From: Mycobacterium sp. Root265 | Lineage (GTDB): Bacteria; Actinomycetota; Actinomycetes; Mycobacteriales; Mycobacteriaceae | DNA length: 61,417 nt | NCBI RefSeq assembly: GCF_001428895.1 | Contig: NZ_LMJA01000032.1 | Coordinates: 1-61,417 of the forward strand | Direction: 5' to 3' | Part shown: positions 1 to 61,417 of the stretch, one piece after another | How the letters are laid out: every line of letters begins with the position of its first letter | Numbering within the stretch: the first letter of the stretch is position 1 | The notes under the pieces: model-generated | Told to the model about the DNA's origin: nothing | Database searches by the model: none | The model's input: the letters and a program-made list of their open reading frames with translations, nothing else | Made by a program: the position numbers and the translations under genes

Positions 1-131
1 CAACCTGACCAGGCTCCACCACGCCACCGGATAGCCCCGAGTCAGCAGCCACAGACGGCCAGCACCAAGAAACCGCCCAACCAATTCGCAACAGCCACTC
101 ATTCCGACTCAGACTCCACAAATCGCAACGT
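1..131. other. Non-coding flank beyond the end of crp
   Basis: No gene, RNA or convincing terminator hairpin is visible between the window edge and the crp stop codon. Confidence 0.5.
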
Positions 132-806
132 TTAGCGAGCTCGGCGGGCCAGACGCTCGGAGTCGCTGATCAGCACGCTCTTGCCCTCGAGCCGGATCCA
201 GCCGCGGTGCGCGAAGTCGGCCAGCGCCTTGTTCACGGTCTCGCGGGAGGCGCCGACGAGCTGGGCGATCTCTTCCTGCGTCAGGTCGTGGGTGACGCGC
301 AGCGCGCCGCCCTCCTGCGTGCCGAAACGCTGGGCCAGCTGCAGCAGCTGCTTGGCGACCCGGCCGGGCACGTCGGTGAAGATCAGGTCGGCCAGGTTGT
401 TGTTGGTGCGGCGCAGACGACGGGCCAGCACGCGCAGCAACTGCTCGGCGATCTCCGGCCGGTCCGCGATCCAGGCGCGCAGCGCCTCACGGTCCATGGA
501 GACCGCACGCACCTCGGTGATCGTGGTGGCGCTGGAGGTACGCGGGCCGGGATCGAAGATCGACAGCTCGCCGAACATGTCCGACGGGCCCATGATCGTC
601 AGCAGGTTCTCCCGACCGTCAGGGGAACGCCGGCCGATCTTCACCTTGCCGGACGTGATGATGTAGAGCCGGTCACCGGGCTCGCCTTCGGCGAACACCG
701 TGTGTCCGCGCGGAAAGTCGACGGGCTGCAGCTGTTTGGTCAGTGCAGCGACCGCAGTGGGTTCTACCCCTTGGAAGATTCCGGCCCTGGCCAGGATCTC
801 GTCCAC
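132..806 (-). CDS. crp: cAMP receptor protein (CRP/FNR family global regulator)
   Basis: A cAMP-responsive transcription factor of 224 aa, near-identical by eye to M. tuberculosis Rv3676. The N-terminal cyclic-nucleotide-binding barrel (about residues 10-115) contains the phosphate-binding cassette FGELS (79-82 region) with R89 and T90. A long dimer helix follows (about 115-145). The C-terminal winged helix carries a helix-turn-helix at about 176-197 with the DNA-reading residues R188, E189 and K193. The start is GTG at 806, preceded by an AGAGGGG ribosome site. It is transcribed away from nth, as in other mycobacteria. A CRP-type operator in this same window (10154-10167) lies in the inferred Ms1 promoter, so Ms1 may be one of its targets. 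Two nucleotide-cyclase-domain proteins are also encoded here (Rv3645 homologue, 23742-25316; Rv0386-like, 41271-44264). Confidence 0.97.
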
Positions 807-923
807 GTTGCCCCTCTTAAGCTCATCGGGTGATATGTCATGCGTATCAAACCTGCGGTGGCTGACCGCCTAGCTTGTTAGCGAATTCAGTCTAGAGGTT
901 GGCCCGCCGACGACGAGCCAACG
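807..923 (-). other. crp leader and promoter region
   Basis: About 117 bp between crp and the small membrane gene upstream of it. It carries the crp ribosome site. No confident -10/-35 pair or CRP-type operator could be picked out. Confidence 0.3.
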
Positions 924-1175
924 CTACACACGATTGGGCTGGCGAGTCGCCGGAAACTGCGGATTGCTCTCGCCGGACGGCGCCAACCGGGTCGGCAGAC
1001 CGGTGAACGCCTGCGGTTCGCGCGGGGCCGGGCGCTTGCGTTCCAGCAAATCCGTCCCGACATTGCGGCGCAGGGTGGTGGTGTCATCGGTCTCCAAGCT
1101 GGCTTCCAGGCGCTCGAGCCCGAAGGTCGCCAGCATCAGCAACCCGGGGATGAAAGCGACCAGCAACCAAGACAC
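924..1175 (-). CDS. Small membrane protein upstream of crp (Rv3675-like)
   Basis: A protein of about 83 aa if GTG at 1175 is the start, or 96 aa from GTG at 1214. No good ribosome site decides between them. One hydrophobic segment at the N-terminus (VSWLLVAFIPGLLMLATF) is followed by a polar, Arg/Pro-rich tail with no recognisable motif. Its position and strand between nth and crp match Rv3675, a possible membrane protein of unknown function. It could be co-transcribed with crp. Real by position and composition, but the function is unknown. Confidence 0.55.
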   Translation of the reverse strand: MSWLLVAFIPGLLMLATFGLERLEASLETDDTTTLRRNVGTDLLERKRPAPREPQAFTGLPTRLAPSGESNPQFPATRQPNRV

Positions 1176-1254
1176 ACAGGGAAGTAAACACGGCGAAGGT
1201 CTCAGCAGGATCACGGTTTGTCACCGGTCGGAACCGGTCTGGCCGGCATTCTTC

Positions 1255-1273
1255 CCCGTCGCTTCGCTCGCCC
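1255..1273 (-). repeat. 19-bp dispersed boundary repeat, copy a
   Basis: Reverse complement of GGGCGAGCGAAGCGACGGG. It lies between the small membrane gene and nth, 28 bp before the nth start. Identical copies occur at 6171, 48296 and 60421. Confidence 0.8.
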
Positions 1274-1288
1274 ATGTCCGCATGTCAG

Positions 1289-1294
1289 TACGCT
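1289..1294 (+). promoter_or_regulatory. -10 box of nth (leaderless)
   Basis: TACGCT lies 7 nt before GTG 1302, the spacing expected when transcription begins at the start codon. It decides the nth start. Confidence 0.5.
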
Positions 1295-1301
1295 GATCCG
1301 G

Positions 1302-2066
1302 GTGAGCGCGAGCACTGTCCGGAGCAAGTCGTCTGCGGCATGGGACCGGGAGACCCATCTCGGTCTGGTCCGCCGGGCCCGGCGGATGAACCGGTCGCTC
1401 GCGGTGGCCTTTCCACACGTGTACTGCGAGCTGGATTTCACCACCCCGCTGGAGCTCACGGTCGCGACCATCCTGTCGGCCCAGTGCACCGACAAACGGG
1501 TCAACCTGACCACCCCGGCGCTGTTCAAGCGGTACCGCACCGCGCTGGATTACGCCCAGGCCGACCGGACCGAACTCGAAGAGCTGATCCGGCCCACCGG
1601 CTTCTACCGCAACAAGACCAACTCATTGATCAACTTGGGCCAGGAGTTGGAGGCCCGGTTCGACGGTGAGGTGCCGAACACCCTGGCCGACCTCGTCACG
1701 CTGCCCGGCATCGGCCGCAAGACCGCCAACGTGGTGCTCGGCAATGCCTTCGACATCCCCGGCATCACCGTCGACACCCACTTCGGCCGGCTGGTCCGGC
1801 GCTGGCGCTGGACCGCCGAAGAGGACCCGGTGAAGGTCGAGCACATCGTCGGTGAGCTGATCGAACGCCGCGAATGGACGCTGCTGAGCCATCGCGTGAT
1901 CTTCCACGGCCGCCGCGTCTGCCATGCCCGCCGCCCGGCGTGCGGGGTGTGCGTACTGGCCAAGGACTGCCCGTCCTTCGGCGCCGGCCCCACCGACCCG
2001 GTCACCGCGGCAGCGCTGGTGAAAGGTCCCGAGACCGAGCATCTGCTGGCGCTGGCCGGACTGTGA
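1302..2066 (+). CDS. nth: Endonuclease III (DNA glycosylase/AP lyase)
   Basis: A base-excision-repair enzyme that removes oxidised pyrimidines and cleaves the abasic site. Of 254 aa from GTG 1302, it has the helix-hairpin-helix motif LPGIGRK ending in catalytic K140, the catalytic D158 in VDTHFG, and the 4Fe-4S ligands C207, C214, C217 and C223 with the standard C-X6-C-X2-C-X5-C spacing. A longer reading from 1218 would add 28 residues that run through the dispersed repeat and lack family similarity. GTG 1302 sits 7 nt after a -10-like TACGCT, so a leaderless start is favoured. Its stop overlaps the next gene by 4 nt, which suggests one operon down to marP. Confidence 0.95.
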
Positions 2067-2713
2067 GCCGCTCGGCCCGCTGGACCGCGGCAGTACTGAT
2101 CATCCTGGTGGCGTTGGGCTACGCGCTGTGGCGTGAACTCGGCACCGACACCTCCGGTCCGGTCGACGCCGACCGACCCGCCGCGCGCGATCATCGCGAT
2201 GCCGACACCCCGGAAGCGTTGGCGCAACCCCGGGCGCGTGCCGACCTGGCACCCTGCCCGAGCGCACGTGCCGGCGCCGGGCCGCAGTCGTTGCGCGGGA
2301 TCACCCTGGAATGTGCGGGGGACGGTTCCATGATGGACCTCGCACCGGGGCTGGCGGGCCGGCCGGTGCTGCTCAATCTGTGGGCCTACTGGTGCGGGCC
2401 GTGCGCGGACGAACTGCCCGCGCTGGCCGAGTACCAGCAGCGGATGGGTGATCGGGTGACGGTCCTGACGGTGCACCAGGACGAGAACGAGACCGCCGGT
2501 CTGCTGCGGCTCGCCGAGCTGGGCGTCCGGCTGCCGACGGTGCAGGACGGGCGGCGCCTCGTCGCGGCCGCCCTCAAGGTTCCCAACGTGATGCCTGCGT
2601 CCGTCGTCCTGCGGGCGGACGGTAGCGTGGCCGAAATCCTGCCGCGACCGTTCACCGACGCCGACGAGATCGCCGCGGCGGTGAATCCGTCGATAGGAGT
2701 TCCGGTTGAGTAG
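2063..2713 (+). CDS. Membrane-anchored thioredoxin-like protein (TlpA/ResA type)
   Basis: A 216-aa protein starting at a GTG that overlaps the nth stop. An N-terminal membrane anchor (about residues 7-24) is followed by a Pro/Ala/Arg-rich linker and a thioredoxin fold with the redox pair C111-G-P-C114 in the context WAYWCGPC. Further cysteines at 65 and 84 precede the fold. The topology puts the active site outside the membrane, so a role in thiol-disulfide exchange of envelope proteins is likely. It corresponds to Rv3673c. MarP, two genes downstream, has the conserved pair of periplasmic cysteines known to matter in that protease, which makes it a possible partner (inference). Confidence 0.88.
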
Positions 2714-3509
2714 CACCCGCGGCGGGCAGGAGCGCAGCGACCCGAGGAGTGTTCTGGCGCCGGATGCTGCGCCGCACTGGCTCCGGCCCCTGGTCGGCAA
2801 TGTCGCCGCGGTGCCCGATGCCTACCGGAGCCGTGTCCCCGCCGATGTGCTGGCCGCCATCACCGCCGCCAACGAAACCGCCACCCGCGCCGGCACCAAA
2901 CGCGATGCCGCGGTGCTGGTGCTGTTCTCCGGCCCGGCCGAGGCGCCGGCAGACGTACCGCCGCCCGACACCGACCTGCTGGTCACCGTGCGCGCCTCGA
3001 CGCTGCGCAACCACTCCGGGCAGGCCGCTTTTCCCGGCGGGGTGTCCGACCCGGAGGATGACGGCCCGGTGTCCACCGCGCTGCGCGAGGCCCGCGAGGA
3101 GACCGGCGTCGACACGGACCGGCTGATCCCGCTGGCCGTCCTGGACCGGATGTTCATCCCGCCGACCGGTTTTCACGTGGTTCCGGTGCTGGCCTATTCG
3201 CCGGACCCGGGTCCCGTGCGGGTGGTGGATACGAAGGAGGCGGCCATCGTCGCGCGGGTTCCGCTGCGCGCGTTCATCAATCCGGAGAATCGGTTGATGG
3301 TTTATCGCGAGGCCAACACCAGCCGTTTCGCCGGCCCGGCCTTCCTGCTGAACCAGATGCTGGTGTGGGGTTTCACCGGTCAGGTGATCTCGGCGATTCT
3401 CGACGTCGCCGGATGGGCGCAACCCTGGGACACCGACGACGTGCGTGAGTTGGACGAGGCAATGGCACTTGTCGGACGCGTCAGCCAGTACCGTGAGGCC
3501 CAACAATGA
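2706..3509 (+). CDS. Nudix hydrolase, probable CoA pyrophosphatase
   Basis: A 267-aa protein that starts with TTG inside the preceding gene (8-nt overlap). It carries the CoA-diphosphatase family motif LRNHSGQAAFPGG (about 100-112) immediately before the Nudix box. The box ends in REAREETGV (127-135), whose glutamates bind the catalytic metals. The family splits CoA or acyl-CoA into phosphopantetheine and 3',5'-ADP. It corresponds to Rv3672c. The N-terminal 20 residues are low in similarity and encoded by GC-rich sequence resembling a degenerate form of the local dispersed repeat, so the true start could be slightly downstream. Its end overlaps the marP start by 4 nt. Confidence 0.9.
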   Translation: MSSTRGGQERSDPRSVLAPDAAPHWLRPLVGNVAAVPDAYRSRVPADVLAAITAANETATRAGTKRDAAVLVLFSGPAEAPADVPPPDTDLLVTVRASTLRNHSGQAAFPGGVSDPEDDGPVSTALREAREETGVDTDRLIPLAVLDRMFIPPTGFHVVPVLAYSPDPGPVRVVDTKEAAIVARVPLRAFINPENRLMVYREANTSRFAGPAFLLNQMLVWGFTGQVISAILDVAGWAQPWDTDDVRELDEAMALVGRVSQYREAQQ

Positions 3510-4696
3510 CACCGTCACAGTGGCTCGACCTCGCCATCCTCGCCGTCGCCTTTGTGGCCGCGGTGTCCGGCTGGCGCTCCGGTGCGCTCGGCTCGCTGCT
3601 GTCGTTCATCGGCGTGGTGCTCGGCGCCGTCGCCGGGGTGCTGCTGGCACCGCATCTGGTCGGCAACATCGACGGGCCCCGCACCAAGCTGTTCGCGACG
3701 CTGTTCCTCATCCTGGCCCTGGTGGTCATCGGTGAGATCGCCGGTGTGGTGCTGGGGCGCGCGGTGCGTAGCGCCATGCGCAACCGCGGTCTGCGCACCA
3801 TCGACTCGATCATCGGCGCGGCCCTGCAGCTGCTCACGGTGTTGGTGGCGGCCTGGCTGCTGGCCACCCCGCTGACCAGCCAGCCCACTCTTGCCGGGGC
3901 CGTCCGCGGTTCCAAGGTGCTCAGCGAGGTCGACGCCCTGGCGCCCGAGTGGCTCAAGAAGGTGCCGGCCCGGCTGGCCGGTCTGCTCGACACCTCCGGG
4001 CTGCCTGCGGTGCTCGAACCTTTCAGCCGCACCCCGATCGTCGCCGTCGACGCCCCGGACGCCGCACTGACCGCATCGCCGGCCGTCGAGGCCACCAGGA
4101 ACAGCGTGGTGAAGATCCGAGGGGTCGCACCCAGCTGCCAGAAGGTGTTGGAGGGCAGCGGATTCGTCATCGCGCCGAACCGGGTGATGTCCAACGCGCA
4201 CGTGGTCGCCGGCGCGGAGACCGTCACCGTGGAGGTCGGCGGCCAGTCCTATGACGCCAGCGTGGTCTCCTATGACCCGAACCAGGACATCTCCATCCTG
4301 GCCGTCCCCGAATTGCCCTCGGTCCCGCTGATCTTCGACGATTCCGAGGCCGAGCCGACCACCGATGCCATCGTGATGGGCTACCCGGGCGGTGGGGACT
4401 TCACCGCGACCCCGGCCCGCGTCCGCGAGACGATCGAGCTCAACGGTCCCGACATCTACAACTCGACCACGGTGAACCGCAACGTCTACACCATCAGGGG
4501 CACTGTCCGGCAAGGCAATTCCGGCGGCCCGATGATCGACAAGGACGGCAGGGTGCTCGGTGTGGTGTTCGGGGCCGCCGTCGACGACCCGGACACCGGG
4601 TTCGTGCTGACCGCGCAGGAAGTGCTGCCGCAGCGGCTCAAGGTCGGCAGCACCGCGCCGGTGCCCACCGGCACCTGCATCGGTCAGCCGGGATAA
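3506..4696 (+). CDS. marP: Membrane serine protease MarP (acid resistance)
   Basis: A periplasmic serine protease needed in M. tuberculosis for intrabacterial pH homeostasis (Rv3671c). Of 396 aa, it starts with ATG overlapping the Nudix stop. Four hydrophobic segments of the CvpA type occupy about residues 5-122, followed by a linker and a chymotrypsin-like domain. The triad is readable as H232 (SNAHVVAG), D261 (NQDISIL) and S339 (QGNSGGP). C211 and C391 match the disulfide pair known from the M. tuberculosis protein. It is the last gene of the nth operon. Its stop overlaps the convergent ephE by 13 nt, leaving no room for a terminator between them. Confidence 0.96.
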   Translation: MTPSQWLDLAILAVAFVAAVSGWRSGALGSLLSFIGVVLGAVAGVLLAPHLVGNIDGPRTKLFATLFLILALVVIGEIAGVVLGRAVRSAMRNRGLRTIDSIIGAALQLLTVLVAAWLLATPLTSQPTLAGAVRGSKVLSEVDALAPEWLKKVPARLAGLLDTSGLPAVLEPFSRTPIVAVDAPDAALTASPAVEATRNSVVKIRGVAPSCQKVLEGSGFVIAPNRVMSNAHVVAGAETVTVEVGGQSYDASVVSYDPNQDISILAVPELPSVPLIFDDSEAEPTTDAIVMGYPGGGDFTATPARVRETIELNGPDIYNSTTVNRNVYTIRGTVRQGNSGGPMIDKDGRVLGVVFGAAVDDPDTGFVLTAQEVLPQRLKVGSTAPVPTGTCIGQPG

Positions 4697-5628
4697 ACCT
4701 CATCCAGGAACTGCTGTAGCGCGGCGTTGATCTGCACCGGCGTCTCCTCGTGTGCGAAATGCCCGGCGCCGGGCACGGATACGAACTGGCCGCGGGGTAC
4801 GAAGGGTTCCGTGCGGCGCACCGAATCGGCGAGCACATACGGATCGGCCGCGCCGCGCAGATGCAGCAGCGGAATGTCCAGGGGCCGTTTCATCGACTGC
4901 ATGAAGCGTCGTCCCTCGGTGCGGAGCTGACTGCGCACCGCCCAGCGCTGGTACTCCAGTGTCGAATGAGCCGCACCCGGAATCTGAATCGCCTGGCGCA
5001 GGTGCCGGACCGTCTCGGCGAAATCCTCGGTCGCCAGCCAGGCGTCGCCGGCCCGGGTGCGCACCACCCGCTCGACTTCGATGGCGTTGTGGCGCATCAA
5101 TTTGCGCTCCGGCCAGATGGGCAGCTGGTAGCGCAGCAGCCACGGCAGCAGCGCCCGGCGTTGCGCGGAGTTGGTGAGCACCGATTCGCGCAGCGCCACG
5201 GGGTGCGGTGAGCTGACCAGAGCGACGGCATCGACGGCACGGGGATGCAGGATCGAGGTGGCCCAGCAGACCAGCCCGCCGTCGGCGTGGCCGACCAGGG
5301 TCGCCGAGCTGTGGCCGAGCGCGCGGATCAGGCCCGCGGTGTCGCCGGCCAGCGTCCAGCCGTCATACCCGCGGGGCGGTTTGTCGCTGCCGCCGTACCC
5401 GCGCAGATCGACCGCGACCACCCGGGCGCCCGTCAGGGAGCGCAGCTGATGACGCCAGGACCACCAGAAGGAACCGAAGCCGTGCAGCAGGATCACCAGC
5501 GGGCGGTCGGCCTGCTCGGAATCGGCAAGTCCTTCCACGACATGGAAACGGATGCCGTTGGCATGGATCTGCAGGTGTCGCCATGGTCCGTCAATGCGTA
5601 CAACCGACGGATCCGGCCGGGGTGCCAT
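4684..5628 (-). CDS. ephE: Alpha/beta-hydrolase, epoxide hydrolase EphE
   Basis: A 314-aa alpha/beta-hydrolase of the epoxide hydrolase group (Rv3670). The oxyanion motif HGFG is at 49-52 and the nucleophile is D116 in GHADGG. The charge-relay residues are probably D262 (GAADPY) and H290 (GAGHFAHEE). An aspartate rather than serine nucleophile separates it from esterases. ATG 5628 follows 11 nt after the stop of the upstream membrane gene and starts the conserved part (PDPSVVRIDGPW). Natural substrate unknown; lipid epoxides are the usual guess. Probably co-transcribed with the gene at 5640-6146. Confidence 0.9.
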   Translation of the reverse strand: MAPRPDPSVVRIDGPWRHLQIHANGIRFHVVEGLADSEQADRPLVILLHGFGSFWWSWRHQLRSLTGARVVAVDLRGYGGSDKPPRGYDGWTLAGDTAGLIRALGHSSATLVGHADGGLVCWATSILHPRAVDAVALVSSPHPVALRESVLTNSAQRRALLPWLLRYQLPIWPERKLMRHNAIEVERVVRTRAGDAWLATEDFAETVRHLRQAIQIPGAAHSTLEYQRWAVRSQLRTEGRRFMQSMKRPLDIPLLHLRGAADPYVLADSVRRTEPFVPRGQFVSVPGAGHFAHEETPVQINAALQQFLDEVYPG

Positions 5629-5639
5629 GAGGCGGTGGG

Positions 5640-6146
5640 CTACCAGCCCGACGGGTCGGTGGTCAGCGCGGGACGTGGCGCCTCGGGCTTGTCGTGGCCC
5701 GGCGTCAGCGCCTCCTTGGTTTCCCGCACCGACTCGATGGTCTGCTGCGGGCCCCGGATGCGGCGCACCTTGAGATAGCCGAACAAGGCCAGGGCAACCG
5801 TCGTCAGCACCATGACCCCGAACACGATCAGGAACGCGGCCCAGCGCCACAGCCAGGTGTCCAGCAGCTCGGCGATGAAGAAGAACAGGAAGAAGGTCGA
5901 GTAGAACAGCACGACCAGCGCCGCGATGAAGAAGACGCTGCCGGTGAGGCCCTTCTTCACATCGCGGGTGATCTCGGCCTTGGCCAACTCCACCTCGGCG
6001 CGCACCAACGTCGAAACCTGTGCGGTCGCGTCCTTGACCAGGTCGCCGATCGACGGATCGACCTTCGGTGCGTGCGGGTCGACGAGCGGAATCGATGTGA
6101 CGGTGGCAGGCACGCCGTTCTTGCGGTCCCCGTTGCTCGAGCTCAT
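5640..6146 (-). CDS. Holin-X superfamily membrane protein (Rv3669-like)
   Basis: A 168-aa protein with a polar N-terminus, an amphipathic stretch (LVKDATAQVSTLVRAEVELAKAEI split across about 32-55) and two strongly hydrophobic segments at about 63-85 and 92-115, then a charged tail. This arrangement is typical of the actinobacterial holin-X family. The name reflects domain similarity only: there are no phage genes nearby, and the family is a normal chromosomal component next to ephE and the S1 protease. ATG 6146 gives the conserved MSSSNGDRK start. Function unknown, possibly envelope-related. Confidence 0.85.
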   Translation of the reverse strand: MSSSNGDRKNGVPATVTSIPLVDPHAPKVDPSIGDLVKDATAQVSTLVRAEVELAKAEITRDVKKGLTGSVFFIAALVVLFYSTFFLFFFIAELLDTWLWRWAAFLIVFGVMVLTTVALALFGYLKVRRIRGPQQTIESVRETKEALTPGHDKPEAPRPALTTDPSGW

Positions 6147-6170
6147 GGGGGCTATGTTGCCATGGTCCGG

Positions 6171-6189
6171 GGGCGAGCGAAGCGACGGG
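6171..6189 (+). repeat. 19-bp dispersed boundary repeat, copy b
   Basis: GGGCGAGCGAAGCGACGGG, in the divergent gap between the holin-like gene and the secreted protease, 59 bp before the protease start. Confidence 0.8.
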
Positions 6190-6229
6190 CAAGCCTCCGA
6201 GCAGCTGAGGTCGCCCTTCTGGCCCGACA

Positions 6230-6235
6230 TAGAAT
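6230..6235 (+). promoter_or_regulatory. -10 box of the secreted protease gene
   Basis: TAGAAT, predicting a start of transcription near 6242. That leaves only about 6 nt before TTG 6248, but room for the GGGGAG site (6254-6259) before TTG 6263. Confidence 0.4.
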
Positions 6236-6247
6236 GGCGAGCACCGA

Positions 6248-6961
6248 TTGAACGGGGAGATCTTGAGACACCGCTGGCGGTACCTGGCGCGTTTCGTTTC
6301 ACTCGCGGTGCTGGCCCCCCTCGCAGTGTTGGCGGGACCGGTGGCCCACGCCGACGGACCGGTCGATCTCGGTGGCGGATCGGGCATCGTCATCGACGGT
6401 CACGCGTTCTGCACGCTGACCGCGATCGGTCACGACGCCGCAGGAAAGCTCATCGGGTTCACCTCGGCACACTGCGGCGGTCCGGGCGCGGTGGTTGCCT
6501 CCGAGGCGGCGCCGACCGCGGGAACGCTGGGGGTGATGGTCGCCGGCAACGACGGCCTGGACTACGCCGTCATCGAGTTCGACCAGCAGAAGGTGCGCCC
6601 GGTGAACACCGTCAACGGATTCTCGATCTTCGGGCTCGGTCCAGATCCGGCGTTCGGCGAGGTGGCGTGCAAACTCGGCCGCACCACCGGCTATTCGTGC
6701 GGCGTGACGTGGGGCCCGGGACAGGATCCGGGCACCATCCTCAACCAGGTGTGCGGGCAGCCCGGCGACTCGGGCGCACCGGTCACCGTGAACAACCGGC
6801 TCGTCGGGATGATCCACGGCGCGTTCACCGAGGATCTTCCGACGTGCGTGGTCAAGTTCGTGCCGCTGCACACGCCCGCCGTCACCGTGTCGATCAACTC
6901 GGTACTGGCGGACATCACCACCAAGAACCGGCCGGGCACCGGGTTCGTCCCGGTCTCCTGA
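6248..6961 (+). CDS. Secreted S1-family serine protease (Rv3668c-like)
   Basis: A 237-aa chymotrypsin-fold protease. An N-terminal signal peptide (hydrophobic core about 14-31, cleavage near VAHADG) is followed by the mature domain with H75 (SAHC), D105 (GLDYAV) and S175 (GQPGDSGAP). Cysteines at 55, 76, 141, 151 and 169 probably form disulfides, in keeping with export. The start is uncertain: TTG 6248, or TTG 6263 five codons later, which lies 3 nt after a GGGGAG purine run. No inhibitor or substrate gene is adjacent. The role is probably extracytoplasmic proteolysis. Confidence 0.88.
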   Translation: MNGEILRHRWRYLARFVSLAVLAPLAVLAGPVAHADGPVDLGGGSGIVIDGHAFCTLTAIGHDAAGKLIGFTSAHCGGPGAVVASEAAPTAGTLGVMVAGNDGLDYAVIEFDQQKVRPVNTVNGFSIFGLGPDPAFGEVACKLGRTTGYSCGVTWGPGQDPGTILNQVCGQPGDSGAPVTVNNRLVGMIHGAFTEDLPTCVVKFVPLHTPAVTVSINSVLADITTKNRPGTGFVPVS

Positions 6962-6975
6962 CCGATTCCCGCAGG

Positions 6976-8949
<1,974 letters not shown>

Positions 8950-8956
8950 GGATGTG

Positions 8957-8962
8957 AGCCTA
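8957..8962 (-). promoter_or_regulatory. -10 box of acs (leaderless)
   Basis: TAGGCT on the minus strand, 7 nt before the acs ATG. Confidence 0.5.
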
Positions 8963-9060
8963 GTCACCAAACGTTCACCGTCGTTGGTGCCTCACAAGAT
9001 GCGCTGCGGGCGGTCCGCCTACTGCGCCGAACGTCGAAGATTGCGAGCCCAGCGGTCGGC

Positions 9061-9066
9061 TAGCGT
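9061..9066 (+). promoter_or_regulatory. -10 box of the Fic-like gene (leaderless)
   Basis: TAGCGT, 7 nt before ATG 9074. The same hexamer and spacing occur before the glucarate operon at 44441. Confidence 0.5.
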
Positions 9067-9073
9067 TACCGCA

Positions 9074-9814
9074 ATGACCGATCCACTCGCCCCGCTGATG
9101 GCGCTCGAAGGGGTAACGGCAGCCGGTGAAGAGGCCCGCGAGGAGCTGGGCCGGGCCCACCGTCACCGCACCAACCTACGCGGATGGCCGGCCACCGCAG
9201 CCGAAGCGGCCCTGCGGGCGGCGCGGGCATCCTCGGTGCTCGACGGCGGCTCGCTGAGTCTGTCCGAGAACGGCGAGCCCGACGCGGTGCTGGCCGGTTC
9301 GCTGCGGGTGTCCGAGGCGCTGGAGGGCGGGGCGAACGCGCTGACCGGGGTCTGGCAGCGTGCGCCGCTGCAGGCGCTGGCCAAATTGCATGCGCTGGCA
9401 GCCGCGGACCTGGTCGACGACGAGCATCTGGGCCGTCCGCGGCCGGCACCGGAGGTGGGGCCGCGACTGGAGATGCTGGCCGAGCTGGTGACCGGTGGGA
9501 CCAATGTGCCCGCCTTCGTCCTGGCTGCCGTCGCGCACGGGGAACTGCTGACGCTGGCGCCGTTCGGCACCGCCGACGGTGTGGTGGCGCGGGCGGTGTC
9601 CCGGCTCATCACGATGTCGAGTGGTCTGGATCCGCACGGGCTCGGGGTGCCGGAGATGTTCTGGATGAAGCAGTCCGGCAACTACCGGGCGGCCGCCCGT
9701 GGGTTCGCGTCGGGAACGCCGAACGGGCTGGGTGCGTGGTTGGTGCTCAGCAGCCAGGGGTTGCATGCCGGTGCGCGCGAAGCGCTTTCGATCGCGCAGG
9801 CCGCGAAGGGCTGA
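9074..9814 (+). CDS. Degenerate Fic-domain-like protein (Rv3662c-like)
   Basis: A 246-aa protein conserved in mycobacteria and usually called hypothetical or oxidoreductase. Read by eye, it resembles a Fic domain that has lost its active site. Residues 162-173 (APFGTADGVVAR) align without gaps to the Fic motif HPFx[DE]GNGRxxR: the catalytic His is Ala162 and the GNGR core is changed, while P163, F164, G169 and R173 remain. Residues 53-58 (SSVLDG) match the Fic inhibitory-helix pattern (S/T)xxxE(G/N) with Asp for Glu. The C-terminal NYRAAARGF stretch also fits the Fic tail. AMP-transfer activity is not expected. The start is set by a leaderless promoter. Its stop lies next to the Ms1 terminator. 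Confidence 0.85.
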   Translation: MTDPLAPLMALEGVTAAGEEAREELGRAHRHRTNLRGWPATAAEAALRAARASSVLDGGSLSLSENGEPDAVLAGSLRVSEALEGGANALTGVWQRAPLQALAKLHALAAADLVDDEHLGRPRPAPEVGPRLEMLAELVTGGTNVPAFVLAAVAHGELLTLAPFGTADGVVARAVSRLITMSSGLDPHGLGVPEMFWMKQSGNYRAAARGFASGTPNGLGAWLVLSSQGLHAGAREALSIAQAAKG

Positions 9815-9821
9815 CCCAGCA

Positions 9822-9879
9822 AATAAAAGCGGGCGACGATCCGTGATCGGACTCTCGTCCGACTCGGCTCGCCGCCCGC
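9822..9879 (-). terminator. Intrinsic terminator of Ms1
   Basis: On the minus strand an 11-bp stem (arms 9869-9879 and 9829-9839, one G-U pair) encloses a second hairpin TCGGAC/GTCCGA (9847-9862). It is followed by TTTTATTT at 9828-9821. Confidence 0.85.
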
Positions 9880-10137
9880 TAGCACGGACTCCGGTTACCA
9901 AGCGTGCTCTGGTGGGTTGTGTGGGTGGCCTCGGCGTTCTCCCGATGCGCTACGACTGCAACCCCACCCAAGGGGTCGTCGCGCCGTTCGCTTTTCGGAA
10001 TTCCGCAGGCCCACAACGCTTCTGCCTGTATGGCGGCATGTGCTCCGCGTGGGTTCCGGTGATCCGTGCTAGGACGCTCGACTCGGGAGATCACACCTTC
10101 TCTTCTGGTGTGGCCTTGGCCTTGCCAAGCTTCCGTG
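9822..10137 (-). ncRNA. ms1: Ms1 / MTS2823 small RNA
   Basis: The roughly 400-bp gap between the Rv3662c-like and Rv3661-like genes is where mycobacteria encode Ms1 (MTS2823 in M. tuberculosis), an abundant stationary-phase RNA of about 300 nt that binds core RNA polymerase. On the minus strand there is a promoter (-35 TTGCTG at 10167-10172, 17-bp spacer, -10 TACAAA at 10144-10149) and a strong intrinsic terminator at 9822-9879, which define an RNA of about 316 nt. Internal inverted arms are consistent with a long folded RNA. Identity rests on synteny, size, strand and signals; the primary sequence was not compared. No open reading frame on either strand in this stretch looks genuine. Confidence 0.85.
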
Positions 10138-10143
10138 CCTCCT

Positions 10144-10172
10144 TTGTACTCCGTGACCGCGGTCACAGCAAG
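10144..10172 (-). promoter_or_regulatory. Ms1 promoter
   Basis: -35 TTGCTG (10172-10167), spacer of 17 bp, -10 TACAAA (10149-10144). The last -10 base is not the usual T, so the assignment is good but not certain. Confidence 0.6.
10154..10167. promoter_or_regulatory. CRP-type operator inside the Ms1 promoter
   Basis: GTGACCGCGGTCAC, a perfect 14-bp palindrome. With flanks it reads TGTGA-N6-TCACG, matching the mycobacterial CRP consensus TGTGA-N6-TCACA at all but the last base. It fills the -10/-35 spacer, so bound CRP would be expected to block or reshape this promoter. Confidence 0.7.
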
Positions 10173-10216
10173 TACCAAACGGGTGCGAATCCGGATCGTT
10201 ACGGGCCGGCTTGCAG

Positions 10217-11104
10217 CTACCGACGGGTAACGGTGCGCGGCAGCACCTTCCGGAGCAGCGAATAGGTGAGTGCTCCGCCGGCCAGCGCGCTCAGTCCGAC
10301 GGCGACGGTCGTGGCGACGGCAGCGCCCGACGGTGCGGGCAGCCGGTCCCGCAGCGGCACCGGGCGGCTGAAGGTCAGCACCGGCCAGTCGCGGGTGGCG
10401 GCCTCCTTGCGCAGGCCGCGGTCGGGATTGACCACCGACGGATGACCCACGGTCTCGAGCATCGGCAGGTCGGTGATCGAGTCGGAGTAGGCGTAGCAAT
10501 GCTCCAGCGAGTAACCCTCGCGGGCGGCGAGTTCGCGGATCGCTTCGGCCTTGCCTTCGCCGAAACAATAAAAGGCAACCTCGCCGGTGTACTTGCCGCC
10601 TTCCACGACCATCCGGGTGGCCATCGCATGGGTGGCGCCGAGGGCGGCGGCGATCGGCGCGACGATCTCTTCGCCGGAGGCCGACACGACCACCACGTCG
10701 CGCCCGCACAATTTGTGGTCGGCGATCAGGTTGGCGGCCTCCGCGAAGACCAGCGGATCGACGATCTCGTGCAGGGTCTCGCCGACCACCGAACGCACCT
10801 GTTCGACGTCCCAGCCGGTGCACATGTCGGTCAGGTAGGTACGCATCCGGTCCATCTGATCGTGATCGGCTCCGGACATCAGGAAGAGGAACTGGGCGTA
10901 GGAGGACTTGAGCACGGCGCGGCGGTTCAGCAGCCCCTGATCGAAAAACGGTTTGCTGAACGCGAGAGTGCTGGACTTTGCTATGACGGTCTTGTCGAGG
11001 TCGAAAAACGCCGCCGTCCGGACCGGTGGAGGGGTGTGCGCTGCGGGTTCCGGCACACCGTATTCGTCGGCGGGCCCCTCGGATGCCGTCACGGGATCCA
11101 GCAT
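10217..11104 (-). CDS. HAD-family phosphatase (SerB-like, Rv3661)
   Basis: A 295-aa HAD subfamily IB hydrolase. The nucleophile motif FFDLDKT is followed by motif II (VVSASGEE), the motif III lysine (GKAEAI) and motif IV YSDSITDLPML, all intact. A hydrophobic C-terminal segment (AAVATTVAVGLSALAGGALTYSLL, split around 262-285) suggests a membrane tail. This family acts on small phosphorylated metabolites, with phosphoserine as the usual annotation. The start ATG 11104 is chosen because residues before it are unsupported, but no clear ribosome site is visible and GTG four codons later is possible. An inverted repeat at 11125-11144 lies just upstream. Confidence 0.88.
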   Translation of the reverse strand: MLDPVTASEGPADEYGVPEPAAHTPPPVRTAAFFDLDKTVIAKSSTLAFSKPFFDQGLLNRRAVLKSSYAQFLFLMSGADHDQMDRMRTYLTDMCTGWDVEQVRSVVGETLHEIVDPLVFAEAANLIADHKLCGRDVVVVSASGEEIVAPIAAALGATHAMATRMVVEGGKYTGEVAFYCFGEGKAEAIRELAAREGYSLEHCYAYSDSITDLPMLETVGHPSVVNPDRGLRKEAATRDWPVLTFSRPVPLRDRLPAPSGAAVATTVAVGLSALAGGALTYSLLRKVLPRTVTRR

Positions 11105-11124
11105 AGGGGGAGGTGCAGGGAGTA

Positions 11125-11144
11125 CTTTCCCAACGCTGGGAAAG
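11125..11144. promoter_or_regulatory. Inverted repeat upstream of the HAD phosphatase
   Basis: Perfect 8-bp arms CTTTCCCA and TGGGAAAG separated by 4 nt, about 20 bp before the HAD gene start. It could be an operator or a leader hairpin; no T-run follows on either strand. Confidence 0.4.
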
Positions 11145-11214
11145 TGGCAGCTCAAGACACCTGTCGCAACCTGCACAAATTTTCGCAAATCGGGTAAACG
11201 TCCTGCATCGCTAC

Positions 11215-11245
11215 TTGCGCCGGCGGCCAATCCCGTGTGTATAGT
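11215..11245 (+). promoter_or_regulatory. Promoter of the 6C RNA
   Basis: A near-consensus -10 TATAGT (11240-11245) preceded by TG. A weak -35 TTGCGC at 11215-11220 gives a long 19-bp spacer. Transcription would start near 11252. Confidence 0.6.
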
Positions 11246-11251
11246 GGGCCT

Positions 11252-11348
11252 TACTCGGCTATGTCCGAGTGTGGATCAGCCCGACCCCCCGGGGCTGATA
11301 CACGACGACCTCCGCCTCCTCCCCCCCTGGCGGGGGTCGTCCCTTTTT
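11252..11348 (+). ncRNA. 6C small RNA (B11)
   Basis: A small RNA of about 97 nt between the Rv3661-like gene and ssd, the position and strand of the 6C/B11 RNA of M. tuberculosis. The defining feature of the family is visible: two hairpins with C-runs in their loops. Hairpin 1 has arms ATCAGCCC (11275-11282) and GGGCTGAT (11292-11299) around six Cs (11285-11290). Hairpin 2 has a 13-bp stem (11304-11316 with 11329-11341, one G-U pair) around seven Cs. An ACTCGG/CCGAGT stem-loop precedes them. 6C RNAs act on mRNAs through the C-rich loops and affect cell-cycle and DNA-replication genes when overproduced. Confidence 0.9.
11304..11348 (+). terminator. Intrinsic terminator of 6C RNA
   Basis: The 13-bp second hairpin of the RNA followed by CC and TTTTT (11344-11348). 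Confidence 0.85.
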
Positions 11349-11516
11349 CTGGGTAAGTCCACCCCCGCACCGAAGATTCCAGCACAGCTGAGAATCGTTG
11401 CGGAACGGGATTTTCACAAGATCAGACGCCCGTCGAGTTGTGCACAATTGCCGATCCATCCACAGATCGTCCGCACCCTCTGGCGCTGTCCACACACCCC
11501 TGGGCACGGTGGACGA
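11349..11516. other. Gap between 6C RNA and ssd
   Basis: 168 bp. It should contain the ssd promoter, but no convincing -10/-35 pair or ribosome site was found. Confidence 0.35.
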
Positions 11517-12557
11517 ATGACGCCTGCGACCGCAGTACTCGCCCTGGTCGATGACCGCGCGCTGCGCGAGGACCTCGACCGGGTGGCGGCCGCTGCGGAG
11601 GTCCGGGTGGTTCACGTACAGCGCCCGTCCAGCCGCACCGTGTGGGTGAGCGCGCAGGTGGTGGTGCTCGACGCAGCGGCGGCCCGCCGGTGCGCGGATG
11701 AGGACCTGCCGCGGCGCGACCGTGTCTACCTGGTGGGGTCGGCCGAACCCGACGGCGGCGACTGGGAGGCGGCGGTATCCGTTGGAGCGCAACGGGTTAT
11801 CCGGCTACCCGATCAGGACGGCGAGTTGGTGGATGCGTTTGGCACGGCAGCGCAGAGCACCGGGTCGAGTACCCGCCGGGGGGCGGTCATCGCGACCGTC
11901 GGCGGGTGCGGAGGCGCGGGCGCCTCCCTGTTCGCCGCGGCATTGGCGCAGGCCGCACCACAATCCCTGCTCGTCGACACGGACCCGTGGGGCGGCGGCC
12001 TGGACCTGGCGATGGGCACCGAGGGCCTACCCGGTCTGCGGTGGCAGGACCTCACCTTGCGCGACGGCCGGCTCGGATACGACGCGCTACGAGCCGCGCT
12101 GCCTGCGCGGGGCGGCGTCTCGGTGCTCTCGGGTGGCCGGCAGGGCATCGAGATCGAGGCCGGGCCGCTGAGCGCGGTGATCGATGCGGGTCGCACCGCC
12201 GGGGTGACGGTGGTGTGCGACGTTCCGAGGCGGGTCACCTCCGCGGTCGAGGTGGCGCTGGAGTCGGCGGATCTGGTGGTCATGGTCGTGCCGGCCGATG
12301 TCCGCGCGGCGGCGGCCGCCGGTGCGCTCGCCGGGTGGGCCCGGACGGTGAATCCGAATGTCGGACTGGTGGTGCGTGGCCCGGCGCCCGGCGGGCTGCG
12401 TGCCGTCGACATCGCCGAGACCGTGGGGCTGCCGCTGATCGCGGCGATGCGGCCGCAGCCCGGGCTGGCCGACACCATGGAGCGCGGCGGCCTTCGGATG
12501 CGGGCCCGGTCCCCGCTGGCGCGGGCGGCGGCGGGTGTCCTGGGGCTGCTGTCGTGA
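11517..12557 (+). CDS. ssd: Septum site-determining protein Ssd (FlpE/MinD-like)
   Basis: A 346-aa protein equivalent to Rv3660c, which affects septum placement when overproduced and heads the tad-like locus. An N-terminal receiver-like region without a clear phosphoacceptor is followed from about residue 123 by a deviant-Walker P-loop region (ATVGGCGGAGAS) that lacks the usual GKT lysine, then DTDPWGGGLDL, typical of the ParA/MinD superfamily. Residues after 230 (VVCDVPRR, VVMVVPADV) fit the same fold. The missing P-loop lysine suggests weak or no ATP hydrolysis. ATG 11517 matches the conserved beginning. The following gene starts inside its stop codon (GTGA). Confidence 0.88.
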   Translation: MTPATAVLALVDDRALREDLDRVAAAAEVRVVHVQRPSSRTVWVSAQVVVLDAAAARRCADEDLPRRDRVYLVGSAEPDGGDWEAAVSVGAQRVIRLPDQDGELVDAFGTAAQSTGSSTRRGAVIATVGGCGGAGASLFAAALAQAAPQSLLVDTDPWGGGLDLAMGTEGLPGLRWQDLTLRDGRLGYDALRAALPARGGVSVLSGGRQGIEIEAGPLSAVIDAGRTAGVTVVCDVPRRVTSAVEVALESADLVVMVVPADVRAAAAAGALAGWARTVNPNVGLVVRGPAPGGLRAVDIAETVGLPLIAAMRPQPGLADTMERGGLRMRARSPLARAAAGVLGLLS

Positions 12558-13714
12558 CCGGGTCGCTGATCGACCGGGTCCGGGAGCGGCTCGCCGTCGA
12601 GCAGGCACCGCTCCACCCCACCGTCGTCGCCGACGCCATCCGTGCCGAATCCGGCGGTCTGCTCGGTGACACCGAGGTGCTCGCCGGCATGCGGATCCTG
12701 CAGACCGAGCTGACCGGCGCAGGGGTGCTCGACCCGCTGCTGCGCGCCGACGGCACCACCGACGTGCTGGTCACCGGTCCCGACGCGGTGTGGGTGGATG
12801 ACGGAAACGGTCTGCGCCGCAGCCAGATCCGATTCCCTGACGAGGATGCGGTGCGCAGGCTGGCCCAGCGGTTGGCGCTGGCGGCGGGCCGCCGACTGGA
12901 CGACAGCCAGCCCTGGGTGGACGGGCAGCTCAGCTGCCTCGGCGAGGACCTGGTCCGGTTGCACGCCGTGCTGCCCCCGATCGCGGCCGCCGGGACCTGT
13001 ATCTCACTGCGCGTGCTGCGGCCGGCCCGACAGGATCTGGCGGCGCTGATCGCCACCGGCGCGATCCCCGGTACCGCCGCCGAACTGCTCCGGCGGATCA
13101 TCGCCGCCCGGCTGGCCTTCCTGATCTGCGGCGGAACCGGGTCTGGGAAAACTACCCTGTTGTCGGCGGCCCTGGGTGCTGTCGTCGCGGCAGAACGCAT
13201 CGTGTGCGTCGAGGACGCACCCGAACTCGCGCCGCGGCATCCGCACGTGGTGAACCTGGTGGCCAGGGGCGCCAATATCGAAGGTATAGGCCAGGTTACG
13301 GTACGTGACCTGGTGCGTCAGGCGTTGCGGATGCGCCCCGACCGCATCGTGGTGGGCGAGGTGCGCGGCGCCGAGGTGGTCGACCTGCTCACCGCGCTGA
13401 ACACCGGCCACGACGGCGGCGCCGGCACCGTGCACGCCAACAGCCCCGCCGAGGTCCCCGCCCGCCTGGAGGCACTGGCCGCTCTGGGTGGTCTGGACCG
13501 CGCGGCGCTGCACAGCCAGCTGGCCGCCGCGGTGCAGGTGGTGCTTCACGTGGGGCGTGACTCGGCCGGACGCCGGCGACTCACCGAGATCGCGGTGCTG
13601 AGCCGCGGCCCTGACGGCTGGGTGGCCGCGCGCACCGCGTGGCACGCAGATCACGGGTTCGGCTCCGGTGCACAGACATTGAACGATCTGCTCGATGTGC
13701 GGAGTCGACGGTGA
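12554..13714 (+). CDS. Tad/type IV secretion ATPase (TadA/CpaF-like, Rv3659c)
   Basis: A 386-aa secretion ATPase that would power assembly of the Flp-like pilus encoded downstream. Walker A is GGTGSGKT (193-200, K199). Further on come the Asp box (CVEDAPEL), a Walker B-like region ([11 protein letters not shown]) and the His box (GAGTVHANS), all intact. It is shorter than free-standing CpaF proteins but complete for the actinobacterial type. It starts with GTG overlapping ssd by 4 nt and its own stop overlaps the next GTG by 4 nt, so translation of the locus is coupled. Confidence 0.92.
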
Positions 13715-14493
13715 CGGCCGCGGCGGCCCTGTTGGCGGCGGCGCTGCTGGTGGCGCCGGCACCGGCGCGGGTCAGACTGACAGGACCGGGCAGTCCGCGC
13801 ACACTGCCGCCCTGGGCACCGTGGTGCGCAGCCGTGCCGCCTGTCCTCGTGGCGATCATCGCGCTGGAACCGACCGTGATGCTCGCGGCGGCCATCGTGG
13901 CCGGCACGGTCCTCGCCCGCCGGCGCGGCTCATCGGCACGGCGGCGACGGGTTGCCGAAGCGGCCGCGTTACGGGACGGACTGGACATCCTGGCCGGTGA
14001 GTTGCGGGCCGGCGCCCACCCGGTGGCGGCCTTCGACGCGGCTGGCACCGAGGTGGGCGACGACGTGGGCGAGCGGTTGCGGGTGGTGGCCGCGCGGGGT
14101 CGTCTCGGGGCCGACGTCGGTGCCGGGATCCGTGCGGTGGCAGCGATATCCGCGCAGCCGGACTGCTGGGAGCGGCTCGCGGTGTGCTGGGAGTTGGCGC
14201 AGTCGCACGGTCTGGCGATCGCCACGCTGATGAGGGCCGCACACCATGACATCGTCGAGCGGGAAAGATTCCGGGTCCGGGTCGATGCCGGGCTGGCGGG
14301 GGCACGGACGACGGCTGCCGTGCTGGCCGGGATGCCGGTGCTGGGCATCGCGCTGGGTCAGGCGATCGGTGCGGATCCGGTGTCCTTCCTGCTCTCCGGC
14401 GGCGCCGGCGGTGTTCTGCTGGTCATCGGGATCACGCTGTCCTGCCTGGGCCTGCTCTGGTCCGACCGCATCGTCACGGGATTACCCACATGA
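13711..14493 (+). CDS. TadB-like pilus assembly membrane protein (Rv3658c)
   Basis: A 260-aa membrane protein of the type II secretion F family. Two hydrophobic segments lie at the N-terminus (about 2-15 and 33-60), a cytoplasmic helical domain in the middle, and two strong transmembrane segments at the end (about 195-215 and 225-250). The central domain (LDILAGELRAGAHPVAAFDAA) matches the T2SSF fold. It is the inner-membrane platform partner of the ATPase. GTG start inside the previous stop. Confidence 0.88.
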   Translation: MTAAAALLAAALLVAPAPARVRLTGPGSPRTLPPWAPWCAAVPPVLVAIIALEPTVMLAAAIVAGTVLARRRGSSARRRRVAEAAALRDGLDILAGELRAGAHPVAAFDAAGTEVGDDVGERLRVVAARGRLGADVGAGIRAVAAISAQPDCWERLAVCWELAQSHGLAIATLMRAAHHDIVERERFRVRVDAGLAGARTTAAVLAGMPVLGIALGQAIGADPVSFLLSGGAGGVLLVIGITLSCLGLLWSDRIVTGLPT

Positions 14494-15050
14494 GTTGGGC
14501 CGCACTGCTGCTGGCCGCCGCATTACTGGTGGGCGCCGGTCCGCGAAGGATCCGGGGCAGCGCCGGCACTGCCGCCGCGTCGCCCGGACTGCGGGCCGAC
14601 CCGCTGGCGGCTGCCTCCTGTTTCGATGTGCTGGCAGCCTGCCTGTCCGCGGGGATGGCGACGGCGGCGGCCGCCGCTGCGGCAGCGGACCTGGCGCCAC
14701 CGGCACTGGCGGACCAGCTGACCCGGGCCGCGCATCTGCTCGCACTGGGTGCCGAATCCGAACGGGCCTGGGCCGATCCGGGGGCCTCGGGCGACCGGCA
14801 CGGCGCGGTGCTGGCCCGGCTGGCGCGGCGGTCGGCGAGCTCGGGTGCCGCGCTGGCAGGCAGTGTGGCCGAACTGGCCGACCAGGTTCGCGTCGATGCC
14901 GGGTCCGCGGCCGACGCCGCCGCCGAACGGGCGTCGGTGCTCATCGCCGGTCCGCTCGGACTCTGCTACCTGCCGGCGTTCATATGCCTGGGAATCGTCC
15001 CGGTGGTCGCCGGACTAGCCGGTGACCTGATGTGGTCAGGACTGTGGTGA
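14490..15050 (+). CDS. TadC-like pilus assembly membrane protein (Rv3657c)
   Basis: A 186-aa protein, the second F-type platform protein of the locus. A short hydrophobic N-terminus, a T2SSF-like helical domain (CFDVLAACLSAGMATAAAAA, about 48-67) and a C-terminal membrane segment (about 156-183). ATG overlaps the previous gene by 4 nt. It is smaller than proteobacterial TadC, as in all mycobacteria. Confidence 0.86.
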   Translation: MSWAALLLAAALLVGAGPRRIRGSAGTAAASPGLRADPLAAASCFDVLAACLSAGMATAAAAAAAADLAPPALADQLTRAAHLLALGAESERAWADPGASGDRHGAVLARLARRSASSGAALAGSVAELADQVRVDAGSAADAAAERASVLIAGPLGLCYLPAFICLGIVPVVAGLAGDLMWSGLW

Positions 15051-15065
15051 AAGGGAAAACAGAAC

Positions 15066-15266
15066 ATGCTCAACATAATTCGGGAGCTGCAGGTGCGGCT
15101 GATGGTGGCGGCCGGGGACGAGTCCGGGATGAGCACCGTGGAGTACGCCATCGGCACAATCGCCGCGGCAGCCTTCGGCGCGATCCTGTACACGGTGGTG
15201 ACGGGGGACTCCATCGTCAGTGCCCTGTCCAACATCATCACCCGCGCGCTGAACACCAGCGTCTGA
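15066..15266 (+). CDS. Flp-pilin-like small protein (DUF4244, Rv3656c)
   Basis: A 66-aa protein with a charged N-terminus, then GMSTVEYAIGTIAAAAFGAILY (split about 21-42). A Gly followed five residues later by Glu at the start of a hydrophobic helix is the layout of Flp pilins processed by a prepilin peptidase. It is the likely pilus subunit. AAAGGGA precedes ATG 15066. No prepilin peptidase gene is in this locus. Confidence 0.87.
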   Translation: MLNIIRELQVRLMVAAGDESGMSTVEYAIGTIAAAAFGAILYTVVTGDSIVSALSNIITRALNTSV

Positions 15267-15586
15267 CCGATGACACCGGGGCCGTCACCGTCGAGGCCGC
15301 GTTCGCGATCGCGGCGCTGGTATCGGTCCTGGTGGTCTGCCTGGCCGGGCTCAACGCCGCGGTGCTGCAGATCCGGTGTGTCGACGCCGCGCGGGAGGCG
15401 GCGCGGCTGGCCGCCCGCGGGGATGACGGTATCGCCGCCGCACGGCGGGTCGGTCCGGTCGGGGCTGTGGTGTCGGTGCACCGCGAGGGGGAGCTGCTGG
15501 TCGCCAGGATCAGCACGACATCGGCTCTGCTGCCGGGGATCACCATCGCCGCGGAAGCCGTGTCGGTGGCCGAGCCGGGCCGCTGA
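15263..15586 (+). CDS. TadE-like pseudopilin (Rv3655c), start codon unusual
   Basis: The conserved TadE block TGAVTVEAAFAIAALVSVL is plain in this frame, followed by an Arg/Ala-rich region and a C-terminal domain to VAEPGR. No ATG, GTG or TTG lies in frame between the preceding pilin gene and this block. The best start is CTG 15263, overlapping the pilin stop (CTGA), giving 107 aa. Starts further up would have to lie within the upstream tadC-like gene. Translational coupling to the pilin gene is likely. The product would be a minor pilin. Confidence 0.75.
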   Translation: MTDDTGAVTVEAAFAIAALVSVLVVCLAGLNAAVLQIRCVDAAREAARLAARGDDGIAAARRVGPVGAVVSVHREGELLVARISTTSALLPGITIAAEAVSVAEPGR

Positions 15587-15620
15587 GGACGCCGGATCCG
15601 CGAGCCTGGCCGCGCTGGCC

Positions 15621-15923
15621 ATGGTCGTGGTGCTACTGGCTGTGACCGCCGGCGTGACGGTGCTGGGCTCGGTGGTGATCGCGCGGCACCGGGCCCAGTC
15701 CGCGGCCGACCTGGCGGCGCTCTCGGCGGCCGCCGCGCTCACCTCCGGGCATCAGATCGCCTGCGCACGTGCGATATCGGTGGCCACCGCCATGCGCACC
15801 ACGGTGACAGACTGTGCGGTGCACGGCCTGGACATCGTCATCGCGGTGGCGGCCGACGCGGGTGTGCCGGGCTGGCGGGCATCGGCGCGAGCCCGGGCCG
15901 GGCCCGGCGAACCGGGTGGCTAA
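15621..15923 (+). CDS. Rv3654c-family TadE-like/TadG-like protein
   Basis: At least 100 aa from ATG 15621. A single membrane helix (MVVVLLAVTAGVTVLGSVVI) is followed by ARHRAQSAADLAAL, the hallmark of the Rv3654c/TadG N-terminus, and a Cys-containing C-terminal domain. The family usually has a few more residues (an equivalent GSASLAALA is encoded just upstream), but no standard start codon exists there, and the frame is open from 15270 with a non-family sequence. Its stop codon TAA overlaps the convergent gene's TAG in four bases. Confidence 0.72.
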   Translation: MVVVLLAVTAGVTVLGSVVIARHRAQSAADLAALSAAAALTSGHQIACARAISVATAMRTTVTDCAVHGLDIVIAVAADAGVPGWRASARARAGPGEPGG

Positions 15924-17023
15924 CCGGCCGAGTCCGCCGATTTGGCCTTGCGCAGTATCGATTTGAGACCGGTACGGGCGACCGGCTCGGCGCCGTCGAC
16001 CACGGTGGCACCGTGCTGCGATGCGGCGAGCTCCTCGTCGGTGGGCAGCCGCATCGACAGCAGGGCGGCGTAGGTGTCGTCGTCGAGTTCGACCTTGTTG
16101 GCGGTGATGTGGATCGGGGTGAAGCCACCGCCGACGGCCGGCAGCCGCAGCACCCGCGCAGTCGGGCCGTGCATGAATTCCTGCATCATCGAGGCGACCA
16201 GAGGTTCGTCGGCGGGATCCAGGGCGGGTTCGCCCCGCTCGCGGGCGCGCCAGTCGTAGTGCGGACTCGGCCGGTCCAGCCATTTGAGCAACCGCCAGTG
16301 GTTCATGTCGACCAGTGCCCGGTGCACGCCGGGCGCGGCCAGTCCGTTGAGGATCCGCTGCGCCAGATCGTCGGGGCGCACCACTGGGCCCTCACGCACG
16401 CTGCGCCAGTTCATCGCCCGGCAGATCAGCCGCTCGCCGCCGTCCTCCTGCTGTTCCTGGACCGCCCGGGCGACGAAGCCCACGGTGATCGGCTGCCCCT
16501 GGTAGTCGGTGACATTCCAGGTGCTGCACAACGTCATGCCCGGTTTGGCCTTGATGACCATGGACAACACCTTGGACTCATGGGGGTTGAGCTCACGGGC
16601 GGGCAGGTCCTCGGCGAATGCCCGGCCATGGGTGGCCTCGGTGGCGATGTCGCGGCCCGCGTTGGTCAGCGATTCCGGGGTGTCGGTGGCCACCCCGGAG
16701 GTCAGATCCCATTTGAGCGGCCCCGGGATCGGGCGCTGCGGGGGTTCGGCATCGGGTGGTCCGATCCACAGATGCACGCCGTGGATCACCCCGTCGGACA
16801 TGTGCACCACCTCGGTGCGGATCACGCGGTCGTGTTTCGGCGTGATGATGCTCAGCGCGTGACCGGCCCGCACGGTCTCGCCGATGGCCGACTGGATGGC
16901 CATCAGATGCGGGTTGCGTCGCAGGAAGCTGCTGGTCGGTACCAGGTTCTTGGTGCGGGAGCCCTGCGCGACGACGGCGGGCTCGTCCCCGAGTGTCTCC
17001 ACGAGCAACCAGTCGTGGTCCAT
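15920..17023 (-). CDS. Rv3651-like PAS/GAF-type conserved protein
   Basis: A 367-aa soluble protein conserved in mycobacteria. Rv3651 is reported to fold as PAS-GAF-PAS-like sensory domains without an attached enzyme. Here I see an N-terminal segment (WLLVETLG, NLVPTSSFLRR), a middle part with a PAS-like repeat and a C-terminal part ending in a basic tail. No transmembrane segment or catalytic motif. The start is supported by a TAAACT -10 box 6 nt before ATG 17023. In M. tuberculosis PE/PPE genes lie nearby; none are present here. Confidence 0.8.
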   Translation of the reverse strand: MDHDWLLVETLGDEPAVVAQGSRTKNLVPTSSFLRRNPHLMAIQSAIGETVRAGHALSIITPKHDRVIRTEVVHMSDGVIHGVHLWIGPPDAEPPQRPIPGPLKWDLTSGVATDTPESLTNAGRDIATEATHGRAFAEDLPARELNPHESKVLSMVIKAKPGMTLCSTWNVTDYQGQPITVGFVARAVQEQQEDGGERLICRAMNWRSVREGPVVRPDDLAQRILNGLAAPGVHRALVDMNHWRLLKWLDRPSPHYDWRARERGEPALDPADEPLVASMMQEFMHGPTARVLRLPAVGGGFTPIHITANKVELDDDTYAALLSMRLPTDEELAASQHGATVVDGAEPVARTGLKSILRKAKSADSAG

Positions 17024-17318
17024 GGGGGCAGTTTAGCTGGCAGGTGGCGCACCACCCGCAATTCTGCGGCCTTCGGAATCAGTCGAACCACACGGCCGGC
17101 GGGCGATTGTAGACGCCATTTCGGCGTCCGTGTGCAGCGATTATGAGTTGCAGATGGCCGAGTTCAGAAGGTACTTTGCCCTCTGCGCCCGGATCTCCGG
17201 GGTTGAAAACGGATCGCGTTGTCCGACCGTTTTGTCGCGAAGCCTGTGTGCTCGGCGTCGCTGGTGTCGGCACATTGCTGGACGAGGCGGTCGACGAGGG
17301 GTGGACCGCTGTGCGGTA
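17024..17318. other. Gap between Rv3651-like gene and the helicase
   Basis: 295 bp without a supported gene. It contains the leaderless promoter of the Rv3651-like gene at its left edge; the M. tuberculosis PE gene of this interval is not found. Short open frames on the plus strand have no start signals and run into the helicase antisense. Confidence 0.5.
17030..17035 (-). promoter_or_regulatory. -10 box of the Rv3651-like gene (leaderless)
   Basis: TAAACT on the minus strand, 6 nt before ATG 17023. Confidence 0.5.
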
Positions 17319-19667
17319 TCAGTGCCGCGCCAGCGCGTCGAGCACCAGGCGCAGCACCCGCACCGCACCGGCCTTGTCCAGCGGATCGTTTCCGTTGCCG
17401 CACTTGGGGGACTGCACGCACGACGGGCAGCCGGCCGGGCAGTCGCAGGCCTCGATGGCCGCGGCGGTCGCCGCCCACCAGGTTTCGATCTGCCGGTAAC
17501 CGCGGTCGGCGAACCCAGCCCCGCCGGGATAGCCGTCGTAGACGAAAATCGTCGGCAGGCCTGCCAGCTCACCCGGCCCGGGCCCGACCGCCGTGGACAC
17601 ACCGCCGATGTCGCCGCGGTCGCAACTGGCTACCAGCGGCAGCAGACCGATCGCGGCATGCTCGGCGGCGTGTAGTGCGCCGGGCACCGACAGCGCCTCG
17701 ACACCGTTGTCGGCCAATGCTTCCGGTGTGATCGTGCACATCACCGCGACGGTGTCGAGAGTGCGGGTCGGCATCTCCAGCTCGATGAAGTCGATGACCT
17801 CGCCGTCGAGAGCACGCCGCAGATAGCCCGTCACGGTGTTGGACACCGACACCGGCACCACGCCGACCGTCACCGGGCCGTGGCGGTGCAGCTCACCGTC
17901 ACCGGTGACCGCGATGTCGGTCAATTCCCGAGCCGAGGTGGTGTACCCCGGGTCCCCGGCGTGCACCAGGGCGATGCCGTCCTCGAAGTCCAGTGCGTCG
18001 ACGACGTAGGTCTCGCCCTGGTGCAGGTAGACCGCCCCGGGATGCACCGACGCCGGGGCCTGCCCGGTCCCGGTGGTGCCCAGCACCCGGCCGGTTCCGT
18101 TCTCCAGGATGGCGATCTGGCCGCCCGAGGAACCGCGGATGTCGACGGCCGGGTGCGGGTCGACACCCGGTGCCGGAAAGTAGCCGCCCGGCCTGCGGCG
18201 CAGCAGCCCATCGTCGATCAGCGTCGCCGCCACCGCCTCGGCGTCCCAGATACGCACCTCGGCATCAGTGAGCGGCAGTTCGGTGGCCGCACACAGCAGT
18301 TGCGGCCCGAGCACATACGGATTCCGTGGGTCGATCACGACGCGTTCGATCGGCTTGTTCAACAACGCCTGCGGGTGATGGACCAGATAGGTGTCCAGCG
18401 GGTCGTCGCGGGCGATCAACACGATCAGAGCGCTCTGCCCGCGCCGCCCCGACCGGCCGGCCTGCTGCCAGAACGAGGTGACGGTGCCCGGGAAGCCGGC
18501 CAGCACCACCGCGTCGAGGCCGGCGATGTCCACCCCGAGTTCCAGGGCGTTGGTGGTGGCCAGGCCGCGCAGCTCACCGTCGGACAGCGCCCGCTCCAGG
18601 GTCCGGCGATCCTCGGCGAGATAGCCGGCGCGGTAGGAGGCGACGGTGTCGACCAGATCCGGGGCCACCTGTTCGAGGCGGGTCCGCGCCCCGAGTGCGG
18701 CCAGCTCGGCGCCGCGGCGGGACCGCACGAAGGTCAGGGTGCGCGCCCCCTCGGCCATCAGGTCGGCCATCACCCGGGAGGCCTCCGCGCCGGCCGAGCG
18801 CCGCACCGGTGCACCGTTCTCCCCGACCAGGTCCGCCAGCAGGGCGGGCTCCCACAACGCCACCGTCCGGCCACCCTGCGGCGAGCCGTCCTCGGTGACC
18901 GCAATGACGGTCTGCCCGATCAGCTCGGATGCGGTCTCGGCGGGCGCGGCGGTGGTGGCGCTGGCGAAGAACACCGTCGGCGATCCCGAGTAGCGCTCGC
19001 ACAGGCGCAGCAGACGGCGCAGCACCATCGCCACGTTGGAACCGAAAATGCCCCGGTAGTAATGGCATTCGTCGACGACGATGAACTGCAGATTGCGCAG
19101 GAACACCGCCCACTTGGCGTGGTTGCGTAGCAGCGACAGGTGGATCATGTCCGGGTTGGAGAAGATCCACCGCGACCGTTCGCGGGCGAACCGGCGCAGA
19201 TCGGTGGTCGCGTCGCCGTCATAGGCGCTGGGTGCGACATCGCGCAGGCTCGGTACCGCATCGGTCAGCGCCTGCGCGGCGCGCAGCTGATCGTGCCCGA
19301 GAGCCTTGGTGGGGGACAGGTACAGCGCCCGGGCCCGCGGGTCGGCGGCCAGCGCGGTGAGGATGGGTAGCTGATATCCCAGGGACTTGCCCGACGCCGT
19401 GCCCGTGGACAGCACCACATGCCGTCCGGCATGGGCCAGATCTGCCGCGGCCGCCTGGTGTGACCAGGGTGTGCTGACGCCGCGGTCGGCGAATGCCGCG
19501 ACGATGTCGGGATCGGCCCAGTGCGGCCAGTCCCGGCTGTCGCTGCGCCGCGGCGGCAGGTCCTCGACGTGGCGCACCGGATGTTCGTCGGGGGCGGTGC
19601 CCTCGATGGCGCGCGAGAGCAGGTCCCGGCCGAAATCGGACCCGGAATCTGCCGCGGAACCAGACAA
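17319..19667 (-). CDS. sftH: Superfamily II DNA helicase, SftH/Hrq1 type (Rv3649)
   Basis: A 782-aa ATP-dependent 3'-to-5' helicase/translocase of the clade that includes mycobacterial SftH and eukaryotic Hrq1. Motif I is STGTASGKS (K94), motif II VVDECHYY and motif III FASATT. Motif VI-like RSGRRGQ lies in a RecA2 domain that also carries TNALELGVD. The C-terminal DUF1998-like region ends with a cysteine cluster, C741, C743, C747, C750 and C756, which contains the tetracysteine metal site of the family. TTG 19667 is preceded by GAGAGGCG. It is divergent from cspA across 285 bp. Confidence 0.9.
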   Translation of the reverse strand: MSGSAADSGSDFGRDLLSRAIEGTAPDEHPVRHVEDLPPRRSDSRDWPHWADPDIVAAFADRGVSTPWSHQAAAADLAHAGRHVVLSTGTASGKSLGYQLPILTALAADPRARALYLSPTKALGHDQLRAAQALTDAVPSLRDVAPSAYDGDATTDLRRFARERSRWIFSNPDMIHLSLLRNHAKWAVFLRNLQFIVVDECHYYRGIFGSNVAMVLRRLLRLCERYSGSPTVFFASATTAAPAETASELIGQTVIAVTEDGSPQGGRTVALWEPALLADLVGENGAPVRRSAGAEASRVMADLMAEGARTLTFVRSRRGAELAALGARTRLEQVAPDLVDTVASYRAGYLAEDRRTLERALSDGELRGLATTNALELGVDIAGLDAVVLAGFPGTVTSFWQQAGRSGRRGQSALIVLIARDDPLDTYLVHHPQALLNKPIERVVIDPRNPYVLGPQLLCAATELPLTDAEVRIWDAEAVAATLIDDGLLRRRPGGYFPAPGVDPHPAVDIRGSSGGQIAILENGTGRVLGTTGTGQAPASVHPGAVYLHQGETYVVDALDFEDGIALVHAGDPGYTTSARELTDIAVTGDGELHRHGPVTVGVVPVSVSNTVTGYLRRALDGEVIDFIELEMPTRTLDTVAVMCTITPEALADNGVEALSVPGALHAAEHAAIGLLPLVASCDRGDIGGVSTAVGPGPGELAGLPTIFVYDGYPGGAGFADRGYRQIETWWAATAAAIEACDCPAGCPSCVQSPKCGNGNDPLDKAGAVRVLRLVLDALARH

Positions 19668-19952
19668 CTGTCGCCTCTCAAGATCTTTTTGATGTGTACC
19701 CAGCTGAATTGTTAACTACATGATCATTTTCGAGACTGTCGCAGACGCGTTGAACGTGGTTGACTGATCGTGGTCGCAGCTTCTGTGTTCGTGTTTCAGC
19801 ACCCGCAGGATCGAACGTTGCGATCGCGGTTCCTGCGAGGTTGTAGGTCGGGTCGAGTTCCGGCGACACACGCGTTGGTATGGCGGTCGGAACGGGCCCG
19901 GTACACCGGAAGTCGGTGAACCGCACCCGGTAAGAGAAGGAATGTACGAGAG
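19668..19952. other. Divergent region and long cspA leader
   Basis: 285 bp separate the helicase and the cold-shock gene. A candidate cspA promoter is TTGCGA (starting about 19836), about 17 bp, then a TGTAGG-like -10. Either way the cspA leader is long (around 100 nt), as is usual for cold-shock genes. It ends in AGAAGGA about 12 nt before the ATG. No reading frame here is credible. Confidence 0.45.
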
Positions 19953-20156
19953 ATGCCACAGGGAACTGTGAAGTGGTTCAACGCGGAGAAGGGCTTCGGC
20001 TTCATCGCCCCCGAGGACGGCTCCGCTGACGTGTTTGTCCACTACACGGAGATCCAGGGGTCGGGCTTCCGCACCCTTGAGGAAAACCAGAAGGTTGAGT
20101 TCGAGGTCGGCCAGAGCCCCAAGGGGCCGCAGGCCACCGGCGTTCGCGCCGTCTGA
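19953..20156 (+). CDS. cspA: Cold-shock protein (CspA family)
   Basis: A 67-aa single cold-shock domain that binds single-stranded RNA/DNA and melts RNA structure. The RNP1 motif KGFGFI (14-19) and RNP2 motif VFVHY (27-31) are intact. It corresponds to Rv3648c. It is followed directly by a strong intrinsic terminator (20174-20201), so it is probably monocistronic. Confidence 0.97.
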
Positions 20157-20173
20157 GCCATCGCAATAGGGAG

Positions 20174-20201
20174 ACACCCCCGGCCCAGCCGGGGGTGTTT
20201 T
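20174..20201 (+). terminator. Intrinsic terminator after cspA
   Basis: A perfect 11-bp stem, ACACCCCCGGC (20174-20184) with GCCGGGGGTGT (20188-20198), a 3-nt loop and TTTT directly after. Confidence 0.93.
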
Positions 20202-20216
20202 CGTATCGGACGCCGA

Positions 20217-20222
20217 TAGTGT
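20217..20222 (+). promoter_or_regulatory. -10 box of the Rv3647c-like gene (leaderless)
   Basis: TAGTGT, 7 nt before GTG 20230. Confidence 0.5.
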
Positions 20223-20229
20223 CGAGCGT

Positions 20230-20811
20230 GTGAGCCAGCTGTCGTTCTTCTCGGCAGAGTCGGTACCGCCGGCCGTCGAGGACCTGACCGGGCTGCTGGC
20301 TGCCCATGGTCAGGTGGTCATCACCGGTGGTGAGGCCCGCCTGTCCATCGTGGTCGATCAGCTCTGGCGCGCCCGAGAACTGGCCGCGATGATCACCGAG
20401 GTCGGCCTGGAGCCCGAAATCCTGCGGACCGACGAGAGCACACCGCTGGTGCGTACCGGCATGGACAGTCGGCTGGCGGGTATCGCCGCCGAGTGGACCC
20501 GCGGCGCGGTGAAGACCGTTCCCGGCCATTGGCTGCCAGGTGCGCGGGAATTACGTGCGTGGACGCTCGCCGCGGGGACCCCCGAAGCGTCCGACCGGTA
20601 CTTGCTGGGATTGGATCCGCACGCACCCGACACCCATCCGGTACTGGCATCGGCGCTGATGCGGGTGGGTATCGCCCCGACATTGATCGGCACCAGGGGT
20701 TCGCGCCCGGCGTTGCGGATCAGTGGTAGGCGACGACTATCACGGCTGGTAGAGAACGTCGGGGAACCACCCGGCGACACCGACGCGTTTGCACAATGGC
20801 CGAGAATATAA
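20230..20811 (+). CDS. Conserved hypothetical protein upstream of topA (Rv3647c)
   Basis: A 193-aa soluble protein with no recognised catalytic motif, no signal peptide and no membrane segment. It is conserved beside topA in mycobacteria, which hints at a link with nucleic-acid metabolism but proves nothing. GTG 20230 is preferred over GTG 20228 because it is in frame with the conserved SQLSFFSAES beginning and lies 7 nt after a -10 box. Confidence 0.82.
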   Translation: MSQLSFFSAESVPPAVEDLTGLLAAHGQVVITGGEARLSIVVDQLWRARELAAMITEVGLEPEILRTDESTPLVRTGMDSRLAGIAAEWTRGAVKTVPGHWLPGARELRAWTLAAGTPEASDRYLLGLDPHAPDTHPVLASALMRVGIAPTLIGTRGSRPALRISGRRRLSRLVENVGEPPGDTDAFAQWPRI

Positions 20812-20922
20812 GGAATGCTGACGGGCGAGCCAGTTTGCGTTGGTTCGCCCAGGATGCGAAATTGTCAGTTGCCAGCGTGCCGTACGGCGGCTTGGCAACA
20901 GAGAAGTGGAGTGTAAGAGCAG

Positions 20923-23745
20923 GTGGCTGACGACGACCGGAGCCGGGCAGGCGCCGGTAACGTTCGGCGGCTCGTAATAGTCGAGTCGCCGACCAAAGCG
21001 CGCAAGATTGCGGGCTACCTCGGCTCCAACTACGTCGTCGAGTCCTCGCGCGGCCACATCCGTGACCTGCCGCGAGCGGCCGCCGACGTGCCCGCGAAGT
21101 ACAAATCCGAGCCGTGGGCGCGCCTCGGCGTCAACGTCGATGCGGATTTCGAACCGCTCTACATCGTCAGCCCCGATAAGAAGAGCACGGTCACCGAGCT
21201 CAAGGCCCTGCTCAAGGACGTCGACGAGCTCTACCTCGCCACAGACGGTGACCGCGAGGGCGAGGCCATCGCCTGGCATCTGCTCGAAACCCTCAAGCCG
21301 CGCATCCCGGTCAAGCGGATGGTGTTCCACGAGATCACCGAGCCGGCCATCCGCGCGGCCGCCGAAAACCCCCGCGACCTCGACATCGACCTGGTCGACG
21401 CGCAGGAGACCCGCCGCATCCTGGACCGGCTCTACGGCTACGAGGTTTCCCCCGTGCTGTGGAAGAAGGTCGCGCCCAAGCTGTCGGCCGGCCGCGTGCA
21501 GTCGGTGGCGACCCGCATCATCGTCCAGCGCGAGCGCGAGCGGATGGCCTTCCGCAGCGCCGGGTACTGGGATGTCACCGCCGAACTCGATGCCAGCGTG
21601 TCCGACCCGCAGGCCACCCCGCCGCGGTTCACCGCGAAACTCAACACCGTCGACGGGCGTCGGGTCGCGGCAGGCCGCGACTTCGACTCCCTGGGTGGGG
21701 TCAAGAAGCCCGACGAGGTCCTGGTGCTCGACGAGGCCGCCGCAGGGGCGCTGGCCAGTGGCCTGCGTGGGGCCCAGCTGGCCGTCTCGTCGGTGGAACA
21801 GAAGCCCTACACCCGCAAGCCCTATCCGCCGTTCATGACGTCCACGCTGCAGCAGGAGGCCGGCCGCAAGCTGCGGTTCTCCTCCGAGCGCACCATGAGC
21901 ATCGCGCAGCGGCTGTACGAGAACGGCTACATCACCTACATGCGTACCGACTCGACGACACTGTCGGAGTCGGCGATCACAGCGGCGCGCAACCAGGCCG
22001 GCCAGCTTTACGGCCAGGAGTACGTGCACCCGACCCCGCGCCAGTACACCCGCAAGGTGAAGAACGCGCAGGAGGCCCACGAGGCGATCCGGCCCTCCGG
22101 TGACGTGTTCCAGACCCCGGGCCAGCTGCACAGCGCGCTGGACAACGACGAGTTCCGGCTCTACGAGCTGATCTGGCAGCGCACCGTGGCCTCGCAGATG
22201 GCCGACGCGCGCGGCACCACTCTGAGCCTGCGGATCGCCGGGCAGGCGTCCTCGGGTGAGCAGGTGGTCTTCAACGCCTCCGGTCGCACGCTGACCTTCC
22301 CGGGCTTCCTCAAGGCCTACGTCGAGAGCCTCGACGAGCAGGCCGGCGGCGAGGCCGACGACGCCGAGAGTCGGCTGCCCAACCTGACCCAGGGCCAGCG
22401 GGTGGATGCCGCCGACCTGACCGCCGACGGCCACACCACCTCACCCCCGGCGCGCTACACCGAGGCCTCGCTGATCAAGGCGCTGGAAGAACTCGGCATC
22501 GGGCGCCCGTCGACGTACAGCTCGATCATCAAGACGATCCAGGACCGCGGCTACGTGCACAAGAAGGGCAGCGCCCTGGTGCCGTCCTGGGTGGCGTTCG
22601 CGGTGATCGGCTTGCTGGAACAGCATTTCGGGCGCCTGGTGGACTACGACTTCACCGCTGCCATGGAGGACGAGCTCGACGCGATCGCCTCGGGCAATGA
22701 GCGACGTACCAACTGGCTCAACAACTTCTACTTCGGTGGCGAGCACGGCGTCGAAGGATCGATCGCCCGTGCGGGCGGCCTCAAGCAGCTCGTGGGCGGC
22801 AATCTGGAGGAGATCGACGCGCGACTGGTCAACTCCATCAAGCTGTTCGACGACGAAGAGGGTCGCGCCGTCAACGTCCGGGTCGGCCGCAACGGGCCGT
22901 ACCTGGAGCGGATGATCGCCGATCCGGACAATCCCGGCGAGCTGAAGCCGCAGCGCGCCAACCTCAAGGACGAGCTGACGCCCGATGAGCTGACTCTCGA
23001 GTTGGCCGAAAAGGCTTTCGCCACACCGCAAGAGGGTCGTTCGCTGGGTGTCGATCCAGAGTCCGGGCACGAGATCGTGGCCAAGGACGGCCGTTACGGT
23101 CCGTACGTCACCGAGGTGCTGCCCGAGCCGCCGGAGGATCCCGAAGACGGTGTGGCGGCGAAGAAGGGCAAGAAGCCGACCGGCCCGAAACCGCGCACCG
23201 GTTCGCTGTTGCGCACGATGGACCTGGAGACGGTGACGCTGGAGGACGCCCTCAAGCTGCTGTCGCTGCCGCGCGTCGTCGGTGTGGACCCCGCCAACAA
23301 CGAGGAGATCACCGCCCAGAACGGCCGCTACGGCCCGTATCTGAAGCGCGGCACCGATTCCCGTTCGCTGGCCACCGAAGAGCAGATGTTCACCATCACT
23401 CTGGACGAGGCGCTGAAGATCTACGCCGAGCCCAAGCGGCGCGGCCGTCAGGGTGCGGCCACCCCGCCCCTGCGTGAACTCGGCAACGATCCGGTGTCCG
23501 AGAAGCCGATGGTGATCAAGGACGGCCGGTTCGGTCCCTACGTCACCGACGGCGAGACCAACGCCAGCCTGCGCAAGGGCGATGACGTGCTGTCGATCAC
23601 CGATGCCCGCGCCTCCGAACTGCTCGCCGACCGGCGCGCCCGTGGCCCGGTGAAGAAGGCGGCCAAGAAGGCGCCGGCGAAGAAGGCCGTCAAGAAGGCC
23701 GCCGCGAAGAAGGCGCCCGCCAAGAAGGCCGTCAAGAAGGCTTAG
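20923..23745 (+). CDS. topA: DNA topoisomerase I
   Basis: Type IA topoisomerase, 940 aa, essential for relaxing negative supercoils. The TOPRIM domain begins IVESPTKARKIAGYL with acidic metal residues in TDGDREGEA. The active-site tyrosine is Y339 in YITYMRTDS, the same number reported for M. smegmatis TopA. There are no zinc-finger cysteines. Instead, several Topo-C repeats (each with GRYGPYV or GRFGPYV) follow, then a Lys/Ala-rich tail from about 905 made of KKA, PAKK and VKKA units, which in mycobacteria aids processivity and DNA binding. The GTG start has GGAG upstream. Its TAG stop shares bases with the convergent cyclase stop. Confidence 0.98.
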   Translation: MADDDRSRAGAGNVRRLVIVESPTKARKIAGYLGSNYVVESSRGHIRDLPRAAADVPAKYKSEPWARLGVNVDADFEPLYIVSPDKKSTVTELKALLKDVDELYLATDGDREGEAIAWHLLETLKPRIPVKRMVFHEITEPAIRAAAENPRDLDIDLVDAQETRRILDRLYGYEVSPVLWKKVAPKLSAGRVQSVATRIIVQRERERMAFRSAGYWDVTAELDASVSDPQATPPRFTAKLNTVDGRRVAAGRDFDSLGGVKKPDEVLVLDEAAAGALASGLRGAQLAVSSVEQKPYTRKPYPPFMTSTLQQEAGRKLRFSSERTMSIAQRLYENGYITYMRTDSTTLSESAITAARNQAGQLYGQEYVHPTPRQYTRKVKNAQEAHEAIRPSGDVFQTPGQLHSALDNDEFRLYELIWQRTVASQMADARGTTLSLRIAGQASSGEQVVFNASGRTLTFPGFLKAYVESLDEQAGGEADDAESRLPNLTQGQRVDAADLTADGHTTSPPARYTEASLIKALEELGIGRPSTYSSIIKTIQDRGYVHKKGSALVPSWVAFAVIGLLEQHFGRLVDYDFTAAMEDELDAIASGNERRTNWLNNFYFGGEHGVEGSIARAGGLKQLVGGNLEEIDARLVNSIKLFDDEEGRAVNVRVGRNGPYLERMIADPDNPGELKPQRANLKDELTPDELTLELAEKAFATPQEGRSLGVDPESGHEIVAKDGRYGPYVTEVLPEPPEDPEDGVAAKKGKKPTGPKPRTGSLLRTMDLETVTLEDALKLLSLPRVVGVDPANNEEITAQNGRYGPYLKRGTDSRSLATEEQMFTITLDEALKIYAEPKRRGRQGAATPPLRELGNDPVSEKPMVIKDGRFGPYVTDGETNASLRKGDDVLSITDARASELLADRRARGPVKKAAKKAPAKKAVKKAAAKKAPAKKAVKKA

Positions 23746-25316
23746 CTCGACAACGCGCGGTGGTACGACCGCGCGGGCCGGGCCAGCTGAGTGGGGGCCT
23801 TGCGGCCGCGCAGCTCGACGATCTCGCCGACATCCCAGCACAGGGCTTCGGCGTCGAGCGCACCGCTGACCGCGATGGCCGAGGCGAGCACATGGCCCAC
23901 CTCCAGCTTCGCCAGCTCGGTGAGCCGGGCGGCCTCGTTCACCGGATCGCCGATCACGGTGTACTCGAAGCGGGCCTGCGCGCCGATATGGCCGGCGATC
24001 GCCCGTCCGGCCGACACGCCGATACCGAACTCGGTCTGCCCCAACACGTTCACCAGTTCGTCGTGCAGCTCGCGGGAGGCCGCCAGCGCGGCCCCGGAGG
24101 CGTCGGGGTGTTCGATCGGGGCGCCGAAGATGGCCAGCGCGGCGTCACCCTGGAACTTGTTGACGAACCCGCCGTGCTTGTTCACGGTGTCGACGATGAC
24201 GCGGAAGAACTCGTTGAGCAGGTTGACGACCTCGGAGGCGGGGATCGTGGAGGCCAGCTGCGTCGAGCCGACCAGGTCGACGAACAGCACCGCAACATCG
24301 CGTTCCTGGCCGCCCAGTTCGGTCCCGCGTTCCAGCGCGCGGCGGGCCACATCCTCGCCGACGTACCGGCCGAACAGATCCCGCAGGCGCTGCCGTTCGG
24401 CCAGATCGCGCACCATGTCGTTGAAGCCGGCCTGCAGCAGGCCCAGCTCGCTGGCGTCGTAGATCTGCATGTGGGCGTTGTAGTTTCCGCGCTGCACCTC
24501 GCCGAGGGCCCAGCGCAGCTGGCGCAGCGGGTCGGCGATAGACATCGAGACCAGCACGGTGCCGACCAGGCCGATGAGCAGCGCAGCGATGGCCAGCAGC
24601 AGGATCGGGGTGGTCAGCTTCTCGGCGGGCGCATTGAGGACACCGAACTTGCTCGCCACCACCGCCAGCACGATCGCCAGGATGGGCACCCCGGTGGACA
24701 GCACCCAGGTGAGCACCTGGCGCAGGATGACCCCGGGTGCCCGGAAGTTCTCCGGGACGCCGGTGCGCAGCGCGGCGACCGCCACCGGGCGCAGCACCCG
24801 CTCGGACTGCAGATAGCCGATGATGGCGACCGCGGTGGCGCCCAGCGCGGTCGCGACCGCGACGACGGGGGCCGACTTACTGGCCACCGGCCAGCTCGCC
24901 ACGATGAAGACGATGGAGCCCAGGCACCAGTTGGTGACGTTGATGACCGACCGGTAGAAGGGCATTTTCAGCGCCCGGACCCGGGCCACCTCGGTGATGG
25001 TGGTGGAGGTGTCACCCAGCAGCGTGTCGCGGCGTTGCCAGCGGATCACCGGGATGAGCATCCGCAGGGTGATGTACGCGGCGATGGTGAACGAGACGAA
25101 GAGGTAGGCCAGGAAGACCGCCAGGTTGAACGCCGGAAGCTCCTGGAGCTGGATGCGGTCCTCGGGCGGCAGACCGTAACGCAGGAAGCCCAGGACCAGC
25201 AGTGCGCCGATGATATCGGCCTGCACCATGCCCAGCCCGAACACCGGCCATGGCGTGCGGGCCACCCAACGGACGAACGCGCTGACGCGTCCTACCAGTG
25301 TCACCTCCGCACTCAC
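23742..25316 (-). CDS. Membrane adenylate cyclase with HAMP domain (Rv3645)
   Basis: A class III adenylate cyclase, 524 aa. Six transmembrane segments span about residues 24-260, then a HAMP linker (SIADPLRQLRWALGEV), then the cyclase domain. Metal-binding aspartates lie in LFVDLVGST and FQGDAAL. The adenine-selecting Lys (NKFQGD) and Asp (VIGDPVN) are canonical, so cAMP is the expected product. M. tuberculosis Rv3645 is a main cAMP source whose activity responds to fatty acids. The start is set by TACGGT 6 nt before GTG 25316. With CRP and cAMP-sensitive Acs regulation in the same window, this is a plausible signal source. Confidence 0.94.
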   Translation of the reverse strand: MSAEVTLVGRVSAFVRWVARTPWPVFGLGMVQADIIGALLVLGFLRYGLPPEDRIQLQELPAFNLAVFLAYLFVSFTIAAYITLRMLIPVIRWQRRDTLLGDTSTTITEVARVRALKMPFYRSVINVTNWCLGSIVFIVASWPVASKSAPVVAVATALGATAVAIIGYLQSERVLRPVAVAALRTGVPENFRAPGVILRQVLTWVLSTGVPILAIVLAVVASKFGVLNAPAEKLTTPILLLAIAALLIGLVGTVLVSMSIADPLRQLRWALGEVQRGNYNAHMQIYDASELGLLQAGFNDMVRDLAERQRLRDLFGRYVGEDVARRALERGTELGGQERDVAVLFVDLVGSTQLASTIPASEVVNLLNEFFRVIVDTVNKHGGFVNKFQGDAALAIFGAPIEHPDASGAALAASRELHDELVNVLGQTEFGIGVSAGRAIAGHIGAQARFEYTVIGDPVNEAARLTELAKLEVGHVLASAIAVSGALDAEALCWDVGEIVELRGRKAPTQLARPARSYHRALSS

Positions 25317-25322
25317 CCGTTC

Positions 25323-25328
25323 ACCGTA
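25323..25328 (-). promoter_or_regulatory. -10 box of the adenylate cyclase gene (leaderless)
   Basis: TACGGT on the minus strand, 6 nt before GTG 25316. Confidence 0.5.
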
Positions 25329-25384
25329 TCGGTCAAGGGGGACGTGTTGCGCCGGTGAGCCCGTGTCGTGTCGGCCGGTGCCAC

Positions 25385-25390
25385 TACTGT
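25385..25390 (+). promoter_or_regulatory. -10 box of holB (leaderless)
   Basis: TACTGT, 6 nt before GTG 25397. Confidence 0.5.
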
Positions 25391-25396
25391 TGACCG

Positions 25397-26608
25397 GTGC
25401 ATAGCGGTGTTTTTTCGCGTCTGGTGGGCCAACACCTCGTCGAGGAGGAGCTGCTCGCAGCCGCCAGATCCGCTCGTGGTGAAAAGTCTCACAGCGGACT
25501 CACAGCCGGCGGTATGACGCATGCCTGGCTGATCACCGGTCCGCCCGGTTCGGGCCGTTCGATCGCCGCGCTGTGCTTTGCCGCCGCGCTGCAGTGCACA
25601 TCGGAGGGTCAGCCGGGCTGCGGTGAGTGCCGCCCGTGCACCACGACCATGGCGGGCACCCACGCCGATGTGCGCCGGATCATTCCGGAGGGGCTGTCCA
25701 TCGGGGTGAAGGAAATGCGCGAGATCGTGCAGATCGCCTCGCGGCGGCCCGGAACCGGACGATGGCAGATCGTCGTGGTCGAAGATGCCGACCGGCTTAC
25801 CGAGGGCGCAGCGAACGCACTGCTCAAGGTGGTGGAGGAGCCACCGCCGTCGACGGTGTTCCTGTTGTGCGCGCCGTCGGTGGATCCCGAGGACATCGCG
25901 GTCACCCTGCGGTCGCGGTGCCGGCACGTCCCGCTGGTGACACCGCCGACCGCGTCGATCGCCGAGGTGCTGACCGAGCGCGACGGGATCGGCGCCGAGA
26001 TGGCGACCTGGGCGGCGTCGGTCAGCGGGGGACATGTGGGCCGCGCCCGGCGGCTGGCGACCGATCCGGAGTCCCGGGTGCGCCGCGAGCGCGCGTTGAG
26101 CCTGGCGCGGGACGCCGCGACGCCGTCGCGCGCGTTCGGCGCCGCGGAGGAACTGGTGGCCACCGCCGAGGCGGAGGCCAAGGCGTTGACCGTCGACCGC
26201 AACGAGAGCGAGGCCGAGGAACTGCGGACCGCGCTGGGCGCCGGCGGCACCGGTAAGGGCACCGCGGGCACGATGCGCGGTGCCAGTGGCGCGATGAAAC
26301 AGCTCGAGGCGCGGCAGAAATCCCGGCAGACGCGGGCCGGCCGGGATGCGCTGGATCGGGCGCTGATGGACCTGGCCACCTACTTCCGCGACGCGCTGGT
26401 GGTGTCGGCGGGCGCCGGCGGCGTTGCGGCGAACCACCCGGACATGGCCGAGAAGGTGGGCGCGATGGCCGCGCACGTGGCGCCGGACAAGCTGCTGCGC
26501 TGTATCGAGGCCGTGCTGGACTGCCGGGAGGCGCTCGCGATCAATGTGAAGCCGAAGTTCGCCGTCGACGCGATGGTCGCGACGGTCGGGCAGGCCCTGA
26601 AAACCTGA
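25397..26608 (+). CDS. holB: DNA polymerase III subunit delta'
   Basis: A clamp-loader subunit of 403 aa. The AAA+ fold has a P-loop-like GPPGSGRS in which the usual catalytic GKT is altered, as expected for delta' (no ATP hydrolysis). A zinc module (C-X8-C-X2-C pattern in CTSEGQPGCGECRPC) and the SRC-like motif LRSRCRHV follow. It corresponds to Rv3644c. GTG 25397 lies 6 nt after TACTGT. Divergent from the cyclase, with an 80-bp gap holding both promoters. Confidence 0.93.
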   Translation: MHSGVFSRLVGQHLVEEELLAAARSARGEKSHSGLTAGGMTHAWLITGPPGSGRSIAALCFAAALQCTSEGQPGCGECRPCTTTMAGTHADVRRIIPEGLSIGVKEMREIVQIASRRPGTGRWQIVVVEDADRLTEGAANALLKVVEEPPPSTVFLLCAPSVDPEDIAVTLRSRCRHVPLVTPPTASIAEVLTERDGIGAEMATWAASVSGGHVGRARRLATDPESRVRRERALSLARDAATPSRAFGAAEELVATAEAEAKALTVDRNESEAEELRTALGAGGTGKGTAGTMRGASGAMKQLEARQKSRQTRAGRDALDRALMDLATYFRDALVVSAGAGGVAANHPDMAEKVGAMAAHVAPDKLLRCIEAVLDCREALAINVKPKFAVDAMVATVGQALKT

Positions 26609-26661
26609 ATTGGGCCACGGGTGGGCGCTGCCGTAGACTCATGCCGCTCTGAAAAGAGCGC

Positions 26662-26737
26662 GCCACCCTAGCTCAGTCGGTAGAGCAATTCACTCGTAAT
26701 GAATAGGTCAGGGGTTCGATTCCCCTGGGTGGCTCCA
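26662..26737 (+). tRNA. tRNA-Thr (anticodon CGU)
   Basis: A full cloverleaf: acceptor GCCACCC with GGGTGGC, D-arm GCTC/GAGC, anticodon stem ATTCA/TGAAT around CTCGTAA (anticodon CGT at 26695-26697), T-arm AGGGG-TTCGATT-CCCCT, and an encoded CCA end. It decodes ACG. Confidence 0.97.
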
Positions 26738-26746
26738 CCTTGTTCG

Positions 26747-27601
26747 TCATGGCCTTGAGGCCTCGCGCCAGGCCAACGGATTCAACTCCCGGTACGGGTC
26801 GTCTTCGCGAATCTCCTGTAACTCGGCAAGCACGGTCTCCAGCGACGTCTGGGTCCGTTGTTTGACGGTGTCCGCCCACTCCGACGCGGACACTCCGGCC
26901 GGCCCGGTGGTATCGATCGGTTCGGCGAAGCGCAGGTACATCCGCTGTGGGCGGGGAATCATGGTGGGGCCGACACCGTGCAGCAGTGGCATCGCCATAT
27001 CGCTGGGCGCACCGAGCACTGTGGCGAGGCCCTGGCTGAACCGTCCCCACAGCCCGTCGCGGGTGGTGAGGCTGCGATACACGTCGTCGCCGCCGAGGAG
27101 CCCGGCCGGCACGATGGGGTAGTCGTGCTCGGCGGAGATGCGGGCGAATCCGGACCGCCCCTGCCAGCGCAGGGTGTTCTCCTCGCCTTTGAACTTCGCG
27201 ATCTCGCGTCCGCCGCCGGGGAACACCAGGATCGTCTGGTCGTGGGCCATCAGCGCACCCGCGGATTCCGGTGAACCGACCGTCGCGCCGCAGGCAGCCA
27301 GCAGATCCGCCGCCGGGCCGGGCATCCTGCCGAAACCCCGGTCGGTCAACGGCCTTACCAGCGTGCCGATTTCGCGGCGCACCACATACGGGATCAGGAA
27401 TCCCTCGGTGCCGGACTGGGTGTGGTTGCCCACCAGGAGGAATCGTCCGTCCCGGGGCAGATGCTCGAGTCCGTCGACATAGGGCCGCCAGAGGTCGATG
27501 AGCGGGGCGGCGTTGTCGGCGACCGTCTCGACCACCCGGCGAATCGCCTGGATGCGGCCGGGCTGGTCCATCAGCCTCTGGGAGTCGGTCATGACGGTCA
27601 T
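26747..27601 (-). CDS. Lysophospholipid/diacylglycerol acyltransferase-like protein
   Basis: A 284-aa LPLAT-superfamily protein. Motif I reads NHTQSGTEG rather than the usual NHxxxxD, and motif III reads FPGGGREIAKFKGEE, the form seen in MGAT/DGAT2-like and phytyl-ester-synthase domains (FPGGAREx...KGE). That argues for O-acylation of a neutral lipid or wax/terpenoid alcohol rather than lysophosphatidate. No transmembrane segment. The start at 27601 (not the Met four codons later) is favoured by TACCGT 6 nt upstream. The 3' end lies 9 bp from the tRNA on the opposite strand. Confidence 0.82.
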   Translation of the reverse strand: MTVMTDSQRLMDQPGRIQAIRRVVETVADNAAPLIDLWRPYVDGLEHLPRDGRFLLVGNHTQSGTEGFLIPYVVRREIGTLVRPLTDRGFGRMPGPAADLLAACGATVGSPESAGALMAHDQTILVFPGGGREIAKFKGEENTLRWQGRSGFARISAEHDYPIVPAGLLGGDDVYRSLTTRDGLWGRFSQGLATVLGAPSDMAMPLLHGVGPTMIPRPQRMYLRFAEPIDTTGPAGVSASEWADTVKQRTQTSLETVLAELQEIREDDPYRELNPLAWREASRP

Positions 27602-27607
27602 GACTCC

Positions 27608-27613
27608 ACGGTA
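27608..27613 (-). promoter_or_regulatory. -10 box of the acyltransferase gene (leaderless)
   Basis: TACCGT on the minus strand, 6 nt before ATG 27601. Confidence 0.5.
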
Positions 27614-27643
27614 TCGACCAGCGGGATTACCGCCGGTCAGAGC

Positions 27644-28012
27644 CTATCCGGCCCTGCGCTGCGACTCCTTGCGCTCGGCGAGCCGCCGCCACAGGTCTTC
27701 GAGGTCGATATCGTTGGGCTGTCGCGGCCGGCGTTGATGGAACAACGTGTCGTCGTGGCTGGCCGGGCAGTGAAACCGGTGCAGCTGCAGGCATTTCGCC
27801 GGCCACCGTGCCTCGTGCTCGTCGTCCAGGTCGATCACCTGACGCGACGAGCGCCGGATGGCGAACCGGTTGCCGGCCGCGCTCTCCTCGGTGGCGAACA
27901 TCTCGGCGTCGAACAGTCGCCAGCCGCCGTAAGCCATTTGCAGCCAGACCGTGTCGGTGCTGCAGTGCTTGCACGGCGCGACCACCGACGGTCGCGAGTC
28001 TGCCCGGTCCAT
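27644..28012 (-). CDS. Small Cys/His-containing conserved protein
   Basis: A 122-aa soluble protein that I do not recognise. C14-K-H-C17 near the N-terminus and C-LQLHRFH-C in the middle look like a possible metal site. The remainder is rich in Arg, Asp and His. No membrane segment or signal. The start is backed by TAGCCT 6 nt before ATG 28012. Function unknown. Confidence 0.72.
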   Translation of the reverse strand: MDRADSRPSVVAPCKHCSTDTVWLQMAYGGWRLFDAEMFATEESAAGNRFAIRRSSRQVIDLDDEHEARWPAKCLQLHRFHCPASHDDTLFHQRRPRQPNDIDLEDLWRRLAERKESQRRAG

Positions 28013-28018
28013 GTGTTC

Positions 28019-28024
28019 AGGCTA
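28019..28024 (-). promoter_or_regulatory. -10 box of the Cys/His protein gene (leaderless)
   Basis: TAGCCT on the minus strand, 6 nt before ATG 28012. Confidence 0.5.
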
Positions 28025-28071
28025 GGGACAGCCACCGACAAGTCGGGTCCGCACACGCCGTGGCGGGCGAA

Positions 28072-30826
<2,755 letters not shown>

Positions 30827-30850
30827 GTTTTCCCGGCCGTATTTCAGAAA

Positions 30851-30872
30851 AGATAGCGACCGCTCGCTATCT
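30851..30872. promoter_or_regulatory. Inverted repeat, probable TetR operator
   Basis: Perfect 9-bp arms AGATAGCGA (30851-30859) and TCGCTATCT (30864-30872) around 4 nt. It ends 4 bp before the -10 box of the amidohydrolase/TetR operon, so a bound dimer would block RNA polymerase. The adjacent TetR gene (32667) is the likely ligand-sensing partner. Confidence 0.75.
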
Positions 30873-30876
30873 AACC

Positions 30877-30882
30877 TAGGCT
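30877..30882 (+). promoter_or_regulatory. -10 box of the amidohydrolase operon (leaderless)
   Basis: TAGGCT, 6 nt before ATG 30889. Confidence 0.5.
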
Positions 30883-30888
30883 GCGGTC

Positions 30889-32664
30889 ATGTCCTATGAC
30901 GTGATCATCCGCAACGGCCTGTGGTTCGACGGCACCGGACGCCCGCCGCTCACCCGCACCCTGGGGATCCGCGACGGCCTGGTCGCCGAGGTGTCCGCCG
31001 CCCCGCTGGACGAGACCGGCTGCCCCGAGGTCATCGACGCGACCGGCAAGTGGGTGATCCCCGGCTTCATCGACGTGCACACCCACTACGACGCCGAGGT
31101 GCTGCTCGACCCCGGGCTGCGGGAATCGGTGCGCCACGGCGTGACCACCGTGCTGCTCGGCATGTGCTCGCTGTCCACCGTGTACGCCGACACCGAGGAC
31201 GCCGCCGACCTGTTCAGCCGGGTGGAGGCCGTGCCCCGCCAGTTCGTGCTCGGCGCGCTGGCCGAACACAAGACCTGGACCAACCCCGCGGACTACGTGG
31301 CCGCCATCGACGCGTTACAGCTCGGCCCGAACATCGCCTCGCTGCTGGGGCACTCCGATCTGCGCGCCTCGGTGCTCGGACTGGACCGCGCCACCACCCG
31401 CGATGTGATTCCCACCGATGCCGAACTGGAGACGATGGCGCAGCGCCTCGACGCCGCACTGGACGCCGGGATGCTCGGCATGTCCGGGATGGACGCCGCC
31501 ATCGACAAACTCGACGGCGACCGGTTCCGCTCTCGCGCGCTGCCCTCGACGTTCGCCACCTGGCGGGAACGCCGGCGGCTGATCAAGGTGCTGCGCAGGC
31601 ACGGCCGCATCCTGCAGAGCGCACCGAATGTCGCGAAAGTGGCCGAGGCGCTGAACTTCTTCCTGGAGAGCAGCGGTCTGTTCGGGCGCAGGCGCCCCGT
31701 GCGGATGAGCCTGCTGGTCTCCGCCGACGCCAAGTCCTCGCCCGGCGCCGTCCACATCCTGGGGCCGGGCGTCCGGCTGTTGAACCGGATCCTGGGCGCG
31801 AAGGTGCGTTTTCAGCATCTCCCGGTGCCGTTCGAATTGTATTCCGACGGCATCGATCTGCCGGTGTTCGAGGAGTTCGGCGCAGGCACAGCTGCTCTGC
31901 ATCTGCGCGATCAGCTGGACCGCAACAAGCTGCTCGCCGACCCCGAGTACCGGCACCGGTTCCGCAGGTCCTTCGACCGGCGCAAGCTCGGACCCGCGTT
32001 GTGGCACCGCGACTTCCACGACGCCAAGATCGTCGAATGTCCCGACGCATCGCTGATCGGCAAGAGCTTCGGCCAGATCGCCGATGAGCGCGGTATCCAT
32101 CCGCTGGACGCCTTCCTGGATGTGCTCGTGGAGAACGGTGAACGCAACGTGCGCTGGACCACCATCGTGGCCAACCACCGCCCCAAGCAACTCGACAAGC
32201 TCGCCAATGAGCCGTCGGTGCACATGGGTTTCTCGGATGCCGGTGCGCACCTTCGCAATATGGCGTTCTACAACTACGCGCTGCGCCTGCTCAAGCGGGT
32301 GCGCGACGCCGATGTGGCGGGCCGGCCGTTCATGACGCCGCAGCGTGCGGTGCACCGGCTGACCGCCGAGGTGGCTGACTGGTTCGGGCTGGACGCAGGC
32401 ACCCTGCGCTGCGGTGACCGGGCCGACTTCGTGGTGATCGACCCTGCCGCGCTGGATGATTCGGTGAACGCCTACCACGAGGCGACGGTGCCCTTCTACG
32501 GTGACCTGAGTCGGATGGTGAACCGCAACGATGAGACCGTCATCGCCACCGGCGTCAACGGTCAGGTGGTGTTCACCCGCGGCGAGTTCCGCGAGGGCTA
32601 TGGCACCACAATCAGATCCGGCCGCTATCTGCGGGCCGGGATGACCGCACCGGCTGCGGTCTAG
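30889..32664 (+). CDS. Amidohydrolase, N-acyl-D-amino-acid deacylase type
   Basis: A 591-aa metallo-amidohydrolase. The N-terminal beta-sandwich strand leads into GFIDVHTHYD (HxH metal site). GMC shortly after corresponds to the metal-bridging cysteine of D-aminoacylases. SDAGAHLRN near 445 carries the late Asp, and the C-terminus returns to the composite sandwich (GDRADFVVIDP). The length fits the family. Substrates could be N-acyl-D-amino acids or other amides. The repressor gene starts 3 nt downstream, and the operator sits upstream, so expression is probably substrate-induced. Confidence 0.86.
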   Translation: MSYDVIIRNGLWFDGTGRPPLTRTLGIRDGLVAEVSAAPLDETGCPEVIDATGKWVIPGFIDVHTHYDAEVLLDPGLRESVRHGVTTVLLGMCSLSTVYADTEDAADLFSRVEAVPRQFVLGALAEHKTWTNPADYVAAIDALQLGPNIASLLGHSDLRASVLGLDRATTRDVIPTDAELETMAQRLDAALDAGMLGMSGMDAAIDKLDGDRFRSRALPSTFATWRERRRLIKVLRRHGRILQSAPNVAKVAEALNFFLESSGLFGRRRPVRMSLLVSADAKSSPGAVHILGPGVRLLNRILGAKVRFQHLPVPFELYSDGIDLPVFEEFGAGTAALHLRDQLDRNKLLADPEYRHRFRRSFDRRKLGPALWHRDFHDAKIVECPDASLIGKSFGQIADERGIHPLDAFLDVLVENGERNVRWTTIVANHRPKQLDKLANEPSVHMGFSDAGAHLRNMAFYNYALRLLKRVRDADVAGRPFMTPQRAVHRLTAEVADWFGLDAGTLRCGDRADFVVIDPAALDDSVNAYHEATVPFYGDLSRMVNRNDETVIATGVNGQVVFTRGEFREGYGTTIRSGRYLRAGMTAPAAV

Positions 32665-32666
32665 GG

Positions 32667-33251
32667 ATGGCCCGGACCCAACAGCAGCGCCGTGCGGACA
32701 CCATCGCGCGGCTGCTCGACGCCAGCATCGAGACCATCGTCGAGATGGGTTACGCCCGGGCGTCGGCGGCGATCATCGCCAGACGGGCCGGTCTGTCGGT
32801 CGGTGCGCTGTTCCGGCATTACCCGACCATGGGTGACTTCATGGCCGCCACCGGTCATGAGGTGCTGCGCCGTCAGCTCGAGCGGTTCAGCAAGCAGGTC
32901 GCCCAGATACCGCCAGGTGAACCCGCACTTCCCGCAGTGCTTCTGGTGCTGCGCGACGTCACCGCCAGCGACACCAATGCGGTGCTCTACGAGCTGATGG
33001 TGGCCGCCCGTACCGACGAGAAGTTACGGGCCACGCTGCACGACGTGCTCACCGAGTACAGCGCGAAGATCTTCGAGACCGCCGGCGCCGTCACGCCGAC
33101 CGATCAACTCTCCGATGACACCCGGGCCGCGGTCACGGCGATCCTGACGAACACCTTCGACGGTGCGGCGATCCTGCGACCGGTGCTGCCGGACCCGGAT
33201 TTCGAGGCCCGCAAGCTCGCGGTACTCGCCGATATGCTCAGTCGCTACTGA
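32667..33251 (+). CDS. TetR-family repressor of the amidohydrolase operon
   Basis: A 194-aa regulator with an N-terminal TetR helix-turn-helix (ASAAIIARRAGLSVGALFRHYPT, about 30-52) and a variable ligand domain. It begins 2 nt after the amidohydrolase stop, so the two are one transcript, and a clean palindrome lies over the promoter: a standard self-regulated arrangement. The stop overlaps the convergent DUF2304 gene by 7 nt. Confidence 0.88.
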   Translation: MARTQQQRRADTIARLLDASIETIVEMGYARASAAIIARRAGLSVGALFRHYPTMGDFMAATGHEVLRRQLERFSKQVAQIPPGEPALPAVLLVLRDVTASDTNAVLYELMVAARTDEKLRATLHDVLTEYSAKIFETAGAVTPTDQLSDDTRAAVTAILTNTFDGAAILRPVLPDPDFEARKLAVLADMLSRY

Positions 33252-33589
33252 GACTGCTCGGGTGCGCGGGCACCCTCGAGTGCCACGGCCCTGGCCAGTT
33301 GGGCGTAGCGCAGTTCGAGATCCTTGAACCGCAGATAGGTGCTCAGCGTGGTGAACAGGAACGCGATGACCAGTGCGTACTCCAGCAGATCCGCGCCGCG
33401 GGCCACGCCGAGCTTGTTCGCCAGCAGGGTGGTGTCGTCGGGCCGCAGGATCGCGTACACCGCCGCCACCGCGAACAGCAGATATCCGACCTTCACCCAG
33501 GCCTTGGCGCGGGCGCTGCGGCGTGAGCGCAGCAGATACACCAGCAGTGTGATGACCGCCGCGATCAGCAGCAGCTGAATCCAGTTCAT
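33245..33589 (-). CDS. Small membrane protein DUF2304, PpgS partner (Rv3632)
   Basis: A 114-aa protein with three hydrophobic segments (about 4-20, 34-48, 65-84) and a charged C-terminal helix. In M. tuberculosis the equivalent Rv3632 raises the activity of the polyprenyl-phosphate GalNAc synthase. ATG 33589 overlaps the ppgS stop by 4 nt (ATGA). Last gene of the five-gene minus operon. Confidence 0.87.
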   Translation of the reverse strand: MNWIQLLLIAAVITLLVYLLRSRRSARAKAWVKVGYLLFAVAAVYAILRPDDTTLLANKLGVARGADLLEYALVIAFLFTTLSTYLRFKDLELRYAQLARAVALEGARAPEQSQ

Positions 33590-34290
33590 CGCGGCATCCT
33601 TCCTCGCAGCAGGCCGTCGAAGACGATGTTGACGCCGTTGATCAGCGGTTGTCCCTTGGACTTCGAGTAGTCCGTGTACAGGATCTCCACAGGTTCTTCG
33701 GCCACCCGCCAATGCTTTTCGCCGGCGAGCGTGATGATCTCCGACGCGTGGCTCATCCCGTTCATGGTGATGTCCAGCTCCTCGGCGACCTTCCGGTTGA
33801 ACACCCGTAGACCGTTGTGCGCATCGGTCAGGCCCAGCGCCCGGCTCCGCGGGCTCAACCACGCCGCCGCGCGCAGCACGAACCGCTTGACGGGCGGGGT
33901 GTGGCTGACGGCGCCGCCACCGAACCGGGTCCCGATGATGAGATCGACGTCCTCGGTGGCCAACCGGTCGATCATGGCGACGACATCCTTGATGCGGTGC
34001 TGGCCGTCGGCGTCGAACGTCACGAAGACCGTGGCGTCCGGCCGGCTGCGGGCGTATTCGACGCCGGTCTGAATGGCCGCTCCCTGACCGAGATTCACCG
34101 GATGCCGCACCAGATGTGCGCCGGCTCTCGCTGCCGCGTCACCGGTGCCGTCCTGGCTGCCGTCATCCACGCACACCACGTTGGGCAGGACCGCGCGGAT
34201 ATCGGCGAGCACGTCGGTGATGACGCTCGCTTCGTTGAAGGCGGGGACGATGACCCAGACGTCCGGGTACGGCGTGTCGATGCGGACCAA
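33586..34290 (-). CDS. ppgS: Polyprenyl-phosphate N-acetylgalactosaminyl synthase
   Basis: A 234-aa GT2-family glycosyltransferase (Rv3631). VIVPAFNEAS starts the GT-A fold, VDDGS and TFDADGQH supply the acidic nucleotide/metal motifs, and the middle GTRFGGG region is typical of DPM/PpgS types. It transfers GalNAc to polyprenyl phosphate on the inner face. The sugar later appears as galactosamine on arabinogalactan in slow growers. The start is TTG 34290, one base after the flippase-like stop. Confidence 0.88.
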   Translation of the reverse strand: MVRIDTPYPDVWVIVPAFNEASVITDVLADIRAVLPNVVCVDDGSQDGTGDAAARAGAHLVRHPVNLGQGAAIQTGVEYARSRPDATVFVTFDADGQHRIKDVVAMIDRLATEDVDLIIGTRFGGGAVSHTPPVKRFVLRAAAWLSPRSRALGLTDAHNGLRVFNRKVAEELDITMNGMSHASEIITLAGEKHWRVAEEPVEILYTDYSKSKGQPLINGVNIVFDGLLRGRMPR

Positions 34291-34291
34291 A

Positions 34292-35545
34292 CTACACGCG
34301 ATCGGCGGTGGCCAGCGCGTACAGGTGTACGGCGATTCCCACGATCGGCCCGCACAGCAGCGCCACGATGGTCCGGGTTTCCAGGCCCAGCGGAAGCAGC
34401 AGCAGCGCGATCGCGGCCAGCGTGGCGCCGACCCACCCCGCCGCGTACGCACGGTGCAGCGCCGCCGCCACGGCGGCCGCACCGGTCAGGGTCAGCAGCG
34501 CGATGGCCACCGCACCGGCAGTGAACCAGGCCAGCAACCCGCCCGCGGCCTGATAGTCGGGGCCGAAGGCGTTGCGCAACAGCCAGGGCCCGGCCCACCA
34601 GGCGGCCAGCACGCCGAGGCCGCCGATCGCGGTCACCGCGGCGGCCGGAACCACCAGGGCGTGCAGACGCCGGTGACTCTGGTCCACGAAATGCGCGATC
34701 AGGTTGCCCTGCATGGCGGTCAGCGGCACCAGCAGCGGTGCCCGGGTGAGTGTGACCGCCAGGATGACGACGCCGCCGGCCGCGCCCAATTCGGGGGTGG
34801 TGGCCTTGAGCAGCACCGGGAAACCCATGATGAGGACGGCGCTGGCGCCGGCCGCGGCCACCGAGTGGAAGGCCCCGGTGAGAAAGGTGCGTGCGCTGCC
34901 CGCGGCCGTCAGCCGGGCCGCCTCACGGGTGGCAGGCGACAGCGCCAGCAGGATCAGCCAGGCCACCGAACCGGCCACGGTGGCCCACAGGAATCCGGCC
35001 AGCCCCCACCCCAGCACGAAGGCGGCCGCGGCGACCGCCACCCGGATGGCGGCATCGGTGACCATCAAAGACCCGTACTGCGTCCAGCGGTCCACCCCGG
35101 CGAGCATCCCGAGCAGCGTTGCGTGCAGGCAGAATCCGGCCAGCCCGATGCTCAGCAGGACCACGCTCAGCAGCTGGTCGGCGGTGAACACCTGGGCCGA
35201 CCACAGCGGCGCGGTGGCGGCGATGAGCAGCGCGGCGCCGATGCCGACGACGGCCGCGATCCGCATCGGCCTGGTGGTCTCGGCCGGGGGGACGTGCTGG
35301 CCGCGCATCGCGCGGACCTCGCGGGTGGATTCCTGCAGCAGCCCATTGGCGGCGCCGCTGACCAGACCGAACGCCCCCCAGAACACCCCGAACAGGGAGA
35401 ACCCGGCGGGTTCCAGATCGCGGGCGGCCAGATAGAGCACGGCGTACCCACACAGCGCGGACAGTGCGGTGGCGAGTCCCACGCGGGCGACGCTTCCCCG
35501 CGTCACCGGGCCCCTCGCCGGCACTGCCGCGCTGGCGTCGGTCAC
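34292..35545 (-). CDS. Flippase-like polysaccharide-export membrane protein (Rv3630)
   Basis: A 417-aa membrane protein with about 12 transmembrane segments and only short loops, resembling the Wzx/MOP exporter fold. It sits directly before ppgS, so it may move the polyprenyl-phosphate-linked sugar or another lipid-linked unit across the membrane (inference). The start GTG 35545 overlaps the M1 peptidase stop (GTGA). Confidence 0.82.
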   Translation of the reverse strand: MTDASAAVPARGPVTRGSVARVGLATALSALCGYAVLYLAARDLEPAGFSLFGVFWGAFGLVSGAANGLLQESTREVRAMRGQHVPPAETTRPMRIAAVVGIGAALLIAATAPLWSAQVFTADQLLSVVLLSIGLAGFCLHATLLGMLAGVDRWTQYGSLMVTDAAIRVAVAAAAFVLGWGLAGFLWATVAGSVAWLILLALSPATREAARLTAAGSARTFLTGAFHSVAAAGASAVLIMGFPVLLKATTPELGAAGGVVILAVTLTRAPLLVPLTAMQGNLIAHFVDQSHRRLHALVVPAAAVTAIGGLGVLAAWWAGPWLLRNAFGPDYQAAGGLLAWFTAGAVAIALLTLTGAAAVAAALHRAYAAGWVGATLAAIALLLLPLGLETRTIVALLCGPIVGIAVHLYALATADRV

Positions 35546-36915
35546 AGGTCCGGTACGTCCTTGGAGTACAGCCAGCGGTCCCACAGTGGGCGCAGTGACA
35601 CGTCGGCGTGGTTGGCCGCCAGTCCGGTGAAGTCATCGGTGACGGCCGTGCTGTGCCGGTAGCGGGTGGTCCAATCGCGAAGCAGCGCAAAGAAGTTGTC
35701 ATCGCCGATCACGCCGCGCAGGGCGTGCAGGGTGAGCGCGCCGCGCTTGTACACCCGGTCGTCGAACATGTCGGCCGGGCCGGGGTCGGTCAGCAGCAGA
35801 TTCTGCGGTGAGTCCTTGAGCCTGCGGTGGTAGGACCGCGCCCGCTCGTCGGCGCTGGGGCCGCCGGACTCCTCGGACCACAGCCATTCCGCGTAGCAGG
35901 CGAAGCCCTCGTGCAGCCAGATATCGCGCCAGCGCCGTACCGTCACCGAGTTGCCGAACCACTGGTGGGCCAGTTCGTGGGCGATCAGCCGTTCCGCGGT
36001 GCGCCTGCCGTCGCAGTGGTTGGCACCGAAGATCGAAAGTCCCTGCGCCTCAAGCGGTATCTCCAGATCGTCGTCGGTGACGACGACGGTGTAGCCGCCC
36101 TCCAGAGGGTAGGGCCCGAACTGGCGGGTGAACAGTTTCATCATCTGTGGCTGGCGGCCGAAATCGTGTTCGAAGTTGCGCCGCAACCGATCCGGGAGCA
36201 CCGCGTGCATCGGCACCGGGCTCTTCTGCAGCCGGTGGCGGCTGTACTCACCGATCTGCAGGGTGATGAGGTACGTCGAGGTCGGTTCGGCCTGCTCGTA
36301 CACCCAGGTGGTGTGGCTGGCCCGCGTCTGCTTGGACAGCAGTTCACCGTTGGCCAGCGCGTAGTACGGGCTGTCGGTGCTGATCCGGATGTGGAAGCTG
36401 GCCTTGGCGGCCGGGTGGTCGTCGCACGGGAACCACGATGCGGCGCCGTTGGGCTGTCCGGCCACCAGGGCGCCGTTGGACAGCTCCTCGAAACCGACGT
36501 CGCCCCACAGGGTTCGCAGCGGCCGGGGAGTTCCGCCGTAGCGGACCGCGATGGTCATCGCCGCACCGGCGGGCAACGTGGACCCGAGTGTGACGTGCAG
36601 CTTGCCACCCGTACATCGGAACTGTCCGGGCCGGCGTCCGTTGACGGTAACCTTCGACACCGACAGCGCGTCGGACAGATCGAGGGTGAAGGTGCGCAGC
36701 GCGGCCAGCGTGACGGCCGTGATCGTCACCGTCCCGGCGAGCCGGTTGATCGCCACCTTGTATTCGAGATCCAGTTCGTAGCGCGACACCCGGTAGCCGA
36801 AGTTGCCGTTACGGGGCAGATACGGGTCGATCACCGGGGGCTGGTGTGCCGCCTTGCGTGCGGCTTTCTTGGCGGGTCTCACCGGTCGTGCTTCTTCGGC
36901 CGTTTGATCGTCCAT
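35542..36915 (-). CDS. M1-family zinc metallopeptidase
   Basis: A 457-aa gluzincin. The zinc site HELAHQW is followed by the third ligand in LHEGFACYAEW, spaced as expected. The exopeptidase signature GAMEN is replaced by EAQGLSIFG, so N-terminal amine binding may differ and aminopeptidase action is not assured. The catalytic domain is preceded by the usual beta-sandwich; the C-terminal HEAT part of PepN is missing, as in short M1 proteins. No signal peptide; the N-terminus is Lys/Arg/Ala-rich. ATG 36915 lies inside the end of the NRPS gene (37-nt overlap), so the two are coupled. Confidence 0.86.
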   Translation of the reverse strand: MDDQTAEEARPVRPAKKAARKAAHQPPVIDPYLPRNGNFGYRVSRYELDLEYKVAINRLAGTVTITAVTLAALRTFTLDLSDALSVSKVTVNGRRPGQFRCTGGKLHVTLGSTLPAGAAMTIAVRYGGTPRPLRTLWGDVGFEELSNGALVAGQPNGAASWFPCDDHPAAKASFHIRISTDSPYYALANGELLSKQTRASHTTWVYEQAEPTSTYLITLQIGEYSRHRLQKSPVPMHAVLPDRLRRNFEHDFGRQPQMMKLFTRQFGPYPLEGGYTVVVTDDDLEIPLEAQGLSIFGANHCDGRRTAERLIAHELAHQWFGNSVTVRRWRDIWLHEGFACYAEWLWSEESGGPSADERARSYHRRLKDSPQNLLLTDPGPADMFDDRVYKRGALTLHALRGVIGDDNFFALLRDWTTRYRHSTAVTDDFTGLAANHADVSLRPLWDRWLYSKDVPDL

Positions 36916-39900
36916 GGCGCAATCGGGTTGCCCTGCCACCTGGTCCACGGCGGCACCTCGTCACCCCGCATCACCAGCGACGCCGGGCCGACGGTGGCTC
37001 CTTCGCCGATACGCGATGCCGGCAGCGCCACGCAGTGCGGGCCTAGGGTTGCACCCTCGTCGAGGATGACGGTGTCCATCCGCATGATCCGGTCGTGGAA
37101 CAGGTGGGTCTGTACCACGCAGCCCCGGTTGACGGTGCTGGCGCTGCCGAGGGTGATCAGATCCGCCTCGGGCAGCCAGTAGGTCTCGCACCAGACTCCG
37201 CGGCCGATCTTCGCGCCGAGTCCGCGCAGCCAGATGTTCATCACCGGGGTACCGGTCGCGGCCCGGGCGAACCACGGCGCGGCCACCGTCTCCACGAAGG
37301 TGTCCGATACCTCGTTGCGCCACACGAACGACGACCACAGCGGGTGTTCGATGGCGTCGATACGACCCACCACAAGCCATTTCGCGGCCACCGCGATGGC
37401 ACCGGCCACCGCGCCGGCGATCAGCAGCACCAGGCCGCCGGCCAGGGCGGTCCAGCCGTAGCCGATCGCGTCGGCCAGGTGGTGCAGCGACGCCAGCACA
37501 CCGACGCCGATCGCGAAGGTCACGATGACCGGGATGATGCGGCAGGTCTCCACCACCGAGCGCATCACCCGCAGCTTGACCGACGGGTTGAAGGTGCGGA
37601 TCGCGTCGGCGGCAGTGGGTTTGCGGCGCAACCGGATCGGCGGGCTGCCCAGCCACGACGAGCCGGCCTTGGCCTTGTGCGGTGCCGCGGACAGCACCGC
37701 CACCAGGCCGTCGTCGGGGACCCGCCGTCCCGGCTGGGTGATACCGGAGTTGCCGAGGAACGCGCGCTTGCCGATGGTGGCCTTCGCGACGTGGATCCAT
37801 CCGCCGCCGAGTTCGTAGGAGGCGACCATGGTGTCGTCGGCCAGGAACGCGCCGTCCTGCACCTCGGTGAATTTGGGCGTCAGCAGTGCGGTCGAGATCT
37901 CGGTGCCCTTACCGATTTTCGCGCCCAGCAGGCGCAGCCACCACGGTGTCAGCAGGCTGGCGTAGATGGGGAACAGGTAGTTGCGCGCGGCGTCCATCAG
38001 CCGCTCGGTGGCCCACAACTGCCAGCCGACCCGGCTGCGCACCGGGTGATAGCCCTCGGTGAGCCCGGCCGCGAGCAGCCGCACCCCGATCACGGTCAGC
38101 ACCGCGTACACCACCATCGCCACCAGGGCGGCGATCGGCGTCCAGGCCAGGGCCGGGACCAGCGCGTCGGCCGGGGTGGCGGTGCCGCGGACGGCCCAGC
38201 CCAGCACCGCGAGCCCAGCGGCCAGCGCCGCCAGCGGCAGCGCACCCAGCAGCATCGACGTCACGCTGTAGAAGGCCACCCACACCGGGGCGCGGCCGGG
38301 CCGCTCCAGCGGCCAGGGATGGCGTGCCTTACCGGATTTCGCCGCGGGTGAACCCTTCCAGTACTGCCCGTTCTTCACCTTGCCGACCACACCGGAACCC
38401 GCGGCGACATCGGCGTTCTTGCCGACCACCGCCCCCGGGAACAGGGTGGTGCGCGCGCCGATGGTGGAGTCGTTGCCCACGGTGATCGGCCCGACGTGGA
38501 ATACGTCGCCGTCGATCCAGTGCCCGGTCAGGTCCACCTCGGGTTCGATGGAGCAGCGGTGGCCGAGGGTGAGCATGCCGGTGACCGGCGGCGCGGAGTG
38601 CAGGTCGACACCCTTGCCGACCGTATTACCAAGGGCGCGTGCGTAATACACCAGCCACGGGGCGCCGGCCTGATTCTCCGCACCGCTGGCCTCGGCCAGC
38701 CGCTCGGCGAACCAGACGCGCAGATGCTCCGAACCGCCGCGGCGGTAGCTGCCCGGTTGCAGTCCGGACAGCAGGGTGCGAGCCCCCAGCGCGGCGATTC
38801 CCATCCGGCCCGGCGGGGTGATGAAGATCAGGAACCCGGCGATGATCCACCACCAGTTCGCCGGTGCCGCCCAGGGCACCAGCTCGGTGGCGGCCGCGAT
38901 GTTGTTGAGGATCGCCAGCCAGATCACCCATTGCAGGCCGGTCAGCGTCGCCAGCGGCACCGACAGCGCCACCTGCGTCAGCTGGGTGAGAACCGGTGTC
39001 GGTGCCACATCGCGGCGCACCACCTCCGGCGGCGGGGCCAGCTCGTCGAGGTAGCCGGCCAGCGATCCGAGCCGGGGATGGTCGTACAGGTCGGCGACGG
39101 TCACCTGGGGATAACGGCTTCGGACCGCGGTGACCAGCTGGGCCGCCGACAGCGAGCCGCCGCCCAGGGCGAAGAAATCGGCTTCCGGGCCGTCCACCGA
39201 CGCGGCCAGCACATCGCGCCACAGGCCGGCCAACCAGCCCATGGTGCCACCGAGGTCGGGCTCCTCCTCCGCGGCGGCGCCGGGCGGCGGCCACGGCAGT
39301 GCGTTGCGGTCGACCTTGCCGGAGGTCCGGGTGGGCAGTTCGTCGAGCAGGACCAGCCGGGGAACCAGCGCCGCGGGCAGCGCGTCCGACAGCGCGGTGC
39401 GGGCCGCGGCAAGGTCGAACGCCGGGTCGGCGCTGGCGATGTAACCGACCAGCAGGGGAGTGCCGCTGGTGGTGCGGCGTACCGCGGCCGCCCCGCCGCT
39501 GACACCGGGCAGGTTCACCAGCGCGGCGTCCACCTCGCCCAGTTCGATGCGGCGTCCGCCGACCTTGACCTGGTCATCGGCGCGGCCCTGGAAGTACAGG
39601 CCGTCGGCCTCCAACCGCACCAGGTCCCCGCTGCGGTAGGCGCGCTCCCAGCCCAGCGAAGGCATGGCGGCGTACTTCTCGGCGTCCTTCTCGGGGTCCA
39701 GGTATCGGGCCAGGCCGACGCCACCGATGACGAGTTCGCCGGTCTCGCCCAGTCCGACCGGCAGCCCTTCCTTGTCGACGACGACGAGGTCCCAGCCGGG
39801 CAGCGGCAACCCGATGCTCACCGCGGACTTCCCGTCCAGCGGTGCCGCGCACGCCACCACGGTCGCCTCGGTGGGGCCGTAGGTGTTCCACACCTCGCGG

Positions 39901-40763
39901 CCGTCCACGGCGAGTCGTTCGGCCAGTTCGGGTGGGCAGGCCTCGCCGCCGAAGATCAGCAGCCGGACCGCTTCCAGCGCTTCGGCGGGCCACAGCGCGG
40001 CCAGGGTGGGCACGGTCGAGACGACGGTGATGTCGCGGGTCACCAGCCACGGCCCGAGGTCCATACCGCTGCGCACCAGCGACCGCGGAGCGGGCACCAG
40101 GCACGCACCGTGGCGCCAGGCCAGCCACATCTCCTCGCAGGACGCGTCGAAGGCCACCGACAGTCCGGCGAGCACCCGGTCACCGGGGCCCAAGGGGGCC
40201 TCCGTGAGGAACATCCGGGCCTCGGCGTCGACGAAGGCGGCGGCGTTGCGATGGGTGACCGCCACGCCCTTGGGTGTGCCGGTGGATCCGGAGGTGAAGA
40301 TGATCCAGGCGTCGTCGCGGGTGAGCGGTGCCGCGGCACGCCAGCCCCGCGAGGAACCCGGGCCGCGCACCAGGCCCGCGTCGGTGATGATCGCGACCAC
40401 CTGTGCCTCACCGAAGACGAGCGCGGCGCGTTCCTCGGGATCGTCGGCGTCGACCGGGACGTAGGCGGCGCCGGTGGCCAGGGTGGCCAGGATCGCGGTG
40501 TAGAGCGCGTAGCTGCCCGAGGCCATCCGGATACCGATGCGGTCACCGCGGCCGATGCCGCGCGCCGCGAGCCACTGCACGCTCTCTTCGATATCGCTGA
40601 CCAGCTCGGAATAGGTCAGCTGAACGTCGCCGTCGTCGATCGCGGGGGCATCCGGGAAACGGTTCGCGGTGTCGTAGAGGACGTCGATCAGGGTCCGCGG
40701 TGGAGCTGCCGCCGGGGAAAGAAGGTATTGGGTAGGGATGGCCTGCCCGGGCTCCGCTGTCAC
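36879..40763 (-). CDS. Pls/PosA-family NRPS (epsilon-poly-lysine-synthetase-like)
   Basis: 1294 aa with the full architecture of epsilon-poly-L-lysine synthetase. The adenylation domain (about 25-490) has TSGSTGTPKG, NTYGPTE, YRSGD, GRADDQVKVGGRRIE and TSGKVDRNAL. A carrier domain has phosphopantetheine Ser537 in LGGGSL. Then come three membrane pairs, each followed by a hexapeptide-repeat (left-handed beta-helix) module: about 700-800, 920-1010 and 1150-1285. There is no condensation or thioesterase domain. Aligning by hand to GrsA gives specificity residues D206 A207 E210 S249 I270 G272 T294 V302 V303 K483, close to the lysine code remembered from bacitracin synthetase. TAGTTT 6 nt before GTG 40763 marks a leaderless start. 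First gene of the operon. Confidence 0.93.
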   Translation of the reverse strand: MTAEPGQAIPTQYLLSPAAAPPRTLIDVLYDTANRFPDAPAIDDGDVQLTYSELVSDIEESVQWLAARGIGRGDRIGIRMASGSYALYTAILATLATGAAYVPVDADDPEERAALVFGEAQVVAIITDAGLVRGPGSSRGWRAAAPLTRDDAWIIFTSGSTGTPKGVAVTHRNAAAFVDAEARMFLTEAPLGPGDRVLAGLSVAFDASCEEMWLAWRHGACLVPAPRSLVRSGMDLGPWLVTRDITVVSTVPTLAALWPAEALEAVRLLIFGGEACPPELAERLAVDGREVWNTYGPTEATVVACAAPLDGKSAVSIGLPLPGWDLVVVDKEGLPVGLGETGELVIGGVGLARYLDPEKDAEKYAAMPSLGWERAYRSGDLVRLEADGLYFQGRADDQVKVGGRRIELGEVDAALVNLPGVSGGAAAVRRTTSGTPLLVGYIASADPAFDLAAARTALSDALPAALVPRLVLLDELPTRTSGKVDRNALPWPPPGAAAEEEPDLGGTMGWLAGLWRDVLAASVDGPEADFFALGGGSLSAAQLVTAVRSRYPQVTVADLYDHPRLGSLAGYLDELAPPPEVVRRDVAPTPVLTQLTQVALSVPLATLTGLQWVIWLAILNNIAAATELVPWAAPANWWWIIAGFLIFITPPGRMGIAALGARTLLSGLQPGSYRRGGSEHLRVWFAERLAEASGAENQAGAPWLVYYARALGNTVGKGVDLHSAPPVTGMLTLGHRCSIEPEVDLTGHWIDGDVFHVGPITVGNDSTIGARTTLFPGAVVGKNADVAAGSGVVGKVKNGQYWKGSPAAKSGKARHPWPLERPGRAPVWVAFYSVTSMLLGALPLAALAAGLAVLGWAVRGTATPADALVPALAWTPIAALVAMVVYAVLTVIGVRLLAAGLTEGYHPVRSRVGWQLWATERLMDAARNYLFPIYASLLTPWWLRLLGAKIGKGTEISTALLTPKFTEVQDGAFLADDTMVASYELGGGWIHVAKATIGKRAFLGNSGITQPGRRVPDDGLVAVLSAAPHKAKAGSSWLGSPPIRLRRKPTAADAIRTFNPSVKLRVMRSVVETCRIIPVIVTFAIGVGVLASLHHLADAIGYGWTALAGGLVLLIAGAVAGAIAVAAKWLVVGRIDAIEHPLWSSFVWRNEVSDTFVETVAAPWFARAATGTPVMNIWLRGLGAKIGRGVWCETYWLPEADLITLGSASTVNRGCVVQTHLFHDRIMRMDTVILDEGATLGPHCVALPASRIGEGATVGPASLVMRGDEVPPWTRWQGNPIAPWTIKRPKKHDR

Positions 40764-40769
40764 TGTTAC

Positions 40770-40775
40770 AAACTA
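40770..40775 (-). promoter_or_regulatory. -10 box of the NRPS operon (leaderless)
   Basis: TAGTTT on the minus strand, 6 nt before GTG 40763. Confidence 0.5.
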
Positions 40776-40872
40776 CTAAGCCGCCCGACAGGCCCGCGCG
40801 CGGCGCGCTGCCCGAGCCTGTTCCCTTGAAGTCGTACTGATCGCAACCATTGGCCGCTCGCGGGCATGTTCC

Positions 40873-40878
40873 TACCGT
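40873..40878 (+). promoter_or_regulatory. -10 box of the gene at 40885 (leaderless)
   Basis: TACCGT, 6 nt before GTG 40885. Confidence 0.5.
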
Positions 40879-40884
40879 GGGGGT

Positions 40885-41274
40885 GTGCGGTTATTCGTGG
40901 CAGATGAAGCGTGGAGTGAATTGACCTCCGGTCCCGAGCCGGTGGTCCGGGTGGCCGCCGACGACCTGCAGCAGGCGCGCCGGGCCCGCGACCGGCTCCG
41001 CGGCGACGACGGACAGGTCGCCGTGATCCTGGACGTCAGGGTCGCCGTGGCCGGGGACGTCCGTGCCGCCTATGCCTCGCTGGGTCCCGACGAGTACACC
41101 CGTGGCGTCCGCTATGCCGGCACCGTGAGTGGGCTGGCCGGGCTGATCGCCGATATCGAGACCGCCGGGGTGGCCGACGGCGTCACGCTGGTGGGCGGGA
41201 CCTCGCCGGCGGACCTGGCCGAGATCGGCCGCAGCGTGCTGACGCTTCTCGAACAGCGCCACCGCGCCGCCTAG
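40885..41274 (+). CDS. Small protein resembling the C-terminus of luciferase-like monooxygenases
   Basis: A 129-aa protein. The last half (YAGTVSGLAGLIADIETAGVADGV, split, then LVGGTSPADLAEIGR) reads like the C-terminal segment of F420- or flavin-dependent LLM oxidoreductases, but the barrel that would bind the cofactor is absent. It has its own leaderless promoter, so it is not obviously a decayed gene. It is divergent from the NRPS operon across 121 bp. Its TAG stop is nested in the convergent gene's stop. Function unknown. Confidence 0.68.
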   Translation: MRLFVADEAWSELTSGPEPVVRVAADDLQQARRARDRLRGDDGQVAVILDVRVAVAGDVRAAYASLGPDEYTRGVRYAGTVSGLAGLIADIETAGVADGVTLVGGTSPADLAEIGRSVLTLLEQRHRAA

Positions 41275-44264
41275 GTTTTCAGCAGCTGCTCCAACGACAT
41301 CGCCGCACCGTCGGCGACGGCCGTGTCGTAAGCGTCGTCACCGAGGGCCGCCCGGGCGGACCGCGCGGATTCGGCATGGTCGCCGTCGTAGACCGCGAAA
41401 CGCACCGCCCCCTGTTGCCTGCGGAGCGCGTCGGCGGCCCCGAGCAGGCGGGCCGTTTCCCGAGCGTTGTCCGCGGCCAGCGACAGACAGTCCAGGACAT
41501 CGGGCAGGGCTCCGTGGGCGTCGGCCTCGGCGGCCACCGAGAGTGCCCGGCGGGCGTCGAGTGCGGCGCCGTCCCGGTCGCCGGCGCGCAGCCGGCGTCG
41601 GGCACTGGTGGCGAGCACCGTGGCCAGATGCCAGCCCTGCATCGCCGGTGACACCTCGTCGATCCATTTCTCGGCCGCCCGCAGATCGCCGCGCGCGATG
41701 GCGATGTCACCGACCGGGTGCAGGTTCATCGAGGCCAGATGGTGGTGTTCGGCGAGCAGCTCGGTGGCCAGGCGGCTTGCCTCGTCGGCCGCCTCGACAT
41801 TGCCGTCGGCCAGGTGCGCGGCCGCCACCGCCGCCCGTGCCTGACCCACCCACATGTCGCCGAGCCCCGCGGCCGCGGTCATTGCCGTGTTCGCCGACCG
41901 GCGGGCCGCATCGGTGTCGCCGCGGCGGGCCAGCACGTGGGCGCCGGTGATCAGTGCCTGCGCCCGGTGCAGCGGGTCCTTGCCCGCGGCCGAATCCATG
42001 GCGGTGGCCTCGCATTCGGCGGTGGCCCGCACCAGTTCGCCGGCCAGCATGGACGCCGCGCCGTAGCCCCAGCAGCGGCAGGCCCTCGCCACGTAACCCG
42101 CACCGATCGCGGTGGCGACCGCCAGGCCCTCCCCGCCGGCGATCCGCGCCGTCACCGGGTTCCCGGCGCCGGCGATCGCCGCATAGGCGCGCCAGCTCAG
42201 CAACTCGGCGAGATGCCAATCGTCGCCCAGTTGCCGGGCCAGCCCGATCGCCTCGTCGAAGTAGCGGTCCGCGGTGGCCCTGGTGAAGACCGAATTGCTG
42301 CAGCACGCGATCAGAGCGCGCAACAACAGCTCCGGATCGTCGAACTCCCGGGCCAGCAGCAGCGCGCTCTCGGCTTGTTCGAGGCCTTCGGCGGCGCGCA
42401 CCGAGGCGTCCAGGAACATCTTGTCGGCGATGGCCCGGGCACGCGACGGAGTGCGTGCCGAGTCGCCGTCGCTCAGCGCCGCGGTGAACCATGCCAGTCC
42501 TTCGTGCACCAGCCCCCGCGCCAGCCACAGCGGCGGCAGCGAGGACGCCAGTTGCAGCGCGAGTGCATTGTCGCCGTTGCTCATGCTCCAGTCGAAAGCC
42601 GCACGGAGGTTGTCGATCTCGGTGTCCGCCTGGTCGATCCGCTGCGTCCGGTCCGGGGTTCCCGGGGCGCTGATGGTGGCGGCCATGGCGGTGTAGTGAT
42701 CGCGGTGCTTGCCGCGCAACCCGGAGGTCTCCCCGGAGTCGGCGAGCTTCTCCAGGGCGTACTGGCGAACGGTCTCCAGCATCCGGTAGCGCGTCGGGCC
42801 GCCGGTGGTGTCGGCGCTGACCAGTGACTTGTCGACGAGCATCGTCAGCAGGTCCCGGATCTCGTACCCGGGTACCGACTCGTCCACGCACACCGCTTGT
42901 GCGGCCAGCAGATCGAAACCGCCCATGAAGACCGGGCAGCGACGGAACAGGATGCGCTCGGGTTCGGTGAGCAGATTGTGCGACCAGTCCACCGAGGCGT
43001 GCAGGGTCTGCTGTCGGTGGGCGGCCGACCGGGTGCCCCCCACCAACAGCCGGAACCGGTGTTGCAGGCCGTCGAGGATGTCGGCCAGGGACAGTGAGCG
43101 GACCCGGGCGGCGGCCAGCTCGATGGCCAGCGGTACGCCGTCGAGGCGCCGGCAGATCTCGGTGATGGTCGTCGCCGCGTCGGTGGTCACGATGAAGTCG
43201 GGATTGGCGGTGGTGGCGCGCTCGATGAACAGCTCGATGGCTTCGTCGTCGAGGGACAGTGACGGGACCCGCCACACCACCTCGCCGGGGACGCCCATCG
43301 GTTCCCGGCTGGTGACCAGGAATGTCAGGCCCGGGCAGGCGCGCAGCAGGTCCATGACGACGGCGGCACTGGCGTCGAGCAGGTGTTCGCAGTTGTCCAG
43401 CAGCACCACCAGATCCCGGTCGCCGACGGATTCGATCAGGGTGTCGATCGTCGATCTGCCGGGGCGGTCGGGCGCTCCCAGGACACGTGCGACGGTGCTC
43501 GTCACGAGTGCCGGGTCGGTGATCGAGGACAGGTCCACGAACTTCGCGTCGTCGAAGCCGTCGACCACCTGCAGGGCCAGCCGGGTCTTGCCGGTCCCGC
43601 CCGCGCCGGTGAGGGTCACCAGCCTGCTCTGCTTGAGCAGGCGCGCCACCTCTTCGATCTGGTTCTGGCGTCCGACGAAGCTGCTGAGCTGCAGCGGCAG
43701 GGTCCGGCTGGCCGGCTGCTTGGCGGTCCGCAGTGCGGGGAAGCTGTTGCGCAGGTCCGGGTGGCACAGCTGGCTGACCCGCTCCGGCCGGTGCAGGTCA
43801 CGCAGCGGGTAGGTGCCGAGGTCGGTGAACCAGGCCTCCGCGGGCAGGGCGTCCGCGACGAGTGCCTCGGTGGCTCCGGACACCACTGTCTGACCGCCGT
43901 GGGCGAGATCGCGCAGCCGGGCGGTGCGGTTGACGGTGGGGCCGGCGTAATTGGCGGCGTCGCGCATCTGCACCTCCCCGGTGTGGACACCGATGCGCAG
44001 GGTGATCGGCGCCAACTGGGCGAACTGGAAGTCCAGCGCGCATGCCACCGCGTCGGCGGGCCGCCGGAACGCGATCACGAAACTGTCGCCTTCGCCTTGT
44101 TCGAGGGGGCGGGCACCGCCGTGTACGGCGGTGAGTTGGGTGATCACGGTTTCCATCGTCGCGACGGCGGCGGCCATCTCGTCGGGCCGGGTCTCCCACA
44201 GCCGGGTGGAGCCTTGGACATCGGCGAGGAGCAGTGTCACGATGCCGGTGGGCAATTCGGTCAT
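41271..44264 (-). CDS. Class III cyclase-domain / NB-ARC ATPase / TPR regulator (Rv0386-like, no HTH)
   Basis: 997 aa. Residues 1-170 are a class III nucleotide cyclase domain with both metal aspartates, D15 (LADVQGST) and D60 (GEGDSF). The substrate-selecting Lys and Asp positions read Q56 and N105, the Gln/Asn pair (49 apart) described for M. tuberculosis Rv0386. An AfsR/MalT-type ATPase follows with GAGGTGKT and LLDNCEHL, then about 400 residues of TPR-like helices. Rv0386-type proteins normally end in a LuxR DNA-binding domain; this one stops without it. ATG 44264 is preceded by GGGAGG at good spacing, so the longer frame is rejected. Confidence 0.88.
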   Translation of the reverse strand: MTELPTGIVTLLLADVQGSTRLWETRPDEMAAAVATMETVITQLTAVHGGARPLEQGEGDSFVIAFRRPADAVACALDFQFAQLAPITLRIGVHTGEVQMRDAANYAGPTVNRTARLRDLAHGGQTVVSGATEALVADALPAEAWFTDLGTYPLRDLHRPERVSQLCHPDLRNSFPALRTAKQPASRTLPLQLSSFVGRQNQIEEVARLLKQSRLVTLTGAGGTGKTRLALQVVDGFDDAKFVDLSSITDPALVTSTVARVLGAPDRPGRSTIDTLIESVGDRDLVVLLDNCEHLLDASAAVVMDLLRACPGLTFLVTSREPMGVPGEVVWRVPSLSLDDEAIELFIERATTANPDFIVTTDAATTITEICRRLDGVPLAIELAAARVRSLSLADILDGLQHRFRLLVGGTRSAAHRQQTLHASVDWSHNLLTEPERILFRRCPVFMGGFDLLAAQAVCVDESVPGYEIRDLLTMLVDKSLVSADTTGGPTRYRMLETVRQYALEKLADSGETSGLRGKHRDHYTAMAATISAPGTPDRTQRIDQADTEIDNLRAAFDWSMSNGDNALALQLASSLPPLWLARGLVHEGLAWFTAALSDGDSARTPSRARAIADKMFLDASVRAAEGLEQAESALLLAREFDDPELLLRALIACCSNSVFTRATADRYFDEAIGLARQLGDDWHLAELLSWRAYAAIAGAGNPVTARIAGGEGLAVATAIGAGYVARACRCWGYGAASMLAGELVRATAECEATAMDSAAGKDPLHRAQALITGAHVLARRGDTDAARRSANTAMTAAAGLGDMWVGQARAAVAAAHLADGNVEAADEASRLATELLAEHHHLASMNLHPVGDIAIARGDLRAAEKWIDEVSPAMQGWHLATVLATSARRRLRAGDRDGAALDARRALSVAAEADAHGALPDVLDCLSLAADNARETARLLGAADALRRQQGAVRFAVYDGDHAESARSARAALGDDAYDTAVADGAAMSLEQLLKT

Positions 44265-44377
44265 GGGCCGGCACCTCCCGCGTCGGAGTCTGGTTTCGAC
44301 CATGGTGACACGCTTAAGTTGCACGCGCGTCAGAGCGGCTGGCGTCGCCCCGATCTGCACGCATCGCCGCGACGATG

Positions 44378-44400
44378 ACTAATCCAATCCGTGCATTAGT
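44378..44400 (+). promoter_or_regulatory. LysR-type operator upstream of the glucarate operon
   Basis: ACTAAT, 11 nt, ATTAGT: a perfect 6-bp inverted repeat with the T-N11-A core of LysR-type recognition sites. Its centre (44389) is 65 bp before the predicted transcription start at 44454, the classical position for a LysR activator's anchor site. Confidence 0.6.
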
Positions 44401-44416
44401 TGGCACTGAATCGGTC

Positions 44417-44446
44417 TTGGACATGAATGGATCGGCGTCTTAGCGT
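44417..44446 (+). promoter_or_regulatory. Promoter of the glucarate operon
   Basis: -35 TTGGAC (44417-44422), 18-bp spacer, -10 TAGCGT (44441-44446), then 7 nt to ATG 44454, so leaderless. Confidence 0.55.
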
Positions 44447-44453
44447 TGGTGTC

Positions 44454-46043
44454 ATGACTGCCACCCTCGCCAATCAGCTGACCGGCCAGATGATCATCGC
44501 GGGATCGCCCGTCAGCGGAACCGGTGCCGAGATTCGCGGATTCGATCCCACCGCCGGTCAACCACTGGAACCTGCGTACCGGCACGGCGACAGCGCCGAT
44601 GTGGAGGCCGCCGCCGCCGCGGCCGCCGCGGCATTCCCCGTCTACCGGGCCACCACGTCTGAGCAACGCGCCCAGTTCCTGGAGGCCATCGCCGCCCGCA
44701 TCGAAGCGGTCAGTGAAACCTTGATCGCGCGGGCCGTCGCCGAGAGCGGTCTGCCCCAGGCCCGCATCACCGGCGAGGTCGGCCGCACCACCGGTCAGCT
44801 GCGGCTGTTCGCCGGTGTGCTGCGCGAGGGCAGCTGGAACGGTGCCCGCATCGACACCGCACTGCCCGACCGTGCCCCGCTGCCCCGCCCCGACATCCGT
44901 CAGCGCTTCATCCCGCTCGGCCCGGTCGCCGTGTTCAGCGCCTCGAACTTTCCGCTGGCCTTCTCCGTCGCCGGCGGTGACACCGCATCGGCACTGGCCG
45001 CCGGCTGCCCCGTGATCGTCAAGGGTCACGACGCGCATCCCGGCACCTCCGAGATCGTCGCCCGCGCCATCACCGAGGCCGTCGCCGAGAGCGGCCTGCC
45101 CGCCGGGACCTTCTCGCTGCTGTTCGGCACCGGTCAGAAACTGGGCATCGAACTGGTCACCGATCCGCGGATCAAGGCCGTCGGCTTCACCGGGTCCCGC
45201 ACCGGCGGAACGGCTCTGGTCGCGGCGGCCGCCGCCCGCCCCGAACCCATCCCGGTCTACGCCGAGATGAGCTCCATCAACCCGGTGTTTCTGCTCGACG
45301 GGGCGCTGAGCACCCGTGGCGCCGAACTCGGCAAGGCGTTCATCGGCTCGCTCACCATGGGCTCCGGCCAGTTCTGCACCAACCCGGGCCTCGTCATCGC
45401 CGTCGACGGCCCCGGGCTGGACGCGTTCGTCGACGCCGCCAAGGAGGCCATCTCGGCCGCGCCGGCCACCCCGATGCTCACCCCGAACATCGCCCGCAGC
45501 TACGCATCCGGCGTCGAGTCACTCGCCGGGGCCGCCGAACTGGTCGCCCGCGGCACCGAGGGCAGCGAGACCTGCGGTCAGGCAGCTCTTTTCAGCACCG
45601 ATGCGAACAGCTTCCTGGCATCCGAGGACCTGCAGGCCGAGGTGTTCGGTTCGTCGAGCCTGATCGTGCGCTGCGCCGATGCCGCGGAGGTGGCCGTCGT
45701 CGCCCAGGGCATCGAGGGCCAGCTCACCGCCACCGTGCACGCCGATGACTCCGATGTCGATGCCGCAGGCGAGTTGCTGCCGCTGCTCGAACTCAAGGCG
45801 GGCCGGATCCTGTTCAACGGCTGGCCCACCGGCGTCGAGGTGTGCCACGCCATGGTGCACGGCGGCCCGTTCCCGGCCACCTCGGACTCCCGGACCACCT
45901 CGGTCGGTGCCCGCGCCATCGAGCGCTTCCTGCGCCCGGTCGCCTACCAGGACGTTCCGAAAGCACTGCTGCCCAGCGCCATTGCCGACGGAAACCCCGA
46001 TCGTCTGTGGCGCCGCATCGACGGCCAGCTTTCCCAATCCTGA
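44454..46043 (+). CDS. Alpha-ketoglutarate semialdehyde dehydrogenase
   Basis: A 529-aa aldehyde dehydrogenase of the KGSADH type, with N165 (SASNFP), general base E271 (YAEMSSINP) and nucleophile C308 (GQFCTN). It oxidises 2,5-dioxopentanoate to 2-oxoglutarate with NAD(P)+. The assignment rests on family-type sequence plus the two upstream pathway enzymes encoded directly after it. ATG 44454 is set by the promoter. First gene of the glucarate operon. Confidence 0.9.
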
Positions 46044-46076
46044 ACCACACCCACACCCGATCCGAAAGGCCCGCCC

Positions 46077-47018
46077 ATGCGTCCCACCCTGCGCCCCGAT
46101 TTCCAAGGCGTTCTGTTCTTCCCCGTCACCCCGTTCACCGAGTCCGGTGACGTCGATGTCGACGCCCTGACCGCGCACCTGACCAAGGGGCTTGAGGCCG
46201 GTCCCGGCGGGATCTTCATTGCCTGCGGCACCGGGGAATTCCACGCCATCGACGAGGACGAGTTCCGCGTCATCGTCGCCACCGCCGTCAAGGTGGTCGC
46301 AGGCCGCGTCCCGGTGTACGCCGGTGCGGGTGGGTCGGTGGCCCAGTCCAAGCGCTTCGCCGTCGCCGCTCAAGAAGCGGGCGCCGACGGTCTGCTGCTG
46401 CTGCCGCCCTACCTCGTCGAGGTACCGCAGCCCGGTCTGGTCGACTTCGTCGCCGCCGTGGCCGGGGCCACCGAGCTTCCGGTCATCGTCTACAACCGCA
46501 ACAACGCGAAGTTCACCGAGGCCTCCGCCGTCGCCGTCGCCAAGATCCCCAACGTGATCGGATTCAAGGACGGCACCGGCAATTTCGATCAGGTCGCCCG
46601 TATCGTCGCCGCCGTCACCACTCAGGTGGACCCCGACTTCCTGTTCTTCAACGGGCTGCCCACCGCCGAGACCACGCAGCTGGCGTTCCGTGCCATCGGC
46701 GTCCCGCTGTACTCGTCGGCGACCTTCGCCTTCGCGCCCGACCTGGCGCTGGCCTTCTACAACTCGCTGGAATCCGGTAACACCGAGCTGACCAACGCGC
46801 TGCTCAACGCCTTCTTCATCCCGCTGGTGCAGTTGCGCGACACCGTCCCCGGCTATGCCGTCTCGCTGGTCAAGGCCGGCGTGACCATGGAAGGTGTGCC
46901 CGCCGGACCGGTGCGTCCGCCGCTGGTGATGCCGCACGCCGATGACCTGGCCCAGCTGAGCTCCATCATCGCCGCGGGCCGCGCGGTGCTGGCCGCATCG
47001 TTGAGCGAGGCCGTCTAG
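46077..47018 (+). CDS. kdgD: 5-dehydro-4-deoxyglucarate dehydratase
   Basis: A 313-aa member of the DapA/NAL aldolase superfamily that decarboxylates and dehydrates 5-keto-4-deoxyglucarate to alpha-ketoglutarate semialdehyde. The Schiff-base lysine is K164 (GFKDGTGN), with the partner Y139 (IVYNRNN). GTGEFH (51-56) replaces the GTTGE of DapA, as in KdgD. A GAAAGG ribosome site precedes the ATG. Confidence 0.93.
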   Translation: MRPTLRPDFQGVLFFPVTPFTESGDVDVDALTAHLTKGLEAGPGGIFIACGTGEFHAIDEDEFRVIVATAVKVVAGRVPVYAGAGGSVAQSKRFAVAAQEAGADGLLLLPPYLVEVPQPGLVDFVAAVAGATELPVIVYNRNNAKFTEASAVAVAKIPNVIGFKDGTGNFDQVARIVAAVTTQVDPDFLFFNGLPTAETTQLAFRAIGVPLYSSATFAFAPDLALAFYNSLESGNTELTNALLNAFFIPLVQLRDTVPGYAVSLVKAGVTMEGVPAGPVRPPLVMPHADDLAQLSSIIAAGRAVLAASLSEAV

Positions 47019-47021
47019 ACC

Positions 47022-48281
47022 ATGGCGCCGATCAGGATCACCGGAGCCCGCATCACCCCGGTCGCGTTCGTCGACCCGCCGTTGCTGAACACGGTCGGGG
47101 TGCACCAGCCCTACGCGCTGCGCGCGATCATCCAGCTGGACACCGATGCGGGCCTGGTGGGCCTTGGTGAAACCTACGCAGACACCCGCCACCTGGCCCG
47201 GCTGCATGCCGCCGCCGAGGCGATCACGGGTCTGGATGTATTCGCGCTCAACGAAATCCGCGCGGCAATCGCGGTTCGGCTGGCCGGTGATGACGCCGCC
47301 GTCGGCACCGCGGGCATGATCACCACCGCCAGCGCGGTGGATCAGGTGCTCTCGCCCTTCGAGGTGGCCTGCCTGGATGTGCAGGGCCACACGCTGGGCC
47401 GGCCGGTATCGGATCTGCTGGGCGGCAAGGTCCGTGACGCGGTGCCCTTCAGCGCCTACCTGTTCTACAAGTGGGCCGCGCACCCCGGCCAGGAGCTCGA
47501 TCGCTTCGGCGAGGCACTGGACCCCGCGGGTCTGGTCGCCCAGGCCCAGCGCATCATTGGCGAATATGGTTTCACCGCAATCAAACTCAAGGGCGGGGTG
47601 TTCCCTCCCGAGGAGGAGATGGCGGCCATCGAGGCGCTGGCCGAAGCCTTCCCCGGCATGCCGTTGCGGCTGGACCCCAACGCCGCCTGGACTCCGCAGA
47701 CCTCGGTCAAGGTGGCCTCCGGGCTGGCCGGCATCCTGCAGTACCTGGAGGATCCGACGCCGGGCCTGGACGGGATGGCCTCCGTGGCCAGTGAGTCGCC
47801 GCTTCCACTTGCCACCAACATGTGTGTCGTCGCGTTCGATCAGTTGGCCCCCGCCGTCGCCAAGGGATCGGTGAAAGTCGTTCTCTCCGATCACCATTAC
47901 TGGGGCGGACTGCAGCGTTCCCGGCTGCTCGCCGGGATCTGCGAGACGTTCGGGCTGGGCCTGTCCATGCACTCCAACTCGCACCTGGGCATCAGCCTGG
48001 CCGCGATGGTGCACCTGGCCGGCGCGACACCGAACCTCACCTACGCGTGTGACACGCATTGGCCGTGGAAGACCGAAGAGGTCGTCAAGGACGGTGTGCT
48101 GCGCTTCGTGGACGGTTCCGTCCCGGTGCCCACCACGTCGGGCCTCGGCGTCGAGATCGACGAGGACTCGCTGGCCGCACTGCACGAGCAGTACCTGCGC
48201 TGCGGTATCCGCGATCGCGATGACACCGGCTACATGAAGACCGTCGACCCGAACTTCGAGCTGGTCAGCCCGCGCTGGTAG
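47022..48281 (+). CDS. gudD: Glucarate dehydratase
   Basis: A 419-aa enolase-superfamily enzyme removing water from D-glucarate (and often L-idarate). The KxK base is K188/K190. Metal ligands are D218, E243 and N266. The other half of the active site is D290 and H317 (MHSNSHLG), and N220 sits two residues after D218, as in the characterised enzyme. It begins 3 nt after kdgD. With the two preceding genes it makes a complete route from glucarate to 2-oxoglutarate. Confidence 0.93.
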   Translation: MAPIRITGARITPVAFVDPPLLNTVGVHQPYALRAIIQLDTDAGLVGLGETYADTRHLARLHAAAEAITGLDVFALNEIRAAIAVRLAGDDAAVGTAGMITTASAVDQVLSPFEVACLDVQGHTLGRPVSDLLGGKVRDAVPFSAYLFYKWAAHPGQELDRFGEALDPAGLVAQAQRIIGEYGFTAIKLKGGVFPPEEEMAAIEALAEAFPGMPLRLDPNAAWTPQTSVKVASGLAGILQYLEDPTPGLDGMASVASESPLPLATNMCVVAFDQLAPAVAKGSVKVVLSDHHYWGGLQRSRLLAGICETFGLGLSMHSNSHLGISLAAMVHLAGATPNLTYACDTHWPWKTEEVVKDGVLRFVDGSVPVPTTSGLGVEIDEDSLAALHEQYLRCGIRDRDDTGYMKTVDPNFELVSPRW

Positions 48282-48295
48282 GCCCTGGCTTTTTT

Positions 48296-48314
48296 CCCGT
48301 CGCTTCGCTCGCCC
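48296..48314 (-). repeat. 19-bp dispersed boundary repeat, copy c
   Basis: Reverse complement of GGGCGAGCGAAGCGACGGG, between gudD and the Ddn-like gene, ending 3 bp before that gene's -10 box. Confidence 0.8.
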
Positions 48315-48317
48315 CGT

Positions 48318-48323
48318 TACGGT
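48318..48323 (+). promoter_or_regulatory. -10 box of the Ddn-like gene (leaderless)
   Basis: TACGGT, 6 nt before ATG 48330. The boundary repeat lies over the place of the -35 box. Confidence 0.5.
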
Positions 48324-48329
48324 GGGTGG

Positions 48330-48800
48330 ATGGCAGACCCATCGGCCGTCGAAGCCGCCCACCCGCCGGAGTTACTGCTCAGCGTCGTCAACCGGGTGCT
48401 GAAGGTCGCCCTCAAGACCCCGCTCGGCGGCTACATCGGCGATTTCATGTTGGTGGCCTTCACCGGCCGCAAGACCGGGAAGCGCTATGCGACGCCGGTG
48501 AGCGCGCATGCACTCGACGGTGCCCTCTACGTCGTGCTGGAGGCGCAGTGGAAGTACAACTTCCGCGGCGGTGCCGACGCGCAGGTGTCCCACCGCGGCA
48601 AGACCCGCACCATGCACGGTGAGCTCATCACCGAACCCGCCACGGTCGCCGGCATCGCCGACCGGATCGCCAAGTCCTACAGCCCGAAAAAGGCGCAACG
48701 GCAGCTGGGGATGATGTTCCGCGACGGGGTGTATCCCACCCTGGCCGAGTGGGAGGAATCCGTGCGCCGGGTGAAGATCGCGGCCATCAAACTCACGTGA
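48330..48800 (+). CDS. Deazaflavin (F420)-dependent nitroreductase-like protein
   Basis: A 156-aa split-barrel protein. The block LVAFTGRKTGKRYATPV and the later WKYNFRGGADAQV resemble the Ddn/DUF385 family, whose members use reduced F420 to reduce quinones or nitro compounds. There is no membrane segment, though the N-terminal helix is hydrophobic. The stop overlaps phoD by 8 nt. Confidence 0.8.
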   Translation: MADPSAVEAAHPPELLLSVVNRVLKVALKTPLGGYIGDFMLVAFTGRKTGKRYATPVSAHALDGALYVVLEAQWKYNFRGGADAQVSHRGKTRTMHGELITEPATVAGIADRIAKSYSPKKAQRQLGMMFRDGVYPTLAEWEESVRRVKIAAIKLT

Positions 48801-50295
48801 GCACCGGGGCGCGGTCGGCGATGACGAACGTCGCGTCGGTGCGTGCCGGCGCACCGGGACGGGTCACGAACGGCAATGTCCGGAAGTCGGCCCGCAGTCC
48901 GTCGGCCGTGATGCGGGTGCGGACGTAGCCCCGGCGATTGCTGAAGTATTTGAGGTGCGGATTCTCCGGGAGAATCGCATCCACATCCGGGCGGGAGTCC
49001 GAGCCGTCCCCGCCCGAGGTGATCGATGATGTCACCAATTCCGTTGCCACCGGCCCCGATCGGGGGTCGCTGATCTCGGCGGCCCAGTGTGAGTGCACAT
49101 CGCCGGTGAGCACGACGGGATTGCGTACGCCGCCCAGCCCCGCGGTGATCCGGTCGCGGCAGGCGCCGTACCCGTCCCAGGCGTCGGCGTTGACACCGCG
49201 GCGCGGTCCCGCCACCACATCGAGCGGCGCAAAGAACACCTGCTGGCCCAGGATGTCCCAGCGGGACCGCGAATCCCGCAGGCCGGCGAGCAGCCAGCGT
49301 TCCTGATCGGGTCCGATCAGCGTGCGCCCCGGGGAATTCAGCTCCGGGCAGTCGGCGCCATAGGCGTCGCCGCAGGCCTGATCGGTCCGGTACTGGCGGG
49401 TGTCGAGCAGGTGGAATGTCGCCAGGGCTCCCCACTGCACGCGCCGGTACAGCCGCATCCCGGTGCCCTGCGGTCGCGCCGACGGCCGCAGCGGCATGTT
49501 CTCGTAGTAGGCCTGCAGCGCCGCGGCGCGCCGGGCCGGGAAGTCCGGTTGCGGCTCCTCGGGCACATCGGCGGCCCAGTTGTTGTCCAGTTCGTGGTCG
49601 TCGAACACCACCAGCCACGGTGCGGCGGCATGCGCGGCCTGTAGGTCGGGATCGGTTTTGTACTGCGCGAGGCGCTGCCGGTAGTGGGCCAGCGTGACGG
49701 TCTCCGGTCCCACATGCCTGCGCACACCGCCGTCCTTGCCGGCGTACTCGTACTGATAATCACCAAGGTGCACAACAAGTTCCGGGTGGTCCTCGGCCAG
49801 TCTGCGGTAGCCGGTGAACCACCCCTGCTCGTAGTTCGAGCACGAGGCGAAACACATTGTCAGGGGCGCGAGTGCACCGGGTTGCGGTGCCGTGCGGGTC
49901 CGCCCGGTGGCCGAGATGTAGCCACCGGCGCGAAACCGGTAGAAATACTCGGTGCCCGGTCGCAGGCCGGCGAGTTCGATATGCACGGCGTGCGCCGATT
50001 CCGGTGTCGCCACGGTCATCCCGCGCCGTTCGACTCCGCGGAAGCGTTCATCGGTGGCGACCTCCCACTCGACATCGACCATCCGCCAAGGCATTCCGCC
50101 GAGGCCGTCGTCGGCCAACGGTACCGGTGCCAGCCGCGTCCAGATCACCACGCCGTCGGGGACCGGTTCCCCGGAAGCCACCCCGAGGGTGAACGGGTCG
50201 GAGGTCAGCTCGGCCCGGCCGAAGCCGACCAGCGGGATCGCCGCGACGGCCAGGGCCCCACCGAGCAGCGCACGGCGGGACAGATTCGTCGACAC
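48793..50295 (-). CDS. phoD: PhoD-family alkaline phosphatase/phosphodiesterase
   Basis: A 500-aa exported phosphatase. A Tat-type signal (NLSRRALLGGALAVAA) is followed by the PhoD N-terminal domain (GVASGEPVPDGVVIWTRL) and the calcineurin-like phosphatase core: LGDYQYEY, FDDHELDNNW, LTGDVHSHW. It releases phosphate from phosphodiesters outside the membrane using calcium and iron in this family. The start is GTG 50295. The neighbouring genes do not suggest a phosphate regulon, and no Pho box was recognised. Confidence 0.92.
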   Translation of the reverse strand: MSTNLSRRALLGGALAVAAIPLVGFGRAELTSDPFTLGVASGEPVPDGVVIWTRLAPVPLADDGLGGMPWRMVDVEWEVATDERFRGVERRGMTVATPESAHAVHIELAGLRPGTEYFYRFRAGGYISATGRTRTAPQPGALAPLTMCFASCSNYEQGWFTGYRRLAEDHPELVVHLGDYQYEYAGKDGGVRRHVGPETVTLAHYRQRLAQYKTDPDLQAAHAAAPWLVVFDDHELDNNWAADVPEEPQPDFPARRAAALQAYYENMPLRPSARPQGTGMRLYRRVQWGALATFHLLDTRQYRTDQACGDAYGADCPELNSPGRTLIGPDQERWLLAGLRDSRSRWDILGQQVFFAPLDVVAGPRRGVNADAWDGYGACRDRITAGLGGVRNPVVLTGDVHSHWAAEISDPRSGPVATELVTSSITSGGDGSDSRPDVDAILPENPHLKYFSNRRGYVRTRITADGLRADFRTLPFVTRPGAPARTDATFVIADRAPVLT

Positions 50296-50356
50296 GGCGC
50301 AGTGTCAGATGCCGACCTTGCCCGCAGGTGACGCGCAGCTGTCCGGTGTCTCTCCG

Positions 50357-51001
50357 TCAGCCGTCATCTCGTGGTTGCCATGCCGTCGGCGCACGCACCG
50401 CGTCGAAAAGCCGCACCAGCACATCCACCAGGTGCTCGCGGTCGACCTCGACATCGCCGAGCAGCACCGCGCCGATCGTGCTGATGACACCGCCGACCAG
50501 GAATTGGGAGACCAGCCGCAGATCGGTCGGTAGATCATCGGTCGGCAGGCCGGGATCACCGCTGGATGCCGTCGATGCCAGCATGCCGGCGAACCGGCTG
50601 GATTCCTGCAGACTGCGCCGGCCCAACGCCGGTGATGCGGTCGCCTCCAGCACCAGGATCCTGCCCTTGCGTGGGTCGGCGAGAATTAGATCCACCAATT
50701 CGGCCAGCACCGCGCGCGTTCTCGCCAGGTCGTCATCGGGCGCCTCGGCCAGCGCGGTGACCGAGCGGCGCGCGCTCTCCTCGATGACGGTGTCGTAGAC
50801 GGCCAGATGCAGCGCCTCGATATCGGGGAAACTCTCGTAGAAGTAGCGCGCCGCGACCCCGGAGGCCTCGGTGACGCCCCGCACCGTGGTGCCCGCGATG
50901 CCGCGGGTGCCCATCAGTTCCAATCCCGCGGCGAGCAGCCGGGCCCGCCGTTCGGCCACCCGGTCGTCGGCGGTCTGCCCTCCGTACCGCCGGGTGACCA
51001 T
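50357..51001 (-). CDS. TetR-family regulator
   Basis: A 214-aa regulator. The helix-turn-helix (TVRGVTEASGVAARYFYESFPDIEAL, split over about 38-63) is near the N-terminus. ATG 51001 (MVTRRYGG) is chosen over a longer frame. It is divergent from the MpaB-type gene with an intergenic gap of about 80 bp, so it may control that gene. No clean palindrome was found there. Confidence 0.86.
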   Translation of the reverse strand: MVTRRYGGQTADDRVAERRARLLAAGLELMGTRGIAGTTVRGVTEASGVAARYFYESFPDIEALHLAVYDTVIEESARRSVTALAEAPDDDLARTRAVLAELVDLILADPRKGRILVLEATASPALGRRSLQESSRFAGMLASTASSGDPGLPTDDLPTDLRLVSQFLVGGVISTIGAVLLGDVEVDREHLVDVLVRLFDAVRAPTAWQPRDDG

Positions 51002-51083
51002 CGAACCATCTTGACACAGGGCATATGGGGCTGATTTCCTCAATCTGCACACAGGTGTTTCCTGTTTCGCGATGGGAGCTGAG

Positions 51084-52013
51084 ATGGATCCGAAGCCGTG
51101 GGAACCCGGCCAACCACATCACGAGTTGGCCGCCGATGTGCGGTGGTGGATGGGGATGCCGTTGGCGTTCGGTCTGTTCGGACGGCTGGCGCTCGACCAG
51201 GTGGCCTACCGCAAGGTTGCCGCGGCCGTCGACGCCAGTGGGCGCTTCGCCGCCAATTTCACCGACCGTGGGCTGAACAGCTACCTGTGGAACGGCCCGC
51301 TGGCCTTCGGTGACGAGGCCGATCGCCACGCCGCCCAGGACCGGCTGAAGTCCAAACACGGTGCGGTGCACGGAGTCGGCACGGGGGATTTCGAGGGCGA
51401 ACGTTTCAGCGCGCTCGATCCCGCGCTGTGGAAATGGGTCGGCACCACGTCGCTGAACATCTTCTACGCCGGCTACGTCGCGGTCTACGGCAAGGACCTG
51501 ACCACCGAACAGCGCGAGATCGTCTACCGAACGGTGTGTGCGATGGCCGATGTCGGGCTGCCCAGCACGGCATCGGAAGTGCCGCCGACGGTGGCCGAGA
51601 TGCAGGCCTACTACGACGAGGTCGCGGCCACCGAATTGGCGGCAAACCCGTTCCTGCTGTGGGCCGCCGACCAGTTCGGCGCACCGCCGGTGCCGACGTT
51701 GTTCGGCCCGCACTGGCTGCACCAGATCATCGCGCCGGTCTGGCGGTTGGCGGCCCCGGCGATGGCGCGGCCCGCCCGCATCTGCGCCGAGTCGACCACG
51801 CACCCGACGATGATGGAACTGCTGGGCAGCAGCTGGAACTCGCGCAAACAGCTCGAGTTCGCCTGCTACCGGGCCTCCATCCGGGCCGCGCGGCGCTGGC
51901 TGCCGAAGTGGGCGCTGCTGGAGCCGATGGCCTATAACCGGTACCGCTACGAACAGCTGCGCGCCTTCCACCACAAATACGAGTTGGAGTCCTTCGCGCC
52001 CGCCGCGAGCTAG
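51084..52013 (+). CDS. Oxygenase MpaB/DUF2236-family protein
   Basis: About 309 aa from ATG 51084, which has GGGAG 5 nt upstream; ATG 51072 is in frame but lacks a ribosome site. The family includes rubber oxygenase (latex-clearing protein) and fungal MpaB, heme-dependent in characterised members. Conserved stretches here are DRGLNSYLWNGPLAFGD, WKWVGTTSL and RYRYEQLRAFHHKYE. A His-containing helix for heme is plausible but cannot be assigned with confidence. Substrate unknown. Confidence 0.82.
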   Translation: MDPKPWEPGQPHHELAADVRWWMGMPLAFGLFGRLALDQVAYRKVAAAVDASGRFAANFTDRGLNSYLWNGPLAFGDEADRHAAQDRLKSKHGAVHGVGTGDFEGERFSALDPALWKWVGTTSLNIFYAGYVAVYGKDLTTEQREIVYRTVCAMADVGLPSTASEVPPTVAEMQAYYDEVAATELAANPFLLWAADQFGAPPVPTLFGPHWLHQIIAPVWRLAAPAMARPARICAESTTHPTMMELLGSSWNSRKQLEFACYRASIRAARRWLPKWALLEPMAYNRYRYEQLRAFHHKYELESFAPAAS

Positions 52014-52066
52014 ACTGATGCACTGCTGACGTCCCGCATCGGTGCGGTGATACGAGGAGTGCATGG

Positions 52067-52993
52067 ATGTTCTCACTGGCCCGGCTGTCCTGCTTCATCG
52101 CCGTCGCCGAGGAACTACATTTCGGCCGCGCCGCCGAACGCCTGCACATGACCCAGCCGCCGCTGAGCCGTCAGATCCAGCAGCTGGAAACCGAACTCGG
52201 GGTGCAGCTCATCGACCGCACCACCCGGTCGGTCACCCTGACCCCGGCCGGGGTGGCCTTCCTGCCCGACGCACGCCGCATCCTGCAGCTGGCCGAGAGC
52301 GCCGCGCTCACCGTGCGGCGGGTACCGGCGGGGGACCTGGGCACGGTGGTGGTCGGATTCACCGCGGCCTCCGCGCACGCGGTGCTGCCGCGCCTGCTCG
52401 AACAGACGCGCAGCATCCTTCCCGATGTGAAACTCGAACTGCGCGAGATGGTTTCATCGGTACAAGTCGAGGCGCTGATGAGCGGCGAGATCGACCTCGG
52501 GATGGCGCGGCCGCCCCTGAAGCGGCCGGGGATCGTGTCCCGTCCGTTGCTGCACGAGCAGTTGGTGGCCGCACTGCCCGCCGGGCACCCGCTCACCGAA
52601 CAGGGCCGCCAGCTCACCCTCAACGATCTCGACGGCCAGGACTTCGTGATGTATTCACCGGTGCAGGCCCGCTATTTCAACGAACTGCTGATCAGCACGT
52701 TCACCATCGCCGGTGCGACGCCGCGCTTCGTGCAGTTCGTCACCCAGGTGCACACCATGCTGGTGCTGGTGCGTTCCGGAATCGGGATTGCCCTGGTGCC
52801 CGCGTCGGCGGCGACCCTGCACCCCGAGGGGGTGGTGTTCCGGACCATCGGGGCGTTCCGGGAGCGCCCGGTCGAACTCGACGCCGCCTGGCGCGGGGAC
52901 AGCACCAACCCGGCGCTGCTGCGGCTGTTACGGGATGTGCTGCCTGCCCGCGAGTGGACCACCGATGACCTGGTCGAACAGGTCATCGGCTGA
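52067..52993 (+). CDS. LysR-family transcriptional regulator
   Basis: A 308-aa LysR-type regulator. The winged helix-turn-helix FGRAAERLHMTQPPLSRQIQQLE lies at about 19-41, followed by a periplasmic-binding-protein-like effector domain. GAGGAG precedes the ATG. It is not adjacent to an obvious single target. The LysR-type box in front of the glucarate operon 7.6 kb away is a candidate target (inference). Confidence 0.9.
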   Translation: MFSLARLSCFIAVAEELHFGRAAERLHMTQPPLSRQIQQLETELGVQLIDRTTRSVTLTPAGVAFLPDARRILQLAESAALTVRRVPAGDLGTVVVGFTAASAHAVLPRLLEQTRSILPDVKLELREMVSSVQVEALMSGEIDLGMARPPLKRPGIVSRPLLHEQLVAALPAGHPLTEQGRQLTLNDLDGQDFVMYSPVQARYFNELLISTFTIAGATPRFVQFVTQVHTMLVLVRSGIGIALVPASAATLHPEGVVFRTIGAFRERPVELDAAWRGDSTNPALLRLLRDVLPAREWTTDDLVEQVIG

Positions 52994-52999
52994 CCGCGG

Positions 53000-53413
53000 C
53001 TAGCGCCGCAGTGAGCCGGGGGGCATGTCCAGGCCGATCTCGTCGCAGATCGGGCCGATGATGATCAGCGAGCCACGAGGACTGCAGAACGGGGTACCCG
53101 GCGGCAGCGGCTGCGGGGCGGACGGGGTGAGTTCCGGGGGAGTGATGTCCGCGGAGATGAAGCTGTCGGCGGCCGACCCGTCGGGGTAGACCATCCGCAC
53201 GTTGCCCTGCCCGAACGGGACCGTGAAGTAGGTGTGGCACACACTCATGTCCCAGCGGATCTCCTGGAACGGCAGGGCTTGGCCCGGGCACCACTGGGTG
53301 GTCGGTGCGGTGTACGGCCCGGCGGCCGCGATGCCGGCGCCCACGCCGAGCCCGGCTGCACCCACGGCGGCAGCCACCACGGCCACCTTCGTCAATCGCC
53401 TGATCTCGCTCAT
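53000..53413 (-). CDS. Small secreted protein (mycobacterial WCPGQ type)
   Basis: A 137-aa exported protein with a signal peptide (VAVVAAAVGAAGLGVGAGIAAAG) and a mature part beginning PYTAPTTQWCPGQ, a pattern common in mycobacterial secreted proteins of unknown function. Four Cys could form two disulfides; the C-terminal part is Pro-rich. ATG 53413 is preceded by AAGGGA at 9 nt; the in-frame ATG 53422 has it too close. Confidence 0.78.
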   Translation of the reverse strand: MSEIRRLTKVAVVAAAVGAAGLGVGAGIAAAGPYTAPTTQWCPGQALPFQEIRWDMSVCHTYFTVPFGQGNVRMVYPDGSAADSFISADITPPELTPSAPQPLPPGTPFCSPRGSLIIIGPICDEIGLDMPPGSLRR

Positions 53414-53517
53414 CTGGATCATTCCCTTCGCTGGGCCGTGCCCAGGCGGGCTTGCCGATGAAAGGAAGTACAGCGCAGCGGGACGGCTACCGATCCCAAA
53501 AATGCAAAGAGAGCTGC

Positions 53518-54504
53518 CTAGACGCGGGCCCCGGGCTGCAGCACCGGGGTGACCAGCCGGCCGGTGGCCAGGAACTCGTCGAGGTTGCGCAGCGTGAGGT
53601 CCTCCATCGCCGCGCGGGTCTGCACGGTGCCGCTGCCGACATGGGGGAGCAGCACCACGTTGTCCATCTCGAGCAACTCGGCCGGGACGTTGGGCTCGTC
53701 GGCGAACACGTCGAGCCCGGCGCCGGCCAGCCGGCCGTCGCGCAGCGCGGCAACCAGGGCGACCTCGTCGACGACGCTGCCGCGGGCGATGTTGATCAGG
53801 TAGCCGTCTGCACCGAGCGCGTCGAGGACCGCGCCGTCGACCAGCTTGCTCGTGGAACTGCCGCCGGCGGCGGCGATCACCAGCACGTCGACCTGCTGCG
53901 CGAGTTCCACCGGTGACCCCACGTAGGTGTACGGCGATTCGGTGACCTCACGGCGGTTGTGATAACTGATGGCGCATCCGAAGGCGCTGAGCCGCTTGGC
54001 AATTGCGCCACCGATGCGGCCCAGTCCGATGATCCCGACCCGGGTGTTGCTCACCTGCCGGGTCAGCGGGTAGTTGCCGTTGACGGGCCACTGCCCGGCC
54101 CGCACATAGCGGTCGGATGCGGAGAACTGCCGCATGGTGTCGATCAACAGGCCCACCGCGGTGTCGGCGACGCAGTCTGTCAGGACGTCGGGGGTATTAC
54201 TCACCCCGACGCCCCGAAGTGCAGCGGCATCCACATCGGTGGTGTCGTAGCCGACGCCGAAGTTCACCACCGCGCCGAGGCGGGGCAACTCGGCCATCAG
54301 CGCGGCATCGACGCCGGTGCGGCCGGACGTGACGACGGCGGTGATATCGGCGCCGGGGCCGGCGAGGAACTCGGCGCGCGCGGCCGCATCGTCGGGGAGG
54401 GTCTGCGCTCCGTAACGGGTGCGCAGGGTCTCGGCCAGAGACGGCTTCAGAGGGCCGACCTGCAGGACCCTGGTGTCGGAAGAAGATGAAGAGGTGTCGG
54501 GCAT
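53518..54504 (-). CDS. D-isomer-specific 2-hydroxyacid dehydrogenase
   Basis: A 328-aa NAD(P)-dependent dehydrogenase of the glyoxylate/hydroxypyruvate reductase group. The Rossmann motif GLGRIGGAIAKR, catalytic Arg in NIARGSVVDE, Glu in DEPNVP and His in LLPHVGSGT are all present. AAGGAG sits 8 nt before ATG 54504, excluding the longer frame. It is divergent from the ABC importer, suggesting its substrate relates to the imported compound (inference). Confidence 0.9.
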   Translation of the reverse strand: MPDTSSSSSDTRVLQVGPLKPSLAETLRTRYGAQTLPDDAAARAEFLAGPGADITAVVTSGRTGVDAALMAELPRLGAVVNFGVGYDTTDVDAAALRGVGVSNTPDVLTDCVADTAVGLLIDTMRQFSASDRYVRAGQWPVNGNYPLTRQVSNTRVGIIGLGRIGGAIAKRLSAFGCAISYHNRREVTESPYTYVGSPVELAQQVDVLVIAAAGGSSTSKLVDGAVLDALGADGYLINIARGSVVDEVALVAALRDGRLAGAGLDVFADEPNVPAELLEMDNVVLLPHVGSGTVQTRAAMEDLTLRNLDEFLATGRLVTPVLQPGARV

Positions 54505-54669
54505 GTGGGCTGCTCCTTCGCTGCTCACTACGTACGGTATTGAGACCTGCGGATACCTGTCCAACACGGAAATAGCATGGGTTAATGCAGAACCCGCATG
54601 ACTAGGCAATCGTGAGCCGTTCCCGGGTATCAAAGGCCTGTGCGGCCCCCTAAAGTACCTGATCACCGG

Positions 54670-54734
54670 CCATTTCGGGTGGGTACGTCCAGCCCCGGGC
54701 GGATGCGCAGAACCGCTCAGCGGCCCATTTCGGG
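54670..54734 (+). promoter_or_regulatory. Direct repeats CCATTTCGGG upstream of the ABC promoter
   Basis: Copies at 54670-54679 and 54725-54734, 55 bp apart (about five helical turns). The second ends 3 bp before the -35 box, a layout expected for an activator. Confidence 0.45.
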
Positions 54735-54737
54735 CGG

Positions 54738-54767
54738 TTGACGGTGTCCGAGAGCCGCTCTTACGGT
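54738..54767 (+). promoter_or_regulatory. Promoter of the ABC importer operon
   Basis: -35 TTGACG (54738-54743), 18-bp spacer, -10 TACGGT (54762-54767). The transcript would have a leader of about 85 nt. Confidence 0.6.
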
Positions 54768-54859
54768 GTGTCTACCGTCACAAGTGATGTCCACATACGT
54801 AGACGTCACTGCCGATGATCGCAGGTAGTACAGCCCACACCCTTGATCTGGAGGTCCCG

Positions 54860-56428
54860 ATGGCCGCGACAGTTGCCCGAGCCTCGCTGCGCCGGCTCGC
54901 ACTTCTCACCAGCGCAGCGGTGCTGGCCGCCGGATGCAGCGTCGCCAACACCGGTAGCGGTGGTTATGACCCCGAGACCTTGCGCATCGTGCTTCCCCAG
55001 GAGCCGCCCACGCTGGAACCGTGCGAGGGCTCGCTGACATCCACCGGCATCGTGACCCGCTCCAACATCACCGAGCCGCTGGCCGAGCGCGATTCCACCA
55101 CCGGCGATCTGCTGCCGCTGCTGGCCACCGGATGGGAGCAGACGTCTGCCAACGAGTGGACCTTCACGCTGCGCGACGGTGTGACCTTCTCCAACGGCGC
55201 ACCGTTCACCTCCGCCGACGCCGCGTTCTCGATCGACCGCGCGGTCAACTCCGACCTGCAGTGCAACGTCGACGGTTACGTCTTCGGCGATGAGGTGCTG
55301 GCCCTGCAGACGCCCGACGAGCACACCGTCGTGGTCGGCACCACCGAGCCCGATCCGATTCTGCCGCTGCGCATCTCGTTCGTCGAGATGGTTCCGGTGA
55401 CCACCAGCATGACCGAGAAGGTCCGTGAGCCCATCGGCACCGGACCGTACGCGATCGAGCGCTGGGATTACGGCCAGAAGCTCACCTTGGCGCGCAACCC
55501 CACCTACTGGGGCACGCCGCCCGCCTTCGCGCGCGCCGAATACAAGTGGCGCAGTGAGGGAAGTGTGCGCGCAGCGATGCTCACCAACGACGAGGTGGAC
55601 ATCGCGACCGGGCTCGGACCCGAGGACGGGGCCGGAGATCTCGGTGTGCCCTTCCAGAACAACGAGACCACCGCGCTACGTATCACCGGCGCCGAGGCAC
55701 CGCTGAACGACATGCGGGTGCGCCAGGCCATCAATTACTCGGTCAATCGCACCGGCATCGTGAAGGCGTTGTTCCGTGGGCTCGGCGAGCCCGCGGCGCA
55801 GCTGATCCCCGAAGGTGTCGTGGGTTTCAACTCCGATCTCCAGCTGTGGCCGCACGACCCCGAAAAGGCCCGCCAACTCGTCGACGAGGCGCGGGCCGAC
55901 GGGGTCCCGGTGGACCGCCAGATCCGCTTGATCGGCCGCAACAGCCAGTTCCCCGGCGTCACCGAGACCGTCGAGGTGATCCAGAGCGAGCTGGCCGACG
56001 CCGGCCTCAACGTCAAGATCGAGATGATGGACACCGCAGCCCAGCTGGAATACCAGCTGCAGCCGTTCCCGGCCAATGCCGGACCGTTCCTCGCACTCAT
56101 CCAGCACGGCAACCAGGCCGGTGACGCCGCCTTCTCCGTCGACCAGTACATGCGCTCGGACGGAGCCCAGAGCGCTTTCGGTACACCAGCTTTCGATGAG
56201 CAGATTGCTGCGGCCGGCAGGCTCACCGGAGAAGCGCGCCAACAGGCCTACGCCCAGATCTTCGCCGACGAACCGGAGAAGATCATGCAGTTCGCCTATA
56301 TCGCCCACATGCGGGGCATCCTCGGCAAGTCTCCCCGCGTGGACTATGAACCGAACCCGGCGACCGGCGACGAAATGTTGCTGGCCACGATGACGCACGC
56401 CTCATCCGACCGCACCGACCAGTCCTGA
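54860..56428 (+). CDS. ABC importer substrate-binding lipoprotein (peptide/opine/nickel family)
   Basis: A 522-aa family-5 solute-binding lipoprotein. The signal peptide ends in a lipobox LAAGC with C26 as the lipidated residue. The body has the family signature region EPLAERDSTTGDLLPLLATGW. GGAGGT lies 5 nt before ATG 54860. It captures an oligopeptide-like or other small ligand for the permeases encoded next. It is not the M. tuberculosis DppA of the acs region: the gene context and split ATPases differ. Confidence 0.9.
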   Translation: MAATVARASLRRLALLTSAAVLAAGCSVANTGSGGYDPETLRIVLPQEPPTLEPCEGSLTSTGIVTRSNITEPLAERDSTTGDLLPLLATGWEQTSANEWTFTLRDGVTFSNGAPFTSADAAFSIDRAVNSDLQCNVDGYVFGDEVLALQTPDEHTVVVGTTEPDPILPLRISFVEMVPVTTSMTEKVREPIGTGPYAIERWDYGQKLTLARNPTYWGTPPAFARAEYKWRSEGSVRAAMLTNDEVDIATGLGPEDGAGDLGVPFQNNETTALRITGAEAPLNDMRVRQAINYSVNRTGIVKALFRGLGEPAAQLIPEGVVGFNSDLQLWPHDPEKARQLVDEARADGVPVDRQIRLIGRNSQFPGVTETVEVIQSELADAGLNVKIEMMDTAAQLEYQLQPFPANAGPFLALIQHGNQAGDAAFSVDQYMRSDGAQSAFGTPAFDEQIAAAGRLTGEARQQAYAQIFADEPEKIMQFAYIAHMRGILGKSPRVDYEPNPATGDEMLLATMTHASSDRTDQS

Positions 56429-56463
56429 CAGTCAGCATCCTCTTCTGAAGGGTCACACCCGTT

Positions 56464-57393
56464 ATGTTCTCCTTCGTTCGACGCCGGATGTACACCAGCG
56501 CACTACCGTTGGTGATCGTGCTCCTCGGAGTGTTCCTGCTTGCCAGGCTCACCGGCGACCCCACCAACCTGTACCTGCCCGAGTCCGCGACACCCGATCA
56601 GCGCCAGGCCTTCGCCGACGCCAACGGATTCAACGACCCGCTGATCGTCCAGCTCTTCGACTACTTCAAGGGCATCATCCACCTCGATTTCGGAACCTCG
56701 CTGCGCACCGGCGAATCCGCCTCCGAGATGGCGCTGCGCGCCTTCCCCGCCACCCTGCAGCTGGCCTTCGTCACCATGCTGCTCGCGATCATCGGCGCCG
56801 TCGTCATCGGCTGCTGGGCCGCCTACCGGCCCAACTCGCTGGCCGACCGGTTCTCCAGCCTGCTGTCCATGACCGCGGCATCGATCCCCGACTTCTGGTT
56901 CGCCATCACCGGCGTCTGGTTGTTCTCGGTGCTGATGGGATGGCTGCCCACCTCGGGTACCGACGCAGGGATGCTGTCCTGGATCCTGCCGATCGCCACC
57001 TTGATGATCCGGCCGCTCGGCGTGTTGACGCAGGTGGTGCGCGGAGCCATGGTGTCAGCTCTGTCGGCTCCCTATGTCCGGTTGGCACGGAGCAAGGGCG
57101 CCAGCGACTTCCGCGTCGTCACCCACCACGCGCTGCGCAACGCCGCCGCCCCCGCCCTCACCGTCGCCGGTGACCTCGCCGTCGGCCTGATCAACGGCGC
57201 CGTGGTGGTGGAGGCCATATTCGGCTGGCCCGGTATCGGCAAGCTGATGATCGACGCCATCCTGCAACGCGACTTCGCGGTGCTGCAGGCAGCAGTACTG
57301 CTCACCGCTGTCAGCATCTTCATCCTCAACATCGCCATCGACGCCTGCTACGCGCTGCTCGACGCACGCGTCCGGGAACCGGCCAAGGTTTAA
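56464..57393 (+). CDS. ABC importer permease 1 (DppB type)
   Basis: A 309-aa membrane permease with six predicted segments. The ABC-coupling EAA loop GAMVSALSAPYVRLARSKGAS is at about 197-217. A GAAGGG ribosome site precedes it. It pairs with the permease 11 bp downstream. Confidence 0.92.
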   Translation: MFSFVRRRMYTSALPLVIVLLGVFLLARLTGDPTNLYLPESATPDQRQAFADANGFNDPLIVQLFDYFKGIIHLDFGTSLRTGESASEMALRAFPATLQLAFVTMLLAIIGAVVIGCWAAYRPNSLADRFSSLLSMTAASIPDFWFAITGVWLFSVLMGWLPTSGTDAGMLSWILPIATLMIRPLGVLTQVVRGAMVSALSAPYVRLARSKGASDFRVVTHHALRNAAAPALTVAGDLAVGLINGAVVVEAIFGWPGIGKLMIDAILQRDFAVLQAAVLLTAVSIFILNIAIDACYALLDARVREPAKV

Positions 57394-57403
57394 GGAAAAA
57401 CAG

Positions 57404-58384
57404 ATGACTCAAATCGATCTGGTACCGGTCAAGCCCACCACCGCCATCGTCGGAGAGCCGGCATCGCGCAAGGCATCCGGCCGCTCGGTGTGGTTCCGGA
57501 TGCTGGTCAACGACCGGGTGGCGGCCGTCGCGGCCACCGTCCTCGGCCTCGTTGCGCTGACCGCGCTGTTCGGTCCGATGCTGGTCGGCGATCTCGCCAC
57601 CGACATCGACCTGGACAACTCCAACCAGGCGCCCTTCACCCTCGCCCACGGCTGGGCCAACGTGCTGGGCACCGACCCGCTGGGCCGCAGCATGCTCGCC
57701 CGACTCGTCGTCGCCTGTCAGACCACTCTGTCGGTGGCCATTCCTGCCGTGGTGATCTCGGCCGTCGTCGGATCGATCATCGGCATGTGGGCGGGCTACT
57801 ACCGCGGGTGGCGCGAGACCGTCGCCATGCGGGTGGCCGACGTCATCATGAGCTTCCCGTCGCTGCTGCTCGCCGTCGTGGTGCTCTACGTATTCTCCCC
57901 GAGCGCGGCCAACATCGTTGCGGTGCTGGCGATCACCCGCATCCCGGTCTACCTGCGCACCGCGCGCGCCGAGTCCGCCGAGCTGTCCACCCGGGTGTTC
58001 GTCGACGCGGCCCGCACCTTCGGCGCCAGCGGCACCTCGATCATCACGCGGCACGTGCTGCCGATCGTGCTGCCCACCCTGTTGACGGTGGCCACCCTGG
58101 ACTTCTGCTACGTGATGCTGGCCGAGAGCTCACTGAGCTTCCTGGGCATCGGCATTCAGCCCCCCGACGTCAGCTGGGGCCTGATGGTCGCCCAGGGCCG
58201 CACCTACCTGCACACCGCATGGTGGCTGTCCTTCCTGCCGGGCCTGGCCATCGTCATCACCACAGTTTCGGCCACCATCCTGGCGGCCTGGGCACGTATC
58301 GCCACCGATCCCGCCCAGCGGTGGCGGCTGACTGTTCCGCAGAAGCGACTGTCCCGCTTCGCCAAGTCCGGAAAGGCTCTCTAG
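57404..58384 (+). CDS. ABC importer permease 2 (DppC type)
   Basis: A 326-aa membrane permease with an N-terminal cytoplasmic stretch and six segments. GTDPLGRS is characteristic of DppC proteins, and the EAA loop is TRVFVDAARTFGAS. AAGGAAA precedes the ATG. The next gene starts on the base after its stop. Confidence 0.92.
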   Translation: MTQIDLVPVKPTTAIVGEPASRKASGRSVWFRMLVNDRVAAVAATVLGLVALTALFGPMLVGDLATDIDLDNSNQAPFTLAHGWANVLGTDPLGRSMLARLVVACQTTLSVAIPAVVISAVVGSIIGMWAGYYRGWRETVAMRVADVIMSFPSLLLAVVVLYVFSPSAANIVAVLAITRIPVYLRTARAESAELSTRVFVDAARTFGASGTSIITRHVLPIVLPTLLTVATLDFCYVMLAESSLSFLGIGIQPPDVSWGLMVAQGRTYLHTAWWLSFLPGLAIVITTVSATILAAWARIATDPAQRWRLTVPQKRLSRFAKSGKAL

Positions 58385-59404
58385 ATGACTGCTGTCGCTG
58401 AACACCCGCCCGTGGACCGGACGGACGCCGACCCCGCCCTGCGGGTGGAGGATCTCACCGTCGACATCCGCACCATCGCCGGCACCGTCCGCGCCGTCGA
58501 CCACGTCACCTTCGCCGCCCGCAGCGGTGAGACGCTGGCGCTGCTAGGCGAATCCGGCTGCGGCAAGTCGATGACCGCCACCGCGCTGGTGGGCCTGCTG
58601 GAACCTGTCGCGCAGGTCGTCGACGGATCGGCCACCATGGCCGGCGTCGACCTGATGGCGGTCGATCGCAAGAAGCGCCGCGAGATGGCCGGACCCGAAC
58701 TCGCGATCGTCTTCCAGGACGCGCTCACCGCGCTCAACCCGCTCTACACCGTGGGCACCCAGCTCGCCGAGCCGTTCCGCATCCACCACGGGATGAAGGC
58801 CAAGGAAGCCAAACGCCGGGCCATGGAACTCATGGTGCGCGTGGGCATCCCGCAGCCCGAGGAGCGGATGAAGGCCTACCCGCACCAGTTCTCCGGCGGT
58901 ATGCGGCAGCGCCTGCTCATCGCGATGGCCGTCGCGCTGAACCCGAAGGTGCTGATCGCCGACGAGCCGACGACCGCGCTGGACGTCACGGTGCAGGCCC
59001 AGATCATGGCGCTGCTCAAGAGTCTGCGCGCCGAGTACGACATGGCCGTCGTGCTGATCACCCACGACCTCGCGCTGGTCGCCGAGGAGGCCGACCGGGT
59101 CGCGGTGATGTACGCCGGCAGCATCGTCGAAACCGGATCGGTGGCCGAGGTTTTCGGTGATCCGAAGCATCCCTACACGAAGGGTCTGCTGGACTCGGTG
59201 CCCGTCGCCGCCGAACGTGGCGCCGAACTGAAATCCATCGGCGGCTCACCGCCGGATCTGCACTCCATCCCGACCGGCTGCGTCTACCAGGACCGCTGCC
59301 CGCTGGTCCGCGATATCTGTCGCAGCACCCGCCCGGCTCTGCAGGACGTCGGCAGCCGGCGCAAGTCCGCATGCCATTTCCCCGGGGAGGTTTCACATGC
59401 CTGA
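58385..59404 (+). CDS. ABC importer ATPase 1 (DppD type)
   Basis: A 339-aa ATPase: Walker A GESGCGKS, signature SGGMRQR, Walker B LIADEPTTALD, and the C-terminal oligopeptide-transporter extension with the cysteine-bearing segment GCVYQDRCPLVRDIC, which in this family can hold an iron-sulfur cluster. It overlaps the second ATPase gene by 8 nt. Confidence 0.93.
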   Translation: MTAVAEHPPVDRTDADPALRVEDLTVDIRTIAGTVRAVDHVTFAARSGETLALLGESGCGKSMTATALVGLLEPVAQVVDGSATMAGVDLMAVDRKKRREMAGPELAIVFQDALTALNPLYTVGTQLAEPFRIHHGMKAKEAKRRAMELMVRVGIPQPEERMKAYPHQFSGGMRQRLLIAMAVALNPKVLIADEPTTALDVTVQAQIMALLKSLRAEYDMAVVLITHDLALVAEEADRVAVMYAGSIVETGSVAEVFGDPKHPYTKGLLDSVPVAAERGAELKSIGGSPPDLHSIPTGCVYQDRCPLVRDICRSTRPALQDVGSRRKSACHFPGEVSHA

Positions 59405-60407
59405 GAATCACGAGGCCGAGCAGGTGCTGTCGGTCCGCGACCTGACCAAGTCGTTCCGGGTGTCCGGCGGTAAGAAACTGCAGGCCCTGGACGGTATCAA
59501 CCTCGACCTGGCCCGCGGTGAGACCCTGGGCCTGGTCGGTGAATCCGGCTGCGGCAAGTCGACACTGGCCCGCACCCTGATGATGCTCGAACGCCCGGAC
59601 TCCGGATCGGTCACCTTCGACGGTATCGATCCGTTCGGTCTGAAGGGCAAGGACCTGCTGAAGTTCCGCCGCCGCGTGCAGATGGTGTTCCAGGACCCCT
59701 ACGCCTCGCTGAACTCCCGGATGACCGCGGCCGAGATCATCGCCGAGCCGTGGCGCACCCACAAGACGCTGTACAGCTCGCGCGCGGACCGGGACATGCG
59801 GGTCCGTGGTCTGCTCGACCTGGTCGGCCTGGGCGCCAAGGCCTTCGGCAAGTACCCGCAGGAGTTCTCCGGCGGTCAGCGTCAGCGCATCGGCATTGCG
59901 CGGGCGCTGGCGCTCAACCCCGAGGTCATCATCTGCGACGAACCGGTATCCGCGCTCGACCTCTCGGTGCAGGCACAGGTCCTCAACCTGCTCAACGATC
60001 TGCAGCAGGAACTGAAGATCTCCTATGTCTTCATCTCGCACGACCTGTCGGTGGTGCGCCACGTCGCTGACCGGGTGGCCGTGATGTACCTCGGCCGGAT
60101 CATCGAAAACGGCCCGACCGAAGCCGTTTTCGACCGAGCGTCGCACCATTACACCTCGGCGCTGATGTCGGCGGCCCCGAAGTTGCGCGACGAACAGCGC
60201 GGCGAGCGCATCCTGCTCAAGGGCGAGGTGCCCTCACCGCTCAACCCGCCGTCAGGATGCCGGTTCCGCACCCGGTGCGCGGCCGCCACCGACATCTGCG
60301 CCGAGCAGCGCCCGCCGTTGTCGCTGGATGTGCTGGTGCCCGGACACGCCGCCGAGTGCCATCATCCCCGGATCGACGAGCAGCAGTCGGCATTGTCCAA
60401 CGCGTGA
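59397..60407 (+). CDS. ABC importer ATPase 2 (DppF type)
   Basis: A 336-aa ATPase: Walker A GESGCGKS, signature SGGQRQR, Walker B IICDEPVSALD, and a C-terminal GCRFRTRCAAATDIC segment. GGGGAGG lies 6 nt before ATG 59397. It completes the heterodimeric ATPase pair. Confidence 0.93.
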   Translation: MPENHEAEQVLSVRDLTKSFRVSGGKKLQALDGINLDLARGETLGLVGESGCGKSTLARTLMMLERPDSGSVTFDGIDPFGLKGKDLLKFRRRVQMVFQDPYASLNSRMTAAEIIAEPWRTHKTLYSSRADRDMRVRGLLDLVGLGAKAFGKYPQEFSGGQRQRIGIARALALNPEVIICDEPVSALDLSVQAQVLNLLNDLQQELKISYVFISHDLSVVRHVADRVAVMYLGRIIENGPTEAVFDRASHHYTSALMSAAPKLRDEQRGERILLKGEVPSPLNPPSGCRFRTRCAAATDICAEQRPPLSLDVLVPGHAAECHHPRIDEQQSALSNA

Positions 60408-60420
60408 TCGGGGTGATGGC

Positions 60421-60439
60421 GGGCGAGCGAAGCGACGGG
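60421..60439 (+). repeat. 19-bp dispersed boundary repeat, copy d
   Basis: GGGCGAGCGAAGCGACGGG, 2 bp before the TSUP permease ATG. Its GACGGGA end would have to double as the ribosome site region. Confidence 0.8.
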
Positions 60440-60441
60440 AA

Positions 60442-61167
60442 ATGACCAGCGTCCTGGGATACGCGATCGTGGCGATCGCGGTCCTTTTCGCGTCCTGCCT
60501 GCAGGGCTCCATCGGGTTCGGCATGGGCATGCTGGCCGCGCCGGTGGTCGCCATCGTGGATCCCGGCCTGGTGCCGGGCACGCTGATCATGCTGGCGACC
60601 CTGCTCACGCTGATGGTCGTGATCAAGGAGCGCGGCTCGATCGACGTGTCCGGTGCCGGCTGGGCACTGCTGGGACGGGTTCCCGGCACGGTCGCGGGGG
60701 CCCTGTTGCTCGCCGCGATTCCCGAGCACACCCTGGCCATCCTGATCGCCGCCGTCGTGATCGGCGGTGTCGCGGTGACCGGGCTGGGCTGGGTGCCCGC
60801 ACCGCGTCGGCGCAATCTGGTGCTGGCCGGGGCGACCTCGGGTGTGCTGGGCACCGCGACATCCATCGGCGGCCCGCCGATGGCGCTGGTCTGGCAGCGC
60901 AGTGAGGGTCCCGAACTGCGGGGGACGATGAGCAGCTTCTTCCTGATCGGTTCAGTGATGTCGATCGCCATGCTCACCCTGACCGGTGCCGTCGACCGGC
61001 ACACCGTGGCGATGTTCGGTGTGCTGATACCGGCCGCGCTGCTGGGGTATGTGTTGTCCCGCTACGCAAACCGCATCCTCAATCCGATTCGCCAGCGGTG
61101 GACCGCCATCACCGTCTCCATGATCGGCGCGGTGGTCCTCATCATCCAACAGACGGGTCTGCTATGA
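60442..61167 (+). CDS. TauE/SafE (TSUP) family permease
   Basis: A 241-aa membrane protein with about seven to eight segments. The repeated SIGFGMGMLAAP and SIGGPPMAL motifs mark the two TSUP halves. The family exports or imports small sulfonates, sulfite or organic anions. It follows the ABC importer in the same direction and overlaps the IclR gene by 4 nt, so it is likely controlled with it. Confidence 0.88.
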   Translation: MTSVLGYAIVAIAVLFASCLQGSIGFGMGMLAAPVVAIVDPGLVPGTLIMLATLLTLMVVIKERGSIDVSGAGWALLGRVPGTVAGALLLAAIPEHTLAILIAAVVIGGVAVTGLGWVPAPRRRNLVLAGATSGVLGTATSIGGPPMALVWQRSEGPELRGTMSSFFLIGSVMSIAMLTLTGAVDRHTVAMFGVLIPAALLGYVLSRYANRILNPIRQRWTAITVSMIGAVVLIIQQTGLL

Positions 61168-61417
61168 GCGAATCCACCGCGCGCGCAGGCGTGAAATCGG
61201 CCGTCCGCACCGTCGAGTTGCTGGAGTATCTCGCCGCCCGGCAGGACAAGCCCGCGCGGATCCGCGAGATCAGCGAGGCACTGGACATGCCGCGCAGCAG
61301 TGCCCATGCGCTGCTGCGCACCCTGATGGCCCAGGGCTGGGTGCGGTGCGATGACACCGGTGCGTTGTACGGGATCGGCATCCGGGCACTGCTGGTGGGC
61401 ACCAGCTATCTCGACGG
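61164..61417 (+). CDS. IclR-family regulator (5' part, cut by window end)
   Basis: The first 84 residues are visible: VKSAVRTVELLEYLAA, then the winged helix-turn-helix RIREISEALDMPRSSAHALL, and the beta-wing GWVRCDDTGALYGIG. ATG overlaps the TSUP stop (ATGA). The effector domain lies beyond the window. It is a candidate regulator of the TSUP/ABC genes. Confidence 0.9.
   Translation, partial: MSESTARAGVKSAVRTVELLEYLAARQDKPARIREISEALDMPRSSAHALLRTLMAQGWVRCDDTGALYGIGIRALLVGTSYLD

What the first reader, a model, noticed from the sequence alone, without database searches (positions are those of the whole stretch)
33245..40763. A poly-lysine-synthetase-like NRPS in one operon with a peptidase, flippase and PpgS
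Seen: five minus-strand genes packed with overlaps or gaps of 37, 4, 1 and 4 nt: Pls-like NRPS, M1 metallopeptidase, flippase-like protein, PpgS, DUF2304 partner, led by a leaderless promoter. Known: Pls makes epsilon-poly-L-lysine in Streptomyces; PpgS and Rv3632 make a polyprenyl-phosphate amino sugar for the mycobacterial wall; in M. tuberculosis the last three occur without the NRPS and peptidase (from memory). Inference: the operon may make a lysine-containing or poly-lysine product that is exported or attached to a lipid-linked sugar, with the peptidase trimming it or giving protection. I know of no described mycobacterial system of this kind.
Basis: partly seen in the sequence, partly recalled or inferred. 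Interest (0 to 1): 0.82.

Follow-up and report, generated by a model that had tools for sequence, protein, structure and literature searches.

The report
Polylysine operon fused to wall-sugar genes
A fast-growing mycobacterium carries the known kind of gene pair for making and cutting the antimicrobial polymer polylysine, run together with a gene for a flippase-like membrane protein and with genes for a wall sugar that can carry positive charge; what it makes has not been tested.

Summary
The five genes are real (33245-40763, minus strand) and form two modules. Module 1: a Pls/PosA-family synthetase (TIGR02353, 742.8 bits, cut-off 423.1) with the ten-residue lysine code of Streptomyces albulus Pls (DAESIGTVVK, 155 of 155 full-length homologue rows), then an M1 peptidase in the place of PldII, the known polylysine-degrading partner. 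This half is a mycobacterial member of the known pls-pldII pair, with a twist: five Streptomyces-like M1s carry a Tat-like signal, the other 162 measured do not. Module 2: PpgS-DUF2304 of the wall galactosamine pathway. Between them sits a MOP-fold protein, closest in fold to the flippase WzxE. Its start overlaps the M1 stop by 4 nt in 60 of 60 measured linked genomes; its junction with PpgS is loose (4 of 30). NRPS-M1-MOP are linked in 62 of 83 Pls-bearing genomes of the genus sample, all five genes in 34. But 27 Pls genomes lack PpgS, 32 PpgS genomes lack Pls, and a sister locus lacks exactly PpgS-DUF2304. A joint lysine-sugar product is therefore unlikely. Best reading: one leaderless promoter drives two separate envelope pathways. 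Product, transcript and substrates are untested.

The parts
40770..40775 (-). TAGTTT, -10 element of the predicted leaderless promoter (6 nt before the GTG start)
   Evidence: sequence; pattern in 30/32, 23/26, 17/21 loci versus 1/79 control; 110/155 versus 2/155 over all loci, Rhodococcus and Nocardia included
36879..40763 (-). Pls/PosA-family NRPS, 1294 aa (A, T, terminal membrane domain)
   Evidence: TIGR02353 742.8 bits; A domain best PDB match 7wew epsilon-poly-L-lysine synthase, 619 bits
39276..40763 (-). adenylation domain (residues 1-496) with code D206 A207 E210 S249 I270 G272 T294 V302 V303 K483
   Evidence: same code in S. albulus 7WEW and in 155 of 155 full-length homologue rows (the window's own copy L143 is one of them)
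39048..39236 (-). thiolation domain (residues 510-572), Ser537
   Evidence: PF00550; Ser in 156 of 156 rows
36921..38978 (-). terminal membrane domain of Pls type (residues 596-1281), six hydrophobic segments
   Evidence: TIGR02353 profile 2-695 of 695; hydropathy
35542..36882 (-). M1 metallopeptidase in the PldII position; 446 aa from GTG 36882 (4-nt overlap with the NRPS stop); HELAH-18-E; no signal peptide seen
   Evidence: PF01433, PF17900; motif; start; 43% identical to the M1 next to Streptomyces-like Pls
34292..35545 (-). MOP-superfamily membrane protein, candidate lipid-linked sugar flippase; GTG start overlaps the M1 stop by 4 nt
33586..34290 (-). [quoted passage not shown]
   Evidence: NF058614 413.9 bits, cut-off 370
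33245..33589 (-). DUF2304 protein (place of the Rv3632 partner)
   Evidence: PF10066; 4-nt overlap with PpgS in 34 of 34 linked loci
29855..30826 (+). epimerase of the type that accompanies PpgS (taken as the Rv3634c type, by gene order)
   Evidence: epimerase type follows PpgS presence; activities of Rv3634c from PMC5389812 passages; no call compared the sequences
28072..29832 (-). polytopic membrane protein, taken as the Rv3635 counterpart by gene order; conserved WDD near the N terminus; possible GT-C transferase
   Evidence: no family hit; follows the MOP or PpgS genes in many loci; conserved residues; the GT-C reading is inference

Best explanation
The locus is a polylysine operon joined to a wall-sugar operon. 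The synthetase activates L-lysine, loads it on its T domain, and its membrane-embedded terminal domain links lysines through the epsilon-amine into a short cationic polymer (domain set and code shown; product inferred from the family). The coupled M1 peptidase is the PldII counterpart; because it lacks the export signal of the Streptomyces-like enzymes it probably trims or destroys polymer in the cytosol (inferred). The MOP protein most likely flips a polyprenyl-linked sugar, the PpgS product where PpgS is present (fold and co-occurrence shown; substrate inferred). PpgS with the DUF2304 protein makes polyprenyl-P-GalNAc for the arabinogalactan GalN (family knowledge). One leaderless promoter probably drives all five (inferred). 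The two pathways make separate products; co-expression may make sense because GalN puts positive charge on the wall and so could shield the producer from its own polycation (speculative).
For: Pls identity. M1 directly downstream in 83 of 83 Pls loci of the genus sample and in five Streptomyces-like genomes whose Pls A domain is 76-93% identical to S. albulus Pls; literature: pldII adjacent to and translationally coupled with pls (PMC9223678 passages), C. variabile pls-peptidase operon, the synthetase giving epsilon-PL in S. coelicolor (PMC8117764 Results). No M1 signal: highest N-terminal hydropathy 0.96 among 162 rows against 1.29-1.44 in the five. MOP fold. Outside the genus but within the family it is present in 3 of 3 genomes with PpgS and 0 of 10 with Pls but no PpgS (Fisher p 0.0035). 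Tight NRPS-M1-MOP block, loose MOP/PpgS junction. Separability. Similar order in Williamsia L052, Speluncibacter L061, Dietzia L080.
Against: No product, transcript or activity was measured. The MOP gene stays in 27 of 27 Pls genomes without PpgS and in G072, which has neither, so it is not specific to PpgS in this genus. In the three same-family genomes outside the genus that have PpgS and MOP, Pls lies elsewhere (other contig, or about 600 kb away). Four other-family genomes with PpgS over cut-off (G230, G249, G265, G337) show no MOP match at E<=1e-20. Pls and PpgS co-occur less than expected in the genus sample (56 against 61.9, Fisher p 0.0056, relatedness not corrected), which weakens the self-protection idea. 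On the synthetase tree the linked state needs only 2 changes, so its conservation counts as one or two events. WzxE leads the fold list in its inward form only; its outward forms tie with MATE.
Confidence: 0.6

Rival explanations
1. The MOP protein exports the polylysine. It would be a polycation exporter coupled to synthetase and peptidase, and its neighbourhood with PpgS would be secondary.
Confidence: 0.2
2. One joint product: lysine or oligolysine is attached to the polyprenyl-P-GalNAc or to wall GalN, giving a lysylated glycolipid or wall.
For: Five genes packed in one direction; GalN has an amine that could accept an aminoacyl group (inference).
Against: 27 of 83 Pls genomes lack PpgS and 32 of 88 PpgS genomes lack Pls; in sister locus L211 exactly PpgS-DUF2304 is missing while NRPS-M1-MOP aligns at 91% DNA identity; code and domain set are those of a homopolymer synthetase.
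Confidence: 0.06
3. Mere neighbours: two unrelated operons fell together once in an ancestor and were inherited.
For: The linked state needs only 2 changes on the synthetase tree; Pls and PpgS do not co-occur positively.
Against: The 4-nt M1/MOP overlap is kept in 60 of 60 measured; in 6 of 83 genus loci NRPS-M1 lies at the other end of the same sugar locus, beside the Rv3635-position gene, as also in the named Mycolicibacter loci L026, L028, L029; similar order in three other genera.
Confidence: 0.14

Closest known systems
pls-pldII operon of Streptomyces albulus and the pls-peptidase operon of Corynebacterium variabile
   Same: Pls-type synthetase with the same lysine code, M1 peptidase directly downstream, coupling
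   Different: M1 without the Tat-like signal of the Streptomyces-like enzymes; leaderless start; MOP protein and PpgS-DUF2304 attached downstream
Arabinogalactan galactosamine module of M. tuberculosis and C. glutamicum (PpgS, Rv3632, Rv3634c, Rv3779)
   Same: PpgS over cut-off, DUF2304 partner, the epimerase that accompanies PpgS nearby
   Different: Placed behind a polylysine operon; MOP gene coupled to M1; the published account names no flippase (PMC9671496 passage). An Rv3779 counterpart was not looked for
PosA delta-poly-L-ornithine synthetase of Acinetobacter baumannii
   Same: Same enzyme family and architecture (PMC10522769)
   Different: Ala, not Met, after the first Asp of the code, as in the lysine enzymes of the family
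WzxE lipid III flippase
   Different: 16% identity; substrate not tested; outward WzxE forms (27.1, 26.6, 25.5) tie with MATE (27.2)

Membership tests
Pls/PosA cationic homopoly(amino acid) synthetase | TIGR02353 terminal domain over cut-off, full length | tested here: met
   742.8 bits versus 423.1, profile 2-695 of 695
Pls/PosA cationic homopoly(amino acid) synthetase | A and T domains before six membrane segments | tested here: met
   PF00501, PF00550; six hydrophobic segments after residue 599, by a simple hydropathy count that also flags one segment inside the A domain
Pls/PosA cationic homopoly(amino acid) synthetase | lysine pocket code of Pls | tested here: met
   DAESIGTVVK, identical to 7WEW; positions mapped by spacing from the PosA residues
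Pls/PosA cationic homopoly(amino acid) synthetase | makes epsilon-poly-L-lysine | not testable with these tools
   needs expression and mass spectrometry
PldII-type epsilon-PL-degrading peptidase | zinc peptidase encoded next to and coupled with pls | tested here: met
   HELAH-18-E; 43% identity to the M1 gene next to Streptomyces-like pls; 4-nt overlap with the NRPS in 81 of 81 measured genus loci, 56 of 73 measured named loci. PldII's own sequence was not at hand: identification by position
PldII-type epsilon-PL-degrading peptidase | located outside the cell membrane (PMC9223678 and PMC9205021 passages) | tested here: not met
   no N-terminal hydrophobic stretch or RR motif, unlike the five Streptomyces-like M1s; simple hydropathy, no signal-peptide program; export by another route not excluded
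PldII-type epsilon-PL-degrading peptidase | hydrolyses epsilon-polylysine | not testable with these tools
   needs assay
MOP superfamily flippase (Wzx-like) | MOP fold | tested here: met
MOP superfamily flippase (Wzx-like) | transports a polyprenyl-linked sugar | not testable with these tools
   only co-occurrence with PpgS outside the genus
PpgS | NF058614 over cut-off | tested here: met
   413.9 versus 370 bits

The most novel reading that the evidence does not exclude
Many fast-growing mycobacteria make epsilon-polylysine with a self-contained unit: synthetase, cytosolic peptidase and a dedicated MOP transporter that moves the polycation (or a lipid-linked precursor) out, in some species co-expressed with wall cationisation by galactosamine as self-protection. 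This would be a new kind of polycation island in the mycobacterial envelope.
Probability: 0.18. Interest if true: 0.82.

Novelty: new variant of a known kind. Interest (0 to 1): 0.55.

Why it matters
I found no report of polylysine from mycobacteria in the search listings (a library that lacks most subscription journals), yet 83 of 118 sampled genomes of the window's genus carry a Pls-family synthetase over cut-off, with the lysine code in every full-length copy read. If active, it would be a cationic antimicrobial polymer made inside one of the best-studied cell envelopes. The locus also offers a concrete candidate for a missing step: the lipid-linked sugar of the arabinogalactan GalN pathway is said to be flipped by an as yet unidentified factor (PMC9671496 passage), and a MOP-fold protein stands beside PpgS in most loci of this genus that were read.

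Tried and rejected
Joint lysine-sugar product: rejected as main reading because the modules separate. A flippase that serves PpgS only: weakened, because the MOP gene persists in PpgS-less genomes. M1 start at ATG 36915: less likely than GTG 36882. The amidohydrolase and TetR genes beside DUF2304: present in only 14 and 15 of 83 loci, so not counted as parts. Clustering other neighbours of NRPS-M1 in loci without the MOP gene gave mixed-frame clusters and no clear partner. Sequence searches of the MOP protein and of the Rv3635-position protein against PDB and Pfam gave nothing credible. A structure of the Rv3635-position protein could not be queued. Foldseek 'pdb' was not accepted; the VIA comparison was used instead. 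Paper searches with all terms required on Rv3635 and on polylysine/M1/aminopeptidase returned none. Six weak MOP matches in other families (29-34% identity, G168, G189, G202, G208, G222, G271) were not followed.

Full report
WHAT IS THERE. The five genes lie as described on the minus strand: NRPS 36879-40763, M1 peptidase 35542-36882 (GTG; 36915 if the upstream ATG is used), MOP-type membrane protein 34292-35545, PpgS 33586-34290 and DUF2304 33245-33589. Families: TIGR02353 at 742.8 bits (cut-off 423.1) and NF058614 at 413.9 (370); Peptidase_M1, Peptidase_M1_N and DUF2304 in Pfam. The window lies in a 6.67 Mb genome. The nearest named loci found are Mycolicibacterium sp. P9-64 and Mycobacterium aquaticum, 84% in the NRPS; that this is a fast-growing Mycolicibacterium-type organism is inferred from that.

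THE SYNTHETASE. The A domain's best solved relative is S. albulus epsilon-poly-L-lysine synthase (7wew, 619 bits, 64% identity). Pocket positions were mapped by spacing from PosA (PMC10522769: Introduction, Results parts 2 and 3 of 4, and passages). The window and 7WEW share DAESIGTVVK, and so do 155 of 155 full-length homologue rows; 166 loci had a match and 11 partial ones were dropped. The rows include the window's own copy L143, and named and unnamed sets overlap in part, so 155 is not a count of independent species. Ser537 of the T domain is kept in 156 of 156 rows. PMC10522769 says that lysine enzymes of this family have Ala after the first Asp, as here. The lysine assignment is strong but inferred.

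THE PEPTIDASE. M1 follows the synthetase in 83 of 83 Pls loci of the genus sample (three hidden by an overlap filter were recovered). It is downstream in 79 of 80 named loci, 72 of them within 150 nt and at most 2.1 kb away; L016 ends at the contig edge. S. albulus PldII is reported as adjacent to and translationally coupled with pls (PMC9223678, passages), and C. [quoted passage not shown] coelicolor (PMC8117764, Results and Discussion read). So this half is of a known kind. A difference: the five Streptomyces-like M1s start with an RR motif and a hydrophobic stretch (hydropathy 1.29-1.44); among the 162 other M1 rows measured the highest value is 0.96 (167 of 168 rows measurable). The mycobacterial enzyme is thus probably cytosolic, with a Lys-rich tail.

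GENE ORDER. In 118 genus genomes Pls is in 83, PpgS in 88, both in 56, Pls only in 27, PpgS only in 32, neither in 3. Of the 56, 34 are tightly linked. Two more (G008, G112) are cut by contig ends inside the operon and are probably linked. Orders of the 83: NRPS-M1-MOP-PpgS-DUF2304 in 34, NRPS-M1-MOP without PpgS behind it in 28 (L223 of G112 is one of these, at a contig end), NRPS-M1 alone in 21 (L149 of G008 is one, at a contig end). Of these 21, six have the epimerase and Rv3635-position genes directly upstream. Starts overlapping the previous stop by 4 nt: NRPS/M1 34/34, 27/27 and 20/20 (L181 dropped); M1/MOP 34/34 and 26/26; MOP/PpgS 4/30 in linked and 4/50 in unlinked loci; PpgS/DUF2304 34/34 and 33/53 (start codons fill 4-10% of in-frame positions there). 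For M1/MOP, one search had one misfit, L211: its M1 frame has a stop ahead of the GTG position and the overlap motif is in place at its true end. In named loci the overlaps are in 56 of 73 (NRPS/M1) and 28 of 31 (M1/MOP; not in L052, L075, L080). So NRPS-M1-MOP is one tight block and PpgS-DUF2304 another.

AN EXCHANGEABLE CASSETTE. Loci with PpgS have one epimerase type, read divergently from the Rv3635-position gene: 31 of 34 linked and 48 of 53 unlinked; the rest show none (L145 and L150 lack it although the next gene follows; others end early or were not looked into). PpgS-less Pls loci have instead a same-strand epimerase of another type in 26 of 27 (exception L198); the one copy scanned (L152) is GalE over the TIGR01179 cut-off. 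On the synthetase tree the two states need at least 8 changes, against 19.75 on average for shuffled labels, so the swap recurred; gain and loss cannot be told apart. Sister L211 (97% identical synthetase) lacks exactly window 33252-34290, i.e. PpgS-DUF2304, and has another segment in place of 29852-30847. Rv3634c, whose place the first epimerase type holds, has UDP-Gal and UDP-GalNAc epimerase activities (PMC5389812 passages), so the joint loss fits loss of the GalNAc branch. G072 has neither Pls nor PpgS but keeps the MOP, epimerase and Rv3635-position genes.

PROMOTER. TAGTTT six bases before the GTG start fits a leaderless mycobacterial promoter. The pattern is found in 30/32, 23/26 and 17/21 loci of the three orders, against 1/79 in the control stretch (any in-frame start near the aligned beginning was allowed, for test and control alike). 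Rhodococcus and Nocardia loci often show purine-rich, Shine-Dalgarno-like sequences instead (read by eye).

MECHANISM. See Best explanation. Shown: domains, code, overlaps, fold, separability. Inferred: lysine polymer, cytosolic trimming, flipped substrate, co-transcription, self-protection. [quoted passage not shown] the MOP protein is a candidate for the first.

NOVELTY. The pls-pldII half is known. Its mycobacterial form, its M1 without a signal, and its coupling to a Wzx-like protein and the GalN module did not appear in the search listings; the held library lacks most subscription journals, so this is not proof of absence from print.

Noticed in passing
window 41271-44360 (-): A large cyclase/AAA regulator gene (Guanylate_cyc plus AAA matches) is present here, but window 41269-44391 has no counterpart at the same place in the two closest relatives L172 and L211.
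   Followed up: partly
window 40885-41274 (+): A 129-aa protein without family hits, divergent from the NRPS, recurs upstream of the NRPS in 38 of 83 genus loci and in several Rhodococcus loci.
   Followed up: no
L052, L061, L080: In Williamsia, Speluncibacter and Dietzia a GT2-like gene on the opposite strand sits between the MOP gene and PpgS; it may correspond to Cgp_0396 of C. glutamicum (GT2 reading by eye, correspondence not tested).
   Followed up: partly
L237 (G115): The MOP gene near PpgS is decayed (three stops in the matched stretch) in a 3.3 Mb genome.
   Followed up: no
window 30889-33251 (+): An amidohydrolase and TetR pair stands in the sugar locus of a minority of genomes, with or without PpgS (14 and 15 of 83 loci).
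   Followed up: no
L181 (G045): The synthetase is split over two frames in one complete genome.
   Followed up: no
window 9821-10136 (-) and 11270-11345 (+): Ms1 small RNA and a 6C RNA element.
   Followed up: no
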